DNA of 64,000 bases, taken from Anaeromyxobacter sp. GTDB lineage: Bacteria > Myxococcota > Myxococcia > Myxococcales > Anaeromyxobacteraceae. Both the position numbers and the translations under genes were made by a program. Below, piece after piece: positions 1-64,000 of this stretch. A model generated the notes under the pieces. That model was not told the origin of the DNA. It saw nothing but the letters and a program-made list of their open reading frames with translations, and did no database searches. The number at the start of each line of letters is the position of its first letter. Position 1 is the first letter of the stretch. Where the stretch lies: NCBI GenBank assembly GCA_025360965.1, contig JANYBC010000065.1, positions 1 through 64,000 on the forward strand, given 5' to 3'.

Positions 1-74
1 AGCCGCGTCAGCCTCTCGTCCATCACCGGCGCCAACGCCTCAAACTTCATTCGGATCCTGTCCACGGAGTTCAT
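1..74 (-). mobile_element. 5' end of an ISAzo13-like transposase gene (partial)
   Basis: An ATG at 74-72 opens a frame on the minus strand that runs off the left edge after 24 codons. The visible peptide contains MKFEALAPVMDERLTR. This resembles the start of ISAzo13-family transposases, which typically begin with a basic residue, FxxLxPxLDER and then a WAAAEA block that would lie outside the window. The 63 bases between this ATG and the pump stop codon at 138 include an A/T-richer stretch (near 119-129) that may hold the terminal inverted repeat. The assignment rests on about 20 residues, so it is tentative. Confidence 0.5.
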
Positions 75-137
75 TACACTCCGGAACGCTCCTCCCCGGC
101 TCCCATTCCCGCGCCCTCACTTATTTACCCGCGAGCC

Positions 138-3100
138 CTAACCGGCGCTCCGGCCCGACGCAGCGGACCGCGCTGCCGCCCGGCGGGCCACCGTCCCCTC
201 CACCACGGCGTAGAGGACGGGCAGCACGAAGAGAGTGAGGGCGGTGGCCGAGACCAGGCCGCCGATGACCACGATGGCGAGCGGCCGCTGGGTCTCGGCG
301 CCGATGGCGCGGGAGAGGGCCGCAGGCAGCAGGCCGAGCGCCGCCAGCAGGGCCGTCATGATCACGGCCCGGAGCCGGGCGCGCGCCCCCGCCACCACCG
401 CCTCGTCGATGCCCTCTCCGGCCCTGCGCCGGGCCTCGACCTCGGAGAGCAGCAGCACGCCGTTCAGCACCGCCTGGCCGATCAGCGCGATGAAGCCGAC
501 CGCCGCCGAGACCGAGAGGTTGGTGCGGGTCAGGAAGAGCGCCACCACTCCGCCGATCAGGGCGAAGGGGATGTTGGCCAGGATCAGCACCGAGGCGCGA
601 AGGTGGCCGAAGGCCTTGAGCAGCAGCAGGAAGATCAGCAGTACCGAGAGGGGGATGACGATGGCCAGCCGCCGCATGGCCCGCTGCTGGTTCACGAACT
701 CGCCGCCCCAGGTGAGGGCGAAGCCGTCGGGGAGGGTCACCGCCCTGGCCACCGCGGCCTGGGCCTCGGCCACGAAGCTGCCCAGGTCGCGGCCCCGCAC
801 GTTCATCTTGATCCCGACGTAGCGCTGGTTGGCCTCGCGGTTGATGGCGGCCCGCCCCTGCCCGATGCGGACGTCGGCCAGCTCGGAGAGCGGGATGGGG
901 GCGCCGTCGGGCGTGGGGACCGCCAGGTCGCGGATGGCGTCGAGCTGCTTCCGGTAGGCCCCCGGGAAGCGCACCGAGACGTCGAAGTGGCGCTCCCCCT
1001 CCCAGAGCTGGGTGGCGGTCTTGCCGCCCAGGGCGGTCTCGATGGCCTCGTCCACGTCGGCCACCGAGATGCCGTAGCGGGCGATCTTCTGGCGGTCGAT
1101 GGCGATCTGCACCTGCGGCAGCTGGCCGGCCTGGATCACCGCCAGGTCGGCCACGCCGGCGACGCCGCCGATGGCGCGGGCCACCTGCTCGGAGAGCTGG
1201 TCGAGCCGGCCCAGGTCGTCGCCGTAGAGCTTCACGGCCACCTGCCCCTTGATGCCGCTGATCCCCTCCTCGACGTTGTCCTTGATGGGCTGGGAGAAGT
1301 TCCAGGCGATGCCGGGCAGGCGGCGCAGCCGGGCGTCCATGGCCTCCACCAGCGCGTCCTTGGAGTGGGCGGTGGTCCAGGTCTCCTCGGGCTTCAGGTC
1401 CACGAAGATCTGCAGGCTGGAGACCGGGGCGGGATCGGTGCCGTCCTCCGGCCGCCCCAGCTGCGCCACCACCGTCTTCACCTCGGGGAACTCCCGCAGC
1501 GCCGCGCGCACCCGCGGCACCATCCGCTGCGCCTCCTCCAGGGAGATCGAGGCCGGCAGCGTGGCCGTCACCCAGAGCGCCCCCTCGTCCAGTTCGGGCA
1601 GGAACTCGGAGCCGAGCGCCGTAGCCAGCGCCAGAGCGCCGGCCAGGGCGGCGGCGGCGCCGGCCAGCACCGCCCGCCGGTGCGACATGGCCCAGCGCAG
1701 CGCCGGGGCGTAGGCCCGCTCGGTGGCGGCCACCACCGGCGAGACCCGCTCCTTCTCGCGGCCCAGCAGCAGCGCCGAGAGGACCGGCACCAGCGTCAGC
1801 GACAGCAGCAGCGCCCCCACCAGCGCGCTGGCCACGGTGTTGGCCATGGGGGCGAAGATCCGCCCCTCGACCCGCTCCAGCGTGAAGATGGGCAGGTAGG
1901 CCACGATGATGATGCCGAGCGAGAACAGCGTGGGACGGGCCACCTCCTGCACGGCCCGCCGCACCACCCCCTGCACCGGCTCGTCGGGGGCCTCGTGGCG
2001 CCGCCGGAAGATGTTCTCCACGATCACCACCGCGCCGTCCACGATGATGCCGAAGTCCACCGCGCCGAGGCTGAGCAGGTTGGCCGACATGTGGCGCAGC
2101 TTCAGGTAGAGGAAGCTGGCCAGCAGCGAGAGCGGGATCACCGACGCCACCACCAGCGCGCCACGCCAGGAGACCAGGGAGACCAGCACCACCACCGTGA
2201 CCAGCGCCGCCCCCTCCAGCAGGTTGCGCAGCACCGTCCTCAGGGTGTGGTCCACCAGGGTGGTCCGGTCGGAGTAGGGGACGACGCGGACGCCCTTGGG
2301 AAGCACCCCGGCGTTGAGCTCGGCCACCTTGCGGTGGACGGCGTCGAGCACGCGGGCCGGGTTCTCGCCCTTGCGCAGCAGCACGATCCCCTCGACCACC
2401 TCGTCCTCGCGGTCGCGGCTCACCTGCCCGCGGCGCGGCACGGCGCCGATGGAGACGCGGGCCAGGTCCCCGACCGTGAGCGGGGTGCCGCCCTTGGCCG
2501 ACACCACCACGTTGCGCACGTCCTCGAGCGAGCCGAGGTAGCCGAGCCCGCGGATCACCATCTCCTCGGGGCCCCTCCGCAGGTAGTTGCCGCCGGCGTT
2601 GGCGTTGGAGTGGGCCAGCGCGTCGAAGACCTGGTGGAGCGTCACGCCCTGCCCCTTGAGCCGCGCCGGGTCGACCTCCACCTGGAACTGGCGCTGGAAT
2701 CCGCCGAAGGAGACCACGTCGGCCACGCCCGGCACCTGGCGGAACTGCCGCTCCAGTACCCAGTCCTGCACCTCGCGCAGCGCCATGGGGGAGCGGCCGG
2801 CCCGCGGATCGGCCTCCAGGACGTAGCGGTAGATCTCGCCGATGGGGGTGTAGAGGGGTCCCAGGCCGGGGGTCACTCCGTCCGGCACCTCCACCTGGCG
2901 GAGCCGCTCGCTCACCTGGCTGCGCGCGAAGAAGTTGTCGGTGCCGTCGGCGAAGGTGACGGTCACCACCGAGAGGCCGTAGATCGAGACCGAGCGCATC
3001 GAGGCCAGCTCGGGGGTGCCGTTCAGCTCCTTCTCGATGGGGAGCGTCACCTGGCGCTCCACCTCCTCGGGGGCGTGGCCCGGGTAGAGGGTGATGACCT

Positions 3101-3242
3101 GGACCTGGGTGTCGGTGACGTCCGGGAAGGCCTCCACCGGGAGCTCGTGGAAGGCCCAGGTGCCGGCCAGGGCGAAGGCGGTGGTGAGCAGGAGCACCGC
3201 CCACTTCTCCTCCAGCGACCAGTCGATGAGCGCGCGGAGCAT
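138..3242 (-). CDS. czcA: CzcA-type heavy-metal efflux RND pump
   Basis: Inner-membrane proton-driven RND pump (1034 aa, normal length) that exports divalent metal cations through a tripartite channel. The N-terminus has the usual first membrane helix (residues about 14-30). Two pore/porter halves and two blocks of hydrophobic helices follow. TM4 carries D396-FGIIVD402-GAVVIVE409-N, the DFGx3DGAx3VEN signature of the Zn/Co/Cd-type (HME) pumps; the Cu/Ag type CusA instead has an AxGx3D pattern. It is the last gene of a minus-strand operon after the outer membrane channel and the adaptor, with 9 bp between the adaptor stop and its ATG. Exact metal specificity cannot be read from sequence. Confidence 0.92.
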   Translation of the reverse strand: MLRALIDWSLEEKWAVLLLTTAFALAGTWAFHELPVEAFPDVTDTQVQVITLYPGHAPEEVERQVTLPIEKELNGTPELASMRSVSIYGLSVVTVTFADGTDNFFARSQVSERLRQVEVPDGVTPGLGPLYTPIGEIYRYVLEADPRAGRSPMALREVQDWVLERQFRQVPGVADVVSFGGFQRQFQVEVDPARLKGQGVTLHQVFDALAHSNANAGGNYLRRGPEEMVIRGLGYLGSLEDVRNVVVSAKGGTPLTVGDLARVSIGAVPRRGQVSRDREDEVVEGIVLLRKGENPARVLDAVHRKVAELNAGVLPKGVRVVPYSDRTTLVDHTLRTVLRNLLEGAALVTVVVLVSLVSWRGALVVASVIPLSLLASFLYLKLRHMSANLLSLGAVDFGIIVDGAVVIVENIFRRRHEAPDEPVQGVVRRAVQEVARPTLFSLGIIIVAYLPIFTLERVEGRIFAPMANTVASALVGALLLSLTLVPVLSALLLGREKERVSPVVAATERAYAPALRWAMSHRRAVLAGAAAALAGALALATALGSEFLPELDEGALWVTATLPASISLEEAQRMVPRVRAALREFPEVKTVVAQLGRPEDGTDPAPVSSLQIFVDLKPEETWTTAHSKDALVEAMDARLRRLPGIAWNFSQPIKDNVEEGISGIKGQVAVKLYGDDLGRLDQLSEQVARAIGGVAGVADLAVIQAGQLPQVQIAIDRQKIARYGISVADVDEAIETALGGKTATQLWEGERHFDVSVRFPGAYRKQLDAIRDLAVPTPDGAPIPLSELADVRIGQGRAAINREANQRYVGIKMNVRGRDLGSFVAEAQAAVARAVTLPDGFALTWGGEFVNQQRAMRRLAIVIPLSVLLIFLLLLKAFGHLRASVLILANIPFALIGGVVALFLTRTNLSVSAAVGFIALIGQAVLNGVLLLSEVEARRRAGEGIDEAVVAGARARLRAVIMTALLAALGLLPAALSRAIGAETQRPLAIVVIGGLVSATALTLFVLPVLYAVVEGTVARRAAARSAASGRSAG

Positions 3243-3251
3243 GGAGGGTCC

Positions 3252-4382
3252 TCAGGGACCTTCGATGGCGGTCTTCAGGTAGAGCGCGCCGTCGATGACC
3301 ACCTGGTCGCCGGACGCCAGCCCGGCCAGCACCCGGATCCGCCCGTCCTGCTCGGCGCCGGCCTCGATGGTCCGCTTCTGGAAGCGCCCCCCGCCCAGCG
3401 CCAACACCACGGCGCTGCTGTCCCCGTCGGAGAGCACCGCCGAGGAGGGGACGCTCAGCGACGGCGTCGCGGCGGCCGTCCCCCGGACCAGCACCCGCGC
3501 GAACATCTCCGGCTTGAGCTCCAGCTTCGAGTTGTCCACCTCGATGCGCAGCTTCACCGTCCGCGTGGCCGGGTCGACCAGCTCGCCGACATGGGTCACC
3601 GTCCCTTCCCAGGACCGGGCCGGGCTCGAGGTCACCCGCACCGTCGCCTTCTGCCCCTTGGCGACGCGCCCCAGGTCGCGCTCGTAGACGTCGGCCAGCA
3701 CCCAGAGCCTGGTCAGGTCGGCCACCGTCACCAGCGGCGTCCCGGCGTCGGGGCGCACCTCCATCCCCGGGAAGGCCGGCCGCTCCACCACCACCCCCTC
3801 GATGGGCGCACGCAGCACGAAGCGGGCGCCACGGGCCTCGGGGGCCGCCTCGTCGATCCCGAGCACCTCGAGGCGGGAGGCGGCGCGGGCCAGGGCCGCG
3901 GCCGCCTTGGTGGCGTCGGCCTCCGCCTGCTGCACGTCCTTGCCGGGCACCGCCTGCTCGGCGTAGAGCCGCTTGACCCGCTCCAGGTTCCGCCTCGCCA
4001 CCGCGAGGTCCGACTGGGTCGCCACGTGATCGGCCACGGCCGCCTGCGCGTCGGGTGAGGCGATCACCAGCAGCCCTTGCCCACGCTTCACCCGGTCGCC
4101 CGGGTGGGCCAGCAGCTCCACCACGCGCCCCGAGACCGGCGAGGAGATGCGCGAGACCCGCTCCTCGTCGAAGCCCACCTTGCCGGTGGCGGAGGTGGCG
4201 CTCGCCTCGGTGGCCAGCTCCACCGGCCCGACCTTGATGAAGTCCGGGACCTCGGAGAGCCGCAGCTCCCCTGGGGGCGCCGCGGTGGGGGCCGCCGCCG
4301 CCGGGACCTCGGGCTTCCTGGTGCAGCTCGCCAGCGCCAGCGCCAGCGCCAGCGGCACGCCCATCCGTCCCATCCGCCTCAT
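3252..4382 (-). CDS. RND efflux periplasmic adaptor lipoprotein (CzcB/CusB type)
   Basis: Membrane fusion protein (376 aa) linking the CzcA-type pump to the outer membrane channel. The chosen ATG at 4382-4380 opens a basic n-region, a hydrophobic stretch and a lipobox-like LASC with the cysteine at residue 20, so the mature protein is probably lipid anchored. A barrel-sandwich/lipoyl-like half (FDEERVSRISSPVSGRV), a central helical hairpin (about residues 110-160), the second lipoyl half (LRAPIEGVVVERP) and C-terminal beta domains follow in the usual order. The frame stays open far upstream, but that part is antisense to the channel gene and is not coding. It lies 53 bp after the channel gene. 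Confidence 0.9.
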   Translation of the reverse strand: MRRMGRMGVPLALALALASCTRKPEVPAAAAPTAAPPGELRLSEVPDFIKVGPVELATEASATSATGKVGFDEERVSRISSPVSGRVVELLAHPGDRVKRGQGLLVIASPDAQAAVADHVATQSDLAVARRNLERVKRLYAEQAVPGKDVQQAEADATKAAAALARAASRLEVLGIDEAAPEARGARFVLRAPIEGVVVERPAFPGMEVRPDAGTPLVTVADLTRLWVLADVYERDLGRVAKGQKATVRVTSSPARSWEGTVTHVGELVDPATRTVKLRIEVDNSKLELKPEMFARVLVRGTAAATPSLSVPSSAVLSDGDSSAVVLALGGGRFQKRTIEAGAEQDGRIRVLAGLASGDQVVIDGALYLKTAIEGP

Positions 4383-4435
4383 GACGCGTCCTCCAGCACC
4401 GGGTGGCCCGCGACCTTCTCCAGCTCGAAGGCCGC

Positions 4436-5752
4436 CTAGCGGAGCTCGAACTGCGTGTCGAGGTAGTCTCCGCGCAGCTCGACCCAGGTCCGCTCGGCCT
4501 CGAGGTACTCGAGGAGGCTCCGGTCGCCGGCGCGCCAGGTCTTCTCCGCCACCGCCAGCGCCCGGTCGGCCCGCTGCAGCGCCCCGCCGTCGTAGCGGGC
4601 CACCTTGTCGGCGGCGGCCCGGTAGCGGGCCAGCGCCGCGGCGACCTCGCGGGCCACCCGGGCCTGGAGGGCGGCGACGGCCCGCTCGCTCCGCTCCGCC
4701 TCGGCCGAGGCCCTGGCGATCTCGCCCTGGTTGCGGTGGAAGAGCGGGAGCGGGACCGAGAAGGTGAGGGCCAGCGAGTCGGGGTTGTCGCCGACGACGA
4801 CGGCCCTGGAGCGGGTGTAGCCGATCCCCAGCGTGACGTCGGGGACGGCCTGGGCGTCGGCGAGGCTGGCCGCGGCGCGCGCCGCCTCGGCCTGGGCGCG
4901 CGCGGCGCGGACGTCGGTCCGCTCCTCCGCGGCGCGCTGCACCAGCCGGGCCTCGTCGAGCGGCGGCGGGCGGATGGTCAGGTCGCCGCGCACCTCGACG
5001 TCGGGAGGCGAGGTCGGGCCGACCAGCGCCAGCAGCCCGGCCACGGCGCTGCGCTCGGTGGCCACCGCGTCGGCGAGATCGTTCTGCTGCTTCATGGCCT
5101 CCAGCTCGACCTTCTCGAAGTCGGCCCGGGAGATGTCCTCGGCGTCGAGCCGGGCCCTGCTGATGCGGAGGGTCTCGGCGGAGCGGCCGGTCACCTGCTC
5201 GGCGAGCAGCCGGCGGGCGCGGGCACGGACGGCCGACCAGAAGGCGGTGCGCAGCTCGAAGAGGGCGGTGCGCCGGGCGTCGGCGGTGCCAGCCACCGCG
5301 CCGGCGAGGGCGGCGCGCGCATGGGACTGCCGCTTGCCGCGCTTGCCGCCCAGCTCCAGCAGCTGGTCCACCCCGACCGAGGTGACCAGGTTCTTTGACC
5401 AGCCAGGACCGTTCCCGGTCGGTGGCGGGTTGGTGGTGATGGGGAGGTTGGCGGCGGAGAGCGAGAGGTTCGGATTGGGGATCAGCCCGGCCTGGACCAG
5501 GTCGCCGCGGGCCCCCGCCTCGGCGGCGCGGGCGTCGGCCAGCACCTGGCTGCCGCGCTCGAAGGCGGCCAGCGCGTCGGCCTCGGTCCACGGGACCGGG
5601 GCCGGGGCCGCGGCCGGCTCGGCGGCGCCGAGCAGCAGGGCGAAGGAGAGGGTGAGGAGCGGGTCCACGCCCGGTGGCCACCGCAAGGGGCGGGCCAGGC
5701 GGTGGGGCCCCGGATCCCGGGGGGTTGCGAGGGCGGAGGCGACGAGCCTCAC
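4436..5752 (-). CDS. TolC-like outer membrane efflux protein
   Basis: Outer membrane channel of the metal efflux system (438 aa from GTG at 5752, or 410 aa from GTG at 5668). Two TolC-type repeats with long amphipathic helices are visible (for example around LRTAFWSAVRARARRLLAEQ). The C-terminus ends LDTQFELR. The start is uncertain. The shorter form begins right before the hydrophobic signal segment LLTLSFALLLG. A sigma-54 promoter candidate at 5761-5776 would start transcription near 5750, at or after the longer start codon, which also favours 5668. Neither start has a clear Shine-Dalgarno. It is the first gene of the channel-adaptor-pump operon. Confidence 0.88.
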   Translation of the reverse strand: MRLVASALATPRDPGPHRLARPLRWPPGVDPLLTLSFALLLGAAEPAAAPAPVPWTEADALAAFERGSQVLADARAAEAGARGDLVQAGLIPNPNLSLSAANLPITTNPPPTGNGPGWSKNLVTSVGVDQLLELGGKRGKRQSHARAALAGAVAGTADARRTALFELRTAFWSAVRARARRLLAEQVTGRSAETLRISRARLDAEDISRADFEKVELEAMKQQNDLADAVATERSAVAGLLALVGPTSPPDVEVRGDLTIRPPPLDEARLVQRAAEERTDVRAARAQAEAARAAASLADAQAVPDVTLGIGYTRSRAVVVGDNPDSLALTFSVPLPLFHRNQGEIARASAEAERSERAVAALQARVAREVAAALARYRAAADKVARYDGGALQRADRALAVAEKTWRAGDRSLLEYLEAERTWVELRGDYLDTQFELR

Positions 5753-5760
5753 AAGGATCT

Positions 5761-5776
5761 TGCAGGGGCCAGGCCA
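5761..5776 (-). promoter_or_regulatory. Candidate sigma-54 (-24/-12) promoter for the metal efflux operon
   Basis: On the minus strand TGGCCTGGCCCCTGCA fits the sigma-54 layout TGGC...TGCA with invariant GG and GC separated by exactly 10 bases. It sits in the 39-bp gap between the sigma-54 activator gene and the efflux operon and points into the operon. The predicted transcription start is near 5750. The match to consensus is seen; its use by the adjacent regulator is inferred. Confidence 0.55.
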
Positions 5777-5791
5777 CCCCCCGCAAGGATC

Positions 5792-7185
<1,394 letters not shown>

Positions 7186-7189
<4 letters not shown>

Positions 7190-8793
7190 GCGGCACCTCG
7201 CGAGGGGAGGAGGACGCGAAAGACCATCCCTCCGCCCTGCCTGTCGACCGCCTCGATGGTTCCTCCGTGGGCCTCCACCACGCGCCGCACGATGACCAGG
7301 CCGAGCCCGGTCCCGGTCCGCTTGGTGGTGACGAACGGCTCGAAGAGCCGGTCCCGTACCTCCGGCGCCAGGCCGGCGCCGCGGTCGGCCACCTCCAGCA
7401 TGGTGAGCTCGCCGGCAGGGCGGAGCGCCAGCTCCACCACCCGCTCCCCGGCCGGCCGCGGGTCATCCAGCCCCTCGCCGAAGGCGCCGGGCCCCGTCGC
7501 CTCGATGGCGTTGCGCAGCAGGTTGACGAGGACGCCCAGCAGCTTCGGCCCGTCGGCGCAAAGCCGGACCGGTCCCGCCGGCAGGTCGAGGCGCACCGAG
7601 ACGCCGAAGTCCTCGGCCAGCTCGGTGACGGCGTTGCCGGCGTCGCGCCCCAGCCCGGCCAGGTCGAGGTCGCCCAGCACCAGCCGCGGGGTGGCGGCGA
7701 AGAGGGTCAGGTCGTCGGCCACGTCGCGGAGCCGGGAGATCTCGGCGCGAGTCCGGTGGTGCACCGACGCCAGCGCCTCCAGGCTGGCGCCGCCCCGCGC
7801 CAGGAGGTCGACGCCGACCGAGAGGCCGTTGAGGGCGTTCTTCACCTCGTGGGCGATGGCGGCGGCGGTCTTCCCCATGGCGGCCAGGCTCTGCGCCCGC
7901 GCCAGCTCCAGCTCGGCCCGCTCCAGCCGCCGGACCAGCACCGCCATCAGGGAGCCGGCGGCCACCACCAGCAGGAAGGCCACCACCACCAGCGCCACCA
8001 GCTTCCGGAACGGGACCGCCAGCTCCCCCTCCACCTCGCCGGCGGAGAGGATCAGGCGCATCCGCAAGCCGGTCGAGCCGACCTCGGCCTCGGTCACCAG
8101 CCAGCGCCTCAAGGATTCATCCTCGAGCCAGGCCTGCCCTGGGCCGGCGAGCCTGAGCGGCGGCGGCGCCTGGCCGGCCGTGACCTCGGCGACCAGGACG
8201 GAGCCCTCGCGGGGACCCGGCTCGACCAGCGCCACGGCGCCATGCTCCCGGAGCGAGCGCCGCAGGGCGGCTCCGAAGAGGTCGCGCCCGCCGCGCCCGT
8301 CGATGACCGCCACCACGGCGCCCCGGCCGGCCACCGGCGCCGCCACGTCGATCTCTCCGTCGACGACGTGGACCACGGTCCGTCCCAGGCCGCGCGCCAG
8401 GCCGACCAGCGCCGGCCCAGAGGCCCGGGGGCGGGCCTCCCGCGGCTCGGCCCAGGCCACCTCGCCGTGCTCGTCGAGCAGGACGATGGTCACCGAGAAG
8501 ACGCCGCTGTCGCGGCGTGCGGCGCGGAGCACGCGCTTCTCGGGCTCCAGCGTGCCGTCGGCCAGATCGATGTCGGCCAGCCTGGAGAGCCGCCCGATCT
8601 CCCGCTCCAGACCCTCGAGCTCATCGGAGAACTGGCGGGCGCGGGCCTCGAGCAGGAGCTGCTCCCGGTCGGCGGCGGCGGCGAGCGCCGCCTCCTGGAA
8701 CTGCCAGAGCAGGAGCGAGCCGACCAGCCCCACGCCGGCCGCGGCCAAGCCTGACAGGGCAAAGACGAGACGACCTGAGCGGGAGAACTGCAC
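7186..8793 (-). CDS. Sensor histidine kinase
   Basis: Membrane sensor kinase (535 aa) paired with the sigma-54 response regulator that overlaps its 3' end. A GTG start opens TM1 (residues about 12-31), then a periplasmic sensor region of about 230 residues, TM2 at about 265-287, a HisKA H-box AAIAHEVKNALNG with H315, an N-box (NLLRNAIEAT) and G-boxes (DRGAGLAPEV, GTGLGLVIV). The extracytoplasmic region has a coiled first part but no obvious metal-binding histidine or cysteine cluster. This differs from ZraS-type zinc sensors, so the ligand is unknown. The 138-bp region upstream separates it from a divergent gene. Confidence 0.9.
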
Positions 8794-8931
8794 ACGCCAA
8801 TCCTATGCCGATTCCGGTCACGAGGGAGGTCCGGATGCGGTCCGCCGCTCCGGGGCGGAGGCCACCCCGTTGGTGAGCGGGGGCGTTCGGCGAGGCGGGA
8901 TCCCGCGCTGCACATGCGCTAAAGTCCAGGG

Positions 8932-9255
8932 GTGAGCGTCGCCATCCGGTCCCTGGCCTGCGTGGTCTTGATGGCCGTGGCGCTCCCCGCGGTGACCGCC
9001 GGGGAGGTGGCGCGCCGACCGCTGGAGGACAACAGCTTCCTCCTCGAGGAGGCCTACAACCAGGAGGCCGGAGTGGTGCAGCAGATCGGCACCTTCCTGC
9101 GCGGCCGGGGGGGCGCCTGGGTCGCCTCCTTCACGCAGGAGTGGCCGGTCCCGGGGATCGAGCACCCGCTCAGCTACACGCTCACCTGCGGGCAGGCCGG
9201 TCCCGGCGGCGAGCGCTCGGTCTTCCTCTACCTCTCGGTGGAGGCGCCCTTCTGA
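8932..9255 (+). pseudogene. Exported protein, probably an internally deleted outer membrane barrel
   Basis: A GTG at 8932 opens a 107-codon frame. It has a signal peptide (ending near PAVTAGE) followed by NSFLLEEAYNQEAGVVQQI and FTQEWPVPG...LSYTL. From memory this resembles the N-terminus of putative transporter barrels of about 250-300 residues. After LSYTL the sequence jumps to a short tail ending SVFLYLSVEAPF, with the alternating pattern and terminal Phe of an outer membrane barrel end. The simplest reading is that the middle was lost in frame while both ends survived. It could instead be a genuinely small secreted protein. A weak GG-N10-GC element lies at 8898-8911. Divergent from the sensor kinase. 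Confidence 0.5.
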
Positions 9256-9445
9256 CCGCGTCGACCTTGTCGCGCTGGCTCCAGAGGTCGGCCTGCCTCG
9301 AGAGGTCGAACGGCTCGCTCACCGTGCAGCTGCCCGCCGGCCCCTGCAGCGCCACGCTGGTGGTGACGTCGAAGGGGACCGCCATGGTGCAGGCGGAGAG
9401 GAGCACGGGCAGGGCGAAGGCGGCTGAGCGGAGCGGGTGCCTCAT
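9182..9445 (-). pseudogene. Small lipoprotein gene, 3' truncated
   Basis: ATG at 9445 opens a clear lipoprotein signal (FALPVLLSAC, cysteine about residue 19) and a conserved-looking domain of about 45 residues containing SCTVSEPFDLSRQADLWSQ and DKVDAV. Beyond about 9256 the frame enters the antisense of the gene ending at 9255 and becomes an arginine/proline-rich tail (RRAPPPRGRG) typical of noncoding GC-rich frames. No stop appears until 9182. The 3' part therefore seems to have been removed and replaced by the neighbour's end. The mature domain may still fold if short. Function unknown; divergent from uvrC. Confidence 0.5.
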
Positions 9446-9638
9446 GACCACCCGCAGGTGCATGGCCCGTGTCGCCGGTTGACCCGGAGGTCTCCGGGGA
9501 AAGGTGAGCAGAATCACGGGATAGGGCGCGCCGGTCCGGGCGGGAGGGCGGGGTGCGGCCGGGCCCTGGGTCAGGGAGGCGCACCGGGGCCGGGCGGCAT
9601 GGAACCCGCGGCCGCTTCGCGCTATTCGAGGACTGTCG

Positions 9639-11699
9639 ATGGATCCGAACGTACAGCGCGCCCTCGAGGAGCTGCCGGCCGAGCCGGGCTGCTACCTCAT
9701 GAAGGACAGGGCCGGGACGGTGGTCTACGTCGGCAAGGCCTCCAGCCTGCGCAGCCGGGTCCGCAGCTACTTCGGCGCGCCGCGCCCCGACGAGCGGGCC
9801 TTCGTGGCCCTGCTCGACGAGCTGCTCGGCGCCATCGAGGTGATCGTCACGCGCTCCGAGAAGGAGGCGGTGCTCCTCGAGCACCAGCTCATCAAGAAGC
9901 ACAAGCCGCGCTTCAACGTGGTGCTCCGCGACGACAAGGACTTCATCGTGCTGCGGCTCGACACCACCCACCCGCACCCGCGGCTCGAGGTGCGCCGGGC
10001 CCGGGAGGCGCGCGTCCCGGGGGCCCGCTACTTCGGCCCCTTCAGCTCGGCCTGGTCGATCCGCGAGACCCTCAAGCTCATCAACCGCCACTTCCAGCTG
10101 CGGACCTGCACCGACCACGTCTTCGACACCCGCAAGCGTCCCTGCATCCTCTACCAGATCAAGCGCTGCCCGGCCCCGTGCGTCTACGAGCTGCCGGCCG
10201 GGGAGTACCAGGACTCGATCGACGACGCGGTGGCCTTCCTGGAGGGGCGCGAGCCGGAGCTGGCGGCGCGGCTCACCGAGCGCATGAAGGCGGCCGCCGC
10301 GGCGCTCGACTTCGAGGCGGCGGCGCGCCTGCGCGACCAGCTCCAGGCGGTGGCGCGGAGCCTGGAGACGCAGCGGGTGCTGATGGGGGACGGCGTCGAC
10401 CGCGACGTCATCGGCCTGCACCGCGAGGGACCGGATCTGATCATCCAGGTGCTGGTGATGCGCCACGGCAAGCTCGGCGACGCCCGGGCCTTTCCCTTCA
10501 AGGGGCAGGAGTTCCCCGCCGCCGAGCTGCTCGGCCAGTTCCTGGTCGCCTGGTACGAACTGGCGCCGGTGCCTGAGGAGGTGCTGCTGCCGCTCGAGCC
10601 GGTCGAGGTGGCGGCGCTCGCCGAGGTGCTCTCCGAGCGGCGCGGCGGCAAGGTGCGGCTGGTGACGCCGCAGCGCGGGGCCAAGGCCGACCTGCTGGAG
10701 GTGGCGGCGCGCAACGCCGAGCAGAGCTTCAGGAGCTGGCACGAGAAGGACGCCCGCCGCGAGGAGGCGCTGGTGGTGCTGATGCGCTCGCTCCAGCTGG
10801 CGCGGCCGCCGCGCTGGATGGAGTGCTACGACATCTCCAACTTCCAGGGGGCGCTGGCGGTCGGCTCGGGCGTCTCGATGCGCGATGGCGAGCCGGATAA
10901 GGCCGGCTACCGGCGCTACAAGGTGAAGGGGGTGGCCGGGCAGGACGACTTCGCCATGCTCCACGAGGTCATCAGCCGGAGGCTCAAGCGGGCCATCTCC
11001 GAGCGCTCCTTCCCGGACCTCCTGGTGATCGACGGCGGGAAGGGGCAGCTGGCGGCGGCGCTGGCGGCGGCGCGCGACGTCGGCGTGCCGGTCAAGCCGG
11101 TGCCGGGCAACCCCGAGGCGCCCTTCGTGGAGCTGGTCGGCCTGGCCAAGTCGCGGCTGGTGGCCACCGACCTCGGCACCACCAGGGTGGTGAGCCGGCG
11201 CGGGCGCCGGGCGGCGCCGGGGGCGGCGGCGCTGGCGAGCGCGGCCGAGGTGGCCGAGAAGGGGTTCGTGGCCGAGGCGGAGCGGACGCCGGAGCGGGTC
11301 TTCCTGCCGGGGCGCAAGGACGCCATCGTGCTGCGGCAGAACTCGGCCGAGCTCTTCCTGCTGACCCGGCTGCGCGACGAGGCCCACCGCTTCGCCATCA
11401 CCTTCCACCGCAAGCTGCGGCGGGAGCGGAACTTCCAGAGCGTGCTGCAGACCATCCCGGGCGTGGGGGAGGGGCGCAAGAAGGTGCTGCTGCGCCACTT
11501 CGGCGCGCTCAAGCGGGTGCGCGAGGCGACGCAGGAGGAGCTGCTGGGGGTTGAAGGGTTCGGCGAGAAGCAGGCGAGGGCGGTCTTCGAGTTCTTCCAC
11601 CCGCCGGGCGGGGCGCCGCCCATGTCCAGCGAGGCGGTGGCCGAGGCGCCCACCGAGGCCGAGATCGACGCCGCGCTCGCGGAGGAGGAGGGGGCGTGA
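9639..11699 (+). CDS. uvrC: UvrABC excinuclease subunit C
   Basis: Nucleotide excision repair endonuclease (686 aa) that makes both incisions around a lesion bound by UvrB. GIY-YIG domain at the N-terminus (CYLMKD...[17 protein letters not shown]), UVR motif around residue 200-235 ([21 protein letters not shown]), RNase H-like C-terminal nuclease ([18 protein letters not shown]) and a helix-hairpin-helix pair near the end ([17 protein letters not shown]). About 35 extra residues, rich in Arg/Ala, lie between the GLAKSRL block and the conserved FLPGRKD segment. It stands alone, with the start ATG at 9639 agreeing with the family N-terminus. Confidence 0.96.
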
Positions 11700-11719
11700 G
11701 GGCGGGGCGCGCCCCGCCC
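11700..11719. terminator. Perfect GC palindrome after uvrC
   Basis: GGGCGGGGCGCGCCCCGCCC starts at the last base of the uvrC stop codon and is a perfect 20-base palindrome with no loop bases of its own and no following T-run. It could act as a Rho-assisted 3' end or cruciform. The palindrome is seen; the function is inferred. Confidence 0.35.
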
Positions 11720-11761
11720 GGCCGCCGGACTGGCACCGTCCCGGGTCGCGTGCTATCCGCT

Positions 11762-11833
11762 ATGACGGATTCCACGGGAGAGACCATGCAGATCAGCGAG
11801 GGCAGCGCCCGGTTCCACGAGGAGCAGCCATGA
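11762..11833 (+). other. Short upstream ORF coupled to the serine acetyltransferase gene
   Basis: ATG at 11762 (23 codons) and an in-frame ATG at 11786 (15 codons, preceded by GGGAGAG) both read to a TGA at 11831-11833. That TGA overlaps the acetyltransferase ATG as ATGA. The peptide ends MQISEGSARFHEEQP. It has no cysteine run, so it is not a classical attenuator leader. It may drive translational coupling or may be chance, because its last codons also provide the gene's GAGGAG Shine-Dalgarno. Confidence 0.3.
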
Positions 11834-12729
11834 CCAAAGCAGCCGAGACCGGACCCCTCCCGGCCGACCTGCGCGCCGTCGTCGACGAACTGGCGGCGGG
11901 GGCCTCGCTGCTGACCGGGTTCCCCGGCGGCCGCGCCATCCTGCCGTCGCGTGACGCCGTCATCCAGATCGTCGAGGAGCTGCGCTCGGTCTTCTTCCCC
12001 GGCTACTTCGGCACCTCCGACGTCCGCGCCGAGGCGCTCCACTTCTACCTGGGGGCGACGCTGGAGCGGGCCCTCCAGGGGCTGGAGGAGCAGGTCCGCC
12101 GGGCTTTCGCCTTCTTCGCCCGCCATGACTACCACCAGTGCACCCACTGCGCCGAGGAGTCGCGCCGGGTTGCCGCCCAGTTCCTCGCCGGCGTGATCGA
12201 GATCCAGCGGCTGGTCCGCTCCGATGTCGAGGCGGCCTACGAGGGTGACCCGGCGCTCAAGACGCGCGACGAGGCGATCTTCGCCTACCCCGGGATCTTC
12301 GCCGTCACCAACCAGCGCATCGCCCACCGGCTCCACGTGCTGGGCGTCCCGCTCATCCCGCGCATCATCACCGAGTACGCCAGCACCGTCACCGGGATCG
12401 ACATCCACCCGGGCGCGCGCATCGGCGAGCGGTTCTTCATCGACCACGGCACCGGCGTGGTGGTGGGGGAGACCGCCGTGATCGGCGCCCGGGTCCGGCT
12501 CTACCAGGGCGTGACGCTGGGGGCCAAGAGCTTCCCGCTCGACGAGCAGGGCAAGCCCATCAAGGGCATCGACCGCCACCCGGTGGTCGAGGACGACGTG
12601 GTCATCTACTCGGGGGCGACCATCCTGGGGCGGATCGTCATCGGCCAGGGCTCCTCGATCGGCGGCAACGTCTGGCTGACCCACCCGGTCCCGCCCAACA
12701 GCCGCATCACCCAGCCTGAGCACCGCTAG
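11830..12729 (+). CDS. cysE: Serine O-acetyltransferase
   Basis: Makes O-acetylserine from serine and acetyl-CoA, the first committed step of cysteine synthesis. 299 aa from the ATG at 11830, placed by a GAGGAG Shine-Dalgarno. The frame is open further upstream, but that part is antisense-like. The N-terminal helical domain (about residues 1-170) contains HYHQCTHC. The left-handed beta-helix acyltransferase part has the hexapeptide pattern and catalytic motifs GIDIHPGARIG, FIDHGTGVVVGETAVIG and VTLGAKSF, and ends with WLTHPVPPNSRI. The longer N-terminus and HxCxxC resemble the EpsC-type serine acetyltransferases. It is followed 57 bp later by pyrophosphatase. Confidence 0.93.
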   Translation: MTKAAETGPLPADLRAVVDELAAGASLLTGFPGGRAILPSRDAVIQIVEELRSVFFPGYFGTSDVRAEALHFYLGATLERALQGLEEQVRRAFAFFARHDYHQCTHCAEESRRVAAQFLAGVIEIQRLVRSDVEAAYEGDPALKTRDEAIFAYPGIFAVTNQRIAHRLHVLGVPLIPRIITEYASTVTGIDIHPGARIGERFFIDHGTGVVVGETAVIGARVRLYQGVTLGAKSFPLDEQGKPIKGIDRHPVVEDDVVIYSGATILGRIVIGQGSSIGGNVWLTHPVPPNSRITQPEHR

Positions 12730-12786
12730 CCCATCCGGCCAGCACCCGGGGCGCGGCGACGCCGCGATCCACCGAAAGGATCCACC

Positions 12787-13392
12787 GTGGCCCTCCACCC
12801 CTGGCACGACGTCGAGCTGCCCCGCTACCTCGAGGACGCCATCCCGGCGGTCATCGAGATCGCCACCGGCTCCAAGGTCAAATACGAGCTCGACAAGTCG
12901 ACCGGCCTGCTGCTGGTGGACCGCATCCTCTTCTCGGCCGTGCACTACCCGGCCAACTACGGCTTCGTCCCGCAGACCTACTGCGACGACGGCGACCCGC
13001 TCGACATCCTGGTGCTCTGCTCCGAGGTGATCCAGCCGCTCTCCATCATGCGCGCCAAGGTGATCGGCGTCATGAAGATGCGCGACGACAAGGGGCTCGA
13101 TGACAAGCTCATCGCGGTCCACGCCGACGATCCGAACTACTCCGACTACTCGGACGTCTCTGAGCTGCCGCCGCACCGGATGCGGGAGCTGCGCCGCTTC
13201 TTCGAGGATTACAAGGCGCTGGAGAACAAGAAGGTGGTGGTGAGCGAGCCGCAGGGGCGCTCCACCGCGCTCCAGGTGCTGCGCGACGCCATGAAGCTCT
13301 ACCAGTCGGAGAAGGTCCGGCTCAAGGGGCTCTCCGCGCCGCCGGTCGCCTCGCCCGCCAGGAAGCCGGCCACCAAGCGCCGCGCCCGCTGA
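12787..13392 (+). CDS. ppa: Inorganic pyrophosphatase (family I)
   Basis: Soluble Mg-dependent pyrophosphatase hydrolysing PPi to two phosphates (201 aa from GTG at 12787). Family I signatures are visible: [29 protein letters not shown] and the metal-binding [11 protein letters not shown] around residues 68-80, with further acidic ligands in [15 protein letters not shown]. The C-terminus carries a basic Arg/Lys/Pro tail ([12 protein letters not shown]) that goes beyond the catalytic core and may be a local extension. It converges on a minus-strand gene with only 3 bp between stop codons. Confidence 0.94.
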
Positions 13393-13395
13393 GCC

Positions 13396-14010
13396 TCACC
13401 AGTCGGCGACCAGCCCGACGCCCATCGTGAAGGACCAGCCGCCCACCCGCCAGACCTGCCCGGACTCCTCGTGCGTGGTGGTGCCGAGGTCGTGGCGCCA
13501 GGCCACCGTCACCTCGATCCGGTCAGTGCGACCGGCCGGGTTCTTCAGGCCGGTGGCCGCCCTTCCCACCAGCCCGAGGTAGGCCAGGTTGGCGTCGCCA
13601 CGCCACTGGTCCGGGCCGTGGCCGGCGAAGTGGGTGTACTGGCGCCAGCCGCCCTCACCGGCCAGCGAGAGCCGCCAGCGCTCCGCCGCGTCGCTGGTGA
13701 GGCCGGCCGAGAGGCCCAGCAGGGTGGCGGTGGGCGGCCGGAATGAGAAGAGGGAGAGCAGGTCCAGCGGCTGCCGCCCCTCGTAGCTGATCCCGGCCTC
13801 GACCAGGCGATAGCGCAGGGTGGCGGCGGCGCCGAAGACCAGGTAGCAGGGGTTGGGGCTGCGCTGATCGGTCCCCGGGACGTAGGCCCGGTCGCAGTAG
13901 CCGGTCCCGACCGAGCCGTGCAGCGACGGCGCGACGGGCGAGGGGGCTGCGGCGGACGGGGAGGGGCCGGCGGCGGAGAGCAGCAGCGCGGCGAGGGCAG
14001 CGGTGAGCAT
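13396..14010 (-). CDS. Predicted small outer membrane beta-barrel protein, unknown function
   Basis: 204-aa exported protein. A signal peptide of about 22 residues (LTAALAALLLSAAG) precedes alternating hydrophobic/polar strands such as ATLRYRLVEAGISY, RWRLSLAGEGGW and RIEVTVAWRHDLG. The C-terminus ends VGLVADW with a terminal aromatic residue, as in outer membrane barrels. Two cysteines (GYCDRAY, NPCYLVF) could form a disulphide. No family recognised. It sits convergent to ppa and divergent from the PilB-like ATPase gene. Confidence 0.6.
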   Translation of the reverse strand: MLTAALAALLLSAAGPSPSAAAPSPVAPSLHGSVGTGYCDRAYVPGTDQRSPNPCYLVFGAAATLRYRLVEAGISYEGRQPLDLLSLFSFRPPTATLLGLSAGLTSDAAERWRLSLAGEGGWRQYTHFAGHGPDQWRGDANLAYLGLVGRAATGLKNPAGRTDRIEVTVAWRHDLGTTTHEESGQVWRVGGWSFTMGVGLVADW

Positions 14011-14063
14011 GCGATGGCCCGATTCTACACCCGGCTTCCTCCCCGGGGTAGACTCGGTCCGCC

Positions 14064-15893
14064 GTGACCCGTCGCCACCACGCCACCGACTTCACGCTGG
14101 AGTTCGTCACCGAGGCCCTGGCGCGCCAGGGGCTGCTCTCCGAGGACGCCCGCAAGACCGCCGCCGCGCGGGAGAACGTCCAGCGGGCCCGGCTGCTGCG
14201 CGAGCAGGCCTCGCGGGGCGGCGGGCGGGGGCTGCGCCACGCCGAGCTCTCCCCCGTCGAACTGCTGGCCAGCTTCGAGTTCCCCGACCTGCGCCGGGAG
14301 CCCGAGTTGATCGACGAGGACAAGGCTACCCAGGTGGTGGCCGCCGCCGTCGGCATGGCCTACCGGAAGATCGACTCCATCAAGCTCGACGCCGGCCTCA
14401 TCACCCGCACCCTCTCGCGCCCCTTCGCCCGGCGCCACGCCGTGCTGCCCCTGGAGCGGCGCGGCGCCGTGCTGGTGGTGGCCATCGCCAACCCCTTCGA
14501 CCGCGAGCTGATCGAGAGCCTGCGCGGCCTGACCGGCCAGGAGATCGAGCCGGTGCTGGCGGCGCCCTCCGACATCCACCGTGCCATTGCCGAAGTCTAT
14601 GGCTTCCGGGCCCAGGTGACCGAGGCCCAGGCCAGCATGGGGGGGGCGACCATCGACGTCGGCAACCTGGAGCAGTTCGTCAACCTCTCCGGGGTCGAGG
14701 CCCTGGAGGCCTCCAGCGAGCCGATCATCGCCGCCGTCGAGTACCTGCTCCACTACGCCTTCGAGCAGCGGGCCAGCGACATCCACATCGAGCCGCGGCG
14801 CGAGGAGTCGATCATCCGCATGCGGATCGACGGCGTGCTCCACCCCATCCACCGCATCCCCAAGGGGGTGCACGGCGCCATGGCCAACCGCTTCAAGATC
14901 ATGGCCCGGCTCGACATCGCCTCGCGCAAGCCGCAGGACGGGCGCATCCGCACCGCCCGGGGCGACGCCGAGATGGAGCTGCGCGTCTCCACCATCCCCA
15001 CCACCTTCGGCGACAAGGTGGTGGTCCGGGTCCTCGACCCGAGCGTGCTGGTGCGCGACCTCTCCGAGCTCGGCTTCCTCCCCGAGGAGCGCGAGACCTT
15101 CGAGCGCTGGCTGCTCAGGCCACACGGGCTGATCGTGGTGACCGGCCCGACCGGCTCGGGCAAGACCACCACCCTCTACTCGGCGCTGCAGGCGCTGGCC
15201 TCGCCCGAGGTCAACGTGGTGACCATCGAGGACCCCATCGAGATGGTCCACGAGGACTTCAACCAGATCGCCGCCAACCCCCGGACCGGGACCAGCTTCG
15301 CCGAGGCGCTGCGCCACGTGCTCCGCCAGGACCCCGACGTGATCATGGTGGGCGAGGTCCGCGACGCCGACACCGCCACCCAGGCGGTGCAGGCGGCGCT
15401 CACCGGCCACCTGGTGCTCACCACGCTCCACACCAACGACGCGGTCGGGGCGGTGGCCCGGCTGCGCGACCTCGGGGTGCCGAGCTTCCTCATCGCCGCC
15501 ACGCTCACCGGGGTGGTGGCGCAGCGGCTGGTCCGCCAGGTCTGCCCATCCTGCTCCGAGGACGTCCCGCTCACCGCCGACGAGGTGGCCGGGCTGGGCG
15601 TCCCGCACCCGGAGGACCACGCCGGGGAGCTGCTGGCGCGGCGCGGGACCGGCTGCGCCAAGTGCCGCTACACCGGCTTCTACGGCCGGGCCGGCCTCTT
15701 CGAGATCCTGGCCGTCAACGCCCGGCTCCGCCACCTGATCGCCGACGGGGCCACCCCCGAGGCGCTGGTGCGAACCGCCCGGCAGGACGGCCTGAAGAGC
15801 CTGCGCGAGCACGCCGTCCGCAAGGTGGCGGCCGGGGTCACCTCCTACGAGGAGGCGATGCGCGCCACCGCCGACGTGGAGGGGACGCCGTGA
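14064..15893 (+). CDS. GspE/PilB-family secretion or pilus assembly ATPase
   Basis: Hexameric ATPase (609 aa, GTG start) of the type II secretion/type IV pilus family. An N-terminal region related to the MshEN/GspE N-domain (ELSPVELLASFEFPDL; FARRHAVLPLERRGAVLVVAIANPF) precedes the ATPase core. The core shows an Asp box region (RASDIHIEPRREE), Walker A GPTGSGKTTTLY at about residue 360, His box, and Walker B/arginine region MVGEVRDADTA. A CxxC pair motif (CPSCSE...CAKCRYTG) binds zinc as in PilB/GspE. No pilin, secretin or GspF genes lie nearby. Its stop overlaps the next gene's GTG by 4 bases, so the two are probably partners. Confidence 0.88.
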   Translation: MTRRHHATDFTLEFVTEALARQGLLSEDARKTAAARENVQRARLLREQASRGGGRGLRHAELSPVELLASFEFPDLRREPELIDEDKATQVVAAAVGMAYRKIDSIKLDAGLITRTLSRPFARRHAVLPLERRGAVLVVAIANPFDRELIESLRGLTGQEIEPVLAAPSDIHRAIAEVYGFRAQVTEAQASMGGATIDVGNLEQFVNLSGVEALEASSEPIIAAVEYLLHYAFEQRASDIHIEPRREESIIRMRIDGVLHPIHRIPKGVHGAMANRFKIMARLDIASRKPQDGRIRTARGDAEMELRVSTIPTTFGDKVVVRVLDPSVLVRDLSELGFLPEERETFERWLLRPHGLIVVTGPTGSGKTTTLYSALQALASPEVNVVTIEDPIEMVHEDFNQIAANPRTGTSFAEALRHVLRQDPDVIMVGEVRDADTATQAVQAALTGHLVLTTLHTNDAVGAVARLRDLGVPSFLIAATLTGVVAQRLVRQVCPSCSEDVPLTADEVAGLGVPHPEDHAGELLARRGTGCAKCRYTGFYGRAGLFEILAVNARLRHLIADGATPEALVRTARQDGLKSLREHAVRKVAAGVTSYEEAMRATADVEGTP

Positions 15894-17383
15894 GCGACGT
15901 GGCCACCCAGCTGGCGGGGCTCTGGTCGGCCGGCACGCCCATCATCTACCTGCTCACCTCGGAGGAGGAGCGGGCGGTGGCGCTGGCCCGGGCCGCGGCC
16001 GAAGGGTTCGACGCTCAGTTCGCCACCTGGTCCTCGCACCGCGGGCTGGTGCCGCAGGCGCCCCATGCCCGCTCCCCCATCGAGGCGCTCGACGCCATCC
16101 TGGCCGCGCCCGGGCCGCTGCTGGCGGTGCTCCTCGACTTCCACGTCGCCCTCCGGGACCCGGGGCTGGCCCGCGCGGTGCGCGACGCGCTGCCTCGCCT
16201 GGTCGCCGAGGGGCGCTGCCTGCTGATCGTCGCGCCGAAGCTGGAGCTGCCGGACGGCCTGGCCGAGTCGGTGGCCACGCTGCGCCTCCCGCTCCCGGGG
16301 CTGGAGGAGCTGGCGGCGGTGCTCGACCAGGCCAGGCAGGCGACCGAGGCACCCGCCCCGGACGCGGCGGCCCGCCACCGCGTGCTCACCTCGGCGCGCG
16401 GCTTCTCCGAGGGGCAGGCCCGGCGCGCCTTCACCCGGGCGCTTCACGAGGACCCCTCGCTCGGGCCGGTGGCGGCGGCATCGATGCTGGAGGAGAAGCG
16501 CCGGCTGATGGCGCGCGAGCTCGGCCTCGAGGTGGTCGAGGCGGTCGAGGAGCCCGGCCACCTCGGCGGCCTCACCAGCTTCAAGGCCTGGCTCGACGAG
16601 CGGGCCCAGGCCTTCGCGCCGGCGGCGGCCGCCTTCGGCCTCCCGGCGCCGCGCGGCGTGCTGCTGGTCGGCGTGCAGGGCTGCGGCAAGTCGCTGGCGG
16701 CCAAGGTGGCGGCGGCGCGCTTCGGCATCCCGCTGGTGCGGCTCGACCTGCCCCGCGTGCTGGGGCGCGAGGGGGCCGAGGAGAGCCTGGCCGCGGCGCT
16801 GGAGGCGGCCGAGGCCATCGCCCCGGTGGCCCTCTGGGTCGACGAGATCGAGAAGGGCTTCGCCGGCAGCGCGCCGGGGCAGGGGGGCGAGGCCCGGGCC
16901 GCCCGGCTGCTCGGCTCCTTCTCGACCTGGCTGCAGGAGCGCCAGGGCTCGGTCTTCGTGGTGGCCACCGCCAACGACGTGACCCGCCTTCCGCCCGAAC
17001 TGCTGCGGCGCGGCCGCTTCGACGAGCTCTTCTTCGTCGACCTGCCCGACCTCGAGGCCCGGCGAGAGATCCTGGCGCTCCACCTGCGGCGGCGCGATCG
17101 CGATCCCGAGCTGCTCGACCTGGCGGCGCTCTCCGAGCTCTGCGCCGACTTCTCCGGCGCCGAACTGGAGCAGGTGGTGGTGGGCGGGCTGCACCGCGCC
17201 TTCGCCATGGCGCGCCAGCTGGAGACGGCCGACCTGCGGCGCATGGCCCAGGACCTGGTCCCGCTCTTCAAGACCTACGAGGAACAGATCAAGGCGCTGC
17301 GCGAGTGGGCCCGCGGGCGGGCCCGGGTGGCAGGGCGGGCCGGCGCGGTGGTCGACCTGTTCCGCCGGGCGCCGAAGGGCTAG
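15890..17383 (+). CDS. AAA+ ATPase (Ycf46-like) coupled to the secretion ATPase
   Basis: 497-aa cytoplasmic AAA+ protein starting at the GTG of a GTGA overlap with the preceding ATPase gene. The first about 250 residues ([26 protein letters not shown]) resemble the N-domain of Ycf46/FtsH-like AAA proteins that lack a protease domain. The AAA core has Walker A GVQGCGKS, Walker [12 protein letters not shown], sensor 1 [15 protein letters not shown] and the arginine finger RRGRFDE. No protease motif HExxH is present. Pairing with a PilB/GspE-like motor suggests a regulatory or assembly role, which is inference from context only. Confidence 0.85.
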
Positions 17384-17392
17384 CGGTCCGTC

Positions 17393-18178
17393 TCAGCGCT
17401 TCAACCCCTCGAGCACGTGCTGGTGCACCAGCCCGTTCGAGGCGACGCAGGCGCCGCTGAGGTGGGTGGCCTGGCCGTCGAGATCGGTGAAGCGGCCGCC
17501 GGCCTCCTCGATGAGGATCTTGAGCGGGGCGATGTCCCAGACCTGCACGCCGGCCTCGACGAAGGCCTCGGCCCGGCCGGTCAGCACCATGGCGCAGCCG
17601 GCCAGGTCGCCGTAGCCGCGGGCCTGGGCCGCCGTGATGGTGAGCCGGTTGACCTGCTCGCGCCGTTCGGGGGCGAGCAGGAACTTGAGCTCGCCGAGCG
17701 AGAGGGTGGCCTCCTCCCAGGCGGCGATACCCGAGACCCGCAGCCGCTCCGGGGCACCGGCGCCGACCTGCCGCCAGGCGCCGCGGCCGCGGGCCGCCCA
17801 GTAGAGCTCGCCCAGCGCCGGCATCCCCAGTGCGCCCGCCTCCACCTCGCCGTCCACCTCGAAGGCCACCAGCGGACCCCAGAAGCTTCCACCGCGCGTG
17901 AAGCCGCGGGTGCCGTCGACCGGGTCGACGATCCAGCGGGCGCCGCTGCCGGCGTGGACGCCACTCTCCTCCCCGAGGATGGCGTGGCCGGGGAAGCGCG
18001 CCCGGATCACCGCGACGATGGCCGCCTCGGCCTCACGGTCCGCCACCGTCACCGGCGAGCGGTCCGGCTTGAGCTCGACGCGGACGCCGGCCCGGAAGTG
18101 GCGCAGGGCGGCGGCGCCGCCGGCCTCGGCGGCAGCGCGGGCGGTCTCCATGGCGAGGTCGAGGTCGGGCGCGGTCAT
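17393..18178 (-). CDS. Inositol monophosphatase-family phosphatase, HisN-like
   Basis: Mg-dependent phosphomonoesterase (261 aa). Family motifs are GEESG (about residue 70), WIVDPVDGTRGFTRG around residues 82-96 and VQVWDIAPLKILIEEAGG near 220, which supply the metal and phosphate ligands. The TRGF variant and overall length fit HisN-type histidinol-phosphate phosphatases better than generic SuhB, but inositol-1-phosphate or adenosine bisphosphate cannot be excluded. It lies downstream of the acetyl-CoA hydrolase/transferase gene, separated by a strong terminator hairpin, so it probably has its own promoter. Confidence 0.85.
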   Translation of the reverse strand: MTAPDLDLAMETARAAAEAGGAAALRHFRAGVRVELKPDRSPVTVADREAEAAIVAVIRARFPGHAILGEESGVHAGSGARWIVDPVDGTRGFTRGGSFWGPLVAFEVDGEVEAGALGMPALGELYWAARGRGAWRQVGAGAPERLRVSGIAAWEEATLSLGELKFLLAPERREQVNRLTITAAQARGYGDLAGCAMVLTGRAEAFVEAGVQVWDIAPLKILIEEAGGRFTDLDGQATHLSGACVASNGLVHQHVLEGLKR

Positions 18179-18238
18179 GGCGGGCGAGTCTACCCGGTCG
18201 CCCCGCCGTGCGGGGTCGGGCCGGCCCGGAAAGAAGAG

Positions 18239-18271
18239 ACGGCGGCCGCCCGGGAGGGGGGCGACCGCCGT
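18239..18271 (-). terminator. Rho-independent terminator of the acetyl-CoA hydrolase/transferase gene
   Basis: On the minus strand a 13-base stem (ACGGCGGTCGCCC pairing with GGGCGGCCGCCGT through one G-T wobble) encloses a 7-base loop and is followed by CTCTTCTTTCC. It begins 24 bp after the stop codon of the gene ending at 18295. Confidence 0.75.
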
Positions 18272-18294
18272 CGGAGCTGCGTGAGGACGAGGGG

Positions 18295-19827
18295 CTACTT
18301 CTTCGGCATCATCGAGCCGGTCTGCAGGTACCGGGTGTGGAAGCCGAAGGCCTCGCTGAACATGTGCGGCGAGTGGAGGCCCGCGCTCGGCGCCTTCATG
18401 GCGCGCTTGTAGTAGTCCCAGAGGATGGGACGGTACTCGGGGGCGGCCGCCTTCTCGATGATCTCCTTGGCCTTCTCCTTGGGGCTGCGGCCGCGCAGGT
18501 CGGCGAAGCCGAACTCGGTGACGATGCCGGAGACGTCGTGCTCGGTGTGGTCGATGTGCGAGGCGAAGGGGACGATGGCGGAGATCTTGCCGTCCTTGGC
18601 CGTGGCCGGGGACATGAAGATGGTGTAGGCGGAGTTGCGGGCGAAGTCACCCGAGCCGCCGATGCCGTTCTCGATCCCCTTGCCGGCGATGTGCGTCGAG
18701 TTGACGTGGCCGTAGATGTCGGCCTCGACGAACCCGTTCATGGCGATGCAGCCGAGCCGGCGGATGATCTCCGGGTGGTTGGAGATCTCCTGCGGGCGCA
18801 GGATGATCTGCTTCCGGTACCGGTCGATGCTCTTGTTGAAGCGGACCTGGCCCTCGGGCGAGACCGAGAAGGCGGTGGCCGAGGCGGCCACCAGCTTGCC
18901 CGAGTCGAGCATGTCGAGCATGCCGTCCTGGATCACCTCGGTGTAGGAGATCATCCGGTCGAACGGCCCCTCGTTGAGCCCCACCAGCACGGCGTTGGCG
19001 ATGTTGCCGACGCCCGACTGCAGCGGGTTGAGGTGCTTGGAGAGGCGCCCGGCCTTCACCTCGCCGTCGAAGAAGTCGAGGATGTGGCCGGCGATGCGCT
19101 TGTGCATCTCCTCGGGAGCCTTGAAGGCGGCGTTGCGGTCCGGGAAGGCGCTCTCGACCACCGCCACCACCTTGGAGGTGTCGAACTTCCAGACCGTGGA
19201 GCCCTTGCGGTCGTCGGCGGCCATGATGGGCAGCGGGGTGCGCTTGCCGTGCTCGGCCTGCACCGAGATGATGTCGTGCATCCCCTCGAGCCGCTCGTCC
19301 TGCCAGGAGTTGACCTCGAGGATGATCTTGTCGGCGTGCTCCAGGTAGACGTTGTTGGCGCCGCACGACGAGGAGGGCACGCAGGTGCCGTCCTCGTTGA
19401 TCTTGGTGACCTCGATGAGGCAGAAGTCGAGGTTGTTCTTGCCCTTGCCGTAGAAGCCGTAGCGGACCAGCGTGCCCGCGTGGCTCAGGTGCATGTCCTG
19501 GTACTCGATCAGGCCGGCGTTGATCTTCTCGCGGGTGGCGGCGTCGCCCTGGTAGGGGAAGCGGAAGCGCGAGGCCTCCACCATCGACATCATGGTGTCC
19601 TGCTCCGGGCCGGTCGAGGCGCCGGTGAGGACGTCGAACTTGAGCGCCTTGCCCTTGAGCTTCTCGTCGAGGGCCCGCTTGGCGAGCGCGATGGGCACCG
19701 CCTTGGGGTAGCCGGCGCCGGTGAAGCCGGACATGCCGATGACGGAGCCGTTCGGGATGAGTGCGGCAGCGGCCTCGGCCGACATCACCTTCGCCTTGAG
19801 CGCCTTGTTGAGAATCCGGTCAGCCAT
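18295..19827 (-). CDS. Acetyl-CoA hydrolase / acetate CoA-transferase
   Basis: Family I CoA-transferase (510 aa) of the Ach1/Cat1 group that moves CoA between acetate and acyl-CoAs such as succinyl-CoA, or hydrolyses acetyl-CoA. The start at 19827 is set by GAGGAGG before MADRILNKALKAK; a longer open frame upstream lacks a site. Recognisable blocks are IGMSGFTGAGYPKAVP near the N-terminus, GANNVYLEHADKIILEVN, and the C-terminal GIGGSGDFARN with IVPFASHIDHTEHDV. The catalytic glutamate is expected in the mid C-terminal half. Stands alone with its own terminator. The exact CoA donor/acceptor pair is not decidable here. Confidence 0.88.
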   Translation of the reverse strand: MADRILNKALKAKVMSAEAAAALIPNGSVIGMSGFTGAGYPKAVPIALAKRALDEKLKGKALKFDVLTGASTGPEQDTMMSMVEASRFRFPYQGDAATREKINAGLIEYQDMHLSHAGTLVRYGFYGKGKNNLDFCLIEVTKINEDGTCVPSSSCGANNVYLEHADKIILEVNSWQDERLEGMHDIISVQAEHGKRTPLPIMAADDRKGSTVWKFDTSKVVAVVESAFPDRNAAFKAPEEMHKRIAGHILDFFDGEVKAGRLSKHLNPLQSGVGNIANAVLVGLNEGPFDRMISYTEVIQDGMLDMLDSGKLVAASATAFSVSPEGQVRFNKSIDRYRKQIILRPQEISNHPEIIRRLGCIAMNGFVEADIYGHVNSTHIAGKGIENGIGGSGDFARNSAYTIFMSPATAKDGKISAIVPFASHIDHTEHDVSGIVTEFGFADLRGRSPKEKAKEIIEKAAAPEYRPILWDYYKRAMKAPSAGLHSPHMFSEAFGFHTRYLQTGSMMPKK

Positions 19828-19979
19828 CGGTTGAGCCTCCTCGGTGGTCGTCCCCGGATAGGGCCGGGGGAGTGTGAAGGGAGCGGTGCGGGGGGGCAAC
19901 GCCTGTGCTTCGCGAGAGAAGAGAGAGTAGTCGAGAGGTCGAGACTTGGGGAAGCGCGGAACGCTCGATCGCAGCGATT

Positions 19980-22457
19980 TTACGGTGGAAGATACCGAGT
20001 GATCCCGTCGATGATTTCACGCAGCGCGTCAGGCTTTGCCGTCCGCTCCAGTCGACCGTTCCGGTCGACGATGCGCGCCGTGGTGAGCAGCCACTCGATC
20101 GAATTCTCCAGCGTCGCCTTGGAGAGCGCCTCCCGGGTGACGATCCGCCCGGCCAGGAAATCGGCGCGGCCCCGCTCCAGGCACTGCTTGAGCAGCGCCT
20201 TCTGGTCGAGGGTCTGACGCGGCGCGTCGCCAAGCAGGGCGTCGGCCGTCTCGGCCGCCAACCGATAGGCCTCCAGGTACGGCCGAAGGAACTCGGAGAG
20301 GAAGTGGACCGGTTCGCGTTCGGCGCCGGCCCGGATCCGGTCGCCGTCGAGCGAGACGGCGCCGATCCGCTGCAGGAAGGCGACGTTCTGCTCGAAGATC
20401 AGCGCCAGCTCGACCCCCGGTTCGTACATGAACTCGAGCTTGAAGAGGCGGGAGAGCCAGGCGGCCCGGCGCCGGACTTCCGACACCGTCCCCTCGCCGA
20501 CGCTCAGCAGGGCCGAGCAGACGATGGCCGGGGCCACGTAGCGGTGGATGACGGCGTTGCGGTGGTAGTCGAGGACCGGCCGCTTCTCGTCGACCACCTG
20601 GTAGATGGTCTCACCGGCCGCGGTGGCGGTGGTCACCTGGGCGCTGTCGACGAGCCGCTCCACGGTGTCGCGCACCGGTCCGGGGAGGCGAGGATCGCTG
20701 CTGGCGCCCGCCAGACCCCGGCCGAAGCGGGCGCCGCCCTCGGCGGCCATGAAGCGGAGCAGCTCGATCCGGCGGGTCAGCTCGGCGGCCGGGAGACCGC
20801 GCTTGACGTGTGAGAGCAGCGACGCCGCGACCAGCCCGACCGGCGTGATGGTCACCGCCTTGCTGATGCCAAAGGCGATGCGGTTGCCCACCGCCTGCAC
20901 CACCTGCCGGCGGGCCTCCGGGTCGGTGGAGAGCTCGCCGATCCGCCCCCCGAGGCGGGCCTGGGCCACGGCGCGCAGCGAGACCGGCTCCTCGAACTGG
21001 ACGTAGAGCCGCTCGTACCGACGGAAGAGGACCGAGAAGGCCCCCAGCAGGCCGCGCAGGTTCTCCTTCTTCTTCTCCCCGCCGGAGAGCTCCCGCACGT
21101 AGGCCGAGGCCTCGATCAGCTTCTCGTAGTCGATCGAGACCGGGACGAAGAGGACGTCCTCGGCGGCGCCGTCGAGCCAGGCGTCGACCTCCATCGAGAC
21201 CAGCCCCATCTTCGGGAAGAGCAGCTTGCCGGTCCGGCTGCGCCCGCCCTCGATGTAGAACTCCTGGGGGAACTTGTCGCGCAGCAACTGCTTGACGAAG
21301 GCGCGCAGCACGGCGGCGTAGACCCGGTCGCCCTTGACCTGCCGCCGGATGAAGAAGGCGCCACCGCGGCGGAAGAACGCCCCGGCCGGCCAGAAGGAGA
21401 GGTTGATGCCGGCGGCGATGTGCGGCGCCATCATGCCGTTCTCGTAGAGCAGCCAGGAGATGACGAGGAAATCGATGTAGCTCTTGTGGCTCGGGCAGAT
21501 GACGACCGGCGCGGTGGCGGCGGCGCGCTTGAGGCGCCCCAGGCCGTCCTCGTCGATCTCGAGCGACTCGTAGAGTTGGGCGAAGAGCCCTTTGAGGATG
21601 GGGCGCGCCACCGCGATCACCTTGGGGTCATAGTTGCTGGCCAGTTCGTCGAGGCAGCGCTCTGCCTCGCCCCGCAGCCCGGCCATGGGCCGGCCGGTCT
21701 CGGCCGCCAGCCCCTCCAGCGTCGCGCGCAGTGTCCGGTCGCGCAGCACCTTGGCGCGGACCCGCTGCGGCCCCTTGAGCGGAGGCCCGAGTGCGGCCCG
21801 CAGCTCCCGGGACAGGTGCTGCAGCACGGCGCCTCGCACGCCCCGCGCCAGCGACAGGTCGGTGGCGTCGGGCCGGGCCGCGATCCGCTCCTGCAGATCG
21901 ACGGCCTTGCCGACCGAGAGGAAGCAGTGGCGGAAGTTGCGGAAGAAGGCGACCGCGTTGGAGATGGCGTTGGGCGAGTCGGGCCGGCCGAAGAGCACGT
22001 CCCAGATCGAGCCCTGCAGCCGCTGGGCCCGGCGGCTCCAGAGCAGCACCAGCGGCACCAGGAAGATGGGGCGGGCCAGCGATCGTTGCATGCGGACCAG
22101 GTGGTCCATGGGCCCGGCCGCGGTGGCCTGTTCGCCGAGGAAGAGCACGCTGGAGCGGCCCGAGCCGGCCGCCTCCTCCAGCGCCCGGCGGGAGCGGCGG
22201 ATGCGCGAGAGGGCGCCGGCCAGCCCGGTGTAGCCTTGCGCGGCCCGCAGCGGCGGCAGGCCGTGGTGGCGGAGGAACCAGCGCAGGTAGAGGAAGTTGA
22301 GCAGCCCCGACCGGCGCATCACGAAGACCAGGCTGCCCCTCGCCGCCAGCGCCGCCAGGTCGGCCGGCGCCTCCTTCGGCACCCGGACCGGATGGAAGAG
22401 CCGCTCGATGCCCCGGGGCCGCGGGGCGGGCTGCGGCGTGGGCGGCGACGGGTCCAT
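19980..22457 (-). CDS. plsB: Glycerol-3-phosphate 1-O-acyltransferase
   Basis: Membrane-associated acyltransferase (825 aa) that starts phospholipid synthesis by acylating sn-glycerol-3-phosphate. The acyltransferase domain in the middle has SHKSYIDF (the HX4D motif), GAFFRRGGAFFIRR, FYIEGGRSRTGK and the later proline-type block VLFVPVSIDYEKLIE. Length agrees with PlsB and is much longer than PlsC. It follows the HEAT-repeat gene by 4 bp on the same strand, so the two are probably cotranscribed. The C-terminal about 300 residues are helical and of the usual PlsB type. Confidence 0.93.
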   Translation of the reverse strand: MDPSPPTPQPAPRPRGIERLFHPVRVPKEAPADLAALAARGSLVFVMRRSGLLNFLYLRWFLRHHGLPPLRAAQGYTGLAGALSRIRRSRRALEEAAGSGRSSVLFLGEQATAAGPMDHLVRMQRSLARPIFLVPLVLLWSRRAQRLQGSIWDVLFGRPDSPNAISNAVAFFRNFRHCFLSVGKAVDLQERIAARPDATDLSLARGVRGAVLQHLSRELRAALGPPLKGPQRVRAKVLRDRTLRATLEGLAAETGRPMAGLRGEAERCLDELASNYDPKVIAVARPILKGLFAQLYESLEIDEDGLGRLKRAAATAPVVICPSHKSYIDFLVISWLLYENGMMAPHIAAGINLSFWPAGAFFRRGGAFFIRRQVKGDRVYAAVLRAFVKQLLRDKFPQEFYIEGGRSRTGKLLFPKMGLVSMEVDAWLDGAAEDVLFVPVSIDYEKLIEASAYVRELSGGEKKKENLRGLLGAFSVLFRRYERLYVQFEEPVSLRAVAQARLGGRIGELSTDPEARRQVVQAVGNRIAFGISKAVTITPVGLVAASLLSHVKRGLPAAELTRRIELLRFMAAEGGARFGRGLAGASSDPRLPGPVRDTVERLVDSAQVTTATAAGETIYQVVDEKRPVLDYHRNAVIHRYVAPAIVCSALLSVGEGTVSEVRRRAAWLSRLFKLEFMYEPGVELALIFEQNVAFLQRIGAVSLDGDRIRAGAEREPVHFLSEFLRPYLEAYRLAAETADALLGDAPRQTLDQKALLKQCLERGRADFLAGRIVTREALSKATLENSIEWLLTTARIVDRNGRLERTAKPDALREIIDGITRYLPP

Positions 22458-22461
22458 GGAG

Positions 22462-23211
22462 TCAGCCGCGGCGCTTCACCAGGCCGTCCTTGTCGAGGAA
22501 CCAGGGCTCGACCAGCAGCGGCTCGACCGACGGCCGGTACCCCTTCACGTCGGCCCCCAGCCGGTGCAGCGCCGCCAGCACCTCGCCTCGGACCCTGGCG
22601 TTCCCGGCGTCGCGCAGCAGCAGCTCGATGAGCGCGGCGCGGGAGGTCTCGGTGAGCGGCAGCGACGCCAGCGAGCGGGCCGCGCTGATGCGGACGTCGT
22701 CCGAGAAGTCCTCGAGCATGGCCCGCAGCGCGCCCTCCAGGCCGGCCGCCGCGGCGCCCTCGTGGTGCTCCTTGACCCAGGCCAGCAGCGTCAGCTTCTT
22801 CTCCGGGTCGCGCACGTAGACGGTGCCGAGCCGGGTCAGCTCGGCCACCACCACGTCGAGCACCTCGGCCGGCGAGGCCGCCGCGGCCAGAGCCCGCAGG
22901 CCCCAGGCCACGCCGCTCTCGCCCTCGCGGATGAAGGCGGTGACCGGGGCGACGGCGTCGCGGCCGGCGTCGGCGAGGTGGCCGAGGACCGACTCCTTTT
23001 CGTCCTGGTCGGTCTGGCCCGGATCGGCCAGCAGCGTGAAGCGCAGGCAGAGCGCCTGCAGCGCGCCGGCGCTCCCCAGCTCGGCCAGCTGATCGATGGC
23101 CTTCTGTCGGTTCTCGGGCGGGCCGTACTTCTCGGTCACCTTGCGGGCCAGCTTCTTGAGCTGTGACTGCTCCCGCTCCGTGGCCGAACCAAACAGATCG
23201 AAGATGCCCAT
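22462..23211 (-). CDS. HEAT-repeat protein
   Basis: 249-aa soluble protein made of helical HEAT/armadillo-like repeats (for example RQKAIDQLAELGSAGALQAL, DDVRISAARSLASLPL, NARVRGEVLAALHRLG). The start MGIFDLFG at 23211 is chosen because GGGAGGCGGG lies just upstream; an ATG 27 bases earlier has poorer support. It contains no catalytic motif. Proteins of this kind act as scaffolds. It is placed directly before plsB (4-bp gap), which suggests a shared transcript but not necessarily a shared process. Confidence 0.75.
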   Translation of the reverse strand: MGIFDLFGSATEREQSQLKKLARKVTEKYGPPENRQKAIDQLAELGSAGALQALCLRFTLLADPGQTDQDEKESVLGHLADAGRDAVAPVTAFIREGESGVAWGLRALAAAASPAEVLDVVVAELTRLGTVYVRDPEKKLTLLAWVKEHHEGAAAAGLEGALRAMLEDFSDDVRISAARSLASLPLTETSRAALIELLLRDAGNARVRGEVLAALHRLGADVKGYRPSVEPLLVEPWFLDKDGLVKRRG

Positions 23212-23264
23212 CCCGCCTCCCGCGTCCCGCCGCTCCACGGCCTGGCCGGGCGGCGCGTCGTGTT

Positions 23265-24227
23265 CTACAACGAGATGCCCGCTCGCGGATCGGTCTTGTA
23301 GAACGGCTCCAGGGCCTTGACCGCCTCGCGCAGCGGCTCGCTCGGCTCGGGCAGCACCAGCTTGACGACGGCGTAGAGGTCGCCACGGTCGCCGCCGCGC
23401 GGATCGGGCAGCCCCTTGCCGCGCAGCCGGATCTGCTTGCCGGCTGCGGTCCCGGCCGCCACCGTGAAGCGGATCTTCCCCTCGAAGGTCGGCAGCTCCA
23501 CCTCGACGCCGGCGACCGCCTCGGGGACGGTGAGCGGCAGGTCGAGGAAGAGGTCCTTGCCGTCGACGCGCACCAGCGGGTGAGGCTGGAGGCGGATGCG
23601 CAGCAGCAGGTCACCGGGCGGCCCGCCATGCTCCCCGGGGGAGCCCTGGCCAGCCAGGCGGATGCGCGCGCCGTCGCCGGTGCCGGGCTTGACGGTGACC
23701 CGGAGCGTGCGCGCCCCGACGCGGACGTCGCGCTCCGACCCCAGCACCACGTCGCGCAGCTCGAGGTTGAGGTCGGCCGCCAGATCCTCGCCGCCACGCG
23801 GCGCTGCTCGCCGGGCGCCCCCGGGCCGTCCGCGCCCCTGCTGGCCGAAGATCTGCTCGAAGACCGAGCCGAAGTCGAAGGGGCCATACCCCTCGACATT
23901 GACGGTGGAGAAGCCGCCGAGGTCGTAGGGCTGTCCGCCGGGGGGGCCGCCGGCCTTCTGCCAGCGCCGCACCTCCTCGGCCCGCTTCTCGTCGAAGCCG
24001 GTGCGGAGCGCGTCGGGGCCGAACTCGTCGTAGAGGGATCGTCGCTTCGGGTCGGAGAGCACCTCGAAGGCGGCCGACAGCTCCTTGAAGCGCTCCTCGG
24101 CCGCCTTGTTCCCGGGGTTCATGTCCGGGTGGTGCTGGCGAGCCAGCTTCCGGTAGGCCTTCTTGATCTCCTCGGGGGTCGAGGTCCGGGGGACGCCGAG
24201 GATCTGGTAGAGGTCGCGGGTGGCCAC
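23265..24227 (-). CDS. DnaJ-family co-chaperone, CbpA type
   Basis: 320-aa type II J-protein that stimulates DnaK ATPase. The J-domain occupies residues 1-70 with the invariant HPD in LARQHHPDMNPG, then a Gly-containing linker and two C-terminal substrate-binding domains (DLNLELRDVVLGSERDV; PGDLLLRIRLQPHPLVRVDGKDL). There is no CxxCxGxG zinc region, so it is CbpA-like, not classical DnaJ. It is divergent from a SurA-like gene across a 33-bp gap containing a perfect inverted repeat, and upstream of the HEAT-repeat/plsB pair. Confidence 0.9.
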   Translation of the reverse strand: MATRDLYQILGVPRTSTPEEIKKAYRKLARQHHPDMNPGNKAAEERFKELSAAFEVLSDPKRRSLYDEFGPDALRTGFDEKRAEEVRRWQKAGGPPGGQPYDLGGFSTVNVEGYGPFDFGSVFEQIFGQQGRGRPGGARRAAPRGGEDLAADLNLELRDVVLGSERDVRVGARTLRVTVKPGTGDGARIRLAGQGSPGEHGGPPGDLLLRIRLQPHPLVRVDGKDLFLDLPLTVPEAVAGVEVELPTFEGKIRFTVAAGTAAGKQIRLRGKGLPDPRGGDRGDLYAVVKLVLPEPSEPLREAVKALEPFYKTDPRAGISL

Positions 24228-24240
24228 GATAGCAACGTAA

Positions 24241-24254
24241 CCTGCCTTGGCAGG
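24241..24254. promoter_or_regulatory. Inverted repeat between dnaJ-like and SurA-like genes
   Basis: CCTGCCTTGGCAGG has perfect 6-base arms and a 2-base centre. It lies in the only 33 bp separating two divergent chaperone-related genes, so it could be an operator shared by both. It does not resemble CIRCE. No binding protein can be named. Confidence 0.3.
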
Positions 24255-24260
24255 GCGTCA

Positions 24261-24971
24261 ATGGCCGACCTGGACTACCATGGCCAGATGGTCGCCTTGG
24301 CCCTCGCCCTGCTGCTCGCTGCCCCCGCGCCCGCGGCAGCGCCCGCGGCGGGTCCGGCGCAGCGCCGGGTGCTGGAGCGGGTGGTGGCCGTGGTGCGGAA
24401 CCCCGCCAGCGCCGCGCCGCGCCCGCTGACCCTCACCAGGCTCGACGCGGAGGCGCGGGTGGCGCTGATCTCGCAGGGTGGGATGCAGGCCGCCTTCGTG
24501 CCGCTCGACACGCCGGCGCGGCGGGCCCTGCTCCAGTGGGTGATCGACCAGCTGCTGGTGGCCGACGAGGCCGGCCGGCTCAAGGTGGACGACGTCCCGG
24601 CGGTCGAGCTGCAGTGGGCCATGTCGGCCTTCCGCCTGCGCTTCGCCGACGAGGCGACCTACCGGCGCTTCCTCGCGACCACCGAGCTCCCCGAGGAGGA
24701 GCTGGAGGCGATCCTGGCGCGCGGCCTGCGGGTGCAGCGCTTCCTCGACGTCCGGCTGGGGCGCAGCGCCAAGGTCTCGGAGGACGAGGTGAGCCGTGCG
24801 TTGGCCGGGCAGGGCACGCTGGCCCCCACCGCGGCCGCGCGCGACGCGGCGCGCTCGAGGCTGATGGCCGAGCGGGTCGGGTCGCTCGTCAACCAGGTGC
24901 AGCGCGACCTCCGGTCACGGGCCGACATCCGCGTGCTGTCGCCCGAGCTGCGCCCGGGGCCGGGCCGGTGA
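24261..24971 (+). CDS. SurA N-terminal-like periplasmic protein
   Basis: 236-aa exported protein (start ATG 24261; an ATG at 24288 is also possible and sits directly before the hydrophobic signal MVALALALLLAAPAPA). After the signal the sequence resembles the N-terminal domain of SurA: VVAVVRN...LTRLDAEARVALISQG, then ALLQWVIDQLLVADEA and helical segments to the end. No parvulin PPIase domain is present, so any chaperone role would be isomerase-independent. It overlaps rimI by 4 bases (GTGA). Function inferred from weak similarity. Confidence 0.6.
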   Translation: MADLDYHGQMVALALALLLAAPAPAAAPAAGPAQRRVLERVVAVVRNPASAAPRPLTLTRLDAEARVALISQGGMQAAFVPLDTPARRALLQWVIDQLLVADEAGRLKVDDVPAVELQWAMSAFRLRFADEATYRRFLATTELPEEELEAILARGLRVQRFLDVRLGRSAKVSEDEVSRALAGQGTLAPTAAARDAARSRLMAERVGSLVNQVQRDLRSRADIRVLSPELRPGPGR

Positions 24972-25444
24972 CGCCTGGAGGGCCGCTGCGCTTCCGGCCC
25001 GTGGTGGAGGCCGACCTGCCCCGCATCATGGAGATCGAGGCGGCAGGCTTCCTGCACCCGTGGTCGGAGCGGTTGCTGCGCGACGAGCTGGTGCACGCAT
25101 GGTCGCACCTGCTGGCGGCGGTGGCGCCCGGCGAGGACGGCGGCGAGCGGCTCCTCGGCTACATCATCTCCTGGCTGGTCCACGACGAGGTCCACGTCCT
25201 CAACGTCGGTACCGCGCCCGAGGCGCGCCGCCGGGGCGTGGGGCGGGCGCTGATGGTGGCGGCCGCCGAGGCGGGGCGCGCCAGGGGGGCGCGGCTCTCG
25301 ACCCTGGAGGTGCGGCGCTCCAACCTGCCCGCCATCGCCCTCTACCTCGCGCTCGGCTACCGGGAGGTGGGGGTCCGCCCCCGCTACTACGCCGAGGAGA
25401 GCGAGGACGCGATCATCATGACCCTGGAGTTCGATCCGCGGTAA
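24968..25444 (+). CDS. rimI: Ribosomal protein S18 N-acetyltransferase (GNAT)
   Basis: 158-aa GNAT enzyme. The RimI pattern is clear: DLPRIMEIEAAGFLHPWSE near the N-terminus, acetyl-CoA binding loop VGTAPEARRRGVGRALM, LEVRRSNLPAIALYLALGY, and RPRYYAEESEDAIIM at the end. It acetylates the N-terminal alanine of S18, though related GNATs act on other proteins. The GTG start at 24968 overlaps the preceding stop. pyrD follows 11 bp downstream, so surA-like, rimI and pyrD are likely one transcript. Confidence 0.9.
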   Translation: MTPGGPLRFRPVVEADLPRIMEIEAAGFLHPWSERLLRDELVHAWSHLLAAVAPGEDGGERLLGYIISWLVHDEVHVLNVGTAPEARRRGVGRALMVAAAEAGRARGARLSTLEVRRSNLPAIALYLALGYREVGVRPRYYAEESEDAIIMTLEFDPR

Positions 25445-25455
25445 ACCGTTCGGCC

Positions 25456-26529
25456 ATGCGCTGGCGACTGCTCCGCTGGATCCTCTTCCGCTTCGACCCC
25501 GAGTCCGTCCACCGGGTGGCCCACCGGCTGCTACGGCTGGTGCCCCCCTGGCTGGCCCGCTGGCGCCGGCCACGCCCCGACCCACGCCTGCGGGTCCGCT
25601 GCCTCGGCCTCGACTTCGAGGGCCCCATCGGACTGGCCGCGGGCTTCGACAAGGGGGACCTCTCGGTGGCGGCCCTGCTCGGGATGGGGTTCTCGCACCT
25701 CGAGATCGGGACCATCACCCCGCGGCCACAGCCGGGGAACGACCGACCGCGCATCTTCCGGATCCCCGAGCACCGCGCCCTCATCAACCGGATGGGGTTC
25801 AACAACGAGGGGGCGGCGGCCTGCGCCAGCCGCCTGGCGGCGCTCGATCCGCGGGCGCGCAGCGGCCTCATCGGCGTCAACGTCGGCAAGAACAAGGCGA
25901 CCCCCAACGATCGGGCCCTGGACGACTACCTGGCCTGCATCGAGGCGCTCCACCGGGACGCCGACTACCTGGTCGTCAACATCTCGTCGCCCAACACCCC
26001 CGGCTTGCGGCAGCTCCAGGAGCGGGAGGCGCTCGACCGGCTCCTGCGAGGGTGCGTGGCCCGGCTCGCGGCGCTGGCGCCCGGCAAGGCGCTGGTGGTC
26101 AAGCTCTCGCCCGACCTGAGCGACGAGGCGCTCGACGAGGCGGTCGACGTAGCCATCGCCGCCGGGGTCTCGGCCATCTCGGCAACCAACACCACGCTCT
26201 CCCGCGCCGGGGTCGAGGGCCACCCTCGGGCCGGCGAGGCTGGAGGGCTCTCGGGGGCACCGCTGACGGCCCGATCGACCGAGGTGATCCGCCGGGTGGC
26301 GGTGCGGGCGGCGGGCCGGATCCCGGTGATCGGTTCGGGTGGGGTGATGTCGGCCGAGGACGCATGGGCCAAGCTGCGGGCAGGAGCGAGCCTGGTGCAG
26401 GTCTACACCGGCTTCATCTACGGCGGTCCCGGGTTTCCGTCGCAGCTCAACGCCGGGCTGGTGAAGCTGATGGAGCGGGATGGCTTCAGGTCGATCGAGG
26501 AGGCGATCGGAGCAGACCTGAAGGGGTGA
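25456..26529 (+). CDS. pyrD: Dihydroorotate dehydrogenase (class 2, quinone-linked)
   Basis: FMN enzyme of pyrimidine synthesis that oxidises dihydroorotate and passes electrons to membrane quinone (357 aa). The N-terminal amphipathic helices (RWILFRFDPESVHRVAHRLL) mark class 2. FMN and substrate motifs include IGLAAGFDKGD, RMGFNNEGA, NISSPNTPGLRQLQ with the catalytic serine, KLSPDLSDE, GGLSGAPLT and the phosphate-binding IPVIGSGGV. The start at 25456 gives the expected N-terminal helix. Confidence 0.95.
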   Translation: MRWRLLRWILFRFDPESVHRVAHRLLRLVPPWLARWRRPRPDPRLRVRCLGLDFEGPIGLAAGFDKGDLSVAALLGMGFSHLEIGTITPRPQPGNDRPRIFRIPEHRALINRMGFNNEGAAACASRLAALDPRARSGLIGVNVGKNKATPNDRALDDYLACIEALHRDADYLVVNISSPNTPGLRQLQEREALDRLLRGCVARLAALAPGKALVVKLSPDLSDEALDEAVDVAIAAGVSAISATNTTLSRAGVEGHPRAGEAGGLSGAPLTARSTEVIRRVAVRAAGRIPVIGSGGVMSAEDAWAKLRAGASLVQVYTGFIYGGPGFPSQLNAGLVKLMERDGFRSIEEAIGADLKG

Positions 26530-26544
26530 CACGCTCTAACGCGT

Positions 26545-26582
26545 TGCGTCTACTTGACGCATCGCATCACGACCGGATAGCC
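26545..26582 (+). promoter_or_regulatory. Candidate promoter with overlapping inverted repeat
   Basis: TGCGTC-tactt-GACGCA (26545-26561) is a perfect 6-base inverted repeat overlapping a -35-like TTGACG at 26554-26559. A weak -10 (GATAGC or ATAGCC) follows 16-17 bases later. It lies upstream of the phasin-like gene at 26639. The arrangement is typical of a repressor site over a promoter, but the -10 is poor. Confidence 0.3.
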
Positions 26583-26638
26583 TTGACCCCTGATGGTCGT
26601 GGCGGCCTCTTGCCGCCAACGCTACAGCGAGGGTCAAC

Positions 26639-27058
26639 ATGGTCGAACTGCGCAAGGCGAACAAGCTCGGGAACGTCAGCATTTCGGAGCTCCTGAAGGA
26701 TCTGGCCAAGAAGGGGAAGGCCGGCCGCAAGGAGGTCGAGGCGCTGCTCGAGAAGGTGGCGGGTGACGCCAAGATCGACCAGCGACTCGGTGAGCTCCGC
26801 GTGAAGCTGGAGCTGCTCCAGAAGACCGGGCGCGAGCGGACCGAGCTGTGGCGCGGCAGGGCCGATTCCTTCCGCGCCGAGGCGCTCGAGCGTATGCTGG
26901 ACATTCAGGGGAAGGCTGTGTCCTTTCTAGGGGTTGCGACCCGCGAACAGGTCGAGGAGCTGCAGCACGAGCTCGAGCGACTTGCCAAGCGGATAGAGAA
27001 CGGGCAGAAGGCCCGGCCGTCGAAGAAGAGCGCGCCGAAGGGGGAGGGGAAGGCATGA
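26639..27058 (+). CDS. Phasin-like coiled-coil protein
   Basis: 139-aa, helix-rich charged protein. The part FLGVATREQVEELQHELERLAKRI (about residues 96-119) matches the C-terminal leucine-zipper block common in phasin-type polyhydroxyalkanoate granule proteins; the N-terminal half is Lys/Glu rich. The C-terminus ends in a basic Lys/Ala tail. A role in PHA granules is only suggested by that block; no PHA synthase is in this window. It is preceded by a candidate promoter and overlaps a tiny ORF at its stop (ATGA). Confidence 0.6.
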   Translation: MVELRKANKLGNVSISELLKDLAKKGKAGRKEVEALLEKVAGDAKIDQRLGELRVKLELLQKTGRERTELWRGRADSFRAEALERMLDIQGKAVSFLGVATREQVEELQHELERLAKRIENGQKARPSKKSAPKGEGKA

Positions 27059-27129
27059 CCGATATCGAGGGGGGTTCCGCGACGGCGCCGGCTTCAGGCC
27101 GCGTCTGCGTGGAACAGAGTCAAGCTTGA
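27055..27129 (+). CDS. Tiny coupled ORF (24 aa) of doubtful status
   Basis: ATG at 27055 overlaps the phasin-like stop as ATGA. The frame ends in TGA at 27127-27129, overlapping the TTG proposed as the transglycosylase start (TTGA). The peptide MTDIEGGSATAPASGRVCVE... has no recognisable motif. The double overlap suggests a translational relay between its neighbours, but the length makes chance possible. Confidence 0.3.
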   Translation: MTDIEGGSATAPASGRVCVEQSQA

Positions 27130-27824
27130 GGGGAACGACCGCCAGGGGAGTGGTTCGGTTCGGTCTGGCATCGGCCTTCGGTGCGGTGGCTCTGGCCGCA
27201 CCGTTGAACCTCTCGGACCGGGACCGGATGATCCGTCCATCGGAGCAGGAGCAGGGGGCCTGCCTCGCGGCCGGCTGTCCCGACGCGCTCCACGAGCGGC
27301 GGGTCGCCCAGCTCGAGGACTACCTATACGCCCGGATGCCGGGGCTCGATCAGGCGCTGCACGAGGACCTGGCCCGGGCCATCCTCTCCGGTGCCGAGGC
27401 GGCCCGGCTCGACCCGCTCCTGGTGCTGGCGGTGATCCATGTCGAGTCCGGCTATGACCCGGCGGCAGAGAGCGCCGCAGGCGCCCTCGGCCTGATGCAA
27501 CTGCTCCCTGGGACGCTGCAGCGGGAGGCCGATGAGCTTGGCCTCGCTGAGCCCGATCCCTTCGACCCGGTCGCCAATGTGCGCGCCGGGGTCCGCTACC
27601 TGCGCCGCTGCCTCGACAGCTACCCCGATCCGGACGTGGCGCTGATGGCCTACAACGCCGGGCCGAACCGGCTCTATGCCTGGATCCAGGCCGGAGGGGC
27701 GGTCCCGGCCGAGGTCAAGGGCTACGCCCGCAGGGTGCTGGCCGAGCATAGCCGTCTGCTCCGGACGCTGGCCGAGGAGCCTGGGCCACGCTTCGCCGAC
27801 GCGAGCGCGCCGCCGGGTCGGTGA
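27126..27824 (+). CDS. Lytic transglycosylase (SLT domain)
   Basis: 232-aa exported peptidoglycan lytic transglycosylase. After a signal-like segment (VVRFGLASAFGAVALAAP) the SLT domain spans about residues 85-215. It has the catalytic glutamate in VIHVESGYDPAAES, then GALGLMQLLPGT, NVRAGVRYLRRCLDSY and ALMAYNAGPNRL. The TTG start at 27126 is inferred because no ATG lies before the signal segment; a GTG about 8 codons later is an alternative. It overlaps queE by one base. It cleaves glycan strands with 1,6-anhydro product formation. Confidence 0.85.
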   Translation: MRGTTARGVVRFGLASAFGAVALAAPLNLSDRDRMIRPSEQEQGACLAAGCPDALHERRVAQLEDYLYARMPGLDQALHEDLARAILSGAEAARLDPLLVLAVIHVESGYDPAAESAAGALGLMQLLPGTLQREADELGLAEPDPFDPVANVRAGVRYLRRCLDSYPDPDVALMAYNAGPNRLYAWIQAGGAVPAEVKGYARRVLAEHSRLLRTLAEEPGPRFADASAPPGR

Positions 27825-28456
27825 TGCGCGTCTCGGAGCTCTTCCGGAGCATCCAGGGCGAAGGGACCCGGGCTGGGCGCCCCTGCGCCTTCGTCCGCTT
27901 CACCGGATGCGACCTGCGCTGCAGCTGGTGCGACACCTCCTACGCCTTCCAGGGTGGGGTGGAGCGGTCGCGCCAGGAGATCCTCGCGGAGCTCGACGCC
28001 ATGCCGCTGCGTCTGGTCTGCCTGACCGGGGGCGAGCCGCTGCTCCAGCCCGAGCTGCCGGCCCTCTGCACTGACTTGCTCGCCGCGGGCTGGGATGTGA
28101 CGGTCGAGACACATGGCCAGCTCGACGCCGAGGGGCTGCCGGCGGCGGTGGTCCGGATCTTCGACGTCAAGCCGCCCGGGTCGGGCGAGGAGACGCGCGA
28201 CTTCGGCTACCTCGACCGGCTCCGGCCCGGGGACGAGGTGAAGTTCGTGGTCGCCTCGCCGGCCGACTTCGCCTGGTCGGCCGAGGTGGTGAAGCGTCAC
28301 CGGCTGGCGGAGCGGTCCACGGTGCTCTTCTCGCCGGTGGTGCCTGCGGTGGAGCCGAAGGCGCTGGTCGAGTGGTTGCTGGCCTCCGGCCTGGAGGCGA
28401 GGCTCTCGCTCCAGCTGCACAAGCTGGTCTGGGGCGCCACGGCCAGGGGCGTCTGA
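27824..28456 (+). CDS. queE: 7-carboxy-7-deazaguanine synthase (radical SAM)
   Basis: Radical SAM enzyme of queuosine/7-deazaguanine synthesis that ring-contracts carboxytetrahydropterin (210 aa). Motifs: SIQGEGTRAGRPCAFVR at the N-terminus, the cluster-binding CDLRCSWCDTSY (Cx3Cx2C), TGGEPLLQPEL and a C-terminal LQLHKLVWG typical of QueE. The start ATG overlaps the preceding TGA as TGATG; a GTG one codon earlier is possible. queC, queD and queF are not in this window. Confidence 0.93.
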   Translation: MRVSELFRSIQGEGTRAGRPCAFVRFTGCDLRCSWCDTSYAFQGGVERSRQEILAELDAMPLRLVCLTGGEPLLQPELPALCTDLLAAGWDVTVETHGQLDAEGLPAAVVRIFDVKPPGSGEETRDFGYLDRLRPGDEVKFVVASPADFAWSAEVVKRHRLAERSTVLFSPVVPAVEPKALVEWLLASGLEARLSLQLHKLVWGATARGV

Positions 28457-28477
28457 CGGGCGGGACGAGGTCGGTCC

Positions 28478-28499
28478 GGGGCCGGGAGTAACCGGCCCC
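28478..28499 (+). terminator. Hairpin after queE
   Basis: GGGGCCGG and CCGGCCCC form an 8-base stem around the 6-base loop GAGTAA, 21 bases after the queE stop. No T-run follows, so it would be a weak intrinsic terminator or a 3'-end stabilising hairpin. Confidence 0.4.
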
Positions 28500-28583
28500 C
28501 TCGAGAGTTACTCTGGATGAGGACCAGACCGGACCGATGCTTCCTTGACGCGGACGGTCCCGGATTGCTAGAAACACCAACAG

Positions 28584-29255
28584 ATGCGCTCACTTGCCTT
28601 TCTTGTCACCGCCGCGGCCCTCGCCGTGTCTCCTCCAGCCCTGGCCGGGCCGGCGGTCACGCTCAACGGCGTGAACATCGCCGGCGTCGCCAACCAGAAG
28701 TTCGAGAACGTCACCGTCACCATCGACGCCGATGGAAACCTCGACATCCAGGCCAAGGGCTACGCGGCCCGCGTGTCCGGTAACACGGCCGCCGGCACCA
28801 ACGCCCTGCCGCCGGTGTCGCCCCGGCCCGTCACGCCCGCGCCGATCCCGGCCTCGGCCAGCGGGACGGCGGCCAGCACCTCCCGCTCCGGACAGGCCGC
28901 CCGCCGCTACTTCCTCGCCACCGAGCAGAGCCAGCCCGACGGGACCCAGTACGACGTCGAGGTCTTCATCAACGCCAGCTGGATCCGGGTCCTCAAGTCG
29001 ACCGACCCGCAGGTGGTCACCGAGATCACCCGGTACCTCCGCCCCGGCACCAACAAGGTGACGCTCTCCTGCACCAAGCGGCTGCAGGGCGTCGAGCGGC
29101 GCAACTACGGCCCGGAGGTGACGCTCAAGGTGGTGATCGGCTCGGGCAACATCGGCGGTGACCACGTCATGATCGACGAGCCGCTGGCCGCCATGACTCG
29201 CACCGCCGCCGAGATCGATGACAAGGTGGAGGAGTACGTCTTCGAGGTTCACTGA
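28584..29255 (+). CDS. Exported conserved protein, unknown
   Basis: 223-aa secreted protein. Signal peptide MRSLAFLVTAAALAVSPPALAG is followed by a short beta segment (VTLNGVNIAGVANQKFENVTVTIDADG), a Pro/Ala/Ser-rich linker (about residues 70-100) and a C-terminal beta-rich domain with DVEVFINASWIRVLKS and TNKVTLSCTKRLQG, which looks Ig-like or carbohydrate-binding-like. No catalytic residues recognised. It is the first of a compact series leading to the pilotin Tgl, so a cell-surface or motility role is possible but unproven. Confidence 0.7.
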   Translation: MRSLAFLVTAAALAVSPPALAGPAVTLNGVNIAGVANQKFENVTVTIDADGNLDIQAKGYAARVSGNTAAGTNALPPVSPRPVTPAPIPASASGTAASTSRSGQAARRYFLATEQSQPDGTQYDVEVFINASWIRVLKSTDPQVVTEITRYLRPGTNKVTLSCTKRLQGVERRNYGPEVTLKVVIGSGNIGGDHVMIDEPLAAMTRTAAEIDDKVEEYVFEVH

Positions 29256-29273
29256 GCAGGGGAGGGGGGACGC

Positions 29274-29741
29274 GTGTTCACGCCGGAGCCGAGCATCCAG
29301 TTCGTCCCCGCCACCCGCGATCAGGTGGTGGCGATCATCGAGGCCATCAACCAGCCGCAGATCTCGATCCCAGGCAAGGAGCCCCAACTGGTCCAGGGGC
29401 TGCTCTGCAGCCTGAGGAACGCCAACGGCAGCTTCTCGATCGTGGTGGCGCTCCACCTGCCACGCACCGGTGAGCACGTCGTCTACCTCCACGAGAAGCG
29501 ACAGCTCTCCGCCGAGGAGTACCGCGAGGTCCAGGACGAGGGGCTCCACTTCCTCGAGTCGATGGGCTTCATGCTCGACAACCTCAACTTCAGGAACATG
29601 GCCCCGGCGCTCCAGGACCAGACCATCGGGCGCCTGCCGCTCTTCTCGCCGCCGCGTCCACCGCAGGCGGTCGCCGCCGGGAGCCAGCAGGTGGCGGCCG
29701 CCGAGGCGGTCCGCCTGGCGCGCTTCCTCTCGTCCTTCTGA
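29274..29741 (+). CDS. Conserved cytoplasmic protein, unknown (between exported protein and tgl)
   Basis: 155-aa protein with no signal peptide; GTG start with GGAGGGGGGA upstream. The N-terminal 110 residues form an alpha/beta fold with SLRNANGSFSIVVALHLP and REVQDEGLHFLESMGFMLDNLNF. The C-terminus is Pro/Gln/Ala rich and ends AVRLARFLSSF. I do not recognise the family. Only 10 bp separate it from tgl, so it is very likely cotranscribed with it and may act in the same surface machinery. Confidence 0.65.
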   Translation: MFTPEPSIQFVPATRDQVVAIIEAINQPQISIPGKEPQLVQGLLCSLRNANGSFSIVVALHLPRTGEHVVYLHEKRQLSAEEYREVQDEGLHFLESMGFMLDNLNFRNMAPALQDQTIGRLPLFSPPRPPQAVAAGSQQVAAAEAVRLARFLSSF

Positions 29742-29751
29742 TCGGAACCCG

Positions 29752-30510
29752 ATGACCACCACCCGACCGCTCGCCCTCGCCGCCCCGCTGCTGCTCCTGC
29801 TCGGCGCCTGCGCCCACGGGCCGTCGCCCAAGGACCAGAAGACCGCCGAGATCCACCATGACCTGGCGGTCGAGGCGCTGCGCGCCGGGCGGCCGCAGGA
29901 GGCCCTCAAGCAGTACGACACCGCGCTGGCCGCCGACCCCGAGATGCCCGAGGCCCTGCTGGGACGAGGGCTGGTCCACGAGTACGGCTTCGGCAAGCTG
30001 GCCGAGGCCGAGGCCGACTACCGGCACGCACTGCTGATCCGCCCGAACTACCCGGAGGCCCGCAACAACCTCGGCCAGCTGCTGGCCAGGACCGGACGCC
30101 AGGCCGAGGCCATCGGGGAGTTCGACAAGGCCCTCGACATCAGCGTCTACATGGAGCCCTGGGTGGCCCGCTGCAACAAGGGCCAGACCCTCTACCAGCT
30201 GGGCCGCAAGGACGAGGGCGTCGCCGAGCTGCGCACCTGCGTCCGGATCGCGCCCCGCTTCTGCAAGGGGCGGCGCGAGCTGGGGCGGATCCTGGTCTCG
30301 GAGGGGAAGGCCGAGGAGGGGATGGGGGAGCTGGAGAGCTACGCCAAGCACTGCCCCAGCGTGGCCGACGCGCAGCTCCAGATCGGGCTGGCCAGGCTCA
30401 AGGCCGGTGACGGCGCGGGCGCCCGGGCCGCCCTCGAGAAGTGCGAGGAGCTGGCCGGCGAGGGGCCCGACGCCGAGGAGTGCCGCAGGACGCTCAAGCT
30501 GCTCAAGTAG
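29752..30510 (+). CDS. tgl: Tgl/PilF-type pilotin lipoprotein with six TPRs
   Basis: 252-aa outer membrane lipoprotein needed in the family for assembly of the PilQ secretin of type IV pili. The signal ends LLLLLGAC with the lipid cysteine at residue 20. Six tetratricopeptide repeats follow from about residue 30 to 250, for example HHDLAVEALRAGRPQEALKQ, RNNLGQLLARTGRQAEAIGE and GRRELGRILVSEGKAEEGMG. Length and repeat number agree with Tgl of Myxococcus xanthus as I recall it. PilF/PilW of other bacteria is the broader family. No other pil genes are adjacent. Confidence 0.7.
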   Translation: MTTTRPLALAAPLLLLLGACAHGPSPKDQKTAEIHHDLAVEALRAGRPQEALKQYDTALAADPEMPEALLGRGLVHEYGFGKLAEAEADYRHALLIRPNYPEARNNLGQLLARTGRQAEAIGEFDKALDISVYMEPWVARCNKGQTLYQLGRKDEGVAELRTCVRIAPRFCKGRRELGRILVSEGKAEEGMGELESYAKHCPSVADAQLQIGLARLKAGDGAGARAALEKCEELAGEGPDAEECRRTLKLLK

Positions 30511-30522
30511 GATCAGGAGCCG

Positions 30523-30903
30523 ATGGCCGCCGCCGAGACCTCCACCTCCGACGCCCTGCTGGCCTTCGGCCGCTGGCTCACGCAGGAGCGTGAGCTGCGC
30601 GATCTGGAGCGCGAGGACCTCGCCGCCGCCACCCGGCTCGGGCTCGGGGTGATCGAGGCCCTCGAGTCGGGCGACGAGGCCCGCATGCCGCCGCGGGCCT
30701 ACGTGGTCGGGTACCTGCGCAGCTACGCCGGGGCCGCCGGCCTCGACGCCGACGAGCTGGTGCTGCGCTGGCAGGAGGCGGCCGGCCCGGAGCCGGAGGT
30801 GCCGCCCCGGCGGCGGGCCCGTCGCTGGCTCCCGCTGCTGGTCGCGGCGCTGGTGGTGGGCGTGGTCGGCGCCATGCTGCTCTCGGCCCTCTGGGCCCGG
30901 TAG
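30523..30903 (+). CDS. RodZ-like HTH membrane protein (short)
   Basis: 126-aa protein with an N-terminal Cro/C1-type helix-turn-helix of the RodZ type (FGRWLTQERELRDLEREDLAAATRLGLGVIEALESGD...AYVVGYLRSYA, residues about 12-75). A basic stretch RRRARR and one C-terminal membrane helix (WLPLLVAALVVGVVGAMLL) follow. It lacks the periplasmic beta domain of full RodZ. Such proteins link the inner membrane to cytoskeletal or regulatory partners; the target is unknown. It sits 12 bp after tgl and 5 bp before recO. Confidence 0.75.
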   Translation: MAAAETSTSDALLAFGRWLTQERELRDLEREDLAAATRLGLGVIEALESGDEARMPPRAYVVGYLRSYAGAAGLDADELVLRWQEAAGPEPEVPPRRRARRWLPLLVAALVVGVVGAMLLSALWAR

Positions 30904-30908
30904 CCCCG

Positions 30909-31667
30909 GTGTCGGCGAAGTTCAAGCTCTCGGCGGTGGTGCTGCGCACCGTCGACTACGGCGAGGCCGACCGCGTCGTCACGCTGCTGAGCCGGGAGCG
31001 GGGCAAGCTGGTGGCCTTCGCGCGCGGGGCCCGGGCCTCGAAGCGGCGCTTCGGCGGGGGGCTGGAGCCTTTCACGCTGCTGAGCGCCGAGCTTGCCGAG
31101 CGCGGCGGGGGTGACGCCATGGCCCGGCTCGAGTCGGTGAACGTGGAGCGCTCCTTCCACCAGATCCGCGCGGACCTGGCCCGGATCGGCTGCGCCGCCT
31201 ACGCCTCCGAGCTGGCGCGGGAGCTGGTCCGCGAGCATGAGCCGCACGCCGCCCTCTTCGACCTGCTGGTCGGCTACCTCGGCCGGCTCGACGCCGCGCC
31301 GGCCCTCCCGGCCGAGCTGCGCGCCTTCGAGCTGGGCGCCCTGGAGGCGGCCGGGTTCCAGCCGCGGCTCGACGCCTGCGCCCGCTGCGGAGAGGAGGCC
31401 GGGGCGGGCGAGGCCGGCGCCGACTTCTCGGCCGCGGACGGCGGGCTGCTCTGCGCGCGCTGCGGGCAGGGCGCGGTCGGGACCACCCGGCTCTCGGGGG
31501 CCGCGGTGGCGACCCTGCGCCGTCTTCAGCTGGGGCGCTTCGAGGCGGCCGGAGAGGGGATGAGCCCGGCGGTGGGACGCGAGCTGAGGGAGGCGCTGGG
31601 GCGGTTCGTGGAGCAGCTCCTCGGCCACCGGCTCCAGGCCCGCCGCTTCCTCGATGAAGTCGTTTGA
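30909..31667 (+). CDS. recO: DNA repair protein RecO
   Basis: 252-aa recombination mediator that helps load RecA on SSB-coated single strands together with RecR. The N-terminal OB-fold contains SAVVLRTVDYGEADRVVTLLSRERGKLVAFARGARASKRRF-type sequence (residues about 5-45). The C-terminal part has a zinc site CARCGEE...LLCARCGQG. GTG start at 30909. Its last codons carry the -35 element of the following glyQ promoter. Confidence 0.92.
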   Translation: MSAKFKLSAVVLRTVDYGEADRVVTLLSRERGKLVAFARGARASKRRFGGGLEPFTLLSAELAERGGGDAMARLESVNVERSFHQIRADLARIGCAAYASELARELVREHEPHAALFDLLVGYLGRLDAAPALPAELRAFELGALEAAGFQPRLDACARCGEEAGAGEAGADFSAADGGLLCARCGQGAVGTTRLSGAAVATLRRLQLGRFEAAGEGMSPAVGRELREALGRFVEQLLGHRLQARRFLDEVV

Positions 31668-31692
31668 CATCGCGGGGTTGGGGCCCTAGTTT
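31664..31692 (+). promoter_or_regulatory. Sigma-70-type promoter of glyQS
   Basis: TTGACA (31664-31669), a 17-base spacer and TAGTTT (31687-31692) point at glyQ, whose GTG is at 31738 with GAGGAG upstream. The -35 box is perfect and overlaps the recO stop codon. The leader is only about 40 bases, too short for a T-box. Confidence 0.6.
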
Positions 31693-31737
31693 GCTCGGTC
31701 CCGGCGGCCTCTTCGCCCCGTCGCGAGGAGCGAGCGC

Positions 31738-32700
31738 GTGTACTTCCAGGACCTCATCCTCAAGCTGCAGACCTACTGGGCCGCCCAGAGCTGCCTGCTC
31801 GTCCAGGGGTACGACCAGGAGGTCGGGGCCGGGACCATGAACCCCGCCACCTTCCTGCGGGTGCTTGGGCCGGAGCCCTGGAACGTGGCCTACGTGGAGC
31901 CCTCGCGCCGGCCGGCCGATGGCCGCTTCGGCGAGAACCCGAACCGCCTGTACCAGCACCACCAGTTCCAGGTGATCCTCAAGCCCAACCCGCCCGACGT
32001 GCAGGAGCGCTACCTCGGGTCGCTCGAAGCCATCGGCATCAACCCGCTGGAGCACGACCTGCGCTTCGTCGAGGACGACTGGGAGTCGCCGACGCTGGGG
32101 GCTTGGGGGCTCGGGTGGGAGGTCTGGTGCGACGGGATGGAGATCACGCAGTACACCTACTTCCAGCAGGCCGGTGGCTTCGAGATCCGGCCGGTGGCGG
32201 CCGAGCTCACCTACGGGCTGGAGCGGATCGCCATGTACCTGCAGGACGTCGAGAACGTCTTCGACGTGGAGTGGGTCAAGGGGGTCACGTACCGCGAGGT
32301 CTTCCACCGCAACGAGGTGGAGATGAGCGAGTACTCGCTGCGGGCCTCGGATCCCACCATGCTCTTCGGCCTCTTCGCCACCTACGAGGCCGAGTGCCAG
32401 CGGCTGCTCCAGCTCCGGCTGCCGCTGCCGGCCTATGACTTCTGCCTGAAGTGCTCCCACACCTTCAACAACCTCGACGCCCGGGGCGCCATCAGCGTGA
32501 CCGAGCGGGCTGCCTACATCGGCCGGGTTCGGGCCCTGGCACACCTCTGCGCCAGGGGCTACCTCGACTCGCGCGAGGCCCTCGGCTTCCCGCTGCTCCC
32601 CCCCAGGGCCCGCGCCGCCGCCGTCGCCGCGGCCCGCGCCGCCCGCGAGGCCCGCGAGGCCGTCGCGCCCGTCGGCGTCCAGCCTGCCGCCGTTTCCTGA
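31738..32700 (+). CDS. glyQ: Glycyl-tRNA synthetase alpha subunit
   Basis: Catalytic subunit of the alpha2beta2 bacterial glycyl-tRNA synthetase (320 aa). Near-canonical sequence throughout: [20 protein letters not shown] at the N-terminus, [54 protein letters not shown] and [14 protein letters not shown], then [15 protein letters not shown]. The last about 25 residues are an Ala/Arg-rich extension. GTG start follows GAGGAG. It is 9 bp before glyS in the usual order. Confidence 0.97.
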
Positions 32701-32709
32701 GAGAGACCC

Positions 32710-34824
32710 ATGGCAGACCTTCTGTTCGAGATCGGTGCCGAGGAGATCCCGGCGGGCTTCGTCCCGCTGGCGGTGAAGCAGCTCGAGGAGGACCTCCGCA
32801 AGCTGCTGGCGGAGGCCCGCCTCACCACCGGTGAGGTGAAGGCCATGGGGACGCCGCGCCGGCTGGTGGTCTGGGCCCGCGGGCTCGGCGCCCGCCAGGC
32901 CGACGCCCGCACCGAGGCGCTCGGCCCGTCGGTGGCCGCCGCCTTCGACGGCCAGGGGCAGCCGACCGCCGCGGCGCTCGGCTTCGCCAGGAGCCAGGGG
33001 GTCGAGGTGGCGGCCCTGGAGCGGGTCGAGACGCCCAAGGGGTTGCGGCTCGGCGTCACCCGGGTGGAGAAGGGGAGGCCAGCGGCGCAGGTGCTCCCGG
33101 CGCTGCTCTCCCGCCTGCTCTCCGGGCTGCGCTTCAAGAAGGCGATGCGCTCGCGCTGGGACGAGGTCACCTTCGCCCGCCCCATCCGCTGGATCGCGGC
33201 CCTCCATGGCGGCAAGGCCATCAAGGTCCAGCACGGCGAGGTGCGGAGCGGCCTGGTCACCTATGGCCACCGCTTCCTCTCCCCCCGGGCCATCCGGCTC
33301 ACCGGGACGCCCGAGGACTACCTCCAGAAGCTCGGCAAGGCGCACGTGGTGGTCGACCCGGTGGCGCGCAAGGCGGCCATCGAGGCGGCGCTGGCGGCGG
33401 CCGCCCGGCGCGGCGGTGGCGTGCCTCGCGCCGACCCCGAGCTGGTCGAGCAGGTCACCTACCTGGTGGAGCACCCGAGCGCGGTGCTGGGCGAGTTCGA
33501 GCGGTCGAACCTGGCCCTGCCGCCCGAGGTGGTGGTCACCGAGATGCGGAACCACCAGCGCTACTTCGCGGTGGTGGACGGGCAGGGGAAGCTCACCAAC
33601 CGCTTCGTCGCCATCTCCGGCACGCCGGTCAAGGATCCCAGGGTGGCGCGCAACGGCTACCAGCGGGTGCTCCGGGCCCGCCTCGCCGACGCCCGCTTCT
33701 TCTTCGAGGAGGACCGGAAGCGGACGCTGGAGAGCCGGGTCGAGGCGCTCGGCCGCCGCACCTACCAGGCCCGGCTCGGCAGCGAGCTTCAGCGGGTGGA
33801 GCGGATCGGGGCGATGGCGGCCTGGCTGGCCGGCGTCCTCGGCAAGGAGGCGCTGCGGGGCGACCTGGCGCTGGCCGCCCGGCTCTGCAAGGCCGACCTC
33901 GGCACCGGAATGGTCGGGGAGTTTCCCGAGTTGCAGGGGATCATGGGTGGACACTACGCGCGGCTGGAGGGGCTGGCCCCCGAGGTGGCCGACGCCATCG
34001 AGGATCACTACCGGCCCATCGGCGCCGGCGAGGAGCTGCCGCGCGGCGATCTGGGCGCGCTCATCGGCCTCTCCGACCGGCTCCACCAGCTGGTCGGCAT
34101 CATCGGCGTCGGCGAGAAGGCCACCGGCGGTGCCGATCCCTTCGGCCTGCGCCGCGCCGCCATCGGCATCCTCCGGCTCATCCTCGGCCGCGGCTACCAC
34201 CTCTCGCTGCGCGCCGCGGTCGAGGCCACCCTCGACGGCCTCGACGGCGTCAAACTGGCGGGTGAGCGCAAGCAGGTGATCGGCCAGGTGCTGGAGTTCA
34301 TCCGCGGCCGGCTCAAGGCCATGTGGGCCGAGGAGTTCGCCGTCGATCTGGTCGACGCGGTGCTGGCGGCCGGCTCCGACGACGTGGTCGATGCGCGCCA
34401 GCGGCTCGAGGCGCTGGCCCTGGTCCGCCAGCGCGAGGACTTCGTCCCGCTGGCGGTGGCCTTCAAGCGGGTCGCCAACATCCAGGAGAAGGCCCCGGCG
34501 GGCGGGGCCGGGCTGGAAGCGGCGCGGCTCATCGAGCCGGCCGAGCTGGCCCTGCTGGCCGAGCTGGAGCGGGTCGAGCGCGAGGCCGCGGCGCTGCGGA
34601 GCCGGCGCGAGTACCCGGCCATCCTGCGCGCGGTGGCGACGCTCAAGCCGGCCATCGACGCCTTCTTCGACGGCGTCATGGTGATGGCCGAGGACCCGGC
34701 GCTGCGTGCCAACCGGCTGGCGCTGATGCGGCGGGTGGCGGCGCTCTTCGCCGACATCGCCGACTTCCGGAAGATCCAGGCCGAGCTGCCCCCGGGCGCC
34801 GGCCAGGCGAAGGGGCAGAGATGA
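32710..34824 (+). CDS. glyS: Glycyl-tRNA synthetase beta subunit
   Basis: tRNA-binding beta subunit (704 aa, normal length) that is required with GlyQ to charge tRNA-Gly. Family blocks include LLFEIGAEEIPAGF at the start, GTPRRLVVWARGL, MRSRWDEVTFARPIRWI, EMRNHQRYFAVVDGQG, ADARFFFEEDRK, CKADLGTGMVGEFPELQGIMG and an HD-like DRLHQLVG region, ending with an anticodon-binding helical domain (FFDGVMVMAEDPALRANRLAL). Its stop overlaps the ATG of a lipoprotein gene as ATGA. Confidence 0.97.
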   Translation: MADLLFEIGAEEIPAGFVPLAVKQLEEDLRKLLAEARLTTGEVKAMGTPRRLVVWARGLGARQADARTEALGPSVAAAFDGQGQPTAAALGFARSQGVEVAALERVETPKGLRLGVTRVEKGRPAAQVLPALLSRLLSGLRFKKAMRSRWDEVTFARPIRWIAALHGGKAIKVQHGEVRSGLVTYGHRFLSPRAIRLTGTPEDYLQKLGKAHVVVDPVARKAAIEAALAAAARRGGGVPRADPELVEQVTYLVEHPSAVLGEFERSNLALPPEVVVTEMRNHQRYFAVVDGQGKLTNRFVAISGTPVKDPRVARNGYQRVLRARLADARFFFEEDRKRTLESRVEALGRRTYQARLGSELQRVERIGAMAAWLAGVLGKEALRGDLALAARLCKADLGTGMVGEFPELQGIMGGHYARLEGLAPEVADAIEDHYRPIGAGEELPRGDLGALIGLSDRLHQLVGIIGVGEKATGGADPFGLRRAAIGILRLILGRGYHLSLRAAVEATLDGLDGVKLAGERKQVIGQVLEFIRGRLKAMWAEEFAVDLVDAVLAAGSDDVVDARQRLEALALVRQREDFVPLAVAFKRVANIQEKAPAGGAGLEAARLIEPAELALLAELERVEREAAALRSRREYPAILRAVATLKPAIDAFFDGVMVMAEDPALRANRLALMRRVAALFADIADFRKIQAELPPGAGQAKGQR

Positions 34825-36230
34825 GGCGCACCGCCTGGCTGCTCCTGCTGCTCTCGGTTGCTTGCGGCGAGAACCTCTCGCACACGCCGCCGCCCATGGA
34901 CCACTTCTTCTTCCCGCTCGGGCTCGCGCTGACCCCGGTGGCGGGAGGCAACGCGGTGGCCGGCGGCAACCAGGCCCTGCTGGTGGTCTCGGCCAACTTC
35001 GACCTGCGCTACGACAAGGAGCAGGGGGCGACGCTGCTCTCGGTCGATCCGCGGCGCTACGACGAGGCCAGCGGCACCGGCTCGCTCGGCCGCCCGGGAG
35101 GGGCGCTGGTCAAGCTGGGCTCCGGGGCCCAGCTGGGGAGCTACGCCGGTCCGATCACCCTGGCCGACGCGACCAGCTGCCCGGGGCTGGCTGCGGGCCC
35201 GCGTGGCTTCGTGGCCTCGCGCTACACCCGCAAGCTCTACCAGTTCCCCGTCGGCGCCGACGGCTCGATCGCGCCATGCACGGGGGCCTTCTGCACGATC
35301 GACCTCGATCTCGACCTGATGGACCCGGCCGCGGTCGAGACCGCCTGCCGTGCCGACGGGAAGAGGCAGTCGCTCTTCGTCGGCTACCTGCGCTCGCCGC
35401 CGCTCGGCTCCTACGGCTCCGGCACCGCCTGGCTCTCCGAGTTCGACATGGGGTCGCTCGCCAGCCCGCCCCGGACCTTCCCCCTCGCCCCGGGGCCGGT
35501 CTCCGCCATGGCCTTCGACGCACTGACCGACCGGCTCTACGCGGTGGGTCGCTTCGCCGGCCTCATCGCCCCACTCTTCATCCTCGAGCTCCCGCCCTGC
35601 TCCTCGGTCGACAAGGACAAGGATACCTGCCCGAAGCCGAACCTGCAGACCGTCGACCTCTACAGCGCCCTCACCGGGGCCGAACTGGTCGGGATCGCGC
35701 TCTCCAACCCGCAGCCGGGCCGCCCGCGGCGCGCCTACATCTCCGCGGCCGTCTACGACGAGGGGTACGCGGCGGCCATCCGGGCTCGCCCAACCTTCGA
35801 CGTCGGTGGCGCCATCCTGGTCGTCGACCTGGAGGAGGACGTGGTGGGGCAGCCGGCGGCGCGGGTCCGGTCGGTGGTGCCGATCGGCCTGGGGGCCGGC
35901 GCGGTGCGGGTGCTCCCGGTGCGCCCGGGCCTGGCCGACCTGGTGGTGGTGCCCAGCTCCGAGGAGGGCTCGATCCAGCTCTACGACGACGAGGTCGGCG
36001 CCGTCATCAGGGTGGTCACGACCGATGCCGACTCCGGGGCCCCGGAGGCGGGGAGGATACCGTCGGCCATCGTCGTCGAGGACCGCGGGGCCGAGGCGCT
36101 GGTCTACGTCGCCTCCTTCAAGGATGGGACGCTGAGCGTCCTGCGCGTCCCCATGGCCGATCCCACCTCGGCCGACCTGCTCCGCGATGGCGCGGGGAAG
36201 CCACTTCGAATCGGGAGCACCCAGCCGTGA
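34821..36230 (+). CDS. Large lipoprotein, beta-propeller-like, coupled to glyS
   Basis: 469-aa predicted lipoprotein. ATG overlaps the glyS stop; the signal WLLLLLSVAC gives a lipid cysteine near residue 14. The mature part has repeated beta-rich blocks such as ALLVVSANFDLRYD, RLYAVGRFAGLIAPLFILEL, GGAILVVDLEED and RVLPVRPGLADLVVVPSSEEG, consistent with a YncE-like propeller, plus acidic loops (VDKDKDTC, IDLDLDL). No enzyme motif seen. It overlaps a second, larger lipoprotein gene by 4 bases. Probably myxobacterial surface protein of unknown role. Confidence 0.7.
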   Translation: MRRTAWLLLLLSVACGENLSHTPPPMDHFFFPLGLALTPVAGGNAVAGGNQALLVVSANFDLRYDKEQGATLLSVDPRRYDEASGTGSLGRPGGALVKLGSGAQLGSYAGPITLADATSCPGLAAGPRGFVASRYTRKLYQFPVGADGSIAPCTGAFCTIDLDLDLMDPAAVETACRADGKRQSLFVGYLRSPPLGSYGSGTAWLSEFDMGSLASPPRTFPLAPGPVSAMAFDALTDRLYAVGRFAGLIAPLFILELPPCSSVDKDKDTCPKPNLQTVDLYSALTGAELVGIALSNPQPGRPRRAYISAAVYDEGYAAAIRARPTFDVGGAILVVDLEEDVVGQPAARVRSVVPIGLGAGAVRVLPVRPGLADLVVVPSSEEGSIQLYDDEVGAVIRVVTTDADSGAPEAGRIPSAIVVEDRGAEALVYVASFKDGTLSVLRVPMADPTSADLLRDGAGKPLRIGSTQP

Positions 36231-38716
36231 ACCGCCTCGCACCGTGGCTGCTCGCCGCCGCTGCCGCCGTCGCCGCGGCGGGCTGCGCCAAGAACACCTC
36301 CCGCCCTGGCGCCAAGCTGCACGGGCCGCAGGGCGTGGCCGTCTACCGCGGCTTCGGCGTCGACCAGCCCGGCGTCCTTCGCCCGCTGCTGGCGGTGGCC
36401 AACACCCGGGGTGACGACCTTCGGATCGTCGATGCCGTCACCGACCGGGTGCTGGAGGGGCCCACGCTGGTAGCCGCCCTGGCCGTGCCGACCGAGCCTC
36501 GGCCGTCGTTGATCGCGGCCGGGTCGCTGCATGACCAGTCACCGGCCGGGACCAACGCCCTCAGGTCCGACCTGCTGGTGGTGGCCCCGCGCGGCCTGGT
36601 GCCGCGACCTTTCCCGGCCCCGGCCGGGACCTTCGGCGCCACCATCCAGCTGGTGGTCACCTGGGACGAGCGGACGCGCGTCGCCTCGACCGTCGACCTC
36701 GGCGACCTGGCCCCGGAGGGTGCCCTCACCAGCCTGCTGGTGGCGCCGGTGCTCCAGAGCGACGGCGCCGGCGGCTGGCAGCCGGTGCCGAACCAGGCGC
36801 GGGTGCTGGCGACCACCACCGACGGCGCGCTGCTGTCGATGCTGGCCACGCGCGATCCGGCCGACAGCACCAACGTTATCGTCCTCGGGGCTCCCAGGGC
36901 GCAGCTGCTCGGGTTCGCTGGGCTCGACCTCGCCGTCTCTCAGGACGGCACCCGCATCTACGTGGCGACGCTCGACCCCATCCCGTCGGCCGGCGGGGTG
37001 CTCGGGGTGGCCGAGCTCGACAACACCGTCGCCGGGGGTGACCTGCCGGTGAGGCCTCTGGCTGCGCGGCTCGGCACCACCCAGGTCGCCGCCCTGGACG
37101 TGGCCCCCTTCCTCGACAACGACGCGGGCAACCCGGAGCTCGACACCTTCGGGCCGGCCCTGCCCCGGGTCTACGCCAGCCTCGACTCGGGCTCCTGCGG
37201 CCGCGACCGCTCCATGCCCTGCGGCATCGCCGTGATCGATCCGGCCCGCGGGGGCCTGGCGGTCGACCCATCTGGCGAGCTGCCCTACCAGCTGCCCATC
37301 CAGGTCCCGGGCGAGGTGGTCGACTTCGCGGTCTCCGGTCCGCCCTCCCTCAGCGACAAGCCGGGCTACCTCAAGTTCGATCCGGGGAGCGGCCTGCGCT
37401 GGACCAAGGCGTTCGCCGCGGTCGCCACCACCTCCGGCAGGATCTACCTGGTCGATCTCTCCCACTTCTCGGTGGGCAACGCGGTCTCGCCGCTCACCGG
37501 GAGCGCCTCCACCAGGGCCAGCAACTCCGCGTCCTACCTGCCGGCCACCGACTCGGGGGCCCCGCCCACCGACGCGTCGGCCATCGGCCTCTGGTTCGAG
37601 CCGATCGGGAGCCCCGCCTCGCTCCTGTTCGACATCTACGCGGCGGCCGGCGTGGCCGTGACCCCCGGCTACACCAACAGCGAGTCCTTCACGGTCACCT
37701 ACCAGGGGAAGCTCCCCGGCCTCGCCTCCAGGCGAGCGGTGGCCCATGTGGTCTCCGGCGCGCCCGAGTGGATCGCCATCCAGGAGGCGACCGGCCTGAC
37801 CGCCAGCGGGACCTCTCCGTGGCGATCGGTGGCGCGGCTCTATGATCCGCGGCTAGCCGTCCAGGTCGGAGACCTGGTCGAGGTGGAGGCCTTCCCTGAG
37901 GGGACTTGCCAGGGCGGCGCCTTCGAGCTGGTGGTCACTGCCATCCTCCCCCCCGACCAGCTGCTCTACCCGGGTGGCGCGGTGGGAGTGACGAAGGTCC
38001 CCAGCTCACCCGCGGGAGTCGATCCAGCATGCCTTCCGCAGGGGACCGACTCCGCGGTGACGGTCACGTTCAGGACTCCCAGCCTGGTGCTGGCCGGCAC
38101 CGCCTCCGGCTATGCCGGGCGGCCGCGCTTCGTCCTCGGTTCGCCGGAGACCGCTCCGCGGTTCGAGTTCAAGTACCAGGACGAGACGGTCCTCCACTGT
38201 CCCATCATGGCCGATGATCCGCAGCAGTGGCCGCCGTCCACGGCCGACATCGCCGCCTGCGACGCCGCCTGCCGGGTCACCTGCGAGCGGCTGGTGCTCT
38301 CCCGGCGGGCGCGGCGCAGCTTCTACATGACCGACGGCTGCCAGGCCTCCTCCACCTCCTCGGGGAAGGCCTGCAACGACAAGTGGGTGAAGCTCTGGGG
38401 TCTTCGGTTCCCGATGCCGACCGGCCCGGTGGTCGCCTTCAAGGTCGGCATCACCGACCCGGAACTGGGGCTAACCCTGAAGCGCGGGACCTACCTCTAC
38501 TTCGTCACCGGGAGCGGGTTCCTGCCCGGCAGCCGCTCTCCCAACCTGGGCTCGACCGTCACCGGCGCCACCGCGCCGTACGGCGTGACCCTCTACGACA
38601 AGTCGGCGTCGACCGGGCTGGCGAACGACGGCCTGCGGGGCTTCGCGGCCTACGCCGACAACCTGGTCCTGGACTTCGCGCCCTGGTCCAGCGTGGTCCC
38701 GGTCATCATCCGCTGA
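36227..38716 (+). CDS. Very large lipoprotein, second of a coupled pair
   Basis: 829-aa predicted lipoprotein starting at the GTG of a GTGA overlap. Signal WLLAAAAAVAAAGC. It begins with propeller-like repeats resembling its upstream neighbour (VYRGFGVDQPG...LLAVANTRGDDLRIVDAVTD; IYVATLDPIPSAGGVLGVAELD), so the two may be related and act together. The C-terminal third is cysteine rich (LHCPIMADD, ACDAACRVTCERL, MTDGCQASS...ACNDKW) and probably disulphide-stabilised, pointing to the outer surface or periplasm. Function not recognised. Confidence 0.7.
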   Translation: MNRLAPWLLAAAAAVAAAGCAKNTSRPGAKLHGPQGVAVYRGFGVDQPGVLRPLLAVANTRGDDLRIVDAVTDRVLEGPTLVAALAVPTEPRPSLIAAGSLHDQSPAGTNALRSDLLVVAPRGLVPRPFPAPAGTFGATIQLVVTWDERTRVASTVDLGDLAPEGALTSLLVAPVLQSDGAGGWQPVPNQARVLATTTDGALLSMLATRDPADSTNVIVLGAPRAQLLGFAGLDLAVSQDGTRIYVATLDPIPSAGGVLGVAELDNTVAGGDLPVRPLAARLGTTQVAALDVAPFLDNDAGNPELDTFGPALPRVYASLDSGSCGRDRSMPCGIAVIDPARGGLAVDPSGELPYQLPIQVPGEVVDFAVSGPPSLSDKPGYLKFDPGSGLRWTKAFAAVATTSGRIYLVDLSHFSVGNAVSPLTGSASTRASNSASYLPATDSGAPPTDASAIGLWFEPIGSPASLLFDIYAAAGVAVTPGYTNSESFTVTYQGKLPGLASRRAVAHVVSGAPEWIAIQEATGLTASGTSPWRSVARLYDPRLAVQVGDLVEVEAFPEGTCQGGAFELVVTAILPPDQLLYPGGAVGVTKVPSSPAGVDPACLPQGTDSAVTVTFRTPSLVLAGTASGYAGRPRFVLGSPETAPRFEFKYQDETVLHCPIMADDPQQWPPSTADIAACDAACRVTCERLVLSRRARRSFYMTDGCQASSTSSGKACNDKWVKLWGLRFPMPTGPVVAFKVGITDPELGLTLKRGTYLYFVTGSGFLPGSRSPNLGSTVTGATAPYGVTLYDKSASTGLANDGLRGFAAYADNLVLDFAPWSSVVPVIIR

Positions 38717-38767
38717 GCGGTTTCGTCCGATTGACCGGGGAGCCGGCGGCGTGCGAGCGTCGTCGGC

Positions 38768-39304
38768 ATGAAGCGCCAACTCCGGGAACTGCAGATCCCC
38801 GACGACCTCTGGGGACCGCTGGGGCAGCTGGCGGAGCGGCTCGGCATCGACAGGGATGCCCTGGTCCGGCAAGCGGTCCACGCCTTCCTGCGCTTCCACG
38901 GGGCCCTGCCCGAGGGCCCGGGCGCCACCGCGTCGCCGCCGGTCTCGTCGCGGGCCGCCGTGGCCCGGCAGGTCCACGCCACCGCCGAGGACCTGGAGCG
39001 GGCCATCGCGCCGGGAGCGCCACTCCCGGTCCTGCACCTGACCGGCGCCGCCGGGCTGCTGGCCACCGTCACCGCCGATCGCTTCGTCATCGGGAGGGGG
39101 CGTCACTGCGACCTGGTCGTCGACAGCGCCAAGGTCTCGCGCGAGCACGCCGCCATCCGGCGCGAGGCCGACGGGTGGTGGATCGAGGACCTCGGCTCCT
39201 CGAACGGCACCTGGTTCCGCCGCGCCCGCCTCGATCGCCGGCGCATCGAGCACGGCGACGAGTTCCTCATCTGCTCGGAGAAGATCAAATGCCTGCTCTC
39301 TTGA
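38768..39304 (+). CDS. RHH-like domain fused to an FHA domain
   Basis: 178-aa cytoplasmic protein. The first about 45 residues (RELQIPDDLWGPLGQLAERLGIDRDALVRQAVHAFLRFH) look like a ribbon-helix-helix (CopG/MetJ) DNA-binding or dimerisation module. A linker leads to an FHA phosphothreonine-binding domain at about residues 90-178 with FVIGRGRHCDLVVD, VSREHAAI and LGSSNGTWFRR. It could read Ser/Thr kinase signals, which are abundant in myxobacteria. Its 3' end overlaps the next gene by 16 bases. Confidence 0.8.
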   Translation: MKRQLRELQIPDDLWGPLGQLAERLGIDRDALVRQAVHAFLRFHGALPEGPGATASPPVSSRAAVARQVHATAEDLERAIAPGAPLPVLHLTGAAGLLATVTADRFVIGRGRHCDLVVDSAKVSREHAAIRREADGWWIEDLGSSNGTWFRRARLDRRRIEHGDEFLICSEKIKCLLS

Positions 39305-39795
39305 TGGCGTTCGCGTTGCTGGCCGGCCCGGCGCCGGCCACCCAGGTCCCGCTCCTGGTGGGCGAGCGGCAGGTGGTGACGCTGGAGTTCACCCGCCCGG
39401 TGGCCAAGCTCGGGGTGACCGACGCCGAGGCCGTGCAGCTGGAGGCCAGCGGCCAGAAGCTCAAGGTGACCGGGCTGCGGGCGGGCAGGACGCAGCTCGA
39501 GGTGAGCTTCGACGACGGGGCGGTGCTGGCCTGGGACGTCACGGTGGTGGCGCTGCGCCGCCCGGGCCCCGTGGCCGGCGGCGCGCCGGGCGAGCTCGAG
39601 CTGGCGATCGGGGAGGAGCGGCGCATCCCCGCCCCAGGGCTGGCGCGCCTCCTCTTCGAGGAGAACGGCGCGCTCAAGGTCCGGGCCGAGACCGAGGCGG
39701 TGGTGCTGATCGCCACCGGGCCGGGCCGGGCCTCGGTGGTGCTGGTGGACGGGGCGGGGAAGCGGACCACCTTGACGGTGCGGGTGAAGCCGTAG
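39289..39795 (+). CDS. Exported protein with secretin N-terminal (pilus formation) type domain
   Basis: 168-aa exported protein. The ATG at 39289 lies inside the FHA gene. Signal LLMAFALLAGPAPA is followed by VPLLVGERQVVTLEFTRPVAKLGVTDAEAVQLEASGQKLKVTG-type sequence, the pattern of the N-terminal domain found before type II/III secretins and CpaC (G-x-x-x-L, then PV-x-x-hydrophobic-V-x-D). A second, more divergent copy starts at ELELAIGEERRIPAPG. No secretin barrel is attached. It may be a stand-alone periplasmic accessory of a pilus or secretion system. Confidence 0.65.
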   Translation: MPALLMAFALLAGPAPATQVPLLVGERQVVTLEFTRPVAKLGVTDAEAVQLEASGQKLKVTGLRAGRTQLEVSFDDGAVLAWDVTVVALRRPGPVAGGAPGELELAIGEERRIPAPGLARLLFEENGALKVRAETEAVVLIATGPGRASVVLVDGAGKRTTLTVRVKP

Positions 39796-39802
39796 TCGTG
39801 CT

Positions 39803-39820
39803 GGCGCCGGCGCCGGCGCC
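39803..39820. repeat. Three tandem GGCGCC units
   Basis: GGCGCC is repeated three times without gap just upstream of polA. Each unit is itself a palindrome. It is likely slippage-prone low-complexity sequence; no function is assigned. Confidence 0.5.
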
Positions 39821-39844
39821 GCGGCGATTGGGTATGGTGCGGCC

Positions 39845-42655
39845 GTGCCGACCCTGACCCTGATCGACGGCTCCGGTTTCATCTTCCGCGCCTACCACGC
39901 CATCCCGCCGCTCACCTCCTCGAAGGGCGTCCCGACCAACGCGGTCCTCGGCTTCGCCAACATGCTCCTCAAGGCGCTGCGGGAGCACGCGCCGACCCAC
40001 GTGGCCATGGTCCTCGACGTGAGCCGGCGCAGCTTCCGGACCGAGCTCGACCCGGCCTACAAGGCGCAACGGCCGGCGCCGCCCGACGACCTGGTTCCGC
40101 AGTTCCCCCTGGTGCGCGACGTGACCCGGGCGCTCTCGGTCCCCATCCTGGAGCAGGAAGGGTTCGAGGCCGATGACATCATCGCCACCCTGGCCAGCCA
40201 CGCCCGCGGCCACGGCTGGGAGGTGGTGATCGTCACCGGCGACAAGGACTTCGGTCAGCTGGTCGACGACAAGATCAGGCTCTACGACCCCATGGCCGAG
40301 GCCCGGGGGCAGGGCGGCTGGAGCGGCCCGGCCGAGGTCGAGGCCAGGATGGGCGTGCCGCCCTCGCAGGTGATCGAGTACCAGGCCCTGCTCGGCGACA
40401 AGGTGGACAACGTGCCCGGACTCCCGGGCGTCGGCGAGGTGACGGCGGCGGCGCTCATCCGCCACTTCGGCTCGGTGGAAGCGATGCTCTCACGGCCCGA
40501 GGAGATCCCGCTGGCGGTGAAGCGCGGCGGCGAGAAGCTCAAGGAGAGGGTGCTGGCCGGCGCCGAGCGGCTGCGGCTCAACCGCAAGCTGGTGACGCTC
40601 GACGCCCACATGGCCCTGCCGTGGGAGCCGGAGCAGCTGGAGCGGCGGCCCATCGACGCCGAGCAGGCCAGGGCGCTCTTCACCGAGCTGGAGTTCACGC
40701 GGCTGCTGCGCGAGCTGCCTGGGCTGGTGGCGGCCGCGGGGGAGGCCAGGCCGCCGCTCGACCTGACCCCGACCACCGACTCGCCGCCGCCCCGGCCCCC
40801 GGCCTCGCCACCGACCCAGCACGCCGCGAGCGCGCCGACGCCAGTGACCGCGGCTCCGGCCATGACCCGGACCGAGCTGCTCCTCGACGAGGCGGCGCTG
40901 GCGTCGGCGGTGATCGCGCTGGCCGGGGCGCCCGAGATCGGGCTGATGGTCATTGGCACCGGCCAGGCCCCGCGGACCGACCCGCTGGTCGGGCTGGCCA
41001 TGGCCGGCGGCGGGCGCGCCTACTACCTCCCGCTCGGCCACCGCTACCTCGGCGCCCCGACCGCACTCCCGGTCGCAGTGATCGCCGGCGCGCTCCGGCC
41101 GCTCGTCACCGGCCAGAGGCCGGTCCATGCCCACGATCGGAAGGCGGCCGCCCATCGGCTGGCCAGGCTCGGGCTCGAGCTGAGCGCACCGGGCGAGGAC
41201 ACCGAGCTGATGGCGCGCCTGCTGCTGCCGACCCGGCGCGAGCAGGGGATCGGCGAGGTCGCCAGGGAGCAGCTCGGCCTCGAGCTCCCGCCCGATCCGG
41301 TCGCCGGGGAGAGGCGGGGCGGCACCGGGCACGAGGGGGCCGAGGTGGAGCGGGTGGCGGCCTGGGCCGGGCCGGCGGCCGCCGCGCTGCCTGCGCTGGC
41401 GGCCTCGCTCGGCGCTGCGCTGGAGGCCGTAACGCTGACCAGCCTCTACCGCGACATCGAGCGGCCGCTCATCCCGGTGCTCCTCGACATGGAGCGGGCC
41501 GGCATCGCCGTGGACTCGGCGGCCATGGAGGCCATGAGCGTCGAGTTCGGCGCCGCCATGGATGAGCTGGAGCGGCGCCTCACCGAGTCGGCGGGCCACC
41601 CCTTCAACGTCGCCTCGACGAGGGAGCTCGGCAAGGTGCTCTTCGAGGAGCTGGGGCTGCCCATCATCAAGAAGCTCAAGACTGGCCCCTCCACCGACGT
41701 GGAGGTGCTGGAGAAGCTGGCCGAGCAGCACGCCCTCCCGGGGCTGGTGCTGGAGCACCGCTCGCTGGCCAAGCTCAAGGGGACCTACGTCGACGCCCTG
41801 CCGCTGCTGGTCGACAAAGCCGACGGGCGCATCCACACCACCTTCCACCAGGCCGGTGCGGCCACCGGCCGGCTCTCCTCGGTCGATCCCAACCTGCAGA
41901 ACATCCCGGTTCGGACCGAGCTCTCACGCCGCATCCGGGCCGCCTTCGTGGCGCCGCCGGGCCGCCGCCTGGTCTCGGCCGACTACTCGCAGATCGAGCT
42001 GCGCATCCTGGCCCACTACTCGGCCGACCCGGCCCTGCTCGAGTCCTTCCGGCTCGGCGAGGACGTCCACACCCGGACCGCCGCCGAGACCTTCAGCGTG
42101 GCGGCCGACGCCGTCACCAGTGACCAGCGGCGCGTCGCCAAAGTGCTCAACTTCGGCATCGCCTACGGCCTCTCCGCCTTCGGCCTCTCCCAGCGGCTCG
42201 ACCTGCCGCCCCGCGAGGCCCAGGGGATCATCGACCGCTACTTCGCCCGCTACGCCGGCGTGAAGCGCTGGCTCGACGCCATCGTCGCCGAGGCGCGCCG
42301 GGCCGGGGAGGTGCGGACCCTCTTCGGCCGGCTGCGCCCCATGCCGGAGATCTCGGCCCGCAACCAGGCCCTCAGGCAGGCGGCCGAGCGGACCGCCGTC
42401 AACACGCCCATCCAGGGGACGGCGGCGGACGTCGTCAAGATCGCCATGCTCAGGGTCCAGGACGCGCTGGCGCGGGAGCGGCTCGACGCCCGCATGCTGC
42501 TGCAGGTCCACGACGAGCTGGTGGTCGAGGCGGATGAGAGGGCGGTGGAGCAGGTCTCGGCGCTGCTGCGCCGGGAGATGCAGGGCTCCGCCAGCCTGGC
42601 GGTGCCGCTGTTGGTGGAGGTCGGGCACGGCCGCAGCTGGGCCGAGGCCCACTGA
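39845..42655 (+). CDS. polA: DNA polymerase I without an active proofreading site
   Basis: 936-aa repair and lagging-strand polymerase. The 5' nuclease domain is intact (LIDGSGFIFRAYHAI, EADDIIATLA, VTGDKDFGQLV, GDKVDNVPGLPGVG). Polymerase motifs A (DYSQIELRI, about residue 713), B (RRVAKVLNFGIAYG, about 761) and C (VHDELVVEA, about 888) are present. The middle 3'-5' exonuclease-like region lacks its metal ligands: the DxE motif is replaced by EIGLMVIGTG and the second motif by HDRKAAAHRL. Proofreading is therefore absent. A Pro/Thr-rich linker precedes that region. GTG start. Confidence 0.95.
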   Translation: MPTLTLIDGSGFIFRAYHAIPPLTSSKGVPTNAVLGFANMLLKALREHAPTHVAMVLDVSRRSFRTELDPAYKAQRPAPPDDLVPQFPLVRDVTRALSVPILEQEGFEADDIIATLASHARGHGWEVVIVTGDKDFGQLVDDKIRLYDPMAEARGQGGWSGPAEVEARMGVPPSQVIEYQALLGDKVDNVPGLPGVGEVTAAALIRHFGSVEAMLSRPEEIPLAVKRGGEKLKERVLAGAERLRLNRKLVTLDAHMALPWEPEQLERRPIDAEQARALFTELEFTRLLRELPGLVAAAGEARPPLDLTPTTDSPPPRPPASPPTQHAASAPTPVTAAPAMTRTELLLDEAALASAVIALAGAPEIGLMVIGTGQAPRTDPLVGLAMAGGGRAYYLPLGHRYLGAPTALPVAVIAGALRPLVTGQRPVHAHDRKAAAHRLARLGLELSAPGEDTELMARLLLPTRREQGIGEVAREQLGLELPPDPVAGERRGGTGHEGAEVERVAAWAGPAAAALPALAASLGAALEAVTLTSLYRDIERPLIPVLLDMERAGIAVDSAAMEAMSVEFGAAMDELERRLTESAGHPFNVASTRELGKVLFEELGLPIIKKLKTGPSTDVEVLEKLAEQHALPGLVLEHRSLAKLKGTYVDALPLLVDKADGRIHTTFHQAGAATGRLSSVDPNLQNIPVRTELSRRIRAAFVAPPGRRLVSADYSQIELRILAHYSADPALLESFRLGEDVHTRTAAETFSVAADAVTSDQRRVAKVLNFGIAYGLSAFGLSQRLDLPPREAQGIIDRYFARYAGVKRWLDAIVAEARRAGEVRTLFGRLRPMPEISARNQALRQAAERTAVNTPIQGTAADVVKIAMLRVQDALARERLDARMLLQVHDELVVEADERAVEQVSALLRREMQGSASLAVPLLVEVGHGRSWAEAH

Positions 42656-42698
42656 GCGCCCGGGGGGCGCGCCGCGGCGGAGTGGGCCGGGGGCGGAA

Positions 42699-43208
42699 CT
42701 ACGACTCGTCGCCGGCCAGCTTCTTGCGCCCGGCGGCGAACGGCACCGCCTCGTCGCGGGGCGGCTCGCGGAAGGCCTCCAGCAGCCGGAGGTGGCCCTC
42801 GGCCAGCGACTTGAGGCCGGCCTCGAACTGCACCCGCTGCCGCTTCAGCTCGTTGATGTCGTCGACGATGCGGAGGAAGCGCTGGTGCGCGCCCTGGACG
42901 ATCTTCTCGGCCTGGAGCTCGGAGTCGGCCACGGTGATCTCGGCCTCCTTGCGGGCCGACTCGCGGATCTCCTCGGAGGCGCGCTGCGCGGCCACCAGGG
43001 TCTCCTGCAGCGAGCGCTCCCGCCCGCGGTGCTCCACCAACTCGTCCGACTTGCGCCGGTTCTCCTCGCGGAGCGTGTTGAGCTCCTTGACCAGCCCCTC
43101 GAACTCGCTGGCGACCAGCGCCAGGAAGGCGGCCACCTCCTCGGAGTCGAGGCCCCGGAAGGTCTTGCGGAAGGACTTCTGGGTGATGTCGAGGGGCGTG
43201 ATGTTCAT
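42699..43208 (-). CDS. DivIVA-domain cell division/polarity protein
   Basis: 169-aa coiled-coil protein. The N-terminal membrane-binding DivIVA domain is clear (ITPLDITQKSFRKTFRGLDSEEVAAFLALVASEFE), followed by a long coiled coil from about residue 35 to 145. DivIVA proteins mark poles and septa and recruit morphology proteins. The tail (EPPRDEAVPFAAGRKKL) is short. Transcribed from a good promoter at 43230-43257 and divergent from the holB operon. Confidence 0.88.
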   Translation of the reverse strand: MNITPLDITQKSFRKTFRGLDSEEVAAFLALVASEFEGLVKELNTLREENRRKSDELVEHRGRERSLQETLVAAQRASEEIRESARKEAEITVADSELQAEKIVQGAHQRFLRIVDDINELKRQRVQFEAGLKSLAEGHLRLLEAFREPPRDEAVPFAAGRKKLAGDES

Positions 43209-43229
43209 GGTGGTGGCTCCGGAGGTGGG

Positions 43230-43257
43230 ATTGTAGCCCGGGCACCTCGGCTGTCCA
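43230..43257 (-). promoter_or_regulatory. Sigma-70-type promoter of the divIVA-like gene
   Basis: On the minus strand TGGACA, 16 bases and TACAAT match the -35 (5 of 6) and -10 (5 of 6) boxes. The -10 lies about 22 bases upstream of the ATG at 43208. This is among the best promoter matches in the window. Confidence 0.6.
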
Positions 43258-43317
43258 TTCGGAGGCCGTCAGCGACGACCCGGGCGGTGGGGCCCCCGTG
43301 ATATCTTCCGCAGCCCG

Positions 43318-44361
43318 ATGCCCTTCTCCGAGCTCCAGGCACAGGACCGCGCCGTCGGCGCCCTCCAGGCGGCGCTCCGCCGCGGCCGGCTCCACCACGC
43401 CTACCTGCTGGGCGGACCCGAGGGGGTGGGGAAGGGGACCGCGGCCCGGCTGCTGGCGCAGGCGGCCAACTGCGAGGGGCCCGGGGCCAGGGTCGACGGC
43501 CTCCCCGAGGACGCCTGCGGCGAGTGCGCGCCGTGCCGCAAGATCGCCCGCGGCACCCACCCCGACGTCTTCCTCCTCCAGGAGGAGCGGGTCATGGCCA
43601 AGGCCGGCCGGTGGGAGCCGAAGGGAGGCCGGACGCCCTCCCGCGAGATCGTGGTCGACCAGGTGCGCGACCTCGTCGACCACCGGCTTTCGATGCGCCG
43701 CTTCGAGGGGCGCCGGCGGGTGGTGGTGATCGATCCAGCCGACGCCATGAACGTCCAGGCCCAGAACGCCCTGCTCAAGACGCTCGAGGAGCCGCCAGAA
43801 GGGACCACCCTGGTGCTGGTCTCCTCGAGCCCGGACGCGCTGCTCCCGACCATCAAGAGCCGCTGCCTGCGGGTGGCCTTCGCGCCGCTGCCGGAGCCGA
43901 TCATCCTGGCCCACCTCGTGGCGGCCGGGCAGCCGCCCGAGGCTGCGCGGCTGGCGGCGGCCCTCTCCGGCGGCTCGCTCTCGCGGGCGCTCGGGCTCGA
44001 CGCCGAGGCGCTCTCCGAGCGGCGCGCCGCGCTGGAAGGAGCCGCGTCCCTCACCGCCGCCGACGCCGGCCGCTGGGTGGCCTTCGCGCGGGAGCACGGC
44101 GACGATCGCGAGGCGGCGGCCGGACTCGGGGAGCTGCTGCTCATCTGGTGGCGCGACGTGCTGGTGGCGCAGGCGGGCGGGGCAGGGCTGGCGCTGGCCG
44201 AGCTGGCGCCGCTGACGCGCCGCACCGCCGCGGCCATCACCCCGGCCGAGGCGCTGCGCCGGCGCGGACTCACCGAGCGGCTGCTCGGCGCGCTGCGCCA
44301 GAACGCCGCCGCCCCGCTGGCGATCGAGCGGATGCTGATCGGGTGGTTCCATGGCCGGTAG
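43318..44361 (+). CDS. holB: DNA polymerase III delta' subunit
   Basis: Clamp-loader subunit (347 aa). AAA+ features are LLGGPEGVGKGTAARLLAQ near residue 30, a zinc module with cysteines in NCEGPG...CGECAPCRK, VIDPADAMNVQAQNALLKTLEEPP and the SRC motif TIKSRCLRVAF. Related tau/gamma subunits are much longer. The 3' end overlaps holA by 11 bases. The cluster holB-holA-metG-tatD is compact and surely cotranscribed. Confidence 0.92.
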   Translation: MPFSELQAQDRAVGALQAALRRGRLHHAYLLGGPEGVGKGTAARLLAQAANCEGPGARVDGLPEDACGECAPCRKIARGTHPDVFLLQEERVMAKAGRWEPKGGRTPSREIVVDQVRDLVDHRLSMRRFEGRRRVVVIDPADAMNVQAQNALLKTLEEPPEGTTLVLVSSSPDALLPTIKSRCLRVAFAPLPEPIILAHLVAAGQPPEAARLAAALSGGSLSRALGLDAEALSERRAALEGAASLTAADAGRWVAFAREHGDDREAAAGLGELLLIWWRDVLVAQAGGAGLALAELAPLTRRTAAAITPAEALRRRGLTERLLGALRQNAAAPLAIERMLIGWFHGR

Positions 44362-45742
44362 CTTCCGCCCGCCCAGGCCGGCCGGCCCGACGCTGGAGGC
44401 CTGCCTCGCCGAGGCGTCGGCCGGTTCGCCCGCGGCCGTCTACCTCTTCGACGGCGACGCCTTCCTGGCCCAGCGGGCAGGGCGGGAGCTGGCCTTCGCG
44501 CTCGTCAAGGAGCAGGAGCGCAGCCTCAACCTGGTCGAGCTCGACGCCGCGGCCTCGCCAGCCGAGGTGGCCAACGAGCTGGTGACCCGCGGCCTCTTCT
44601 CGAGTGGCCGCAAGGTGGTGCTGCTGCAGGAGCCGGCCTTCCTCACCTCCAAGGAGGACGTCGAGGAGTCGTTCGAGGAGGCGCGGATCCAGTGGGGCGT
44701 GGGGCGGCAGCGCGAGGCGGCGCGCCGGCTGCTGGCGCTCTGCGCCAAGGCCGGCCTCGGGGCCCCCGACCTGCGCCCTGCGCCCGGCGACGACCCCGGC
44801 AAGTTCAAGGCGGCGCTCGGCAAGGCGCTCAAGCGCGAGTTCGGCTTCGCGCCCGGGGAGGACGGCCTCGCCTTCGTGGTGGCGGCGGCCGGCTACGCCA
44901 TCGAGCGCGAGATGAAGGCGGCCAAGGACGATTCGGGCGCGCTCGACGCGGCGCTGGAGCGAGGCCTGCCGCCGGGCCACGTGCTGGTGATCGCCGCCGG
45001 CAAGGTCGACGGCAAGCTGCCGCTCGTGAAGAAGCTGGCCGCGGCCGGGCGGCGCGTCGAGGTGGCGATCCCCCGGGAGGGGACCTTCGACGCCCACGTG
45101 GTGCTCGGCCCGGTGATCCAGACCCTGCTGGCCGGGACCGGGAGGAAGGCCGACGCCGGCGCCGTCGAGCGGCTCGAGGCGCTGGTGGGCGGCGACGCCC
45201 GCACCCTCGCCTCAGAGCTGCAGAAGCTGGTGGCCTTCGTCGGCGACCGCACCGTGATCGGCGCCGACGACGTCGAGGAGGTGGTGACCCGCACCGCCGA
45301 GGACCCCTTCTTCGCGCTCGGCAACGCCGTCGAGGCGCGCGACCTGCCGGCCGCCCTCTCGGTGGTCGATCGGACCGTGGCCGACGGCGGCAGCCCGCAC
45401 ATGCTGCTGGCCACGCTGGCCGGAACGGTGCGGCGGCTGGTGGTGGAGAAGGAGCGGGCCCGGGTGGTGGTGGGCGACCGGGTGCTGCGCTCCTCGCGGG
45501 ACTGGGAGGCGCAGGTCTTCCCATCCATCCCGCCCAAGGAGGTCGGCAAGAAGAAGCCCTACGGCTTCTGGATGAAGTACCAGGCCTCGACCCGGTTCGG
45601 GCGCGGCGAGCTGCTCGACGGGCTCGTGACGCTGCACGAGGCCGACGTGGCCATGAAGAGCGGGCAGGACGCGCGCATGCAGCTGGAGCGCGTCCTCCTC
45701 GGCCTGCTCGCCAGCACAGGATCGGAGCGGAGACCCGCATGA
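44351..45742 (+). CDS. holA: DNA polymerase III delta subunit with a long insertion
   Basis: Clamp-opening subunit of the clamp loader. At 463 aa it is about 110-120 residues longer than typical HolA. The start (AAVYLFDGDAFLAQRAGREL) and C-terminal part (EALVGGDARTLASELQKLVAFVG; DPFFALGNAVEARDLPAAL) are standard. An Arg/Ala/Lys-rich helical insert (about residues 100-190, with RQREAARRLLALCAKAGLG and KREFGFAPGEDG) lies inside the N-terminal domain. The frame is intact through it and codon use is uniform, so it is not a frameshift. Overlaps metG by 4 bases. Confidence 0.88.
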   Translation: MAGSFRPPRPAGPTLEACLAEASAGSPAAVYLFDGDAFLAQRAGRELAFALVKEQERSLNLVELDAAASPAEVANELVTRGLFSSGRKVVLLQEPAFLTSKEDVEESFEEARIQWGVGRQREAARRLLALCAKAGLGAPDLRPAPGDDPGKFKAALGKALKREFGFAPGEDGLAFVVAAAGYAIEREMKAAKDDSGALDAALERGLPPGHVLVIAAGKVDGKLPLVKKLAAAGRRVEVAIPREGTFDAHVVLGPVIQTLLAGTGRKADAGAVERLEALVGGDARTLASELQKLVAFVGDRTVIGADDVEEVVTRTAEDPFFALGNAVEARDLPAALSVVDRTVADGGSPHMLLATLAGTVRRLVVEKERARVVVGDRVLRSSRDWEAQVFPSIPPKEVGKKKPYGFWMKYQASTRFGRGELLDGLVTLHEADVAMKSGQDARMQLERVLLGLLASTGSERRPA

Positions 45743-47826
45743 CGACGCGCCTCGTGACCAGCGCCCTGCCGTACGCCAACGGCTCCATCCACCTCGGCCA
45801 CATGGTCGAGCACGTCCAGACCGACGTCTACGTCCGCTACCTGCGCAGCATCGGCGACGACGTCACCTGGATCTGCGCCGCCGACGCTCACGGCACGCCC
45901 ATCGAGGTCAACGCCGGCAAGGCCGGGGTCCCGCCGGCCCAGTTCGCCGAGGCCCACCGGCAGGAGCAGCACCGCACCTTCCAGGCCTTCGGCATCGCCC
46001 ATGACACCTACTACACCACCGACTCACCGGAGAACCGGGCCTGGGCCTACCGGATCTACGATGCCCTCAAGGCCCGCGGGCTCATCCACAAGAGATCGGT
46101 CGAGCAGCTCTACTGCGAGCATGACCAGCGCTTCCTGCCCGACCGCTTCGTCAAGGGCACCTGCCCCAAGTGCGCCACACCCGAGCAGTACGGCGACGTC
46201 TGCGAGAAGTGCGGCACCACCTATGATCCGCGGGAGCTCAAGGACCCGGCCTGCGTGCTCTGCATGCGGCCGCCGGTGGTCCGCAGCAGCGACCACGCCT
46301 ACGTCAACCTGCGCAGGCCGGAGGTGGCGGCCATCATCCAGGGCTGGGTCGAGGCCGAGGGGCACCTCGAGCCGGCGGTGCGCCAGCAGGTGAAGGGTTG
46401 GCTGGCCGACCTGCAGGACTGGTGCATCACCCGCGACGCCCCGTACTTCGGCTTCCCGGTCAACGACGCCGACTTCCCCGGCAAGTTCCTCTACGTCTGG
46501 CTCGACGCTCCCATCGGCTACCTCTCCAGCGGTGAGCACTACTTCGCCGCCGAGGCGCCCCCGGAGCGCCGGCTCACCCCGGAGGCCTACCGGGCCCGCT
46601 ACCTCGACGAGGGGGCGCCGGCGCGGCTCGAGCACGTCATCGGCAAGGACATCCTGCGCTTCCACGCCGTCTTCTGGCCGGCCATGCTCTGGGCCGCCGG
46701 CCTGAAGCGGCCCGACCGGATGGTGGTCCACGGCCACCTGACCGTGAACGGCGAGAAGATGTCCAAGTCGCGGGGCACCTTCATCAACGCCAGCACCTAC
46801 CTCGAGTCGGGGCTCGACCCGGAGCTGCTTCGCTACTTCTTCGCCGCCAACCTCTCGGCCGGCCCTAGCGACCTCGATCTCTCGCTCGAGGAGTTCCGCA
46901 ACCGGATCAACGCCGACCTCGCCAACAACGTGGCCAACCTGGCCAGCCGGGTGGCGGCGCTGCTGCAGCGGGCCACCGGCCCGGTTGGCTCGGCGGCGCC
47001 CGATCCCGAGGTGGTGTCGGCGGTCCGCGAGGCGCTGCCGCTGGCGAGGCGTGCCTACGGCGAGCTGCAGCTGCGCGAGGTGGTGCGGCTGGTGAGCCAG
47101 TTGGCCAGCGTCTGCAACCGGCGCGTCCAGGAGAGCAAGCCCTGGGAGAACCCGACCGGTCCAGCCGAGCAGGCGGTGCTCTACGCCATCGCCAAGGCGC
47201 TCGGGGCGCTGGCGCTGATGCTCCAGCCCATCCTCCCCAGATTCGCCGCCGCGCTGGCGAACGCCTACGGCCTGCCGCTGCCGACCTGGACCGAGTGGCT
47301 CGACCCGTTCGACGGCCAGCCGGTGGCGGTGCGCGAGAAGCCGCCGCAGATCGCCCGGCTCGACCAGAAGCAGGTTGAGAAGCTGATCACCAGCAGCGCC
47401 GAGGCCCCGAAGCCGGCAAAGGTGGCCAAGGGGGCCAGCCCGGCCGAGGGGGCCGGGAAGGCGACCGCCAAGCCGGCCGCCGAGCCACCGGTCTTCGGCG
47501 TCATCCAGTACGAGGACTTCGCCAGGGTCGAGCTGCGGGTCGGAGCCGTCCTCTCGGCGGCCCGGGTGGAGAAGGCCGACAAGCTGCTGCAGCTCTCGGT
47601 CGACGTCGGCGAGCCGGCGCCGCGCACCATCGTGGCGGGCATCGCCCAGGCCTACCCGGAGCCGGCCGCGCTGGTCGGCAAGCGGATCGTGGTGGTGGCT
47701 AACCTGGCGCCGCGCCCGCTGCGCGGCATCACCTCACAGGGGATGCTGCTGGCGGCCGGCGAGCCGCCGAACCTGCAGCTGGTCACGGTGGGCGAGGCCA
47801 TCGCCCCGGGCACGCGGGTGAAGTAG
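45739..47826 (+). CDS. metG: Methionyl-tRNA synthetase with C-terminal tRNA-binding domain
   Basis: Class I synthetase (695 aa from the ATGA overlap with holA). The HIGH motif is HLGH in NGSIHLGHMVEH. A zinc domain has paired cysteines (CPKCATPEQYGDVCEKCGTTY and CVLC). KMSKS appears as GEKMSKSRGTF around residue 335. A linker rich in Ala/Lys leads to a C-terminal EMAP/Trbp111-type OB-fold (YEDFARVELRVGAVLSAARV). The usual translation role is expected. tatD starts 2 bp downstream. Confidence 0.96.
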   Translation: MTTRLVTSALPYANGSIHLGHMVEHVQTDVYVRYLRSIGDDVTWICAADAHGTPIEVNAGKAGVPPAQFAEAHRQEQHRTFQAFGIAHDTYYTTDSPENRAWAYRIYDALKARGLIHKRSVEQLYCEHDQRFLPDRFVKGTCPKCATPEQYGDVCEKCGTTYDPRELKDPACVLCMRPPVVRSSDHAYVNLRRPEVAAIIQGWVEAEGHLEPAVRQQVKGWLADLQDWCITRDAPYFGFPVNDADFPGKFLYVWLDAPIGYLSSGEHYFAAEAPPERRLTPEAYRARYLDEGAPARLEHVIGKDILRFHAVFWPAMLWAAGLKRPDRMVVHGHLTVNGEKMSKSRGTFINASTYLESGLDPELLRYFFAANLSAGPSDLDLSLEEFRNRINADLANNVANLASRVAALLQRATGPVGSAAPDPEVVSAVREALPLARRAYGELQLREVVRLVSQLASVCNRRVQESKPWENPTGPAEQAVLYAIAKALGALALMLQPILPRFAAALANAYGLPLPTWTEWLDPFDGQPVAVREKPPQIARLDQKQVEKLITSSAEAPKPAKVAKGASPAEGAGKATAKPAAEPPVFGVIQYEDFARVELRVGAVLSAARVEKADKLLQLSVDVGEPAPRTIVAGIAQAYPEPAALVGKRIVVVANLAPRPLRGITSQGMLLAAGEPPNLQLVTVGEAIAPGTRVK

Positions 47827-47828
47827 CG

Positions 47829-48641
47829 GTGGGGTCCGGACCGGTGCTGATCGACTCCCACGCCCACCTCGACTTCGAGGACTTCGCCGGCGACCTCGAC
47901 GGCGTCATGACCCGGGCCCGGGCCGCCGGGGTGGGGCGGGTGGTCACCATCGGCCTCTGGCGCAAGGAGGGCGACTTCGGCAACGCCCTCGAGCTGGCGA
48001 CCCGCTGGCCCGGCACCTTCTCGGCCACCGCCGGCGTCCACCCGCACGAGTGCGCCAAGGTGAGCGAGGCCGACTGGGCCCGCTCCGCCGAGCTGGCGGC
48101 CGACCCGCGCGTGGTCGCCGTGGGCGAGACCGGGCTCGACTTCCACTACGACCTCTCGCCGCGCGACGTGCAGGAGGCCAGCTTCCGCCGCTCCATAAGG
48201 CTGGCCCACCAGGTCGGCAAGCCGCTGGTGATCCACGTGCGCGAGGCCGAGGCCGACTGCCTGCGGGTGCTGCGCGAGGAGGGACTGCCTGCGGCCGGCG
48301 GCGTGATCCACTGCTTCACCGGCGACGCGGCGGCTGCGAGGAGCTACCTCGACCTCGGGCTGCAGATCTCGGTGGCCGGGATCGTCACCTTCAAGACCGC
48401 AGAGCCGATCCGCGAGGCGGTCCGGCTGGTGCCGGATGACAGCCTGCTGGTCGAGACCGACTCGCCGTTCCTGGCCCCCGTCCCGTTCCGCGGCAAGCGC
48501 AACGAGCCGGCCCACGTGCGGCTGGTGGCCGAGAAGGTGGCCGAGGTGCGCGGGCAGCCGCTGGAGCGGGTGGCCGCCTTCACGACGGCCAACACGCGGC
48601 GGCTCTTCCGGCTGCCGGCGCCACCGGCGTCCGGCGGGTAG
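47829..48641 (+). CDS. tatD: TatD-family metal-dependent hydrolase/DNase
   Basis: 270-aa TIM-barrel hydrolase. Metal ligands are visible in IDSHAHLDF (HxH), VGETGLDFHYD, LVIHVREAE, GGVIHCFTGD and VETDSPFLAP. TatD-like enzymes are 3'-5' exonucleases or D-aminoacyl-type hydrolases; the substrate here is not known. The holB-tatD-metG association is common in bacteria and supports the identity. GTG start. The gene converges on a HAD phosphatase gene. Confidence 0.92.
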   Translation: MGSGPVLIDSHAHLDFEDFAGDLDGVMTRARAAGVGRVVTIGLWRKEGDFGNALELATRWPGTFSATAGVHPHECAKVSEADWARSAELAADPRVVAVGETGLDFHYDLSPRDVQEASFRRSIRLAHQVGKPLVIHVREAEADCLRVLREEGLPAAGGVIHCFTGDAAAARSYLDLGLQISVAGIVTFKTAEPIREAVRLVPDDSLLVETDSPFLAPVPFRGKRNEPAHVRLVAEKVAEVRGQPLERVAAFTTANTRRLFRLPAPPASGG

Positions 48642-48662
48642 GGCGCTCCCCGGGCCCGGGCC

Positions 48663-49394
48663 TCAGCCGTCCCAGCTCCCCCACTCGTCCTCGCGCTCGG
48701 CGTCGGCCTCGGCGCTCGACTTTCGGCGATCGGCCCAGCGGACCACCGGCCAGCCACGCCGCTCCGCCTCCTCGCGGAAGGGGTCCTTGGGGTTGACCAC
48801 CACCGGGTGGCCGACCGCCTCGAAGAGCGGCACGTCGGCCGGGGAGTCGGAGTAGAGCCAGCTCCGCGCCAGGTCGAGGTCCCAGCGCTCCAGCAGCTTC
48901 TCCACCGCCTCGCGCTTCCCCTCGCGAAAGACCACCGGCCTGATCAGCTGGTCGGTGAACTGCCCGCCCACGATGGTGGCGCGGGTGCCGAGGGCGGCGT
49001 GGGCCCGCAGGTGGGCGGCCAGCTCGTCGATGATGTACTGCGGCGAGCCGGAGGCGAGCAGCACGAAGTGGCCCGAGAGCAGGTGGCGCCGGACCTGGCG
49101 GATGGCGCCGGAGGTGATGCGGCGGCGCAGGTGCAGTTCGAAGCAGGCGCGGGCGTGTTCCTTGAGCTCGTCGGCGCGCAGGCCGGCGTGGCAGGTCGAG
49201 CCGACCTCCACCATGTCGTGCTCGGTGAGCCGGCCCCGGGCGTACTCGTAGATGACGCGCGGGATGCGGGCCCGCACCTCGGGGCGCATCACCTTCTGTC
49301 GGTAGAGGTACCAGGTGAAGATGGTCCCGGCGTTCCCATCGAGGAGCGAGTCGTCGACGTCGAAGACCGCTGCCGTCCGACCGAACGGGATCAT
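48663..49394 (-). CDS. HAD-superfamily subfamily IB phosphatase
   Basis: 243-aa SerB/CicA-like phosphatase. Motif I is AVFDVDDSLLDG (nucleophile D17, acid/base position D19), motif II LLASGSP, motif III lysine near KREAVEKLL and motif IV YSDSPADVPLFEAVG. The helical cap lies between motifs I and II. Close to the HAD-IB group that includes phosphoserine phosphatase-like enzymes, but the substrate is not defined. The C-terminus has an acidic tail (EADAEREDEWG). It follows the YhaM-like gene by 22 bp on the same strand. Confidence 0.85.
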   Translation of the reverse strand: MIPFGRTAAVFDVDDSLLDGNAGTIFTWYLYRQKVMRPEVRARIPRVIYEYARGRLTEHDMVEVGSTCHAGLRADELKEHARACFELHLRRRITSGAIRQVRRHLLSGHFVLLASGSPQYIIDELAAHLRAHAALGTRATIVGGQFTDQLIRPVVFREGKREAVEKLLERWDLDLARSWLYSDSPADVPLFEAVGHPVVVNPKDPFREEAERRGWPVVRWADRRKSSAEADAEREDEWGSWDG

Positions 49395-49416
49395 GCAGCA
49401 CCCTTACCACGGGCCG

Positions 49417-50949
49417 CTAGCCGGCCGGCGTGCCCTCGGGGGAGGGCGGCGCCTCGGTGGCCGCGGCGGGGGCGGCCGCTTCGGCCGGCTCGGGCGGGGC
49501 CGAGACCTCGGTGGCCTCGGCCGGCTTGCCCGGGTCGCCCAGCTTCGCCGCCAGCGCGGCGAACGGGCTGTGGGTCAGTCCCTTCTTCTCGCCGGGCGGA
49601 CGGTGCGGCCCCTTGTCACCCGGCAGGCGCGGACCGGTGTAGCCCTTGGTCTTGTCGCCGGGGCGGCCGAAGGCTCCGCGCTGCCCCCGGTCCGGCGGGC
49701 GCTCGGACCGCTCGGGGCGGGGCGCAGTGGCGGCCACGGCCGCGGCCGGTGGCGCCTCGGCGCCGGGCTCGGTGACCGGCCTGTCGCTGGCCCGCTCGAC
49801 CGGCCTGCGCTCCGGGCGGATCGGCTGCTGCGGCCGAGGCTTCTTCTCCGCCTTCCGCTTCCCCTGGGCGCCGGGCTGTCCTGCGGCGCCGCCGCGCGGG
49901 ATGTAGATCACCGGCGTCATGAACTCGGGCGGTGGCCCCTTCTTCTCGGCCTGGACGGTCGGGAGGGCGCCGCGCCAGATCATCTGCTCGTAGACGTTGT
50001 TGGTGTCGGTCCAGCGGCGGTGGCCGCTCTCGCGACCCATCAGGTTGAGCCAGCCGTTGATGCGGCTGTCGATCTCGTCCAGGTAATGGGTGAGCAGCGC
50101 CTCGAGCGTCAGCGGGATCTTGGGCGAGCCGTACTCGAGCTTGCCGTGGTGAGCCAGCACCAGGTGGACGACGTGGTGCTCGAGCTCGCGCGGCATGCCG
50201 ACGCGGCGGGCCTTGTCGTGGATCCACTGCGCCGCCATGACCAGGTGGCCGACCAGCTTGCCCTCGTCGGTGTACTCGGCGTTGCGGTCGCCGGAGAGCT
50301 CGCGGACCTTGCCGAGATCGTGGAGGAAGGCGCCGGCCACCAGCAGGTCGCGGTCGACCTGCGGGTACTGGTCGGCGAGCCGGTGGGCCAGCTTCATGAC
50401 GGCGACGGTGTGCTCGAGCAGGCCGCCGGCGTAGGCGTGGTGCACCGACCTGGCGGCCGGGGCGCGGCGCAGGCGCGCGGCGAAGTCCTCGTCCCCGAGG
50501 AAGGCGGCGATGAGCGCCTTGATGTGCTGGTCGGTGACGGCGTCGGCCAGGCCGAGCAGCTCGCTCCAGGCCTGCTCGTCGACCTCGGGGGCGGTGACCT
50601 TCTCCACCTTCTCGGGCTTCCTGGCCTCGGGCGGCGCGGTCCAGGCGAACTCGGCGGCCTCGAGCCCGGCGGCGTCGATCTTGGTGAGGGTCTCGATGCG
50701 GAGCTGGGGCTTGCCCTGGAAGGTGCCGATCAGCCCTTCGATCTCGACGAAGTCCTGCTCCTCGAAGAGCGGGACCACCTCGTCGAGCTTCTCGAAGAGG
50801 CGGGCCTCGAGCTCGCCGGTCTTGTCGTGGAGCGTGACCGCCAGGTAGGTCTTGCCGCTCTTGGAGGTCGGGGTGGCCTTCTTGGCGACCAGGAAGAGGC
50901 TCTTGAACTTCTCGCCTTCCTTGACGTCCTTGATCCAGGTCTTTTCCAT
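49417..50949 (-). CDS. YhaM-like 3'-5' exoribonuclease with disordered C-terminal extension
   Basis: 510-aa protein. Residues about 1-105 are an OB-fold (SGKTYLAVTLHDKTGELEARLF) and about 140-330 an HD domain with metal ligands in HHAYAGGLLEHT, GAFLHDLGKVREL and LVLAHHGKLEYGSPKIP. This order matches the YhaM exoribonuclease family of Gram-positives and Deltaproteobacteria. From about residue 345 the sequence turns Pro/Arg/Ala/Glu rich (KKPRPQQPIRPERRPVERA; PAEATEVSAPPEPAEA) for about 165 residues and is probably disordered and RNA-binding. Confidence 0.85.
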   Translation of the reverse strand: MEKTWIKDVKEGEKFKSLFLVAKKATPTSKSGKTYLAVTLHDKTGELEARLFEKLDEVVPLFEEQDFVEIEGLIGTFQGKPQLRIETLTKIDAAGLEAAEFAWTAPPEARKPEKVEKVTAPEVDEQAWSELLGLADAVTDQHIKALIAAFLGDEDFAARLRRAPAARSVHHAYAGGLLEHTVAVMKLAHRLADQYPQVDRDLLVAGAFLHDLGKVRELSGDRNAEYTDEGKLVGHLVMAAQWIHDKARRVGMPRELEHHVVHLVLAHHGKLEYGSPKIPLTLEALLTHYLDEIDSRINGWLNLMGRESGHRRWTDTNNVYEQMIWRGALPTVQAEKKGPPPEFMTPVIYIPRGGAAGQPGAQGKRKAEKKPRPQQPIRPERRPVERASDRPVTEPGAEAPPAAAVAATAPRPERSERPPDRGQRGAFGRPGDKTKGYTGPRLPGDKGPHRPPGEKKGLTHSPFAALAAKLGDPGKPAEATEVSAPPEPAEAAAPAAATEAPPSPEGTPAG

Positions 50950-51189
50950 AGGGCGCGGAAGCTAGCCTAAGCGGGCGGCCGAGACAACCGGATCGCCCCG
51001 GGAGGACGGGGGTTTGATCCAGGTCCGGGTGGAACTCGCCGGCCCGGCCCGGGGCAATCTGGCCGCTTCGTTCCTCGCGACCCACCCGGGGGGCGCGTTG
51101 AGCGGGCGCCCGGTGTCGATCCCGATGAAGAGATCCCCGACCGCTCGCGAGGAGTCGCGGCCGGTCTCGACCGGCACGCAGGAGGAAAC

Positions 51190-52320
51190 ATGCATGGAAA
51201 GCCGCTGATGTCAGCGTCGTTGCTCACCGTCGCGGCGTGGCTGGGCCTGGTCGGCTGCAGCGCCGAGACCGCCAGCCTCACCCCGCTGCAGTGGGTCAAG
51301 GTGCCCGGACTGGCCCCCAACGGCGCCCTGCTCGGGCCTGGCGCCTCCGGCGCCTTCGACGAGCGGGCCAACTTCACGACCGCGGCCTTCCGCGACGGCG
51401 CCACCATCCGGCTCTACTACGGCGGCAGCGACGCCACCGGGGCGCCGGCCGGGATCTCCTGCGGCCACTGGCGCATCGGCATGGCCGAGTCGGCCGACGG
51501 CGTCGTCTTCACGCGGGTCCCGGGCGCAGGCCCGGGCGGCGCCATGCTCGACAACGGCGCCGCCGGTGCCTTCGACTCACAGCTCACCTACCGACCCGTG
51601 GTGCTGAAGGACGGCGCCGTCTACCGCATGTGGTTCAACGGCAGCGCCGAGCCGTTCAACTGCCCGCCCGCGCCTATCGCCCTGCACCGGCGCATCGGCT
51701 ACGCCGAGTCGAGCGACGGGCGCTCCTGGTCCAAGCTCTACGATGGTGACGGGCCGGGAGGCAGCGTCCTCCCGCTCGGTCCGCCGGGATCGATCGACGA
51801 GCAACAGGTCGGCTACGTCGCGGTCATCCGGGACGGCGCCGGGTACAAGATGTTCTACTCGGCCAACGACGCCACCAACACCTGGCGGGTGGCCCTGGCC
51901 ACCTCGACCGATGCCCGCCACTGGACCAAGGTGCCCGGCAAGCTCGCCGGCGGCGCCATCCTCGACACCGGGCCCGACGGCGCCTTCGACTTCGCCTGCG
52001 CCTACCAGCCGACCGTCGTGAAGGAGCGCGACCAGCTCTACCGCATGTGGTACCGGGGCTGCGTGGCCCGCGGCGCCGCCAACGGCCCGAGCCGGGGGAG
52101 CATCGGGTACGCCGAGTCGAACGACGGCATCACCTGGATCAAGCTGCCCCAGCCGACCCCGGACGGCTCGGCGCTCGGCGTCGGCGTGGCCCCGGCCTTC
52201 GACTCGGGCGGCCTGACCACGCCGTCGGTATTCCTCGATGGCGCCGGCTGGAGCATGTACTACGCCGGCTTCGACACCACCGGCCAGTACTCGGCCGGCC
52301 TGGCGCGGGCGGCGCCGTGA
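51190..52320 (+). CDS. Repeat-propeller lipoprotein, glycosidase-like fold
   Basis: 376-aa lipoprotein with lipobox AWLGLVGC and a strong AGGAGG Shine-Dalgarno before ATG 51190. Five repeats share a G-G-x-x-L...G-x-x-G-(A/S)-(F/I)-D pattern (GGAMLDNGAAGAFD, GGSVLPLGPPGSID, GGAILDTGPDGAFD and two more) each followed by strands such as YRMWFNGSA, YRMWYRGC and WSMYYAGFD. This resembles five-bladed GH32/43/68-type propellers. Catalytic acids cannot be assigned, so carbohydrate binding is as likely as hydrolysis. It is coupled (GTGA) to a barrel gene. Confidence 0.7.
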   Translation: MHGKPLMSASLLTVAAWLGLVGCSAETASLTPLQWVKVPGLAPNGALLGPGASGAFDERANFTTAAFRDGATIRLYYGGSDATGAPAGISCGHWRIGMAESADGVVFTRVPGAGPGGAMLDNGAAGAFDSQLTYRPVVLKDGAVYRMWFNGSAEPFNCPPAPIALHRRIGYAESSDGRSWSKLYDGDGPGGSVLPLGPPGSIDEQQVGYVAVIRDGAGYKMFYSANDATNTWRVALATSTDARHWTKVPGKLAGGAILDTGPDGAFDFACAYQPTVVKERDQLYRMWYRGCVARGAANGPSRGSIGYAESNDGITWIKLPQPTPDGSALGVGVAPAFDSGGLTTPSVFLDGAGWSMYYAGFDTTGQYSAGLARAAP

Positions 52321-53093
52321 GTGCCAGGGCGTTGCTGGTGCTGCTGGCCGGGAGCCTGGCCGGTCCGGCCCTTGCCCAGACCATGCTCGATCAGGAGCAG
52401 CGGCTCATCGAGCTCCACTCGCTCTTGCTGGCCCTCCCGGCCCTGGACCCACCCGGCGCGCTGGCTCCGCTGCAGGGGCGGTTCGGGATCGAGGTGGTTG
52501 GCGTGCCGCTCATCGACGGCACCACCGGCGCCAAGACCCAGCTCACCGCCTCCGACCGGACCCGGATCATCCCGCGGCTGCGCGGCGCGCTCGGGCTCCC
52601 GCTGGGGAGCGACTGGCGGGCCTTCGTCGGGGTCGGCTGGATCCCGCCCATCGTGATCAACCGGGCCAGCTCCAGCATGGTGGGGCTCGAGGCCGGCGCC
52701 GCCTGGAACGCCGGGGCCTTCTCGGCCGGGCTCAGGCTGCACGGCGAGCGGGCCGACTCGAGGAGCCCGGTCACCAGCCCCGACACCCGCGACCGGCTGC
52801 TCACCCTGATCGGCGGCGCTGATCTCACGGCCGGCTGGCGCGTCGAGCTCGGGCCGGCGACGCTGACGCCCTACGCCGGGCTCGGAGTCGCCCGCGTCGA
52901 CGGGACCTTCACGGTCACCAGCGACGGCTACCGGCTCACCAGCCGGACCACCGACCTGGTGCTGGCCGCCGGCGCCCGCCTGCTGCTGCTCCGGCAGGTC
53001 GAACTGGTCGCCGAGCTGGTCGCTTGGCCCGGCCTGCTGGTCCATCCGGGCTTCGCCGTCGCCTGGGTGCCCCAGTTCGGCCCAGCTCAGTAG
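52317..53093 (+). CDS. Predicted outer membrane beta-barrel, coupled to the propeller lipoprotein
   Basis: 258-aa exported protein starting with the GTG of a GTGA overlap. Signal ARALLVLLAGSLAGPALAQ. Alternating strands follow (DWRAFVGVGWIPPIVIN, SMVGLEAGAAWNAGAFSAGLRLHG, WRVELGPATLTPYAGLGVARV, VELVAELVAWPGLLVHPGFAVAWV). The terminal residues (QFGPAQ) are not the classical aromatic end. Likely an outer membrane partner of the lipoprotein; function unknown. Its stop overlaps the convergent cupredoxin-like gene by 7 bp. Confidence 0.6.
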   Translation: MSARALLVLLAGSLAGPALAQTMLDQEQRLIELHSLLLALPALDPPGALAPLQGRFGIEVVGVPLIDGTTGAKTQLTASDRTRIIPRLRGALGLPLGSDWRAFVGVGWIPPIVINRASSSMVGLEAGAAWNAGAFSAGLRLHGERADSRSPVTSPDTRDRLLTLIGGADLTAGWRVELGPATLTPYAGLGVARVDGTFTVTSDGYRLTSRTTDLVLAAGARLLLLRQVELVAELVAWPGLLVHPGFAVAWVPQFGPAQ

Positions 53094-53521
53094 CCGCCAC
53101 CACCGCCGCCGCCGCCCCCCCCGGTGGTGGGTGGGTGGGTGGTGTCCTGCCAGCCGCAGCTCTTCGGGCCGGTGAAGGGTCCGGCGGCGAAGGTGTTGCC
53201 CGCCGCGATCGTTGTGCCGGAGGTGAGCTCGTTGCAGGAGGACTGGCTGTTGTTGGCCACCCGGTGCGCCGAGGCGTCGTTATTGAAGAAGGCGACGCAG
53301 TCGCCGGCGTTGATCGGCACCGTGTGGGTGTCCACGGTGGTTGCGGTGAAGACCACCTGGGAGGTGGTGAGGCAGTTGGTGGTCCCGGTCGGCATGGTGC
53401 CGGAGACGATGATGACTCCGGTGAATGCGTTCAGCGGCGGGCCCGAGGCGGGGGCGTCGCTCCCGCCGCAGGCGGCCAGTCCGAGCACGGCAGAGAGGGG
53501 GAGGGCAATTCCGATTCGCAT
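53087..53521 (-). CDS. Cupredoxin-like lipoprotein with polyglycine tail
   Basis: 144-aa lipoprotein; lipobox VLGLAAC and good Shine-Dalgarno AAAGGAG before ATG 53521. A single domain (about residues 33-130) has VPINAGDCVAFFNNDASAHRVANNS and GPFTGPKSCGWQDTTHP, the order His...Cys...His of a cupredoxin copper site, although the loop spacing is not canonical and no Met follows. Three further cysteines may form disulphides. The protein ends with ten glycines and a tyrosine. Electron transfer or metal binding is likely; the partner is not known. Confidence 0.6.
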   Translation of the reverse strand: MRIGIALPLSAVLGLAACGGSDAPASGPPLNAFTGVIIVSGTMPTGTTNCLTTSQVVFTATTVDTHTVPINAGDCVAFFNNDASAHRVANNSQSSCNELTSGTTIAAGNTFAAGPFTGPKSCGWQDTTHPPTTGGGGGGGGGGY

Positions 53522-53594
53522 GGCGACTCCTTTCGTTGCTTATCTGCTGGACACCCGGACGGCTCGCCACGGGCATCCGGGGGGCGAGGCCGTG

Positions 53595-53624
53595 TTGCAC
53601 CGCTCCGGGGACGGAGCCTAGAAC
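53595..53624 (+). promoter_or_regulatory. Candidate promoter/operator of the type III PKS operon
   Basis: TTGCAC, 18 bases and TAGAAC form a weak -35/-10 pair about 26 bp before the remnant PKS start. The spacer holds a perfect inverted repeat GCTCCG-GGGA-CGGAGC (53602-53617), positioned like an operator. Confidence 0.3.
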
Positions 53625-53650
53625 CAAGCTGCTCGCCCCAAGGAGGTACC

Positions 53651-53815
53651 CTGTCTTCGACGACACAGCCTCGCATCCTCGCCGTCAGCCGCGCCCTCCC
53701 GCCGCACCACGCAGACCGGATCCGCCACTGGGCGGCGCACACCGGCGGGCCCAAGGTGTTCGAGGCGGCCTTGGGGCCCGGCTTCGCCGCCGAGCTGCTG
53801 CTGCTGGCCTGGTGA
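53651..53815 (+). pseudogene. Collapsed type III polyketide synthase gene (54 codons left)
   Basis: Directly after AAGGAGG a frame opens with CTG (no ATG or GTG). It keeps the PKS N-terminus (PRILAVSRALPPHHAD, residues 7-22), then RHWAAHTGGPKVFEA (25-39), which matches the conserved HPGGPK block, then LGPGFAAELLLLAW (41-54), which matches the GFGPG-type C-terminus. A full enzyme is about 350-390 aa with Cys/His/Asn catalysis; none of these residues remains. Junctions fall near 53717 and 53768 and both keep frame. It heads the operon, 3 bp before the methyltransferase. Real decay or assembly collapse are both possible. Confidence 0.7.
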
Positions 53816-53818
53816 CCT

Positions 53819-54382
53819 ATGCTCGGCCCCGTCGCGCTGCTTCACGCCTACCTGCTGCTGCTCCTCGTCGAGCGCGTCGCCGAGCTCTGGCTCTCGGCCC
53901 GGAACTCCCGCCGGGCGCTCTCCGCAGGCGCCGTCGAGAGCGGGCGGGGGCACTACCCGGCCATGGTCCTCTTCCACGCCGGCTTCCTGCTCGCCTGCGC
54001 CGTCGAGCCGGTGCTCTGGCCGCGCCGCTGGCCCCCCGGGCTCTCGCTGGCAGCGCTGGGGCTCGCCCTGCTCGCCATGGCGCTCCGCTGGTGGGCGGTG
54101 GCGACGCTGGGAGAGCGCTGGTCGACGCGAATCCTGGTCCGGCCCGGCCTGCCGCTGGTGAGCACCGGCCCCTACCGGCTGCTGCGCCACCCCAACTACC
54201 TGGCGGTGGTGCTGGAGCTCCTGGCGGTGCCGCTCATCGGCGGGGCGCTGGTCACGGCGGCGGCCGCCACGCTCGGCAACCTGCTCCTGCTCGCGATCCG
54301 CGTCCGCGCCGAGGAGCGGGCGCTGGGGCTACGGTCCGGGCCGGGACCCGCGGCCCGCGCCGGGTCCGGGAGCGGCGCGTGA
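53819..54382 (+). CDS. ICMT-family methyltransferase of the polyketide operon
   Basis: 187-aa polytopic membrane methyltransferase of the isoprenylcysteine carboxyl methyltransferase type. Membrane helices near residues 5-22, 45-60, 72-92 and 128-148. SAM-binding signature GPYRLLRHPNYLAVVLELLAVP and RAEERAL at the end. GRGHYPAMV is typical of the version found beside type III PKS genes (SrsB of Streptomyces), which O-methylates alkylresorcinol-like phenols. Its stop overlaps the ACP start by 4 bases. Substrate inferred from context. Confidence 0.85.
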   Translation: MLGPVALLHAYLLLLLVERVAELWLSARNSRRALSAGAVESGRGHYPAMVLFHAGFLLACAVEPVLWPRRWPPGLSLAALGLALLAMALRWWAVATLGERWSTRILVRPGLPLVSTGPYRLLRHPNYLAVVLELLAVPLIGGALVTAAAATLGNLLLLAIRVRAEERALGLRSGPGPAARAGSGSGA

Positions 54383-54656
54383 CCGCCCCCGAGGCGGCGG
54401 TGGTCGGCGAGCTGCTGCGCCTGGCCGCCACGCAGCTCGAGTTCGACGGGCCGCCGCCGGGGCCGGACGAGCCGCTGGCCGGCCGGCTCGACTCGCTCCA
54501 GCTGCTCACCCTGGCGGTGGCGATCGAGGACCGCTTCCAGGTCATCCTCACCGACGACGAGGCGGCCGAGGCGACCACGCTGCTCGCGGTGGCCCGGCTG
54601 GTCCTGGTGCGCGCCGACCCGGCGCGGCTCCCCGCTGGCCGGCCGCCGGAGGCTGC

Positions 54657-54660
<4 letters not shown>
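54379..54660 (+). CDS. Acyl carrier protein of the polyketide operon
   Basis: 93-aa carrier protein with the phosphopantetheine attachment serine in GRLDSLQLLTLAVAIEDRF (DSL motif). Four-helix ACP pattern and a short Pro/Ala-rich tail. The GTG start overlaps the methyltransferase stop (GTGA), and its own stop overlaps the ligase start the same way. It would receive the acyl group activated by the next gene's AMP-ligase and hand it to the synthase as starter. Confidence 0.85.
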
Positions 54661-56446
<1,786 letters not shown>

Positions 56447-56450
<4 letters not shown>

Positions 56451-57538
56451 GCGACCGGGTCCACGACGTGGTGGTGGCGGGTGGAGGTCCGGCCGGGATG
56501 GCGCTGGCGGCCGCGGCCGCGGGGCGAGGGCTCGACGTGCTGCTGGTCGAGCACCGGCGCTTCCCCATCGACCGGGCGTGCGGGGAGGGGCTGCTGCCGG
56601 CCGGCGTGCGCGCCCTGCAGGAGCTCGGGCTCCGCTCCAGGCTCGGCGCCGCCGACGCCTCGCCCATCACGGCGCTCCGCTGGATCGACGCGGCCGGTCC
56701 GTCGATGGAGCTGGCGCTGCCTGCGCCGGGCGGGCTTGGGGTGCGGCGCACCGCGCTCTCGGCGGTCCTGCTCGAGGCGGCCCGCCGGGCCGGTGCCGAG
56801 ATGCTCGAGGCCGAGGTGGAAGACCACAGGCGCGACGCCGGGCTGGTCGAGGTGAGGACCTCGGCTGGGCCGGTGCGCGGTCGGCTGCTGGTGGCCGCCG
56901 ACGGCCGGGGCTCGCCGATCCGTATGCGGGAGGGGCTCGACGCCGGGGCGGGGAGCCGGCCGCGGTTCGGGATCAGGCGTCACCTGGCGCTGGCACCCTG
57001 GAGCAGCGCCGTCGAGGCCCACCTGGGTGCGGGGGTGGAGGCCTACGTGACGCCAGCCGGTGTCGGGCGCGTCGGCGTCGCCTTCCTCTTCGAGCCCCCG
57101 AATGCCGGAGGTTGGTCCGCGCTCCTCGGCAGGTTTCCAGTGCTGGCGGCACGGCTCGAAGGGGCCGCTGTCCTGTCCGAGGACCGCGGCGCCGGGCCGC
57201 TGGTGCGGGGCTCGACGGCGAGGGTGCGCGACCGGCTGGTGCTCCTCGGCGACGCGGCCGGCTCGATCGACCCGCTGGCGGGCGAGGGCGTCTCGCTGGC
57301 GCTGGCCGGGGCGCTGGAGCTGGCAGGGCTGCTCCCCGACGCCATCGTCGCCGGGGCCACGCGCGAGGCGCTGCGCGGCTGGGAGCGGGCCTGGCAGCGG
57401 CGCCAGCGTCCTGCGGTGGCCTGGGCGGCCCTGCTGCTGGCGTTGACCAGACGGCCGCGGCTCCGGCGCCGCCTGATCTCGCTCGGCGCCGCCCGCCCTC
57501 GCCCGCTGGAGCGGCTGGTGGCGCTGGCGCTCGGCTGA
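56447..57538 (+). CDS. FAD-dependent oxidoreductase of the polyketide operon
   Basis: 363-aa flavoprotein of the PHBH/geranylgeranyl reductase-like fold. GxGxxG nucleotide site VVVAGGGPAGMALAAAAAGRGLDVLLVEHRRFP at the N-terminus, then DRACGEGLLP, the ADGRGSPIR block and the FAD/ribityl motif LLGDAAGSIDPLAGEGVSLAL around residue 270. Comparable to SrsC-type hydroxylases that convert alkylresorcinols to quinols, but dehalogenase-like or reductase activity is also possible. Last gene of the operon; converges on tag with a 20-bp gap. Confidence 0.85.
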
Positions 57539-57558
57539 CTCAGCCCGATCCAGCCGGA

Positions 57559-58182
57559 TCAGCCGAGCCGGGCGCGGAGCCGCTCCACCGGCTGGCGGAC
57601 GTGGCAGCCGTCGAGGTGGTCGTTGACCAGCCCCATGGCCTGCATGAAGGCGTAGACGGTGGTCGGGCCGACGAAGCGGAAGCCGCGCCGCTTGAGCTCC
57701 TTCGAGAGCGCGACCGACGCCGGCGATTCGGTGAGCCTGGAGAGCGTCGCGCCGTCCAGGCGGCGCGGTCGGGACCGCGGCGCCGGCTGGTAGCGCCAGA
57801 CCAGCGCGGCCAGCGACCCGTCGGTCTCGGCCACCTGGCAGGCGGCGCGCGCGTTGCCGATGGCCGCCTCGATCTTGCCGCGGTGGCGGACGATGCCCGC
57901 GTCACCGAGCAGCCGGGCCACGTCGCGCGGCCCGAAGCGGGCCACCCGCTCCCGGTCGAAGCCGGCGAAGGCGGCGCGGAAGGCCTCCCGCTTGCGCAGG
58001 ATGGTGAGCCAGGAGAGGCCCGCCTGGAACCCTTCCAGGCAGAGCTTCTCCAGGAGCCTGGTGTCGTCCTGCACCGGCCGGCCCCACTCCAGGTCGTGAT
58101 AGGCGAGGTAGTCGTCCGAGCCGAGGCACCAGGAGCAGCGCTCCAGGCCATCGGGACCAGGGCGGAGGGCGATGGGGGCCAT
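57559..58182 (-). CDS. tag: DNA-3-methyladenine glycosylase I
   Basis: Base excision repair enzyme (207 aa) that removes 3-methyladenine. Zinc ligand pattern is kept: CSWC and YHDLEWGRP near the N-terminus and NDHLDGCH near the C-terminus (C/H plus H-x3-C). The helical glycosylase core has GFQAGLSWLTILRKREAFR and KELKRRGFRFVGPTTVYAFMQA. Single gene, minus strand, with an 86-bp gap before the divergent AsmA-like gene. Unrelated to the polyketide operon. Confidence 0.94.
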   Translation of the reverse strand: MAPIALRPGPDGLERCSWCLGSDDYLAYHDLEWGRPVQDDTRLLEKLCLEGFQAGLSWLTILRKREAFRAAFAGFDRERVARFGPRDVARLLGDAGIVRHRGKIEAAIGNARAACQVAETDGSLAALVWRYQPAPRSRPRRLDGATLSRLTESPASVALSKELKRRGFRFVGPTTVYAFMQAMGLVNDHLDGCHVRQPVERLRARLG

Positions 58183-58274
58183 GGCAGTGGTCTAGCGGCT
58201 CCGACCCGGCGGCGCTACCCGCGACAGGCTGGCGCATCGCACCGGAGCCGAACAGCCGCTAAGCTCTGGTGGCC

Positions 58275-60962
58275 ATGAACGCCCAGAACCCGAAGCCTCG
58301 CCGCTGGACCCGGATCCTCGCCGCCTTCGCCGTCGGCCTGCTCCTGGCCGGGGTCGCCACCGCCTTCCTGCTCGATCGGCTCCTCACCTCGGCGGCGCGC
58401 GACCAGGCCGGGCGCCTCTCGGCTGCCTGGGGGCGGCCGGTCGAGGTCGGGGCGGTCAAGACGACCTTCCTGTCCGGGCTCGGGCTCCGCGTCGAAGGCG
58501 TGAGGATCGGCGCCGCCGCAGGGGAGCCCAGGCCGCTGCTCGAGGTCGACCGGGTCGAGGTGAGGCTGGAGCTGCTCCGGGCGCTCCGCTCCGGCGGCGC
58601 CGACCTGCACGTCCAGAGCGCCGAGCTGCAGGGGCTCCGGCTCAACGTCGTCAAGCTCAAGGACGGCACCACCAACCTGCGCCGGCTGGCCGGGGCGCTG
58701 CAGCGGGGTTCCGCCACGGAGCCGCCACCCGCCGCCGCTCCGGCCGGGGGCGAGGGGACCAGGGCCGACCTGTCGAAGGTGCGGGTCGACCACGCCGCGT
58801 TGCTCGACGGCCGCATCGCCTTCCTGGACGAGGCCAGGGGCGGCCCCGAGCTCTTCGTCGAGAAGATCGACCTGGTCGTCAACGGCCTGGCCGCCGGGCA
58901 GCCGCTCGAGCTGGTCCTCAAGGCCGGGCTGCTCTCGACGGCCCAGAACCTGGTGCTCGAGGTCCACGCGCCGCCGCTGCCGGCCACGCTGGTCCCGGTC
59001 CCCGACCGCCTGAGGCTCAAGGTGGCGCAGGTCGACCTCACGCCGCTGGCCCCCTTCGCGCCGACCGCCTCGGGCTTCCTGGGCGGCAGCTTCTCCGCCG
59101 ACCTCGATCTGGCGTTGGGCGGCGCGGTCGCTGGCGGCGCCGGACCGACCTCGCTGCGCGGAGGCTTCAAGGCCCTCGGGCTCCGCTTCACCGGCCAGCA
59201 GGGTGGCCGGGCGCTCGACGTCACGCTCGACGCCGACCTGGTGGCCGACACGCTCAAGGGCGACCTGGACATCGCCCGGCTCCTCCTCGCCTTCGGGCCG
59301 GCTTCCATCGAGGGGAAGGGGAAGGTGAGCGGCCTGCTCTCCGGGAGCCCCAGGGTGGAGGGGCTGCGGCTGGTCGCCCGCGAGCTCGACCTCGCCTCCC
59401 TCGCCCCGTTCTATCCGCCGCTCCCGGGGCTGCTCGGTGGCCAGGTGTCGGGCCCCATCGGCCTGTCGGTGCAGGCGGCCGGGACCGGAACCGAGCCGAT
59501 CATCGAGCTCCGCGCCGACCTGGCGCCGGTCCGGCTCGCCTTCGCCGGGCGCTTCGAGAAGGCGGCCGGCGGCGCCCTGTCGCTGCTGGCTCGCCTCCGG
59601 GGCGCCGGCGGCGGGGCGCTCCGCTTCGAGCTGGAGCTCGATCTCGGCGGTCTCGACCTGCGACCCGGCGGCTCGCTCGACAAGCGGCCGGGCGACCGGC
59701 TCAAGCTGGCCATGTCCGGCACCCGGACCACGGCCGGTTCGGGGAGCCGGCTGGAGCTGGGCCGCTTCACGCTGGGTCTGCTGGAGATGAACGTGAAGGC
59801 CACCGGCACCGTCGAGCAGGCGCCGGGGCGGACCCGCTTCGACCTGGTCGCCGAGATCGATCGCGTCGACGCCGACCGGCTGCTCCTGAAGTCGCCTCCA
59901 GCGCCCGCTCCCGCCGCCGCGCCGCCCCGGGCGCCTGCGCCCGGTCGCGCGGGCCCTTCTCCCTGGGACGGGCTGAGCGGCGCCCTGGCCCTTCGCATCG
60001 GCGAGGCCAGCTCGATGAAGCAGAAGATCACCGGGGTGAGCGCCCGGCTCAAGCTGAAGGAGGATGAGGTCAGCTTCGAGGAGGGTCGCTTCGGGATCTG
60101 GTCGGGGACGGTCGACCTGGCCGGCACCCAGGCTCGCCTGGCCCCGGCCGATCGCCCGTTCCAGCTCAAGGCCCGCGCCGGGCAGGTCCAGCTCGGCTCG
60201 CTCCTGGCCGCCTTCACCGACAAGAAGGTGGCCGAGGCCAGGCTCGACGCCGAGGTCCAGCTCTCCGGGAAGGGGGAGGGGAGCGCCGCCATCATGAAGG
60301 CCCTCGACGGCACGGTCGAAGGGAAGCTCCTCGACGGGGTCTTCTTCGGCAAGGACCTGGTGGCCGAGGTGCTCGAGCCGGTCGTGAAGGCGGTCCCCTC
60401 GCTCAAGGGGAGCGTGAGCCGCGGCGGGACCACCTCGCTCGGGAAGGTGCTCCCGTTCTCGCTCAGGATCCAGGGGGGCCAGGCGCGGCTTCAGCGGCCG
60501 CTCGAGATCTCCGACCGCGGCTCGACCACGACGGTGCAGGGGGCCTTCGGGTTCGACGGCGAGCTCGACCTGCCCACCACGCTGGCGCTGGCGCCGGCGG
60601 TGGTGGCCGAGGCGACGGCAGGCAAGGTCCGCCTCGACCGGCCGCTCCCCTTCGCCTTCAAGCTGGAGGGGAAGGCCTGGAGCCCCAGGGTCACCGGGCT
60701 GGACGTGAAGCCGGCCGTGCGGGTGGTTGCGGAGACGGTGGCGCTGCAGCAGCTCGGCAGGGCGCTCGGGCTGAGGCCGGCGGCCGGCCCGGCCGACCCT
60801 GGAAAGCCTGGCGAGGGGAAGCCGGACACCGTCACCGAGCCGGCCGCTGACGAGGCGGCGGCGGCCACGAGGCGGGCCAAGGAGGAGGCCGACGCGGCCA
60901 GGAAGAAGCTGGAGGAGGACGGCAGGAAGCTGCTCAAGGGGATCCTCGGTGGCGGGAAATGA
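58275..60962 (+). CDS. AsmA-family inner membrane protein
   Basis: 895-aa protein with one N-terminal membrane helix (WTRILAAFAVGLLLAGVATAF) and a large periplasmic beta-rich region. AsmA-type blocks near the start (GRPVEVGAVKTTFLSGLGLRVEGVRIG; LEVDRVEVRLELLRAL) and near the end (FAFKLEGKAWSPRVTGLDVKP). Proteins of this family form bridge-like lipid conduits between membranes. A Pro/Ala-rich linker interrupts it near residue 550. The C-terminus is an acidic/basic helix (RRAKEEADAARKKLEEDGRK) ending KGILGGGK. ATG at 58275 chosen; a GTG lies two codons earlier. Confidence 0.85.
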   Translation: MNAQNPKPRRWTRILAAFAVGLLLAGVATAFLLDRLLTSAARDQAGRLSAAWGRPVEVGAVKTTFLSGLGLRVEGVRIGAAAGEPRPLLEVDRVEVRLELLRALRSGGADLHVQSAELQGLRLNVVKLKDGTTNLRRLAGALQRGSATEPPPAAAPAGGEGTRADLSKVRVDHAALLDGRIAFLDEARGGPELFVEKIDLVVNGLAAGQPLELVLKAGLLSTAQNLVLEVHAPPLPATLVPVPDRLRLKVAQVDLTPLAPFAPTASGFLGGSFSADLDLALGGAVAGGAGPTSLRGGFKALGLRFTGQQGGRALDVTLDADLVADTLKGDLDIARLLLAFGPASIEGKGKVSGLLSGSPRVEGLRLVARELDLASLAPFYPPLPGLLGGQVSGPIGLSVQAAGTGTEPIIELRADLAPVRLAFAGRFEKAAGGALSLLARLRGAGGGALRFELELDLGGLDLRPGGSLDKRPGDRLKLAMSGTRTTAGSGSRLELGRFTLGLLEMNVKATGTVEQAPGRTRFDLVAEIDRVDADRLLLKSPPAPAPAAAPPRAPAPGRAGPSPWDGLSGALALRIGEASSMKQKITGVSARLKLKEDEVSFEEGRFGIWSGTVDLAGTQARLAPADRPFQLKARAGQVQLGSLLAAFTDKKVAEARLDAEVQLSGKGEGSAAIMKALDGTVEGKLLDGVFFGKDLVAEVLEPVVKAVPSLKGSVSRGGTTSLGKVLPFSLRIQGGQARLQRPLEISDRGSTTTVQGAFGFDGELDLPTTLALAPAVVAEATAGKVRLDRPLPFAFKLEGKAWSPRVTGLDVKPAVRVVAETVALQQLGRALGLRPAAGPADPGKPGEGKPDTVTEPAADEAAAATRRAKEEADAARKKLEEDGRKLLKGILGGGK

Positions 60963-61330
60963 GCGGGTCGGCGGAGGGCTGGTCGCACTCCGTGTCACGC
61001 CCGGCATCCTTTCACCCCGAGTAGATGCAGTAGCTGCATGACGACTCCGGCCCCGGGAAGGGGCAGGGGATCGCACGGCACCTGACGCCGATCAATTGCC
61101 GCGCTGCGCCGCCGATAATTGTTTGCTCCCGCCGACCGGGCCACTCCACATTGCCTTCCAGCGCCACTTTTCATGGAAAGTCGGGAGGATGGCGCCGCGC
61201 CGGGCCGGGGCCGAAGCAGCGCGGTAACCGCTCGACTTCACGCTCAGGAAGATCGCCGATGCGTCATCCGGTCGCGTGTGCTCTGGTGCCGCACCAGAAG
61301 GTGTCTCGCCCCGCCGCCTGGAGGGTTTTC
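60963..61330. other. Intergenic region with palindromes, no gene
   Basis: No coding frame with a start and family match is seen here. It holds a perfect palindrome ATGCAG-TAG-CTGCAT (61025-61039), a small hairpin GCCCC-GGGAA-GGGGC (61050-61064) and A/T-richer spots (AATTG, ATAATTG near 61095-61120) that stand out from the GC-rich genes and may mark the promoter of the downstream membrane protein. No convincing -35/-10 pair or riboswitch core was found. Confidence 0.5.
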
Positions 61331-63121
61331 GTGTCCGATCGCACGGCTGACCTCGAATGGAAGGTCGCGCAACTGAGCGAGCAGGTCGCCCGGCTCGGCG
61401 ACCGGCTCGCCGCGCTCGAGGCCGGTCCGGCGGCGCAGGTGGCGCGGGCCCCCAAACGGGTCCGCCTCGCGGAGGGCGAGGAGGCCGCGCCGCGCGCCGC
61501 GGGGGGCGACCTGGACGCCGGCCTGATCGGGGCCGGTCTCTCATACGGTGGGCGCACGCTGCTGGTGCTGGCCGGCGCCTTCGTGCTGCGCGCCTTGACC
61601 GACACCGGGACCATCCCGGGCTGGCTCGGCGTGGCGCTCGGCTTTGCCTACGCCGCCACCTGGATCGGCCTCGCCGATCGGGCCGCTCGCGCCGGGGCCG
61701 GCGTGAGCGCCGGGGTCCACGGCTTCGCCGCGCTGCTCATCGCCTTCCCGCTCCTCTTCGAGGCGGCGGCCAGGTTCAAGCTGCTCAGCCCGACCGCGGC
61801 GGTCGTCGCCCTGGCGCTGGTCACCACCGCGCTCCTCGGCGTGGCGGCCCGGCGCCGGCTCCTGGCCCTCGCCTGGGTCGCCGCGCTCGGCAGCGTCATC
61901 ACCGTCATCGCGCTCATGGTGCTCGGTGGGCGCATGGTCCCCGGCACGCTCTTTCTGGTCCTGCTCGGCGTCGAGAGCCTCTGGCTCGCCTACGTCCTCG
62001 ACTGGTACGCCATCCGCTGGCCCACGGCGGTGATCGCCGACCTGGCCGTGCTGGCCCTCTCGGTGCGGGCGGTGGGGCCCGGGTCGCTGGACGGGCCGGC
62101 CTCGGCCAACCTGGTGCAGGCGGTGCTGCTGGCGGCCTTCATCGCCAGCTTCGGCATCCGCACCCTGCTCATGAACCGGGGGGTGGTCGCCTTCGAGGTC
62201 TTCCAGACCATCGGCGCCGTGGCCGCCGGGCTGGGTGGTGCCGCCTTCGTGGCGGCGCGCGCCAGCGACGCCAGCGCCGCGCTCTTCGGGGTGGCCGCGA
62301 CGCTCTTCGGGCTGGGCGCCTACGTGGTGGCCTTCTTCTTCCGCGGCCGGCGCCCACAGGACCTCGTCAACTTCCCGTTCTACACCTCGGTCGGCGTGCT
62401 GATGGTCCTCTCGGGGACCGTCCTGCTGCTCGGCGGCTCCTGGCTGGCGCTGGTCTGGAGCCTGCTGGCGGTGATCTCGGCAGAGCTCTCCGGGCGGCTG
62501 GGCCGGCGCACGCTGGCGGTCCACGCCGTCGGCTATGCCATCGGCGCCGCCATCGCCTCCGATCTGCTGGCGGTCACCTCCGACGCCCTGCTCGCCTCGG
62601 CGACCCGGGCCTGGGCCGCCCCCGGCAGCGCCACGCTGGTGGCGCTGGTCGCCGCGGTGGCCTGCGCCTGGTTCGGTTCGCGCCCGGGCGCCGCCGGCCC
62701 GCCGCCCACCGCGAGCGCCCGGCTGCCGCAGCTGGCCCTGGTCTCCCTGGCCGCCGCCGGGGCCGCCGGGCTCCTCACCTCCAGGCTGGTCCCGCTGCTG
62801 GCCGGCGTGCCCGGCACCGAGCTGAGCCGCGGCGCGGTCGCCACGGTGCGGACCGCCGTTCTGGTCACAGGGACGCTCTTGCTGGCCTGGGCGGGACGCC
62901 GCGAGGCCTGGCGCGAGGCCGGCTGGCTCGCCTACCCGGTGCTGGTGGCCACTGGCGTGAAGTTCGTCTTCGAGGACCTCCCCACCGGGAGGCCGGCGAC
63001 GTTGATGGTCTCCTTGGGGCTCTACGGCGCCGCGCTCCTGCTGGTGCCGCGCCTGCGCCCGCGCGCCGGCAAGGTGGCCGCGGCCACGGCCACGGTACGG
63101 CCAGAGGCCAACCATGGCTGA
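61331..63121 (+). CDS. DUF2339-like polytopic membrane protein
   Basis: 596-aa integral membrane protein. The GTG at 61331 follows GGAGGG and gives a cytoplasmic coiled start (RTADLEWKVAQLSEQVARLGDRLAALEAG). Roughly 15 or more hydrophobic helices come next, beginning GRTLLVLAGAFVLRALTD. The coiled-coil plus many helices resembles DUF2339 proteins. No transport or catalytic motif recognised; the upstream frame extension is not coding-like. Its stop overlaps the next gene by 8 bases. Confidence 0.7.
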   Translation: MSDRTADLEWKVAQLSEQVARLGDRLAALEAGPAAQVARAPKRVRLAEGEEAAPRAAGGDLDAGLIGAGLSYGGRTLLVLAGAFVLRALTDTGTIPGWLGVALGFAYAATWIGLADRAARAGAGVSAGVHGFAALLIAFPLLFEAAARFKLLSPTAAVVALALVTTALLGVAARRRLLALAWVAALGSVITVIALMVLGGRMVPGTLFLVLLGVESLWLAYVLDWYAIRWPTAVIADLAVLALSVRAVGPGSLDGPASANLVQAVLLAAFIASFGIRTLLMNRGVVAFEVFQTIGAVAAGLGGAAFVAARASDASAALFGVAATLFGLGAYVVAFFFRGRRPQDLVNFPFYTSVGVLMVLSGTVLLLGGSWLALVWSLLAVISAELSGRLGRRTLAVHAVGYAIGAAIASDLLAVTSDALLASATRAWAAPGSATLVALVAAVACAWFGSRPGAAGPPPTASARLPQLALVSLAAAGAAGLLTSRLVPLLAGVPGTELSRGAVATVRTAVLVTGTLLLAWAGRREAWREAGWLAYPVLVATGVKFVFEDLPTGRPATLMVSLGLYGAALLLVPRLRPRAGKVAAATATVRPEANHG

Positions 63122-63407
63122 CCTGCTATCGTCGCTCCTGGAAGGGCTCCGCGGCGCGCTCCGGCGCGAGCGGCTCCCCGACCCACCTCCCACCGGGGCC
63201 GTCGCCCGGGGGCACCCCGGCGTCCTGGAGCAGCTCTTCGCCCGCGAGCAGCTCGGCGCCGATCCCGAGCCGCGGGCCGCCGTCCGTCCCGGGCTCCTCT
63301 CGGTCATCTTCAGGCCGGAGCAGCTCGGCGCCGACCCGGCGCCGGCGCCGCGCCGCCGCACCAACTGGATCGCCTTCCTCACCAAGCCCGAACAGCTCGA
63401 CGACTGA
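63114..63407 (+). CDS. Small protein with repeated PEQL motif
   Basis: 97-aa soluble protein. A hydrophobic segment followed by (R/K)(P/E)-x-QL occurs three times: VLEQLFAREQLGADP, LLSVIFRPEQLGADP and WIAFLTKPEQLDD, separated by Pro/Arg linkers. This suggests three copies of a short binding helix. No family recognised. It overlaps the DUF2339-like gene and is 24 bp before a cytochrome gene, so it could be an adaptor for the membrane or redox complex beside it. Confidence 0.6.
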   Translation: MADLLSSLLEGLRGALRRERLPDPPPTGAVARGHPGVLEQLFAREQLGADPEPRAAVRPGLLSVIFRPEQLGADPAPAPRRRTNWIAFLTKPEQLDD

Positions 63408-63431
63408 CGAACGCCGCACAGGAGGAGACGG

Positions 63432-63896
63432 ATGGAGCATGCACGGCATGTGTTTCGAGTGGTCCTGGTGGTCATCGTGGGGCTCGCCGCGATCCTCATC
63501 GGCCGGGGCTTCCTGGTGCCGAAGTCGCACGGCATCTTCGGCGCCTACCGCGCCGATAACGTCGCCGAGCAGATGAAGGCGCGCCTCCCGGCGCACCAGG
63601 GCGCGGCCAGCTGCACGCCTTGCCACAAGGGCAAGGCCGAGACCCGCGCCGCCGGCAGCCACAAGACGGTGAGCTGCGAGGTCTGCCACGCTCCGCTGCT
63701 GCGCCACGTGGCCGAGGGCAAGGTGACCGGGCCGATGCCCGTCGACAAGGCCTTCACCGCCTGCGCCCGCTGCCACCGGAAGATCCAGGGGCGCCCCGAG
63801 AAATTCCCGCAGGTGGTGCTGGAGCAGCACGTCACCACCAAGCTCGAGGGTGCGGTCTGCCTCGAGTGCCACGACCCCCACTCGCCCAAGCTCTAG
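63432..63896 (+). CDS. Membrane-anchored tetrahaem cytochrome c
   Basis: 154-aa cytochrome with an uncleaved N-terminal helix (VFRVVLVVIVGLAAILIG) and four CxxCH haem sites: CTPCH, CEVCH, CARCH and CLECH. Additional histidines (HK, HAPLLRH, EQH, HDPH) can be axial ligands. Similar to NrfH/NapC-type quinol-linked cytochromes in layout but shorter and not clearly one of them. Shine-Dalgarno GGAGGAG. Followed 8 bp later by a Tat-exported protein, so the pair likely starts a respiratory complex operon. Confidence 0.85.
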   Translation: MEHARHVFRVVLVVIVGLAAILIGRGFLVPKSHGIFGAYRADNVAEQMKARLPAHQGAASCTPCHKGKAETRAAGSHKTVSCEVCHAPLLRHVAEGKVTGPMPVDKAFTACARCHRKIQGRPEKFPQVVLEQHVTTKLEGAVCLECHDPHSPKL

Positions 63897-63904
63897 GAGC
63901 CGAC

Positions 63905-64000
63905 ATGGACCACGCGCCTTGCACCCCGGCACCGACCGCGCCACCTCCCCCCTGCGACGCCCCGGCCGACGCCGAGCGCCGCGGCTTCCTCAAGATCACC
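63905..64000 (+). CDS. Start of a Tat-exported redox protein (partial)
   Basis: ATG at 63905 opens 32 codons up to the window end. After a Pro/Ala/Cys-containing lead comes ERRGFLKIT, a twin-arginine signal motif (RRxFLK). In this position, right after a membrane tetrahaem cytochrome, the family is typically an iron-sulphur or molybdopterin subunit of a quinol-oxidising complex. That is inference from order only; the cofactor domains lie outside the window. Confidence 0.6.
   Translation, partial: MDHAPCTPAPTAPPPPCDAPADAERRGFLKIT

Follow-up and report, generated by a model that had tools for sequence, protein, structure and literature searches.

Predicted sigma-54 control of a CzcCBA-type metal pump by an adjacent kinase/NtrC-type pair in Anaeromyxobacter

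In the 64,000-nucleotide stretch of DNA analyzed here (the window; contig JANYBC010000065.1 of an Anaeromyxobacter sp. genome of 3.83 Mb in 259 contigs), the genes for a sensor histidine kinase, an NtrC-type response regulator and the components of a metal efflux pump all lie on the minus strand, which raises the question of whether the pair switches on the pump and, if so, from which promoter. The kinase (7186–8793) contains a HATPase_c domain and a weak HisKA domain and is ZraS-like, although far under the cut-off of the NCBIfam ZraS family (109 bits against 479). In the model of its sensor region, which is of low confidence (mean pLDDT 54.7), the order of strands and helices gives at most a hint of a double Cache domain. 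Divergent from the kinase, there is a short open reading frame (8932–9255, plus strand) that has no Pfam match. The regulator (5792–7189) has the architecture of an NtrC-type activator, that is, a receiver, a sigma-54 AAA+ domain and a Fis-type helix-turn-helix, the latter with an SYPTV helix; it scores 328 bits against NCBIfam ZraR, below the cut-off of 760, and 248 bits against the ZraR chain 1ojl. Its loop reads GAFTDA, identically in 13 of 13 aligned regulators, where the loop looked for in an NtrC-type activator is GAFTGA; GAFTDA is among the loop variants expected to keep activation according to excerpts of PMC4641369. A gap of 123 bp separates the regulator from an outer-membrane channel gene of the OEP type (CzcC-like; 4436–5668, start GTG 5668) on the same strand, followed by a periplasmic adaptor (HlyD/CzcB-like; about 3252–4391) and an RND pump of the CusA/CzcA family (138–3242). 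The pump passes the cut-off of TIGR00914 (CusA/CzcA) with 1053 bits against 701 and, among solved structures, is closest to ZneA (4k0e, 897 bits; CusA, 595 bits), a similarity that points to zinc or other divalent metals as the probable substrate of a predicted metal exporter. The source genome contains a single match to rpoN.

The preliminary description placed a sigma-54 promoter in the gap at 5761–5776 (minus strand, TGGCCTGGCCCCTGCA), and a motif oriented toward the efflux genes and close to the end of the activator gene is indeed found there, with 15 bp between it and the regulator open reading frame. The GG-N10-GC spacing cited in its favor is present as well but is uninformative in this GC-rich window, where it occurs 2220 times compared to 2157 (sd 43) in shuffles; taken alone, it was rejected as promoter evidence. 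The pattern TGGCN7YTGC occurs 18 times, with 7.7 expected. When the window was scored with a hand-written sigma-54 weight matrix, only 2 of its 127,970 positions had 13.4 bits or more, namely, 5682–5697 (13.9) and 5761–5776 (13.4), and both fall in the one 123-bp gap between the regulator and the channel, which hints at a real promoter there. The two scores are too similar to separate these positions; conservation does so. The two nearest syntenic relatives, L033 (which we take to be Anaeromyxobacter oryzae; L159 covers the same place) and L037, each have one strong -24/-12 site between the two genes, followed at a distance of 28 nt by the single upstream codon at which the channel gene could start. 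These sites are the counterparts of 5682–5697 (minus strand, TGGCCCGCCCCTTGCG), where the distance from the motif start to GTG 5668 is 29 nt; 5761–5776 has no counterpart in either relative. The pattern TGGCNCGN4TTGC occurs only once in the window, at 5683–5697 (0.25 expected; 22 of 100 shuffled windows contain it at least once). Compared by eye with the consensus TGGCACG-N4-TTGC(T/A), as given in the consulted portion of PMC9765219, 5682–5697 matches 10 of the 12 defined letters and 5761–5776 matches 9. Thus, the better supported prediction for the promoter of the pump operon is 5682–5697, about 80 bases away from the position originally proposed, which the comparison does not support.

Among the 36 loci with a recognizable channel gene, the window included, 29 carry a site scoring 9 bits or more within the 500 bp before the channel, and 7 do not (L038 and L098–L103); L038 retains the order of regulator and channel and yet has no sigma-54 site. 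In L097, L098, L100, L102 and L103, the channel gene is preceded by TGGC-N7-[TG]TG[GA]A, in which G or A replaces the C of the -12 element, the -24 half is kept and the usual 28–30 nt separate the motif from the start. These sites possibly represent a variant -12 class; in the last four of these loci, the motifs reach only 4.4–6.9 bits at positions picked post hoc.

Alignment of the loci on the promoter revealed repeated copies of a dyad with the consensus CTKMAAG-N3-CTTKMAG, such that the upstream dyad expected of an NtrC-type activator is conserved. An enhancer model built from 60 sites in 28 loci, with the window excluded from training, ranks 5749–5765 (minus strand, CTGCAAGATCCTTGTGA; the 17-bp dyad CTGCAAG-ATC-CTTGTGA) first in the 64 kb at 13.1 bits, the next site scoring 12.5, and a model from family f4 only again places it on top (11.9 bits; next, 11.1). 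Given these small margins, the position of the dyad is its telling feature; many other loci reach 17–25 bits. The f4-only model yields 23.5 bits in L037, 21.7 in L042, 15.4 in L038 and 14.9 in L074, with weak sites in L033 (7.5) and L040 (4.1). These two are also weak in the window-free model (9.1 and below 7 bits, respectively), L076, L086 and L105 score only 10.5–12.4 bits, and L095 has no site of at least 7 bits in that model. Scores of at least 17 bits occur at 42 of 6,160 positions in the upstream windows, training sites counted; outside the training windows, 5 of 475,270 positions score as high. Of the 8 outside matches with at least 16 bits, 7 immediately precede the channel gene of L098 and L100–L103, all held out. 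A tentative second copy in the window (TCGTAGGATCCTTGCGG, 5781–5797, minus strand), recognized by eye and scoring below 7 bits, overlaps the regulator stop. Activator sites had previously been expected inside the coding sequence of the regulator; instead, the scored site, 5749–5765, which looks like the main predicted activator site, is intergenic and overlaps the initially claimed promoter. The shared bases, 5761–5765, are the origin of the apparent -12 element, CTGCA, of that motif.

A search of 145 genomes of the order yielded close regulator orthologs (55–76% identity) in 13, including the source genome; a phylum set of 195 genomes added none. The kinase adjoins the regulator in all 12 other ortholog loci. 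Of these loci, 3 (L033, L037 and L038, with the RND gene matched in the first two) have the channel and adaptor genes next in line on the same strand, pump genes occur near the regulator in another arrangement in 4 (L040–L043), and no pump genes were found within the stretch examined in 5 (L032, L034–L036 and L039). Beyond the window, G022 and G005, 46 pump places were listed, of which the 40 stretches examined cover 41; those in G071, G102, G107, G110 and G124 were left out of the comparison. The order regulator-channel-adaptor-pump recurs in many of these stretches, and the arrangement of enhancer, -24/-12 promoter and pump recurs across the order.

When the regulator alignment (patterns ATAY.. 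and SYPTV..) was used to scan GTDB contigs, 18 loci emerged, nine of which, together with L177 (upstream of L041), provided ten loci with previously unseen promoter regions for a later test. Four of the ten (L163, L165, L171 and L177) have pump genes, a complete promoter region and a regulator of this group, and in all four, the first pump gene is preceded by an enhancer scoring 16 bits or more and then by a -24/-12 site of 13.7–17.0 bits: enhancers of 17.8 and 16.1 bits with a promoter of 13.7 in L163, 20.9 and 12.1 with 15.8 in L165, 18.6 with 16.5 in L171, where the contig ends within the regulator and short of its helix, and 20.0 and 16.5 with 17.0 in L177. L170, L173 and L175 contain the regulator but no recognized pump and no enhancer/promoter pair, and no dyad occurs in L174, where a pump is accompanied by a regulator that is more distant. 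The remaining loci, L172 and L176, are distant; the enhancer model gives 25 matches of at least 11 bits in L172 and is therefore uninformative there. The regulators that have no recognized pump alongside (L032, L034, L035, L036, L039, L170 and L173) count against control of the pump by such a regulator. In L163 and L165, the gene order is RND, channel, adaptor, and the promoter stays before whichever gene leads. The enhancer and promoter of L163 are separated by a long inverted repeat (about 7425–7516), with approximately GATAACAAGCGGACTTAACT at one end and the complementary sequence at the other, which may be a small inserted element. On the minus strand of L032, a dyad (7371–7387, 11.9 bits) and a -24/-12 site (at 7308, 13.9 bits) are located before a gene labeled by eye as DedA-like.

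The regulators next to the dyad carry a recognition helix of the type G[LIV][SA][YHP][PA]T. Ten regulators with a TLYRK-type helix (L099, L104 and L106–L113) are found near similar pumps, and none of these loci has a dyad above 10.9 bits. Nine of the ten form one clade in the regulator tree and accordingly represent few independent events; this tree is rooted for drawing only, with long branches flagged, and its label n denotes that no strong site was found or that no pump lies beside the regulator. Taken together, the recurrent order of enhancer, promoter and pump, the four of four later regions and the TLYRK regulators without an enhancer make sigma-54 control of the CzcA-type pump by the adjacent kinase/NtrC-type pair, as initially suspected, very likely on comparative grounds.

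Three other explanations of the gap have to be weighed against this reading. If 5761–5776 were the promoter, or a second, minor one, transcription would start near 5750, leaving an 82-nt leader before GTG 5668. The second-best matrix score among all window positions speaks for this possibility, but the absence of a counterpart in L033 and L037, the chance-level frequency of the GG-N10-GC spacing and the 5-bp overlap with the enhancer, because of which polymerase and activator would compete, render it unlikely. A different account starts from the hairpin-like inverted repeat past the regulator stop (5754–5793, minus strand), which is built from the two palindromic sites and folds at -25.4 kcal/mol (z -2.2; equaled in 4 of 200 shuffles): this could be the terminator of the regulator, with the pump transcribed from another, perhaps sigma-70, promoter and the -24/-12 motif present by chance, as the 22 shuffles containing TGGCNCGN4TTGC would allow. 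However, no run of T follows the hairpin, this hairpin is absent from relatives that do carry the palindromes, and in several families the spacing between the -24/-12 site and the start is nearly constant, so we regard this account as quite improbable.

Least probable of all, in our estimate, is a pump that lacks its own regulated promoter and is transcribed solely by read-through from the kinase-regulator operon. The common strand and the gap of only 123 bp would fit such a scheme, but the signals persist where the genes are rearranged: the -24/-12 site before the channel gene is kept along with a strong enhancer in L042 and L171, where the pump is divergent from the kinase, and in L177, where the pump precedes it, and the -24/-12 site is also kept in L040, where the pump is on the opposite strand and further off.

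The position of the predicted promoter at 5682–5697 bears on the start of the channel gene, for which the preliminary description preferred 5668 over 5752. Both the promoter and the relatives agree with this choice, given that the other in-frame starts, TTG 5686 and GTG 5752, are within or before the promoter and that L033 and L037 have a single upstream start at the matching place. Judging from the -12 element, transcription would begin at 5671 (minus strand, within about 2 nt), with a 3-nt leader, such that GTG 5668 would be almost the first codon of the message. Across 33 loci, the first in-frame start is 28–31 nt past the motif start in 12 and 44–57 nt past it in 19, with 2 ambiguous cases (L042, GTG at 23 or ATG at 32; L105, TTG at 24 or ATG at 30); in four later loci, the distances are 28, 31, 33 and 35 nt. 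At random upstream points, a distance of 26–32 nt occurs in 476 of 5,463 cases (8.7%). The start codon 28–35 nt after the motif start in 16 loci implies leaders of 2–9 nt. Four of these (L098, L100, L102 and L103) are weaker evidence because their motifs were chosen among weak matches; the remaining 12 (8 from the first set and the 4 later ones) belong to families f1, f4, f7 and f9 and two further MAGs, although many rows are related, so that these counts are not independent events. By eye, a GGAG-type sequence is present in the leader of the 44–57 nt group, and the 28–31 nt group has no room for one.

The new element would thus be near-leaderless transcription, predicted from promoter position. 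We lean slightly toward the view that, in at least four families of the order, these pump promoters belong to a conserved near-leaderless class, with the start codon at about +3 to +10 and no room for a ribosome-binding site, to which leaderless initiation under metal stress may apply; a related group, most of family f4, instead appears to have an 18–31 nt leader with a GGAG-type site. According to selected text of PMC3616915, leaderless messages in E. coli are translated inefficiently from non-AUG starts, and the GTG start of the window channel gene counts against the leaderless reading. The signal peptides of the near-leaderless channels begin with almost no basic residues (for example, VDPLLTLSFALLLG; window 5668, L033, L040, L076, L086, L095, L097, L098, L100, L102 and L103); those of the leadered group mostly have VRR or LRR at the start.

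Within the source genome, a mismatch pattern of the dyad proved too loose for finding further targets (494 forward matches and 326 in the reversed control) and was rejected. The exact pattern YGGCNCGN4TTGC occurs 41 times compared to 24 for the reversed control. Among the 30 of these 41 places that were examined as loci, the best dyad does not exceed 8.4 bits, except in the window (13.1) and in L156 (12.8), where it is about 1.2 kb from the -24/-12 site. A long-frame start 26–35 nt after the motif was found, besides the window, only in L157 (29 nt), where the frame is open far upstream and the spacing is perhaps due to chance; in L145, the distance is 36 nt. Hence the near-leaderless spacing is not general in this genome.

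From sequence comparison, which supplies the gene order, the promoter, the enhancer, the match between regulator group and enhancer and the start spacing, we infer the following mechanism. The kinase would sense a periplasmic signal, probably metal, and phosphorylate the regulator, which would bind the dyad at 5749–5765 and contact the RNA polymerase-sigma-54 complex at 5682–5697, about 60 bp downstream. Transcription would then begin near 5671, yielding a near-leaderless message with GTG 5668 nearly as its first codon. For the reading as a whole, in which a ZraSR-like pair activates the neighboring CzcCBA-type metal pump by way of sigma-54, we estimate a probability of about 0.8.

A literature search, with subscription papers mostly outside its reach, found no paper dealing with the enhancer, with the regulator group or with metal promoters that are both sigma-54-dependent and leaderless; the terms 'czca' and 'leaderless' are absent from the accessible part of the sigma-54 regulon survey PMC12316311, which states that Myxococcus xanthus does not survive deletion of rpoN, and C. 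metallidurans is covered in PMC9045368, as far as its available sections go. The regulator group, the 17-bp site and the promoter together define a testable regulon for myxobacterial metal efflux. They also raise the question of how translation begins on a leaderless message whose synthesis is strictly controlled by sigma-54, and the same promoter exists in two natural versions, with and without a leader, that are open to comparison.

Among known systems, ZraSR (HydHG) of E. coli and Salmonella, a sigma-54-dependent zinc and envelope stress system, similarly links a membrane kinase and an NtrC-type sigma-54 activator to metal stress, but the gene linked to it is zraP, whereas here the linked genes encode a CzcCBA-type pump. 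The CzcCBA and ZneCBA systems share the channel, adaptor and RND pump with this locus; however, the known czc and zne operons are generally under OmpR-type regulators, in contrast to the NtrC-type activator found here. The predicted enhancer has the size and geometry of the NtrC site, a 17-bp dyad with 7-3-7 spacing, but differs in its sequence, CTKMAAG-N3-CTTKMAG. Nla28 of Myxococcus xanthus, likewise the sigma-54 activator of a two-component system in a myxobacterium, also has repeated upstream sites, but its half-site, in the consulted portion of PMC9765219, is CT[C/G]CG[C/G]AG. Finally, the 3-nt leader predicted for the window channel gene is within the range for leaderless mRNAs in the available text of PMC4842269 (0–10 nt) and PMC7563307 (<5 nt); the motif described in that portion of PMC4842269 is an extended -10 box, unlike the -24/-12 promoter predicted here.

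Follow-up and report, generated by a model that had tools for sequence, protein, structure and literature searches.

A decayed type III polyketide synthase gene at the head of an ftp/srs-type operon in Anaeromyxobacter sp.

Gene content of the locus

The window analysed here is a stretch of 64,000 nucleotides from Anaeromyxobacter sp. (assembly GCA_025360965.1, contig JANYBC010000065.1, positions 1 to 64,000 of the forward strand). It includes an operon of the ftp/srs type, whose gene set comprises a type III polyketide synthase (PKS), an ICMT-family methyltransferase (ICMT), an acyl carrier protein (ACP), an acyl-AMP ligase (FAAL-like) and an FAD-dependent oxidoreductase (Table 1). This set is complete in relatives and, counted over the whole genome, here as well; within the window operon the PKS is its sole broken member. 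In place of the PKS there is a single open frame (54 codons and a TGA) with the translation LSSTTQPRILAVSRALPPHHAD-RIRHWAAHTGGPKVFEA-ALGPGFAAELLLLAW, and the ATG of the ICMT gene lies 3 nt past its stop. Compared with the sister species Myxococcales SKS1.bin67 (G003), dN/dS is approximately 0.35 for ICMT and 0.29 for FAAL; the window operon thus appears to be still in use.

Table 1. Features of the remnant locus in window coordinates. L004 is the operon on contig C6 of G003 (G003:C6).
Feature	Position	Strand	Basis
Divergent upstream gene, exported, cupredoxin-like (inspection)	53087..53521	-	synteny anchor common to G003
Shine-Dalgarno AAGGAGGT	53640..53647	+	sequence; anti-SD duplex -12.7 kcal/mol, strongest among those compared
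Type III PKS remnant, 54 codons, first codon CTG, TGA stop	53651..53815	+	translation; 144/165 identical to L004/G003:C6 PKS
N-terminal block LSSTTQPRILAVSRALPPHHAD	53651..53716	+	57/66 identical to L004
Junction 1, 753 nt (251 codons) missing vs G003:C6	53715..53717	+	breakpoints equivalent over 3 positions; microhomology short, imperfect
Middle block RIRHWAAHTGGPKVFEA, catalytic His kept	53717..53767	+	42/51 identical to L004; Pks11 alignment
Junction 2, 156 nt (52 codons) missing vs G003:C6, catalytic Asn block included	53764..53767	+	two-jump alignment
C-terminal block ALGPGFAAELLLLAW and stop	53768..53815	+	45/48 identical to L004
ICMT-family methyltransferase, intact	53819..54382	+	PF04140, E 1.5e-23
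Acyl carrier protein (ACP)	54379..54660	+	PF00550, E 9.7e-9
Acyl-AMP ligase, FAAL-like	54657..56450	+	PF00501, E 2.9e-51
FAD-dependent oxidoreductase	56447..57538	+	PF01494, E 1e-16

The divergent gene upstream has no Pfam match and is 44% identical to the gene at the same place in L004/L102. Its product, a putative exported cupredoxin-like protein, ends in a long glycine run; the protein also occurs in L004. In the interval from the divergent gene to the PKS, L004 carries in addition a fragment (L004:2412-2699) that looks on inspection like the beginning of a renalase-like FAD/NAD(P) oxidoreductase. This fragment is absent from the window, where the corresponding stretch is about 600 nt shorter.

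The composition of the operon varies between genomes. In genus g4, the PKS of G006, G011, G015, G017, G019, G020, G021 and G023 is adjoined by ACP and/or FAAL with no ICMT match, while G022 of the same genus has an ICMT. The methyltransferase seems to be dispensable in this genus.

Origin of the remnant

The reference for alignment of the remnant was L004 (JAJZQX010000003.1), which a scan with the ICMT next to the remnant had identified as the same operon, and in which the position of the remnant is taken by an intact, 357-codon PKS. An exhaustive two-jump alignment places 144 of the 165 bases of the remnant in three colinear blocks of identity to this gene, with a breakpoint ambiguity of 3-4 positions at the junctions. 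Relative to L004, 753 and 156 nt are missing, both multiples of three, as read from a single draft assembly of 259 contigs. The window locus and G003:C6 are syntenic over about 20 kb at 73-83% DNA identity, and therefore the match of the remnant to the G003:C6 PKS is not due to chance. A Pfam search with the 54 residues, hits with E up to 10 included, returned no family, the pieces being too short for a profile match. We regard the syntenic pairwise alignment as the decisive evidence for a PKS origin of the remnant.

These results bear out the sequence-only reading of the window, which had described three pieces of a type III PKS in one frame and a loss of about 300 codons in two in-frame steps (303 codons by the alignment). 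Full-length synthases, for which that reading had suggested a search in close relatives and in the rest of the genome, were found in both places: in G003:C6/L004 and other relatives, and on contig C23 of the window genome. Its statement that the catalytic Cys, His and Asn were all absent holds for Cys and Asn, whose blocks (GLGCLAG and VGNLSS) are deleted, and fails for His. The remnant retains AHTGGPK, whose counterpart in the solved Pks11 is SHPGGPK, an alignment that gives the catalytic His column. The catalytic His303 of plant chalcone synthase is part of HPGGP. A functional type III PKS possesses the Cys-His-Asn triad in a full thiolase fold; the 54 residues of the remnant include the His block only, and it is predicted to be catalytically dead. 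The locus thus has what is expected of a gene remnant derived from a type III PKS, namely colinear homology at a syntenic position, an intact orthologue in relatives, and essential parts lost here.

That the gene is really full length, and that the assembler skipped two pieces of it or merged a strain mixture, has to be considered for a draft genome in 259 contigs. However, microhomology at the junctions amounts to a few bases only, not enough for a k-mer assembler to have made the joins without real reads, and the pieces have no long repeat in the genome, the best other match to the remnant being 81% over 47 bp. A comparable PKS collapse has also occurred independently in G003, on a contig of 417 kb (G003:C27). 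An assembly artefact, one of the options raised in the sequence-only reading, is on these grounds very unlikely.

The retained codons bear on a further option of that reading, a PKS-derived microprotein with a function of its own, which might for example compete for dimerisation or substrate. The open frame, the strong Shine-Dalgarno and the retention of the catalytic His block would suit such a protein. Against it, three residues of the remnant (S at 12, A at 278 and F at 287, L004 numbering from zero) are absent from 63 relatives, whereas G003 has no such residue in the 48 columns examined; a single-sequence structure model is all helical at a mean pLDDT of 68, which is weak evidence; and among the genomes searched no second one carries the 54-codon form. 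We therefore consider a microprotein extremely improbable. Some intact, more distant relatives likewise carry two or more unseen residues, so that those of the remnant are at most a mild hint of relaxed constraint. Differences between the remnant and G003 are distributed 8/1/12 over the three codon positions (dN/dS approximately 0.23). This coding-like pattern is to be expected if the decay is recent, and most of the divergence between remnant and G003 is probably older than the collapse.

Start codon

The CTG first codon behind a strong Shine-Dalgarno, pointed out from the sequence, was confirmed, with the duplex energy listed in Table 1. At the start position the PKS genes of relatives have ATG, GTG, TTG or CTG. 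Intact orthologues in G002 and G014/L033 have CTG there, behind Shine-Dalgarnos of -12.3 and -10.3 kcal/mol, respectively, and by this comparison the CTG would not be peculiar to the remnant. Because these intact genes also have other in-frame starts upstream, with weaker Shine-Dalgarnos, CTG remains a putative start. A CUG start is possibly common to the type III PKS genes of these relatives. CTG stands at the PKS start position, preceded by a Shine-Dalgarno, in L104 (G002:C196), L123 (G014), L033, the window (53651), L101 (approximately 9314) and L103 (approximately 7570). A scan for promoters and terminators detected no element.

A second copy of the operon

The genome of the window (G000) contains one true type III PKS, on C23 (L101:9326-10384, 353 aa), which carries GLGCLAG, AHTGGPK and VGNLSS. 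A match on C140 was rejected as a second one; it is weak, comparable weak matches occur in most genomes of the set, and it is taken as KASIII-like. No ICMT, ACP or FAAL was found beside the C23 PKS. These three genes and the FAD gene are each present in a single copy in the genome, in the window operon. The stop codon of the C23 PKS is followed by ATGCCC and then by a scar that matches the FAAL 3' end and its flank on G003:C27, from which we conclude that C23 holds the leftover of another copy of the operon. The intact genes of the two copies in this genome therefore do not overlap, C23 having the PKS only and the window the rest.

It is unlikely that C23 was misbinned from an organism of the same genus. 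Its GC content is 0.713, and GC and tetranucleotide profile lie inside the range of sampled G000 contigs. Several stretches and genes of C23 are 80-89% identical in G003 and have no second copy in G000 (given as 100% complete), as expected if C23 belongs to this genome.

In the sister species the PKS pattern is reversed. Copy A of the operon is intact on G003:C6, whereas on G003:C27 (L103) PKS residues 2-39 are joined to 300-353, with 783 nt lost in frame, next to a truncated ICMT and a FAAL C-terminus. Scraps of a second PKS-ICMT-ACP-FAAL operon are visible at L103:6783-7555. In copy B, CTG stands at the identical codon in both species. Each of the two sister species has thus kept the PKS of a different copy.

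Between the two species, DNA identity of the copy-B pieces is 95%, with the genome-wide identity of G000 and G003 judged from the compared loci. Since the syntenic copy A region is clearly less similar (73-83%), the comparison suggests that copy B moved laterally between the lineages after their split. A DNA search for a donor in 145 genomes of the order found nothing above 78% over the gene besides the G003:C27 scraps (95%). The PKS tree leaves the relationships of C23, G003:C6 and G002 open and does not separate duplication from transfer.

Based on these observations, the remnant is probably the decayed, dead first gene of an ftp/srs-type operon. This operon has the order type III PKS - ICMT - ACP - FAAL - FAD oxidoreductase, with a phenolic lipid as predicted product, and traces of two copies of it are visible. 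Copy A, in the window, lost its PKS by two deletions and kept its other genes. From copy B, on C23, deletion removed ICMT-ACP-FAAL and spared the PKS, which leaves each gene once, over two loci. Loss of the window PKS would have been tolerated because the C23 synthase acts in trans, supplying polyketide to the loading and tailoring enzymes of the window. The collapse is probably recent, and translation from the CTG of the remnant may persist.

Why the remnant is in frame

The in-frame state of the remnant may matter as well, as its stop so close to the ICMT start would deliver ribosomes to a gene with a weak Shine-Dalgarno. Taken further, selection might have kept the remnant as a CTG-started leader of 54 codons that couples translation to ICMT, as the sequence-only reading had proposed. 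Such a role would be compatible with decay of a duplicate and give the remnant an added function. The Shine-Dalgarno of ICMT is poor (-3.8 kcal/mol, compared with -7.0 for ACP, -9.5 for FAAL and -12.7 for the remnant), and ICMT is under purifying selection. The chance that two deletions both keep the frame is 1/9, and ribosomes in the other two frames would meet a stop only 343 and 842 nt beyond the ICMT start. Over the two species, all three PKS-internal deletions (window and G003:C27) are in frame, while both deletions that reach from ICMT into FAAL shift the frame. However, the probability of 1/27 for three in three was spotted post hoc in a small sample; GC-rich DNA holds frames open, the remnant frame being open for 277 codons upstream; the in-frame remnant of G003:C27 now sits before a broken ICMT; and the 54-codon remnant is carried by one genome only. 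Selected coupling is therefore a tentative reading that we think somewhat unlikely.

In a stronger form, a mobile second copy would have displaced the native PKS, and selection would have kept the CUG-started 54-codon leader solely to feed ribosomes to ICMT. We consider this improbable. If it were true, head genes of translation-coupled operons would as a rule collapse in frame, as in three of the three PKS-internal deletions here.

Relation to known systems

Decay of a duplicate, the reading that we prefer, makes the remnant real but ordinary, the product of duplicate loss and not a new kind of protein. Reciprocal loss of duplicated genes (divergent resolution) is a known process, in which sister lineages lose different copies, as here. 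The present case differs from the usual one in that loss went gene by gene inside an operon with readable scars, and that one copy was apparently laterally moved. A literature search on reciprocal loss in bacterial operons returned no close match. The novelty lies in the instance only, a pair of operons resolved at the level of single genes, with sisters keeping the PKS from opposite copies.

The closest system is the ftp cluster of Myxococcus xanthus, from the same phylum, where the type III PKS FtpA is supplied by a fatty acyl-AMP ligase, according to the accounts of Hayashi et al. (2011) in PMC5916927 and PMC10896814. The cluster combines type III PKS and fatty acyl-AMP ligase, as do the window's relatives (PKS-ICMT-ACP-FAAL-FAD); the likeness is one of gene set, and here the operon PKS is a 54-codon remnant with the intact PKS on another contig. 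A looser likeness is seen to Streptomyces srsABC and the Mycobacterium pks10 operon (PMC5916927). In these, and in the myxobacterial alkylpyrone cluster BGC0001831, a type III PKS lies beside a methyltransferase and an oxidising enzyme; the alkylpyrone cluster is reported to be widely conserved, with a duplication in Archangium (PMC12224551). In the window genome, by contrast, the duplicates were resolved by gene losses at two loci that complement each other.

Two sister species are thus seen to have dealt with a duplicate biosynthetic operon in opposite ways, with the scars still legible. In the window genome this would leave one pathway split over two loci, and genome mining based on clusters would score the window operon as dead and the C23 gene as an orphan. 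The locus also provides a natural test case for in-frame decay of the head genes in translation-coupled operons.
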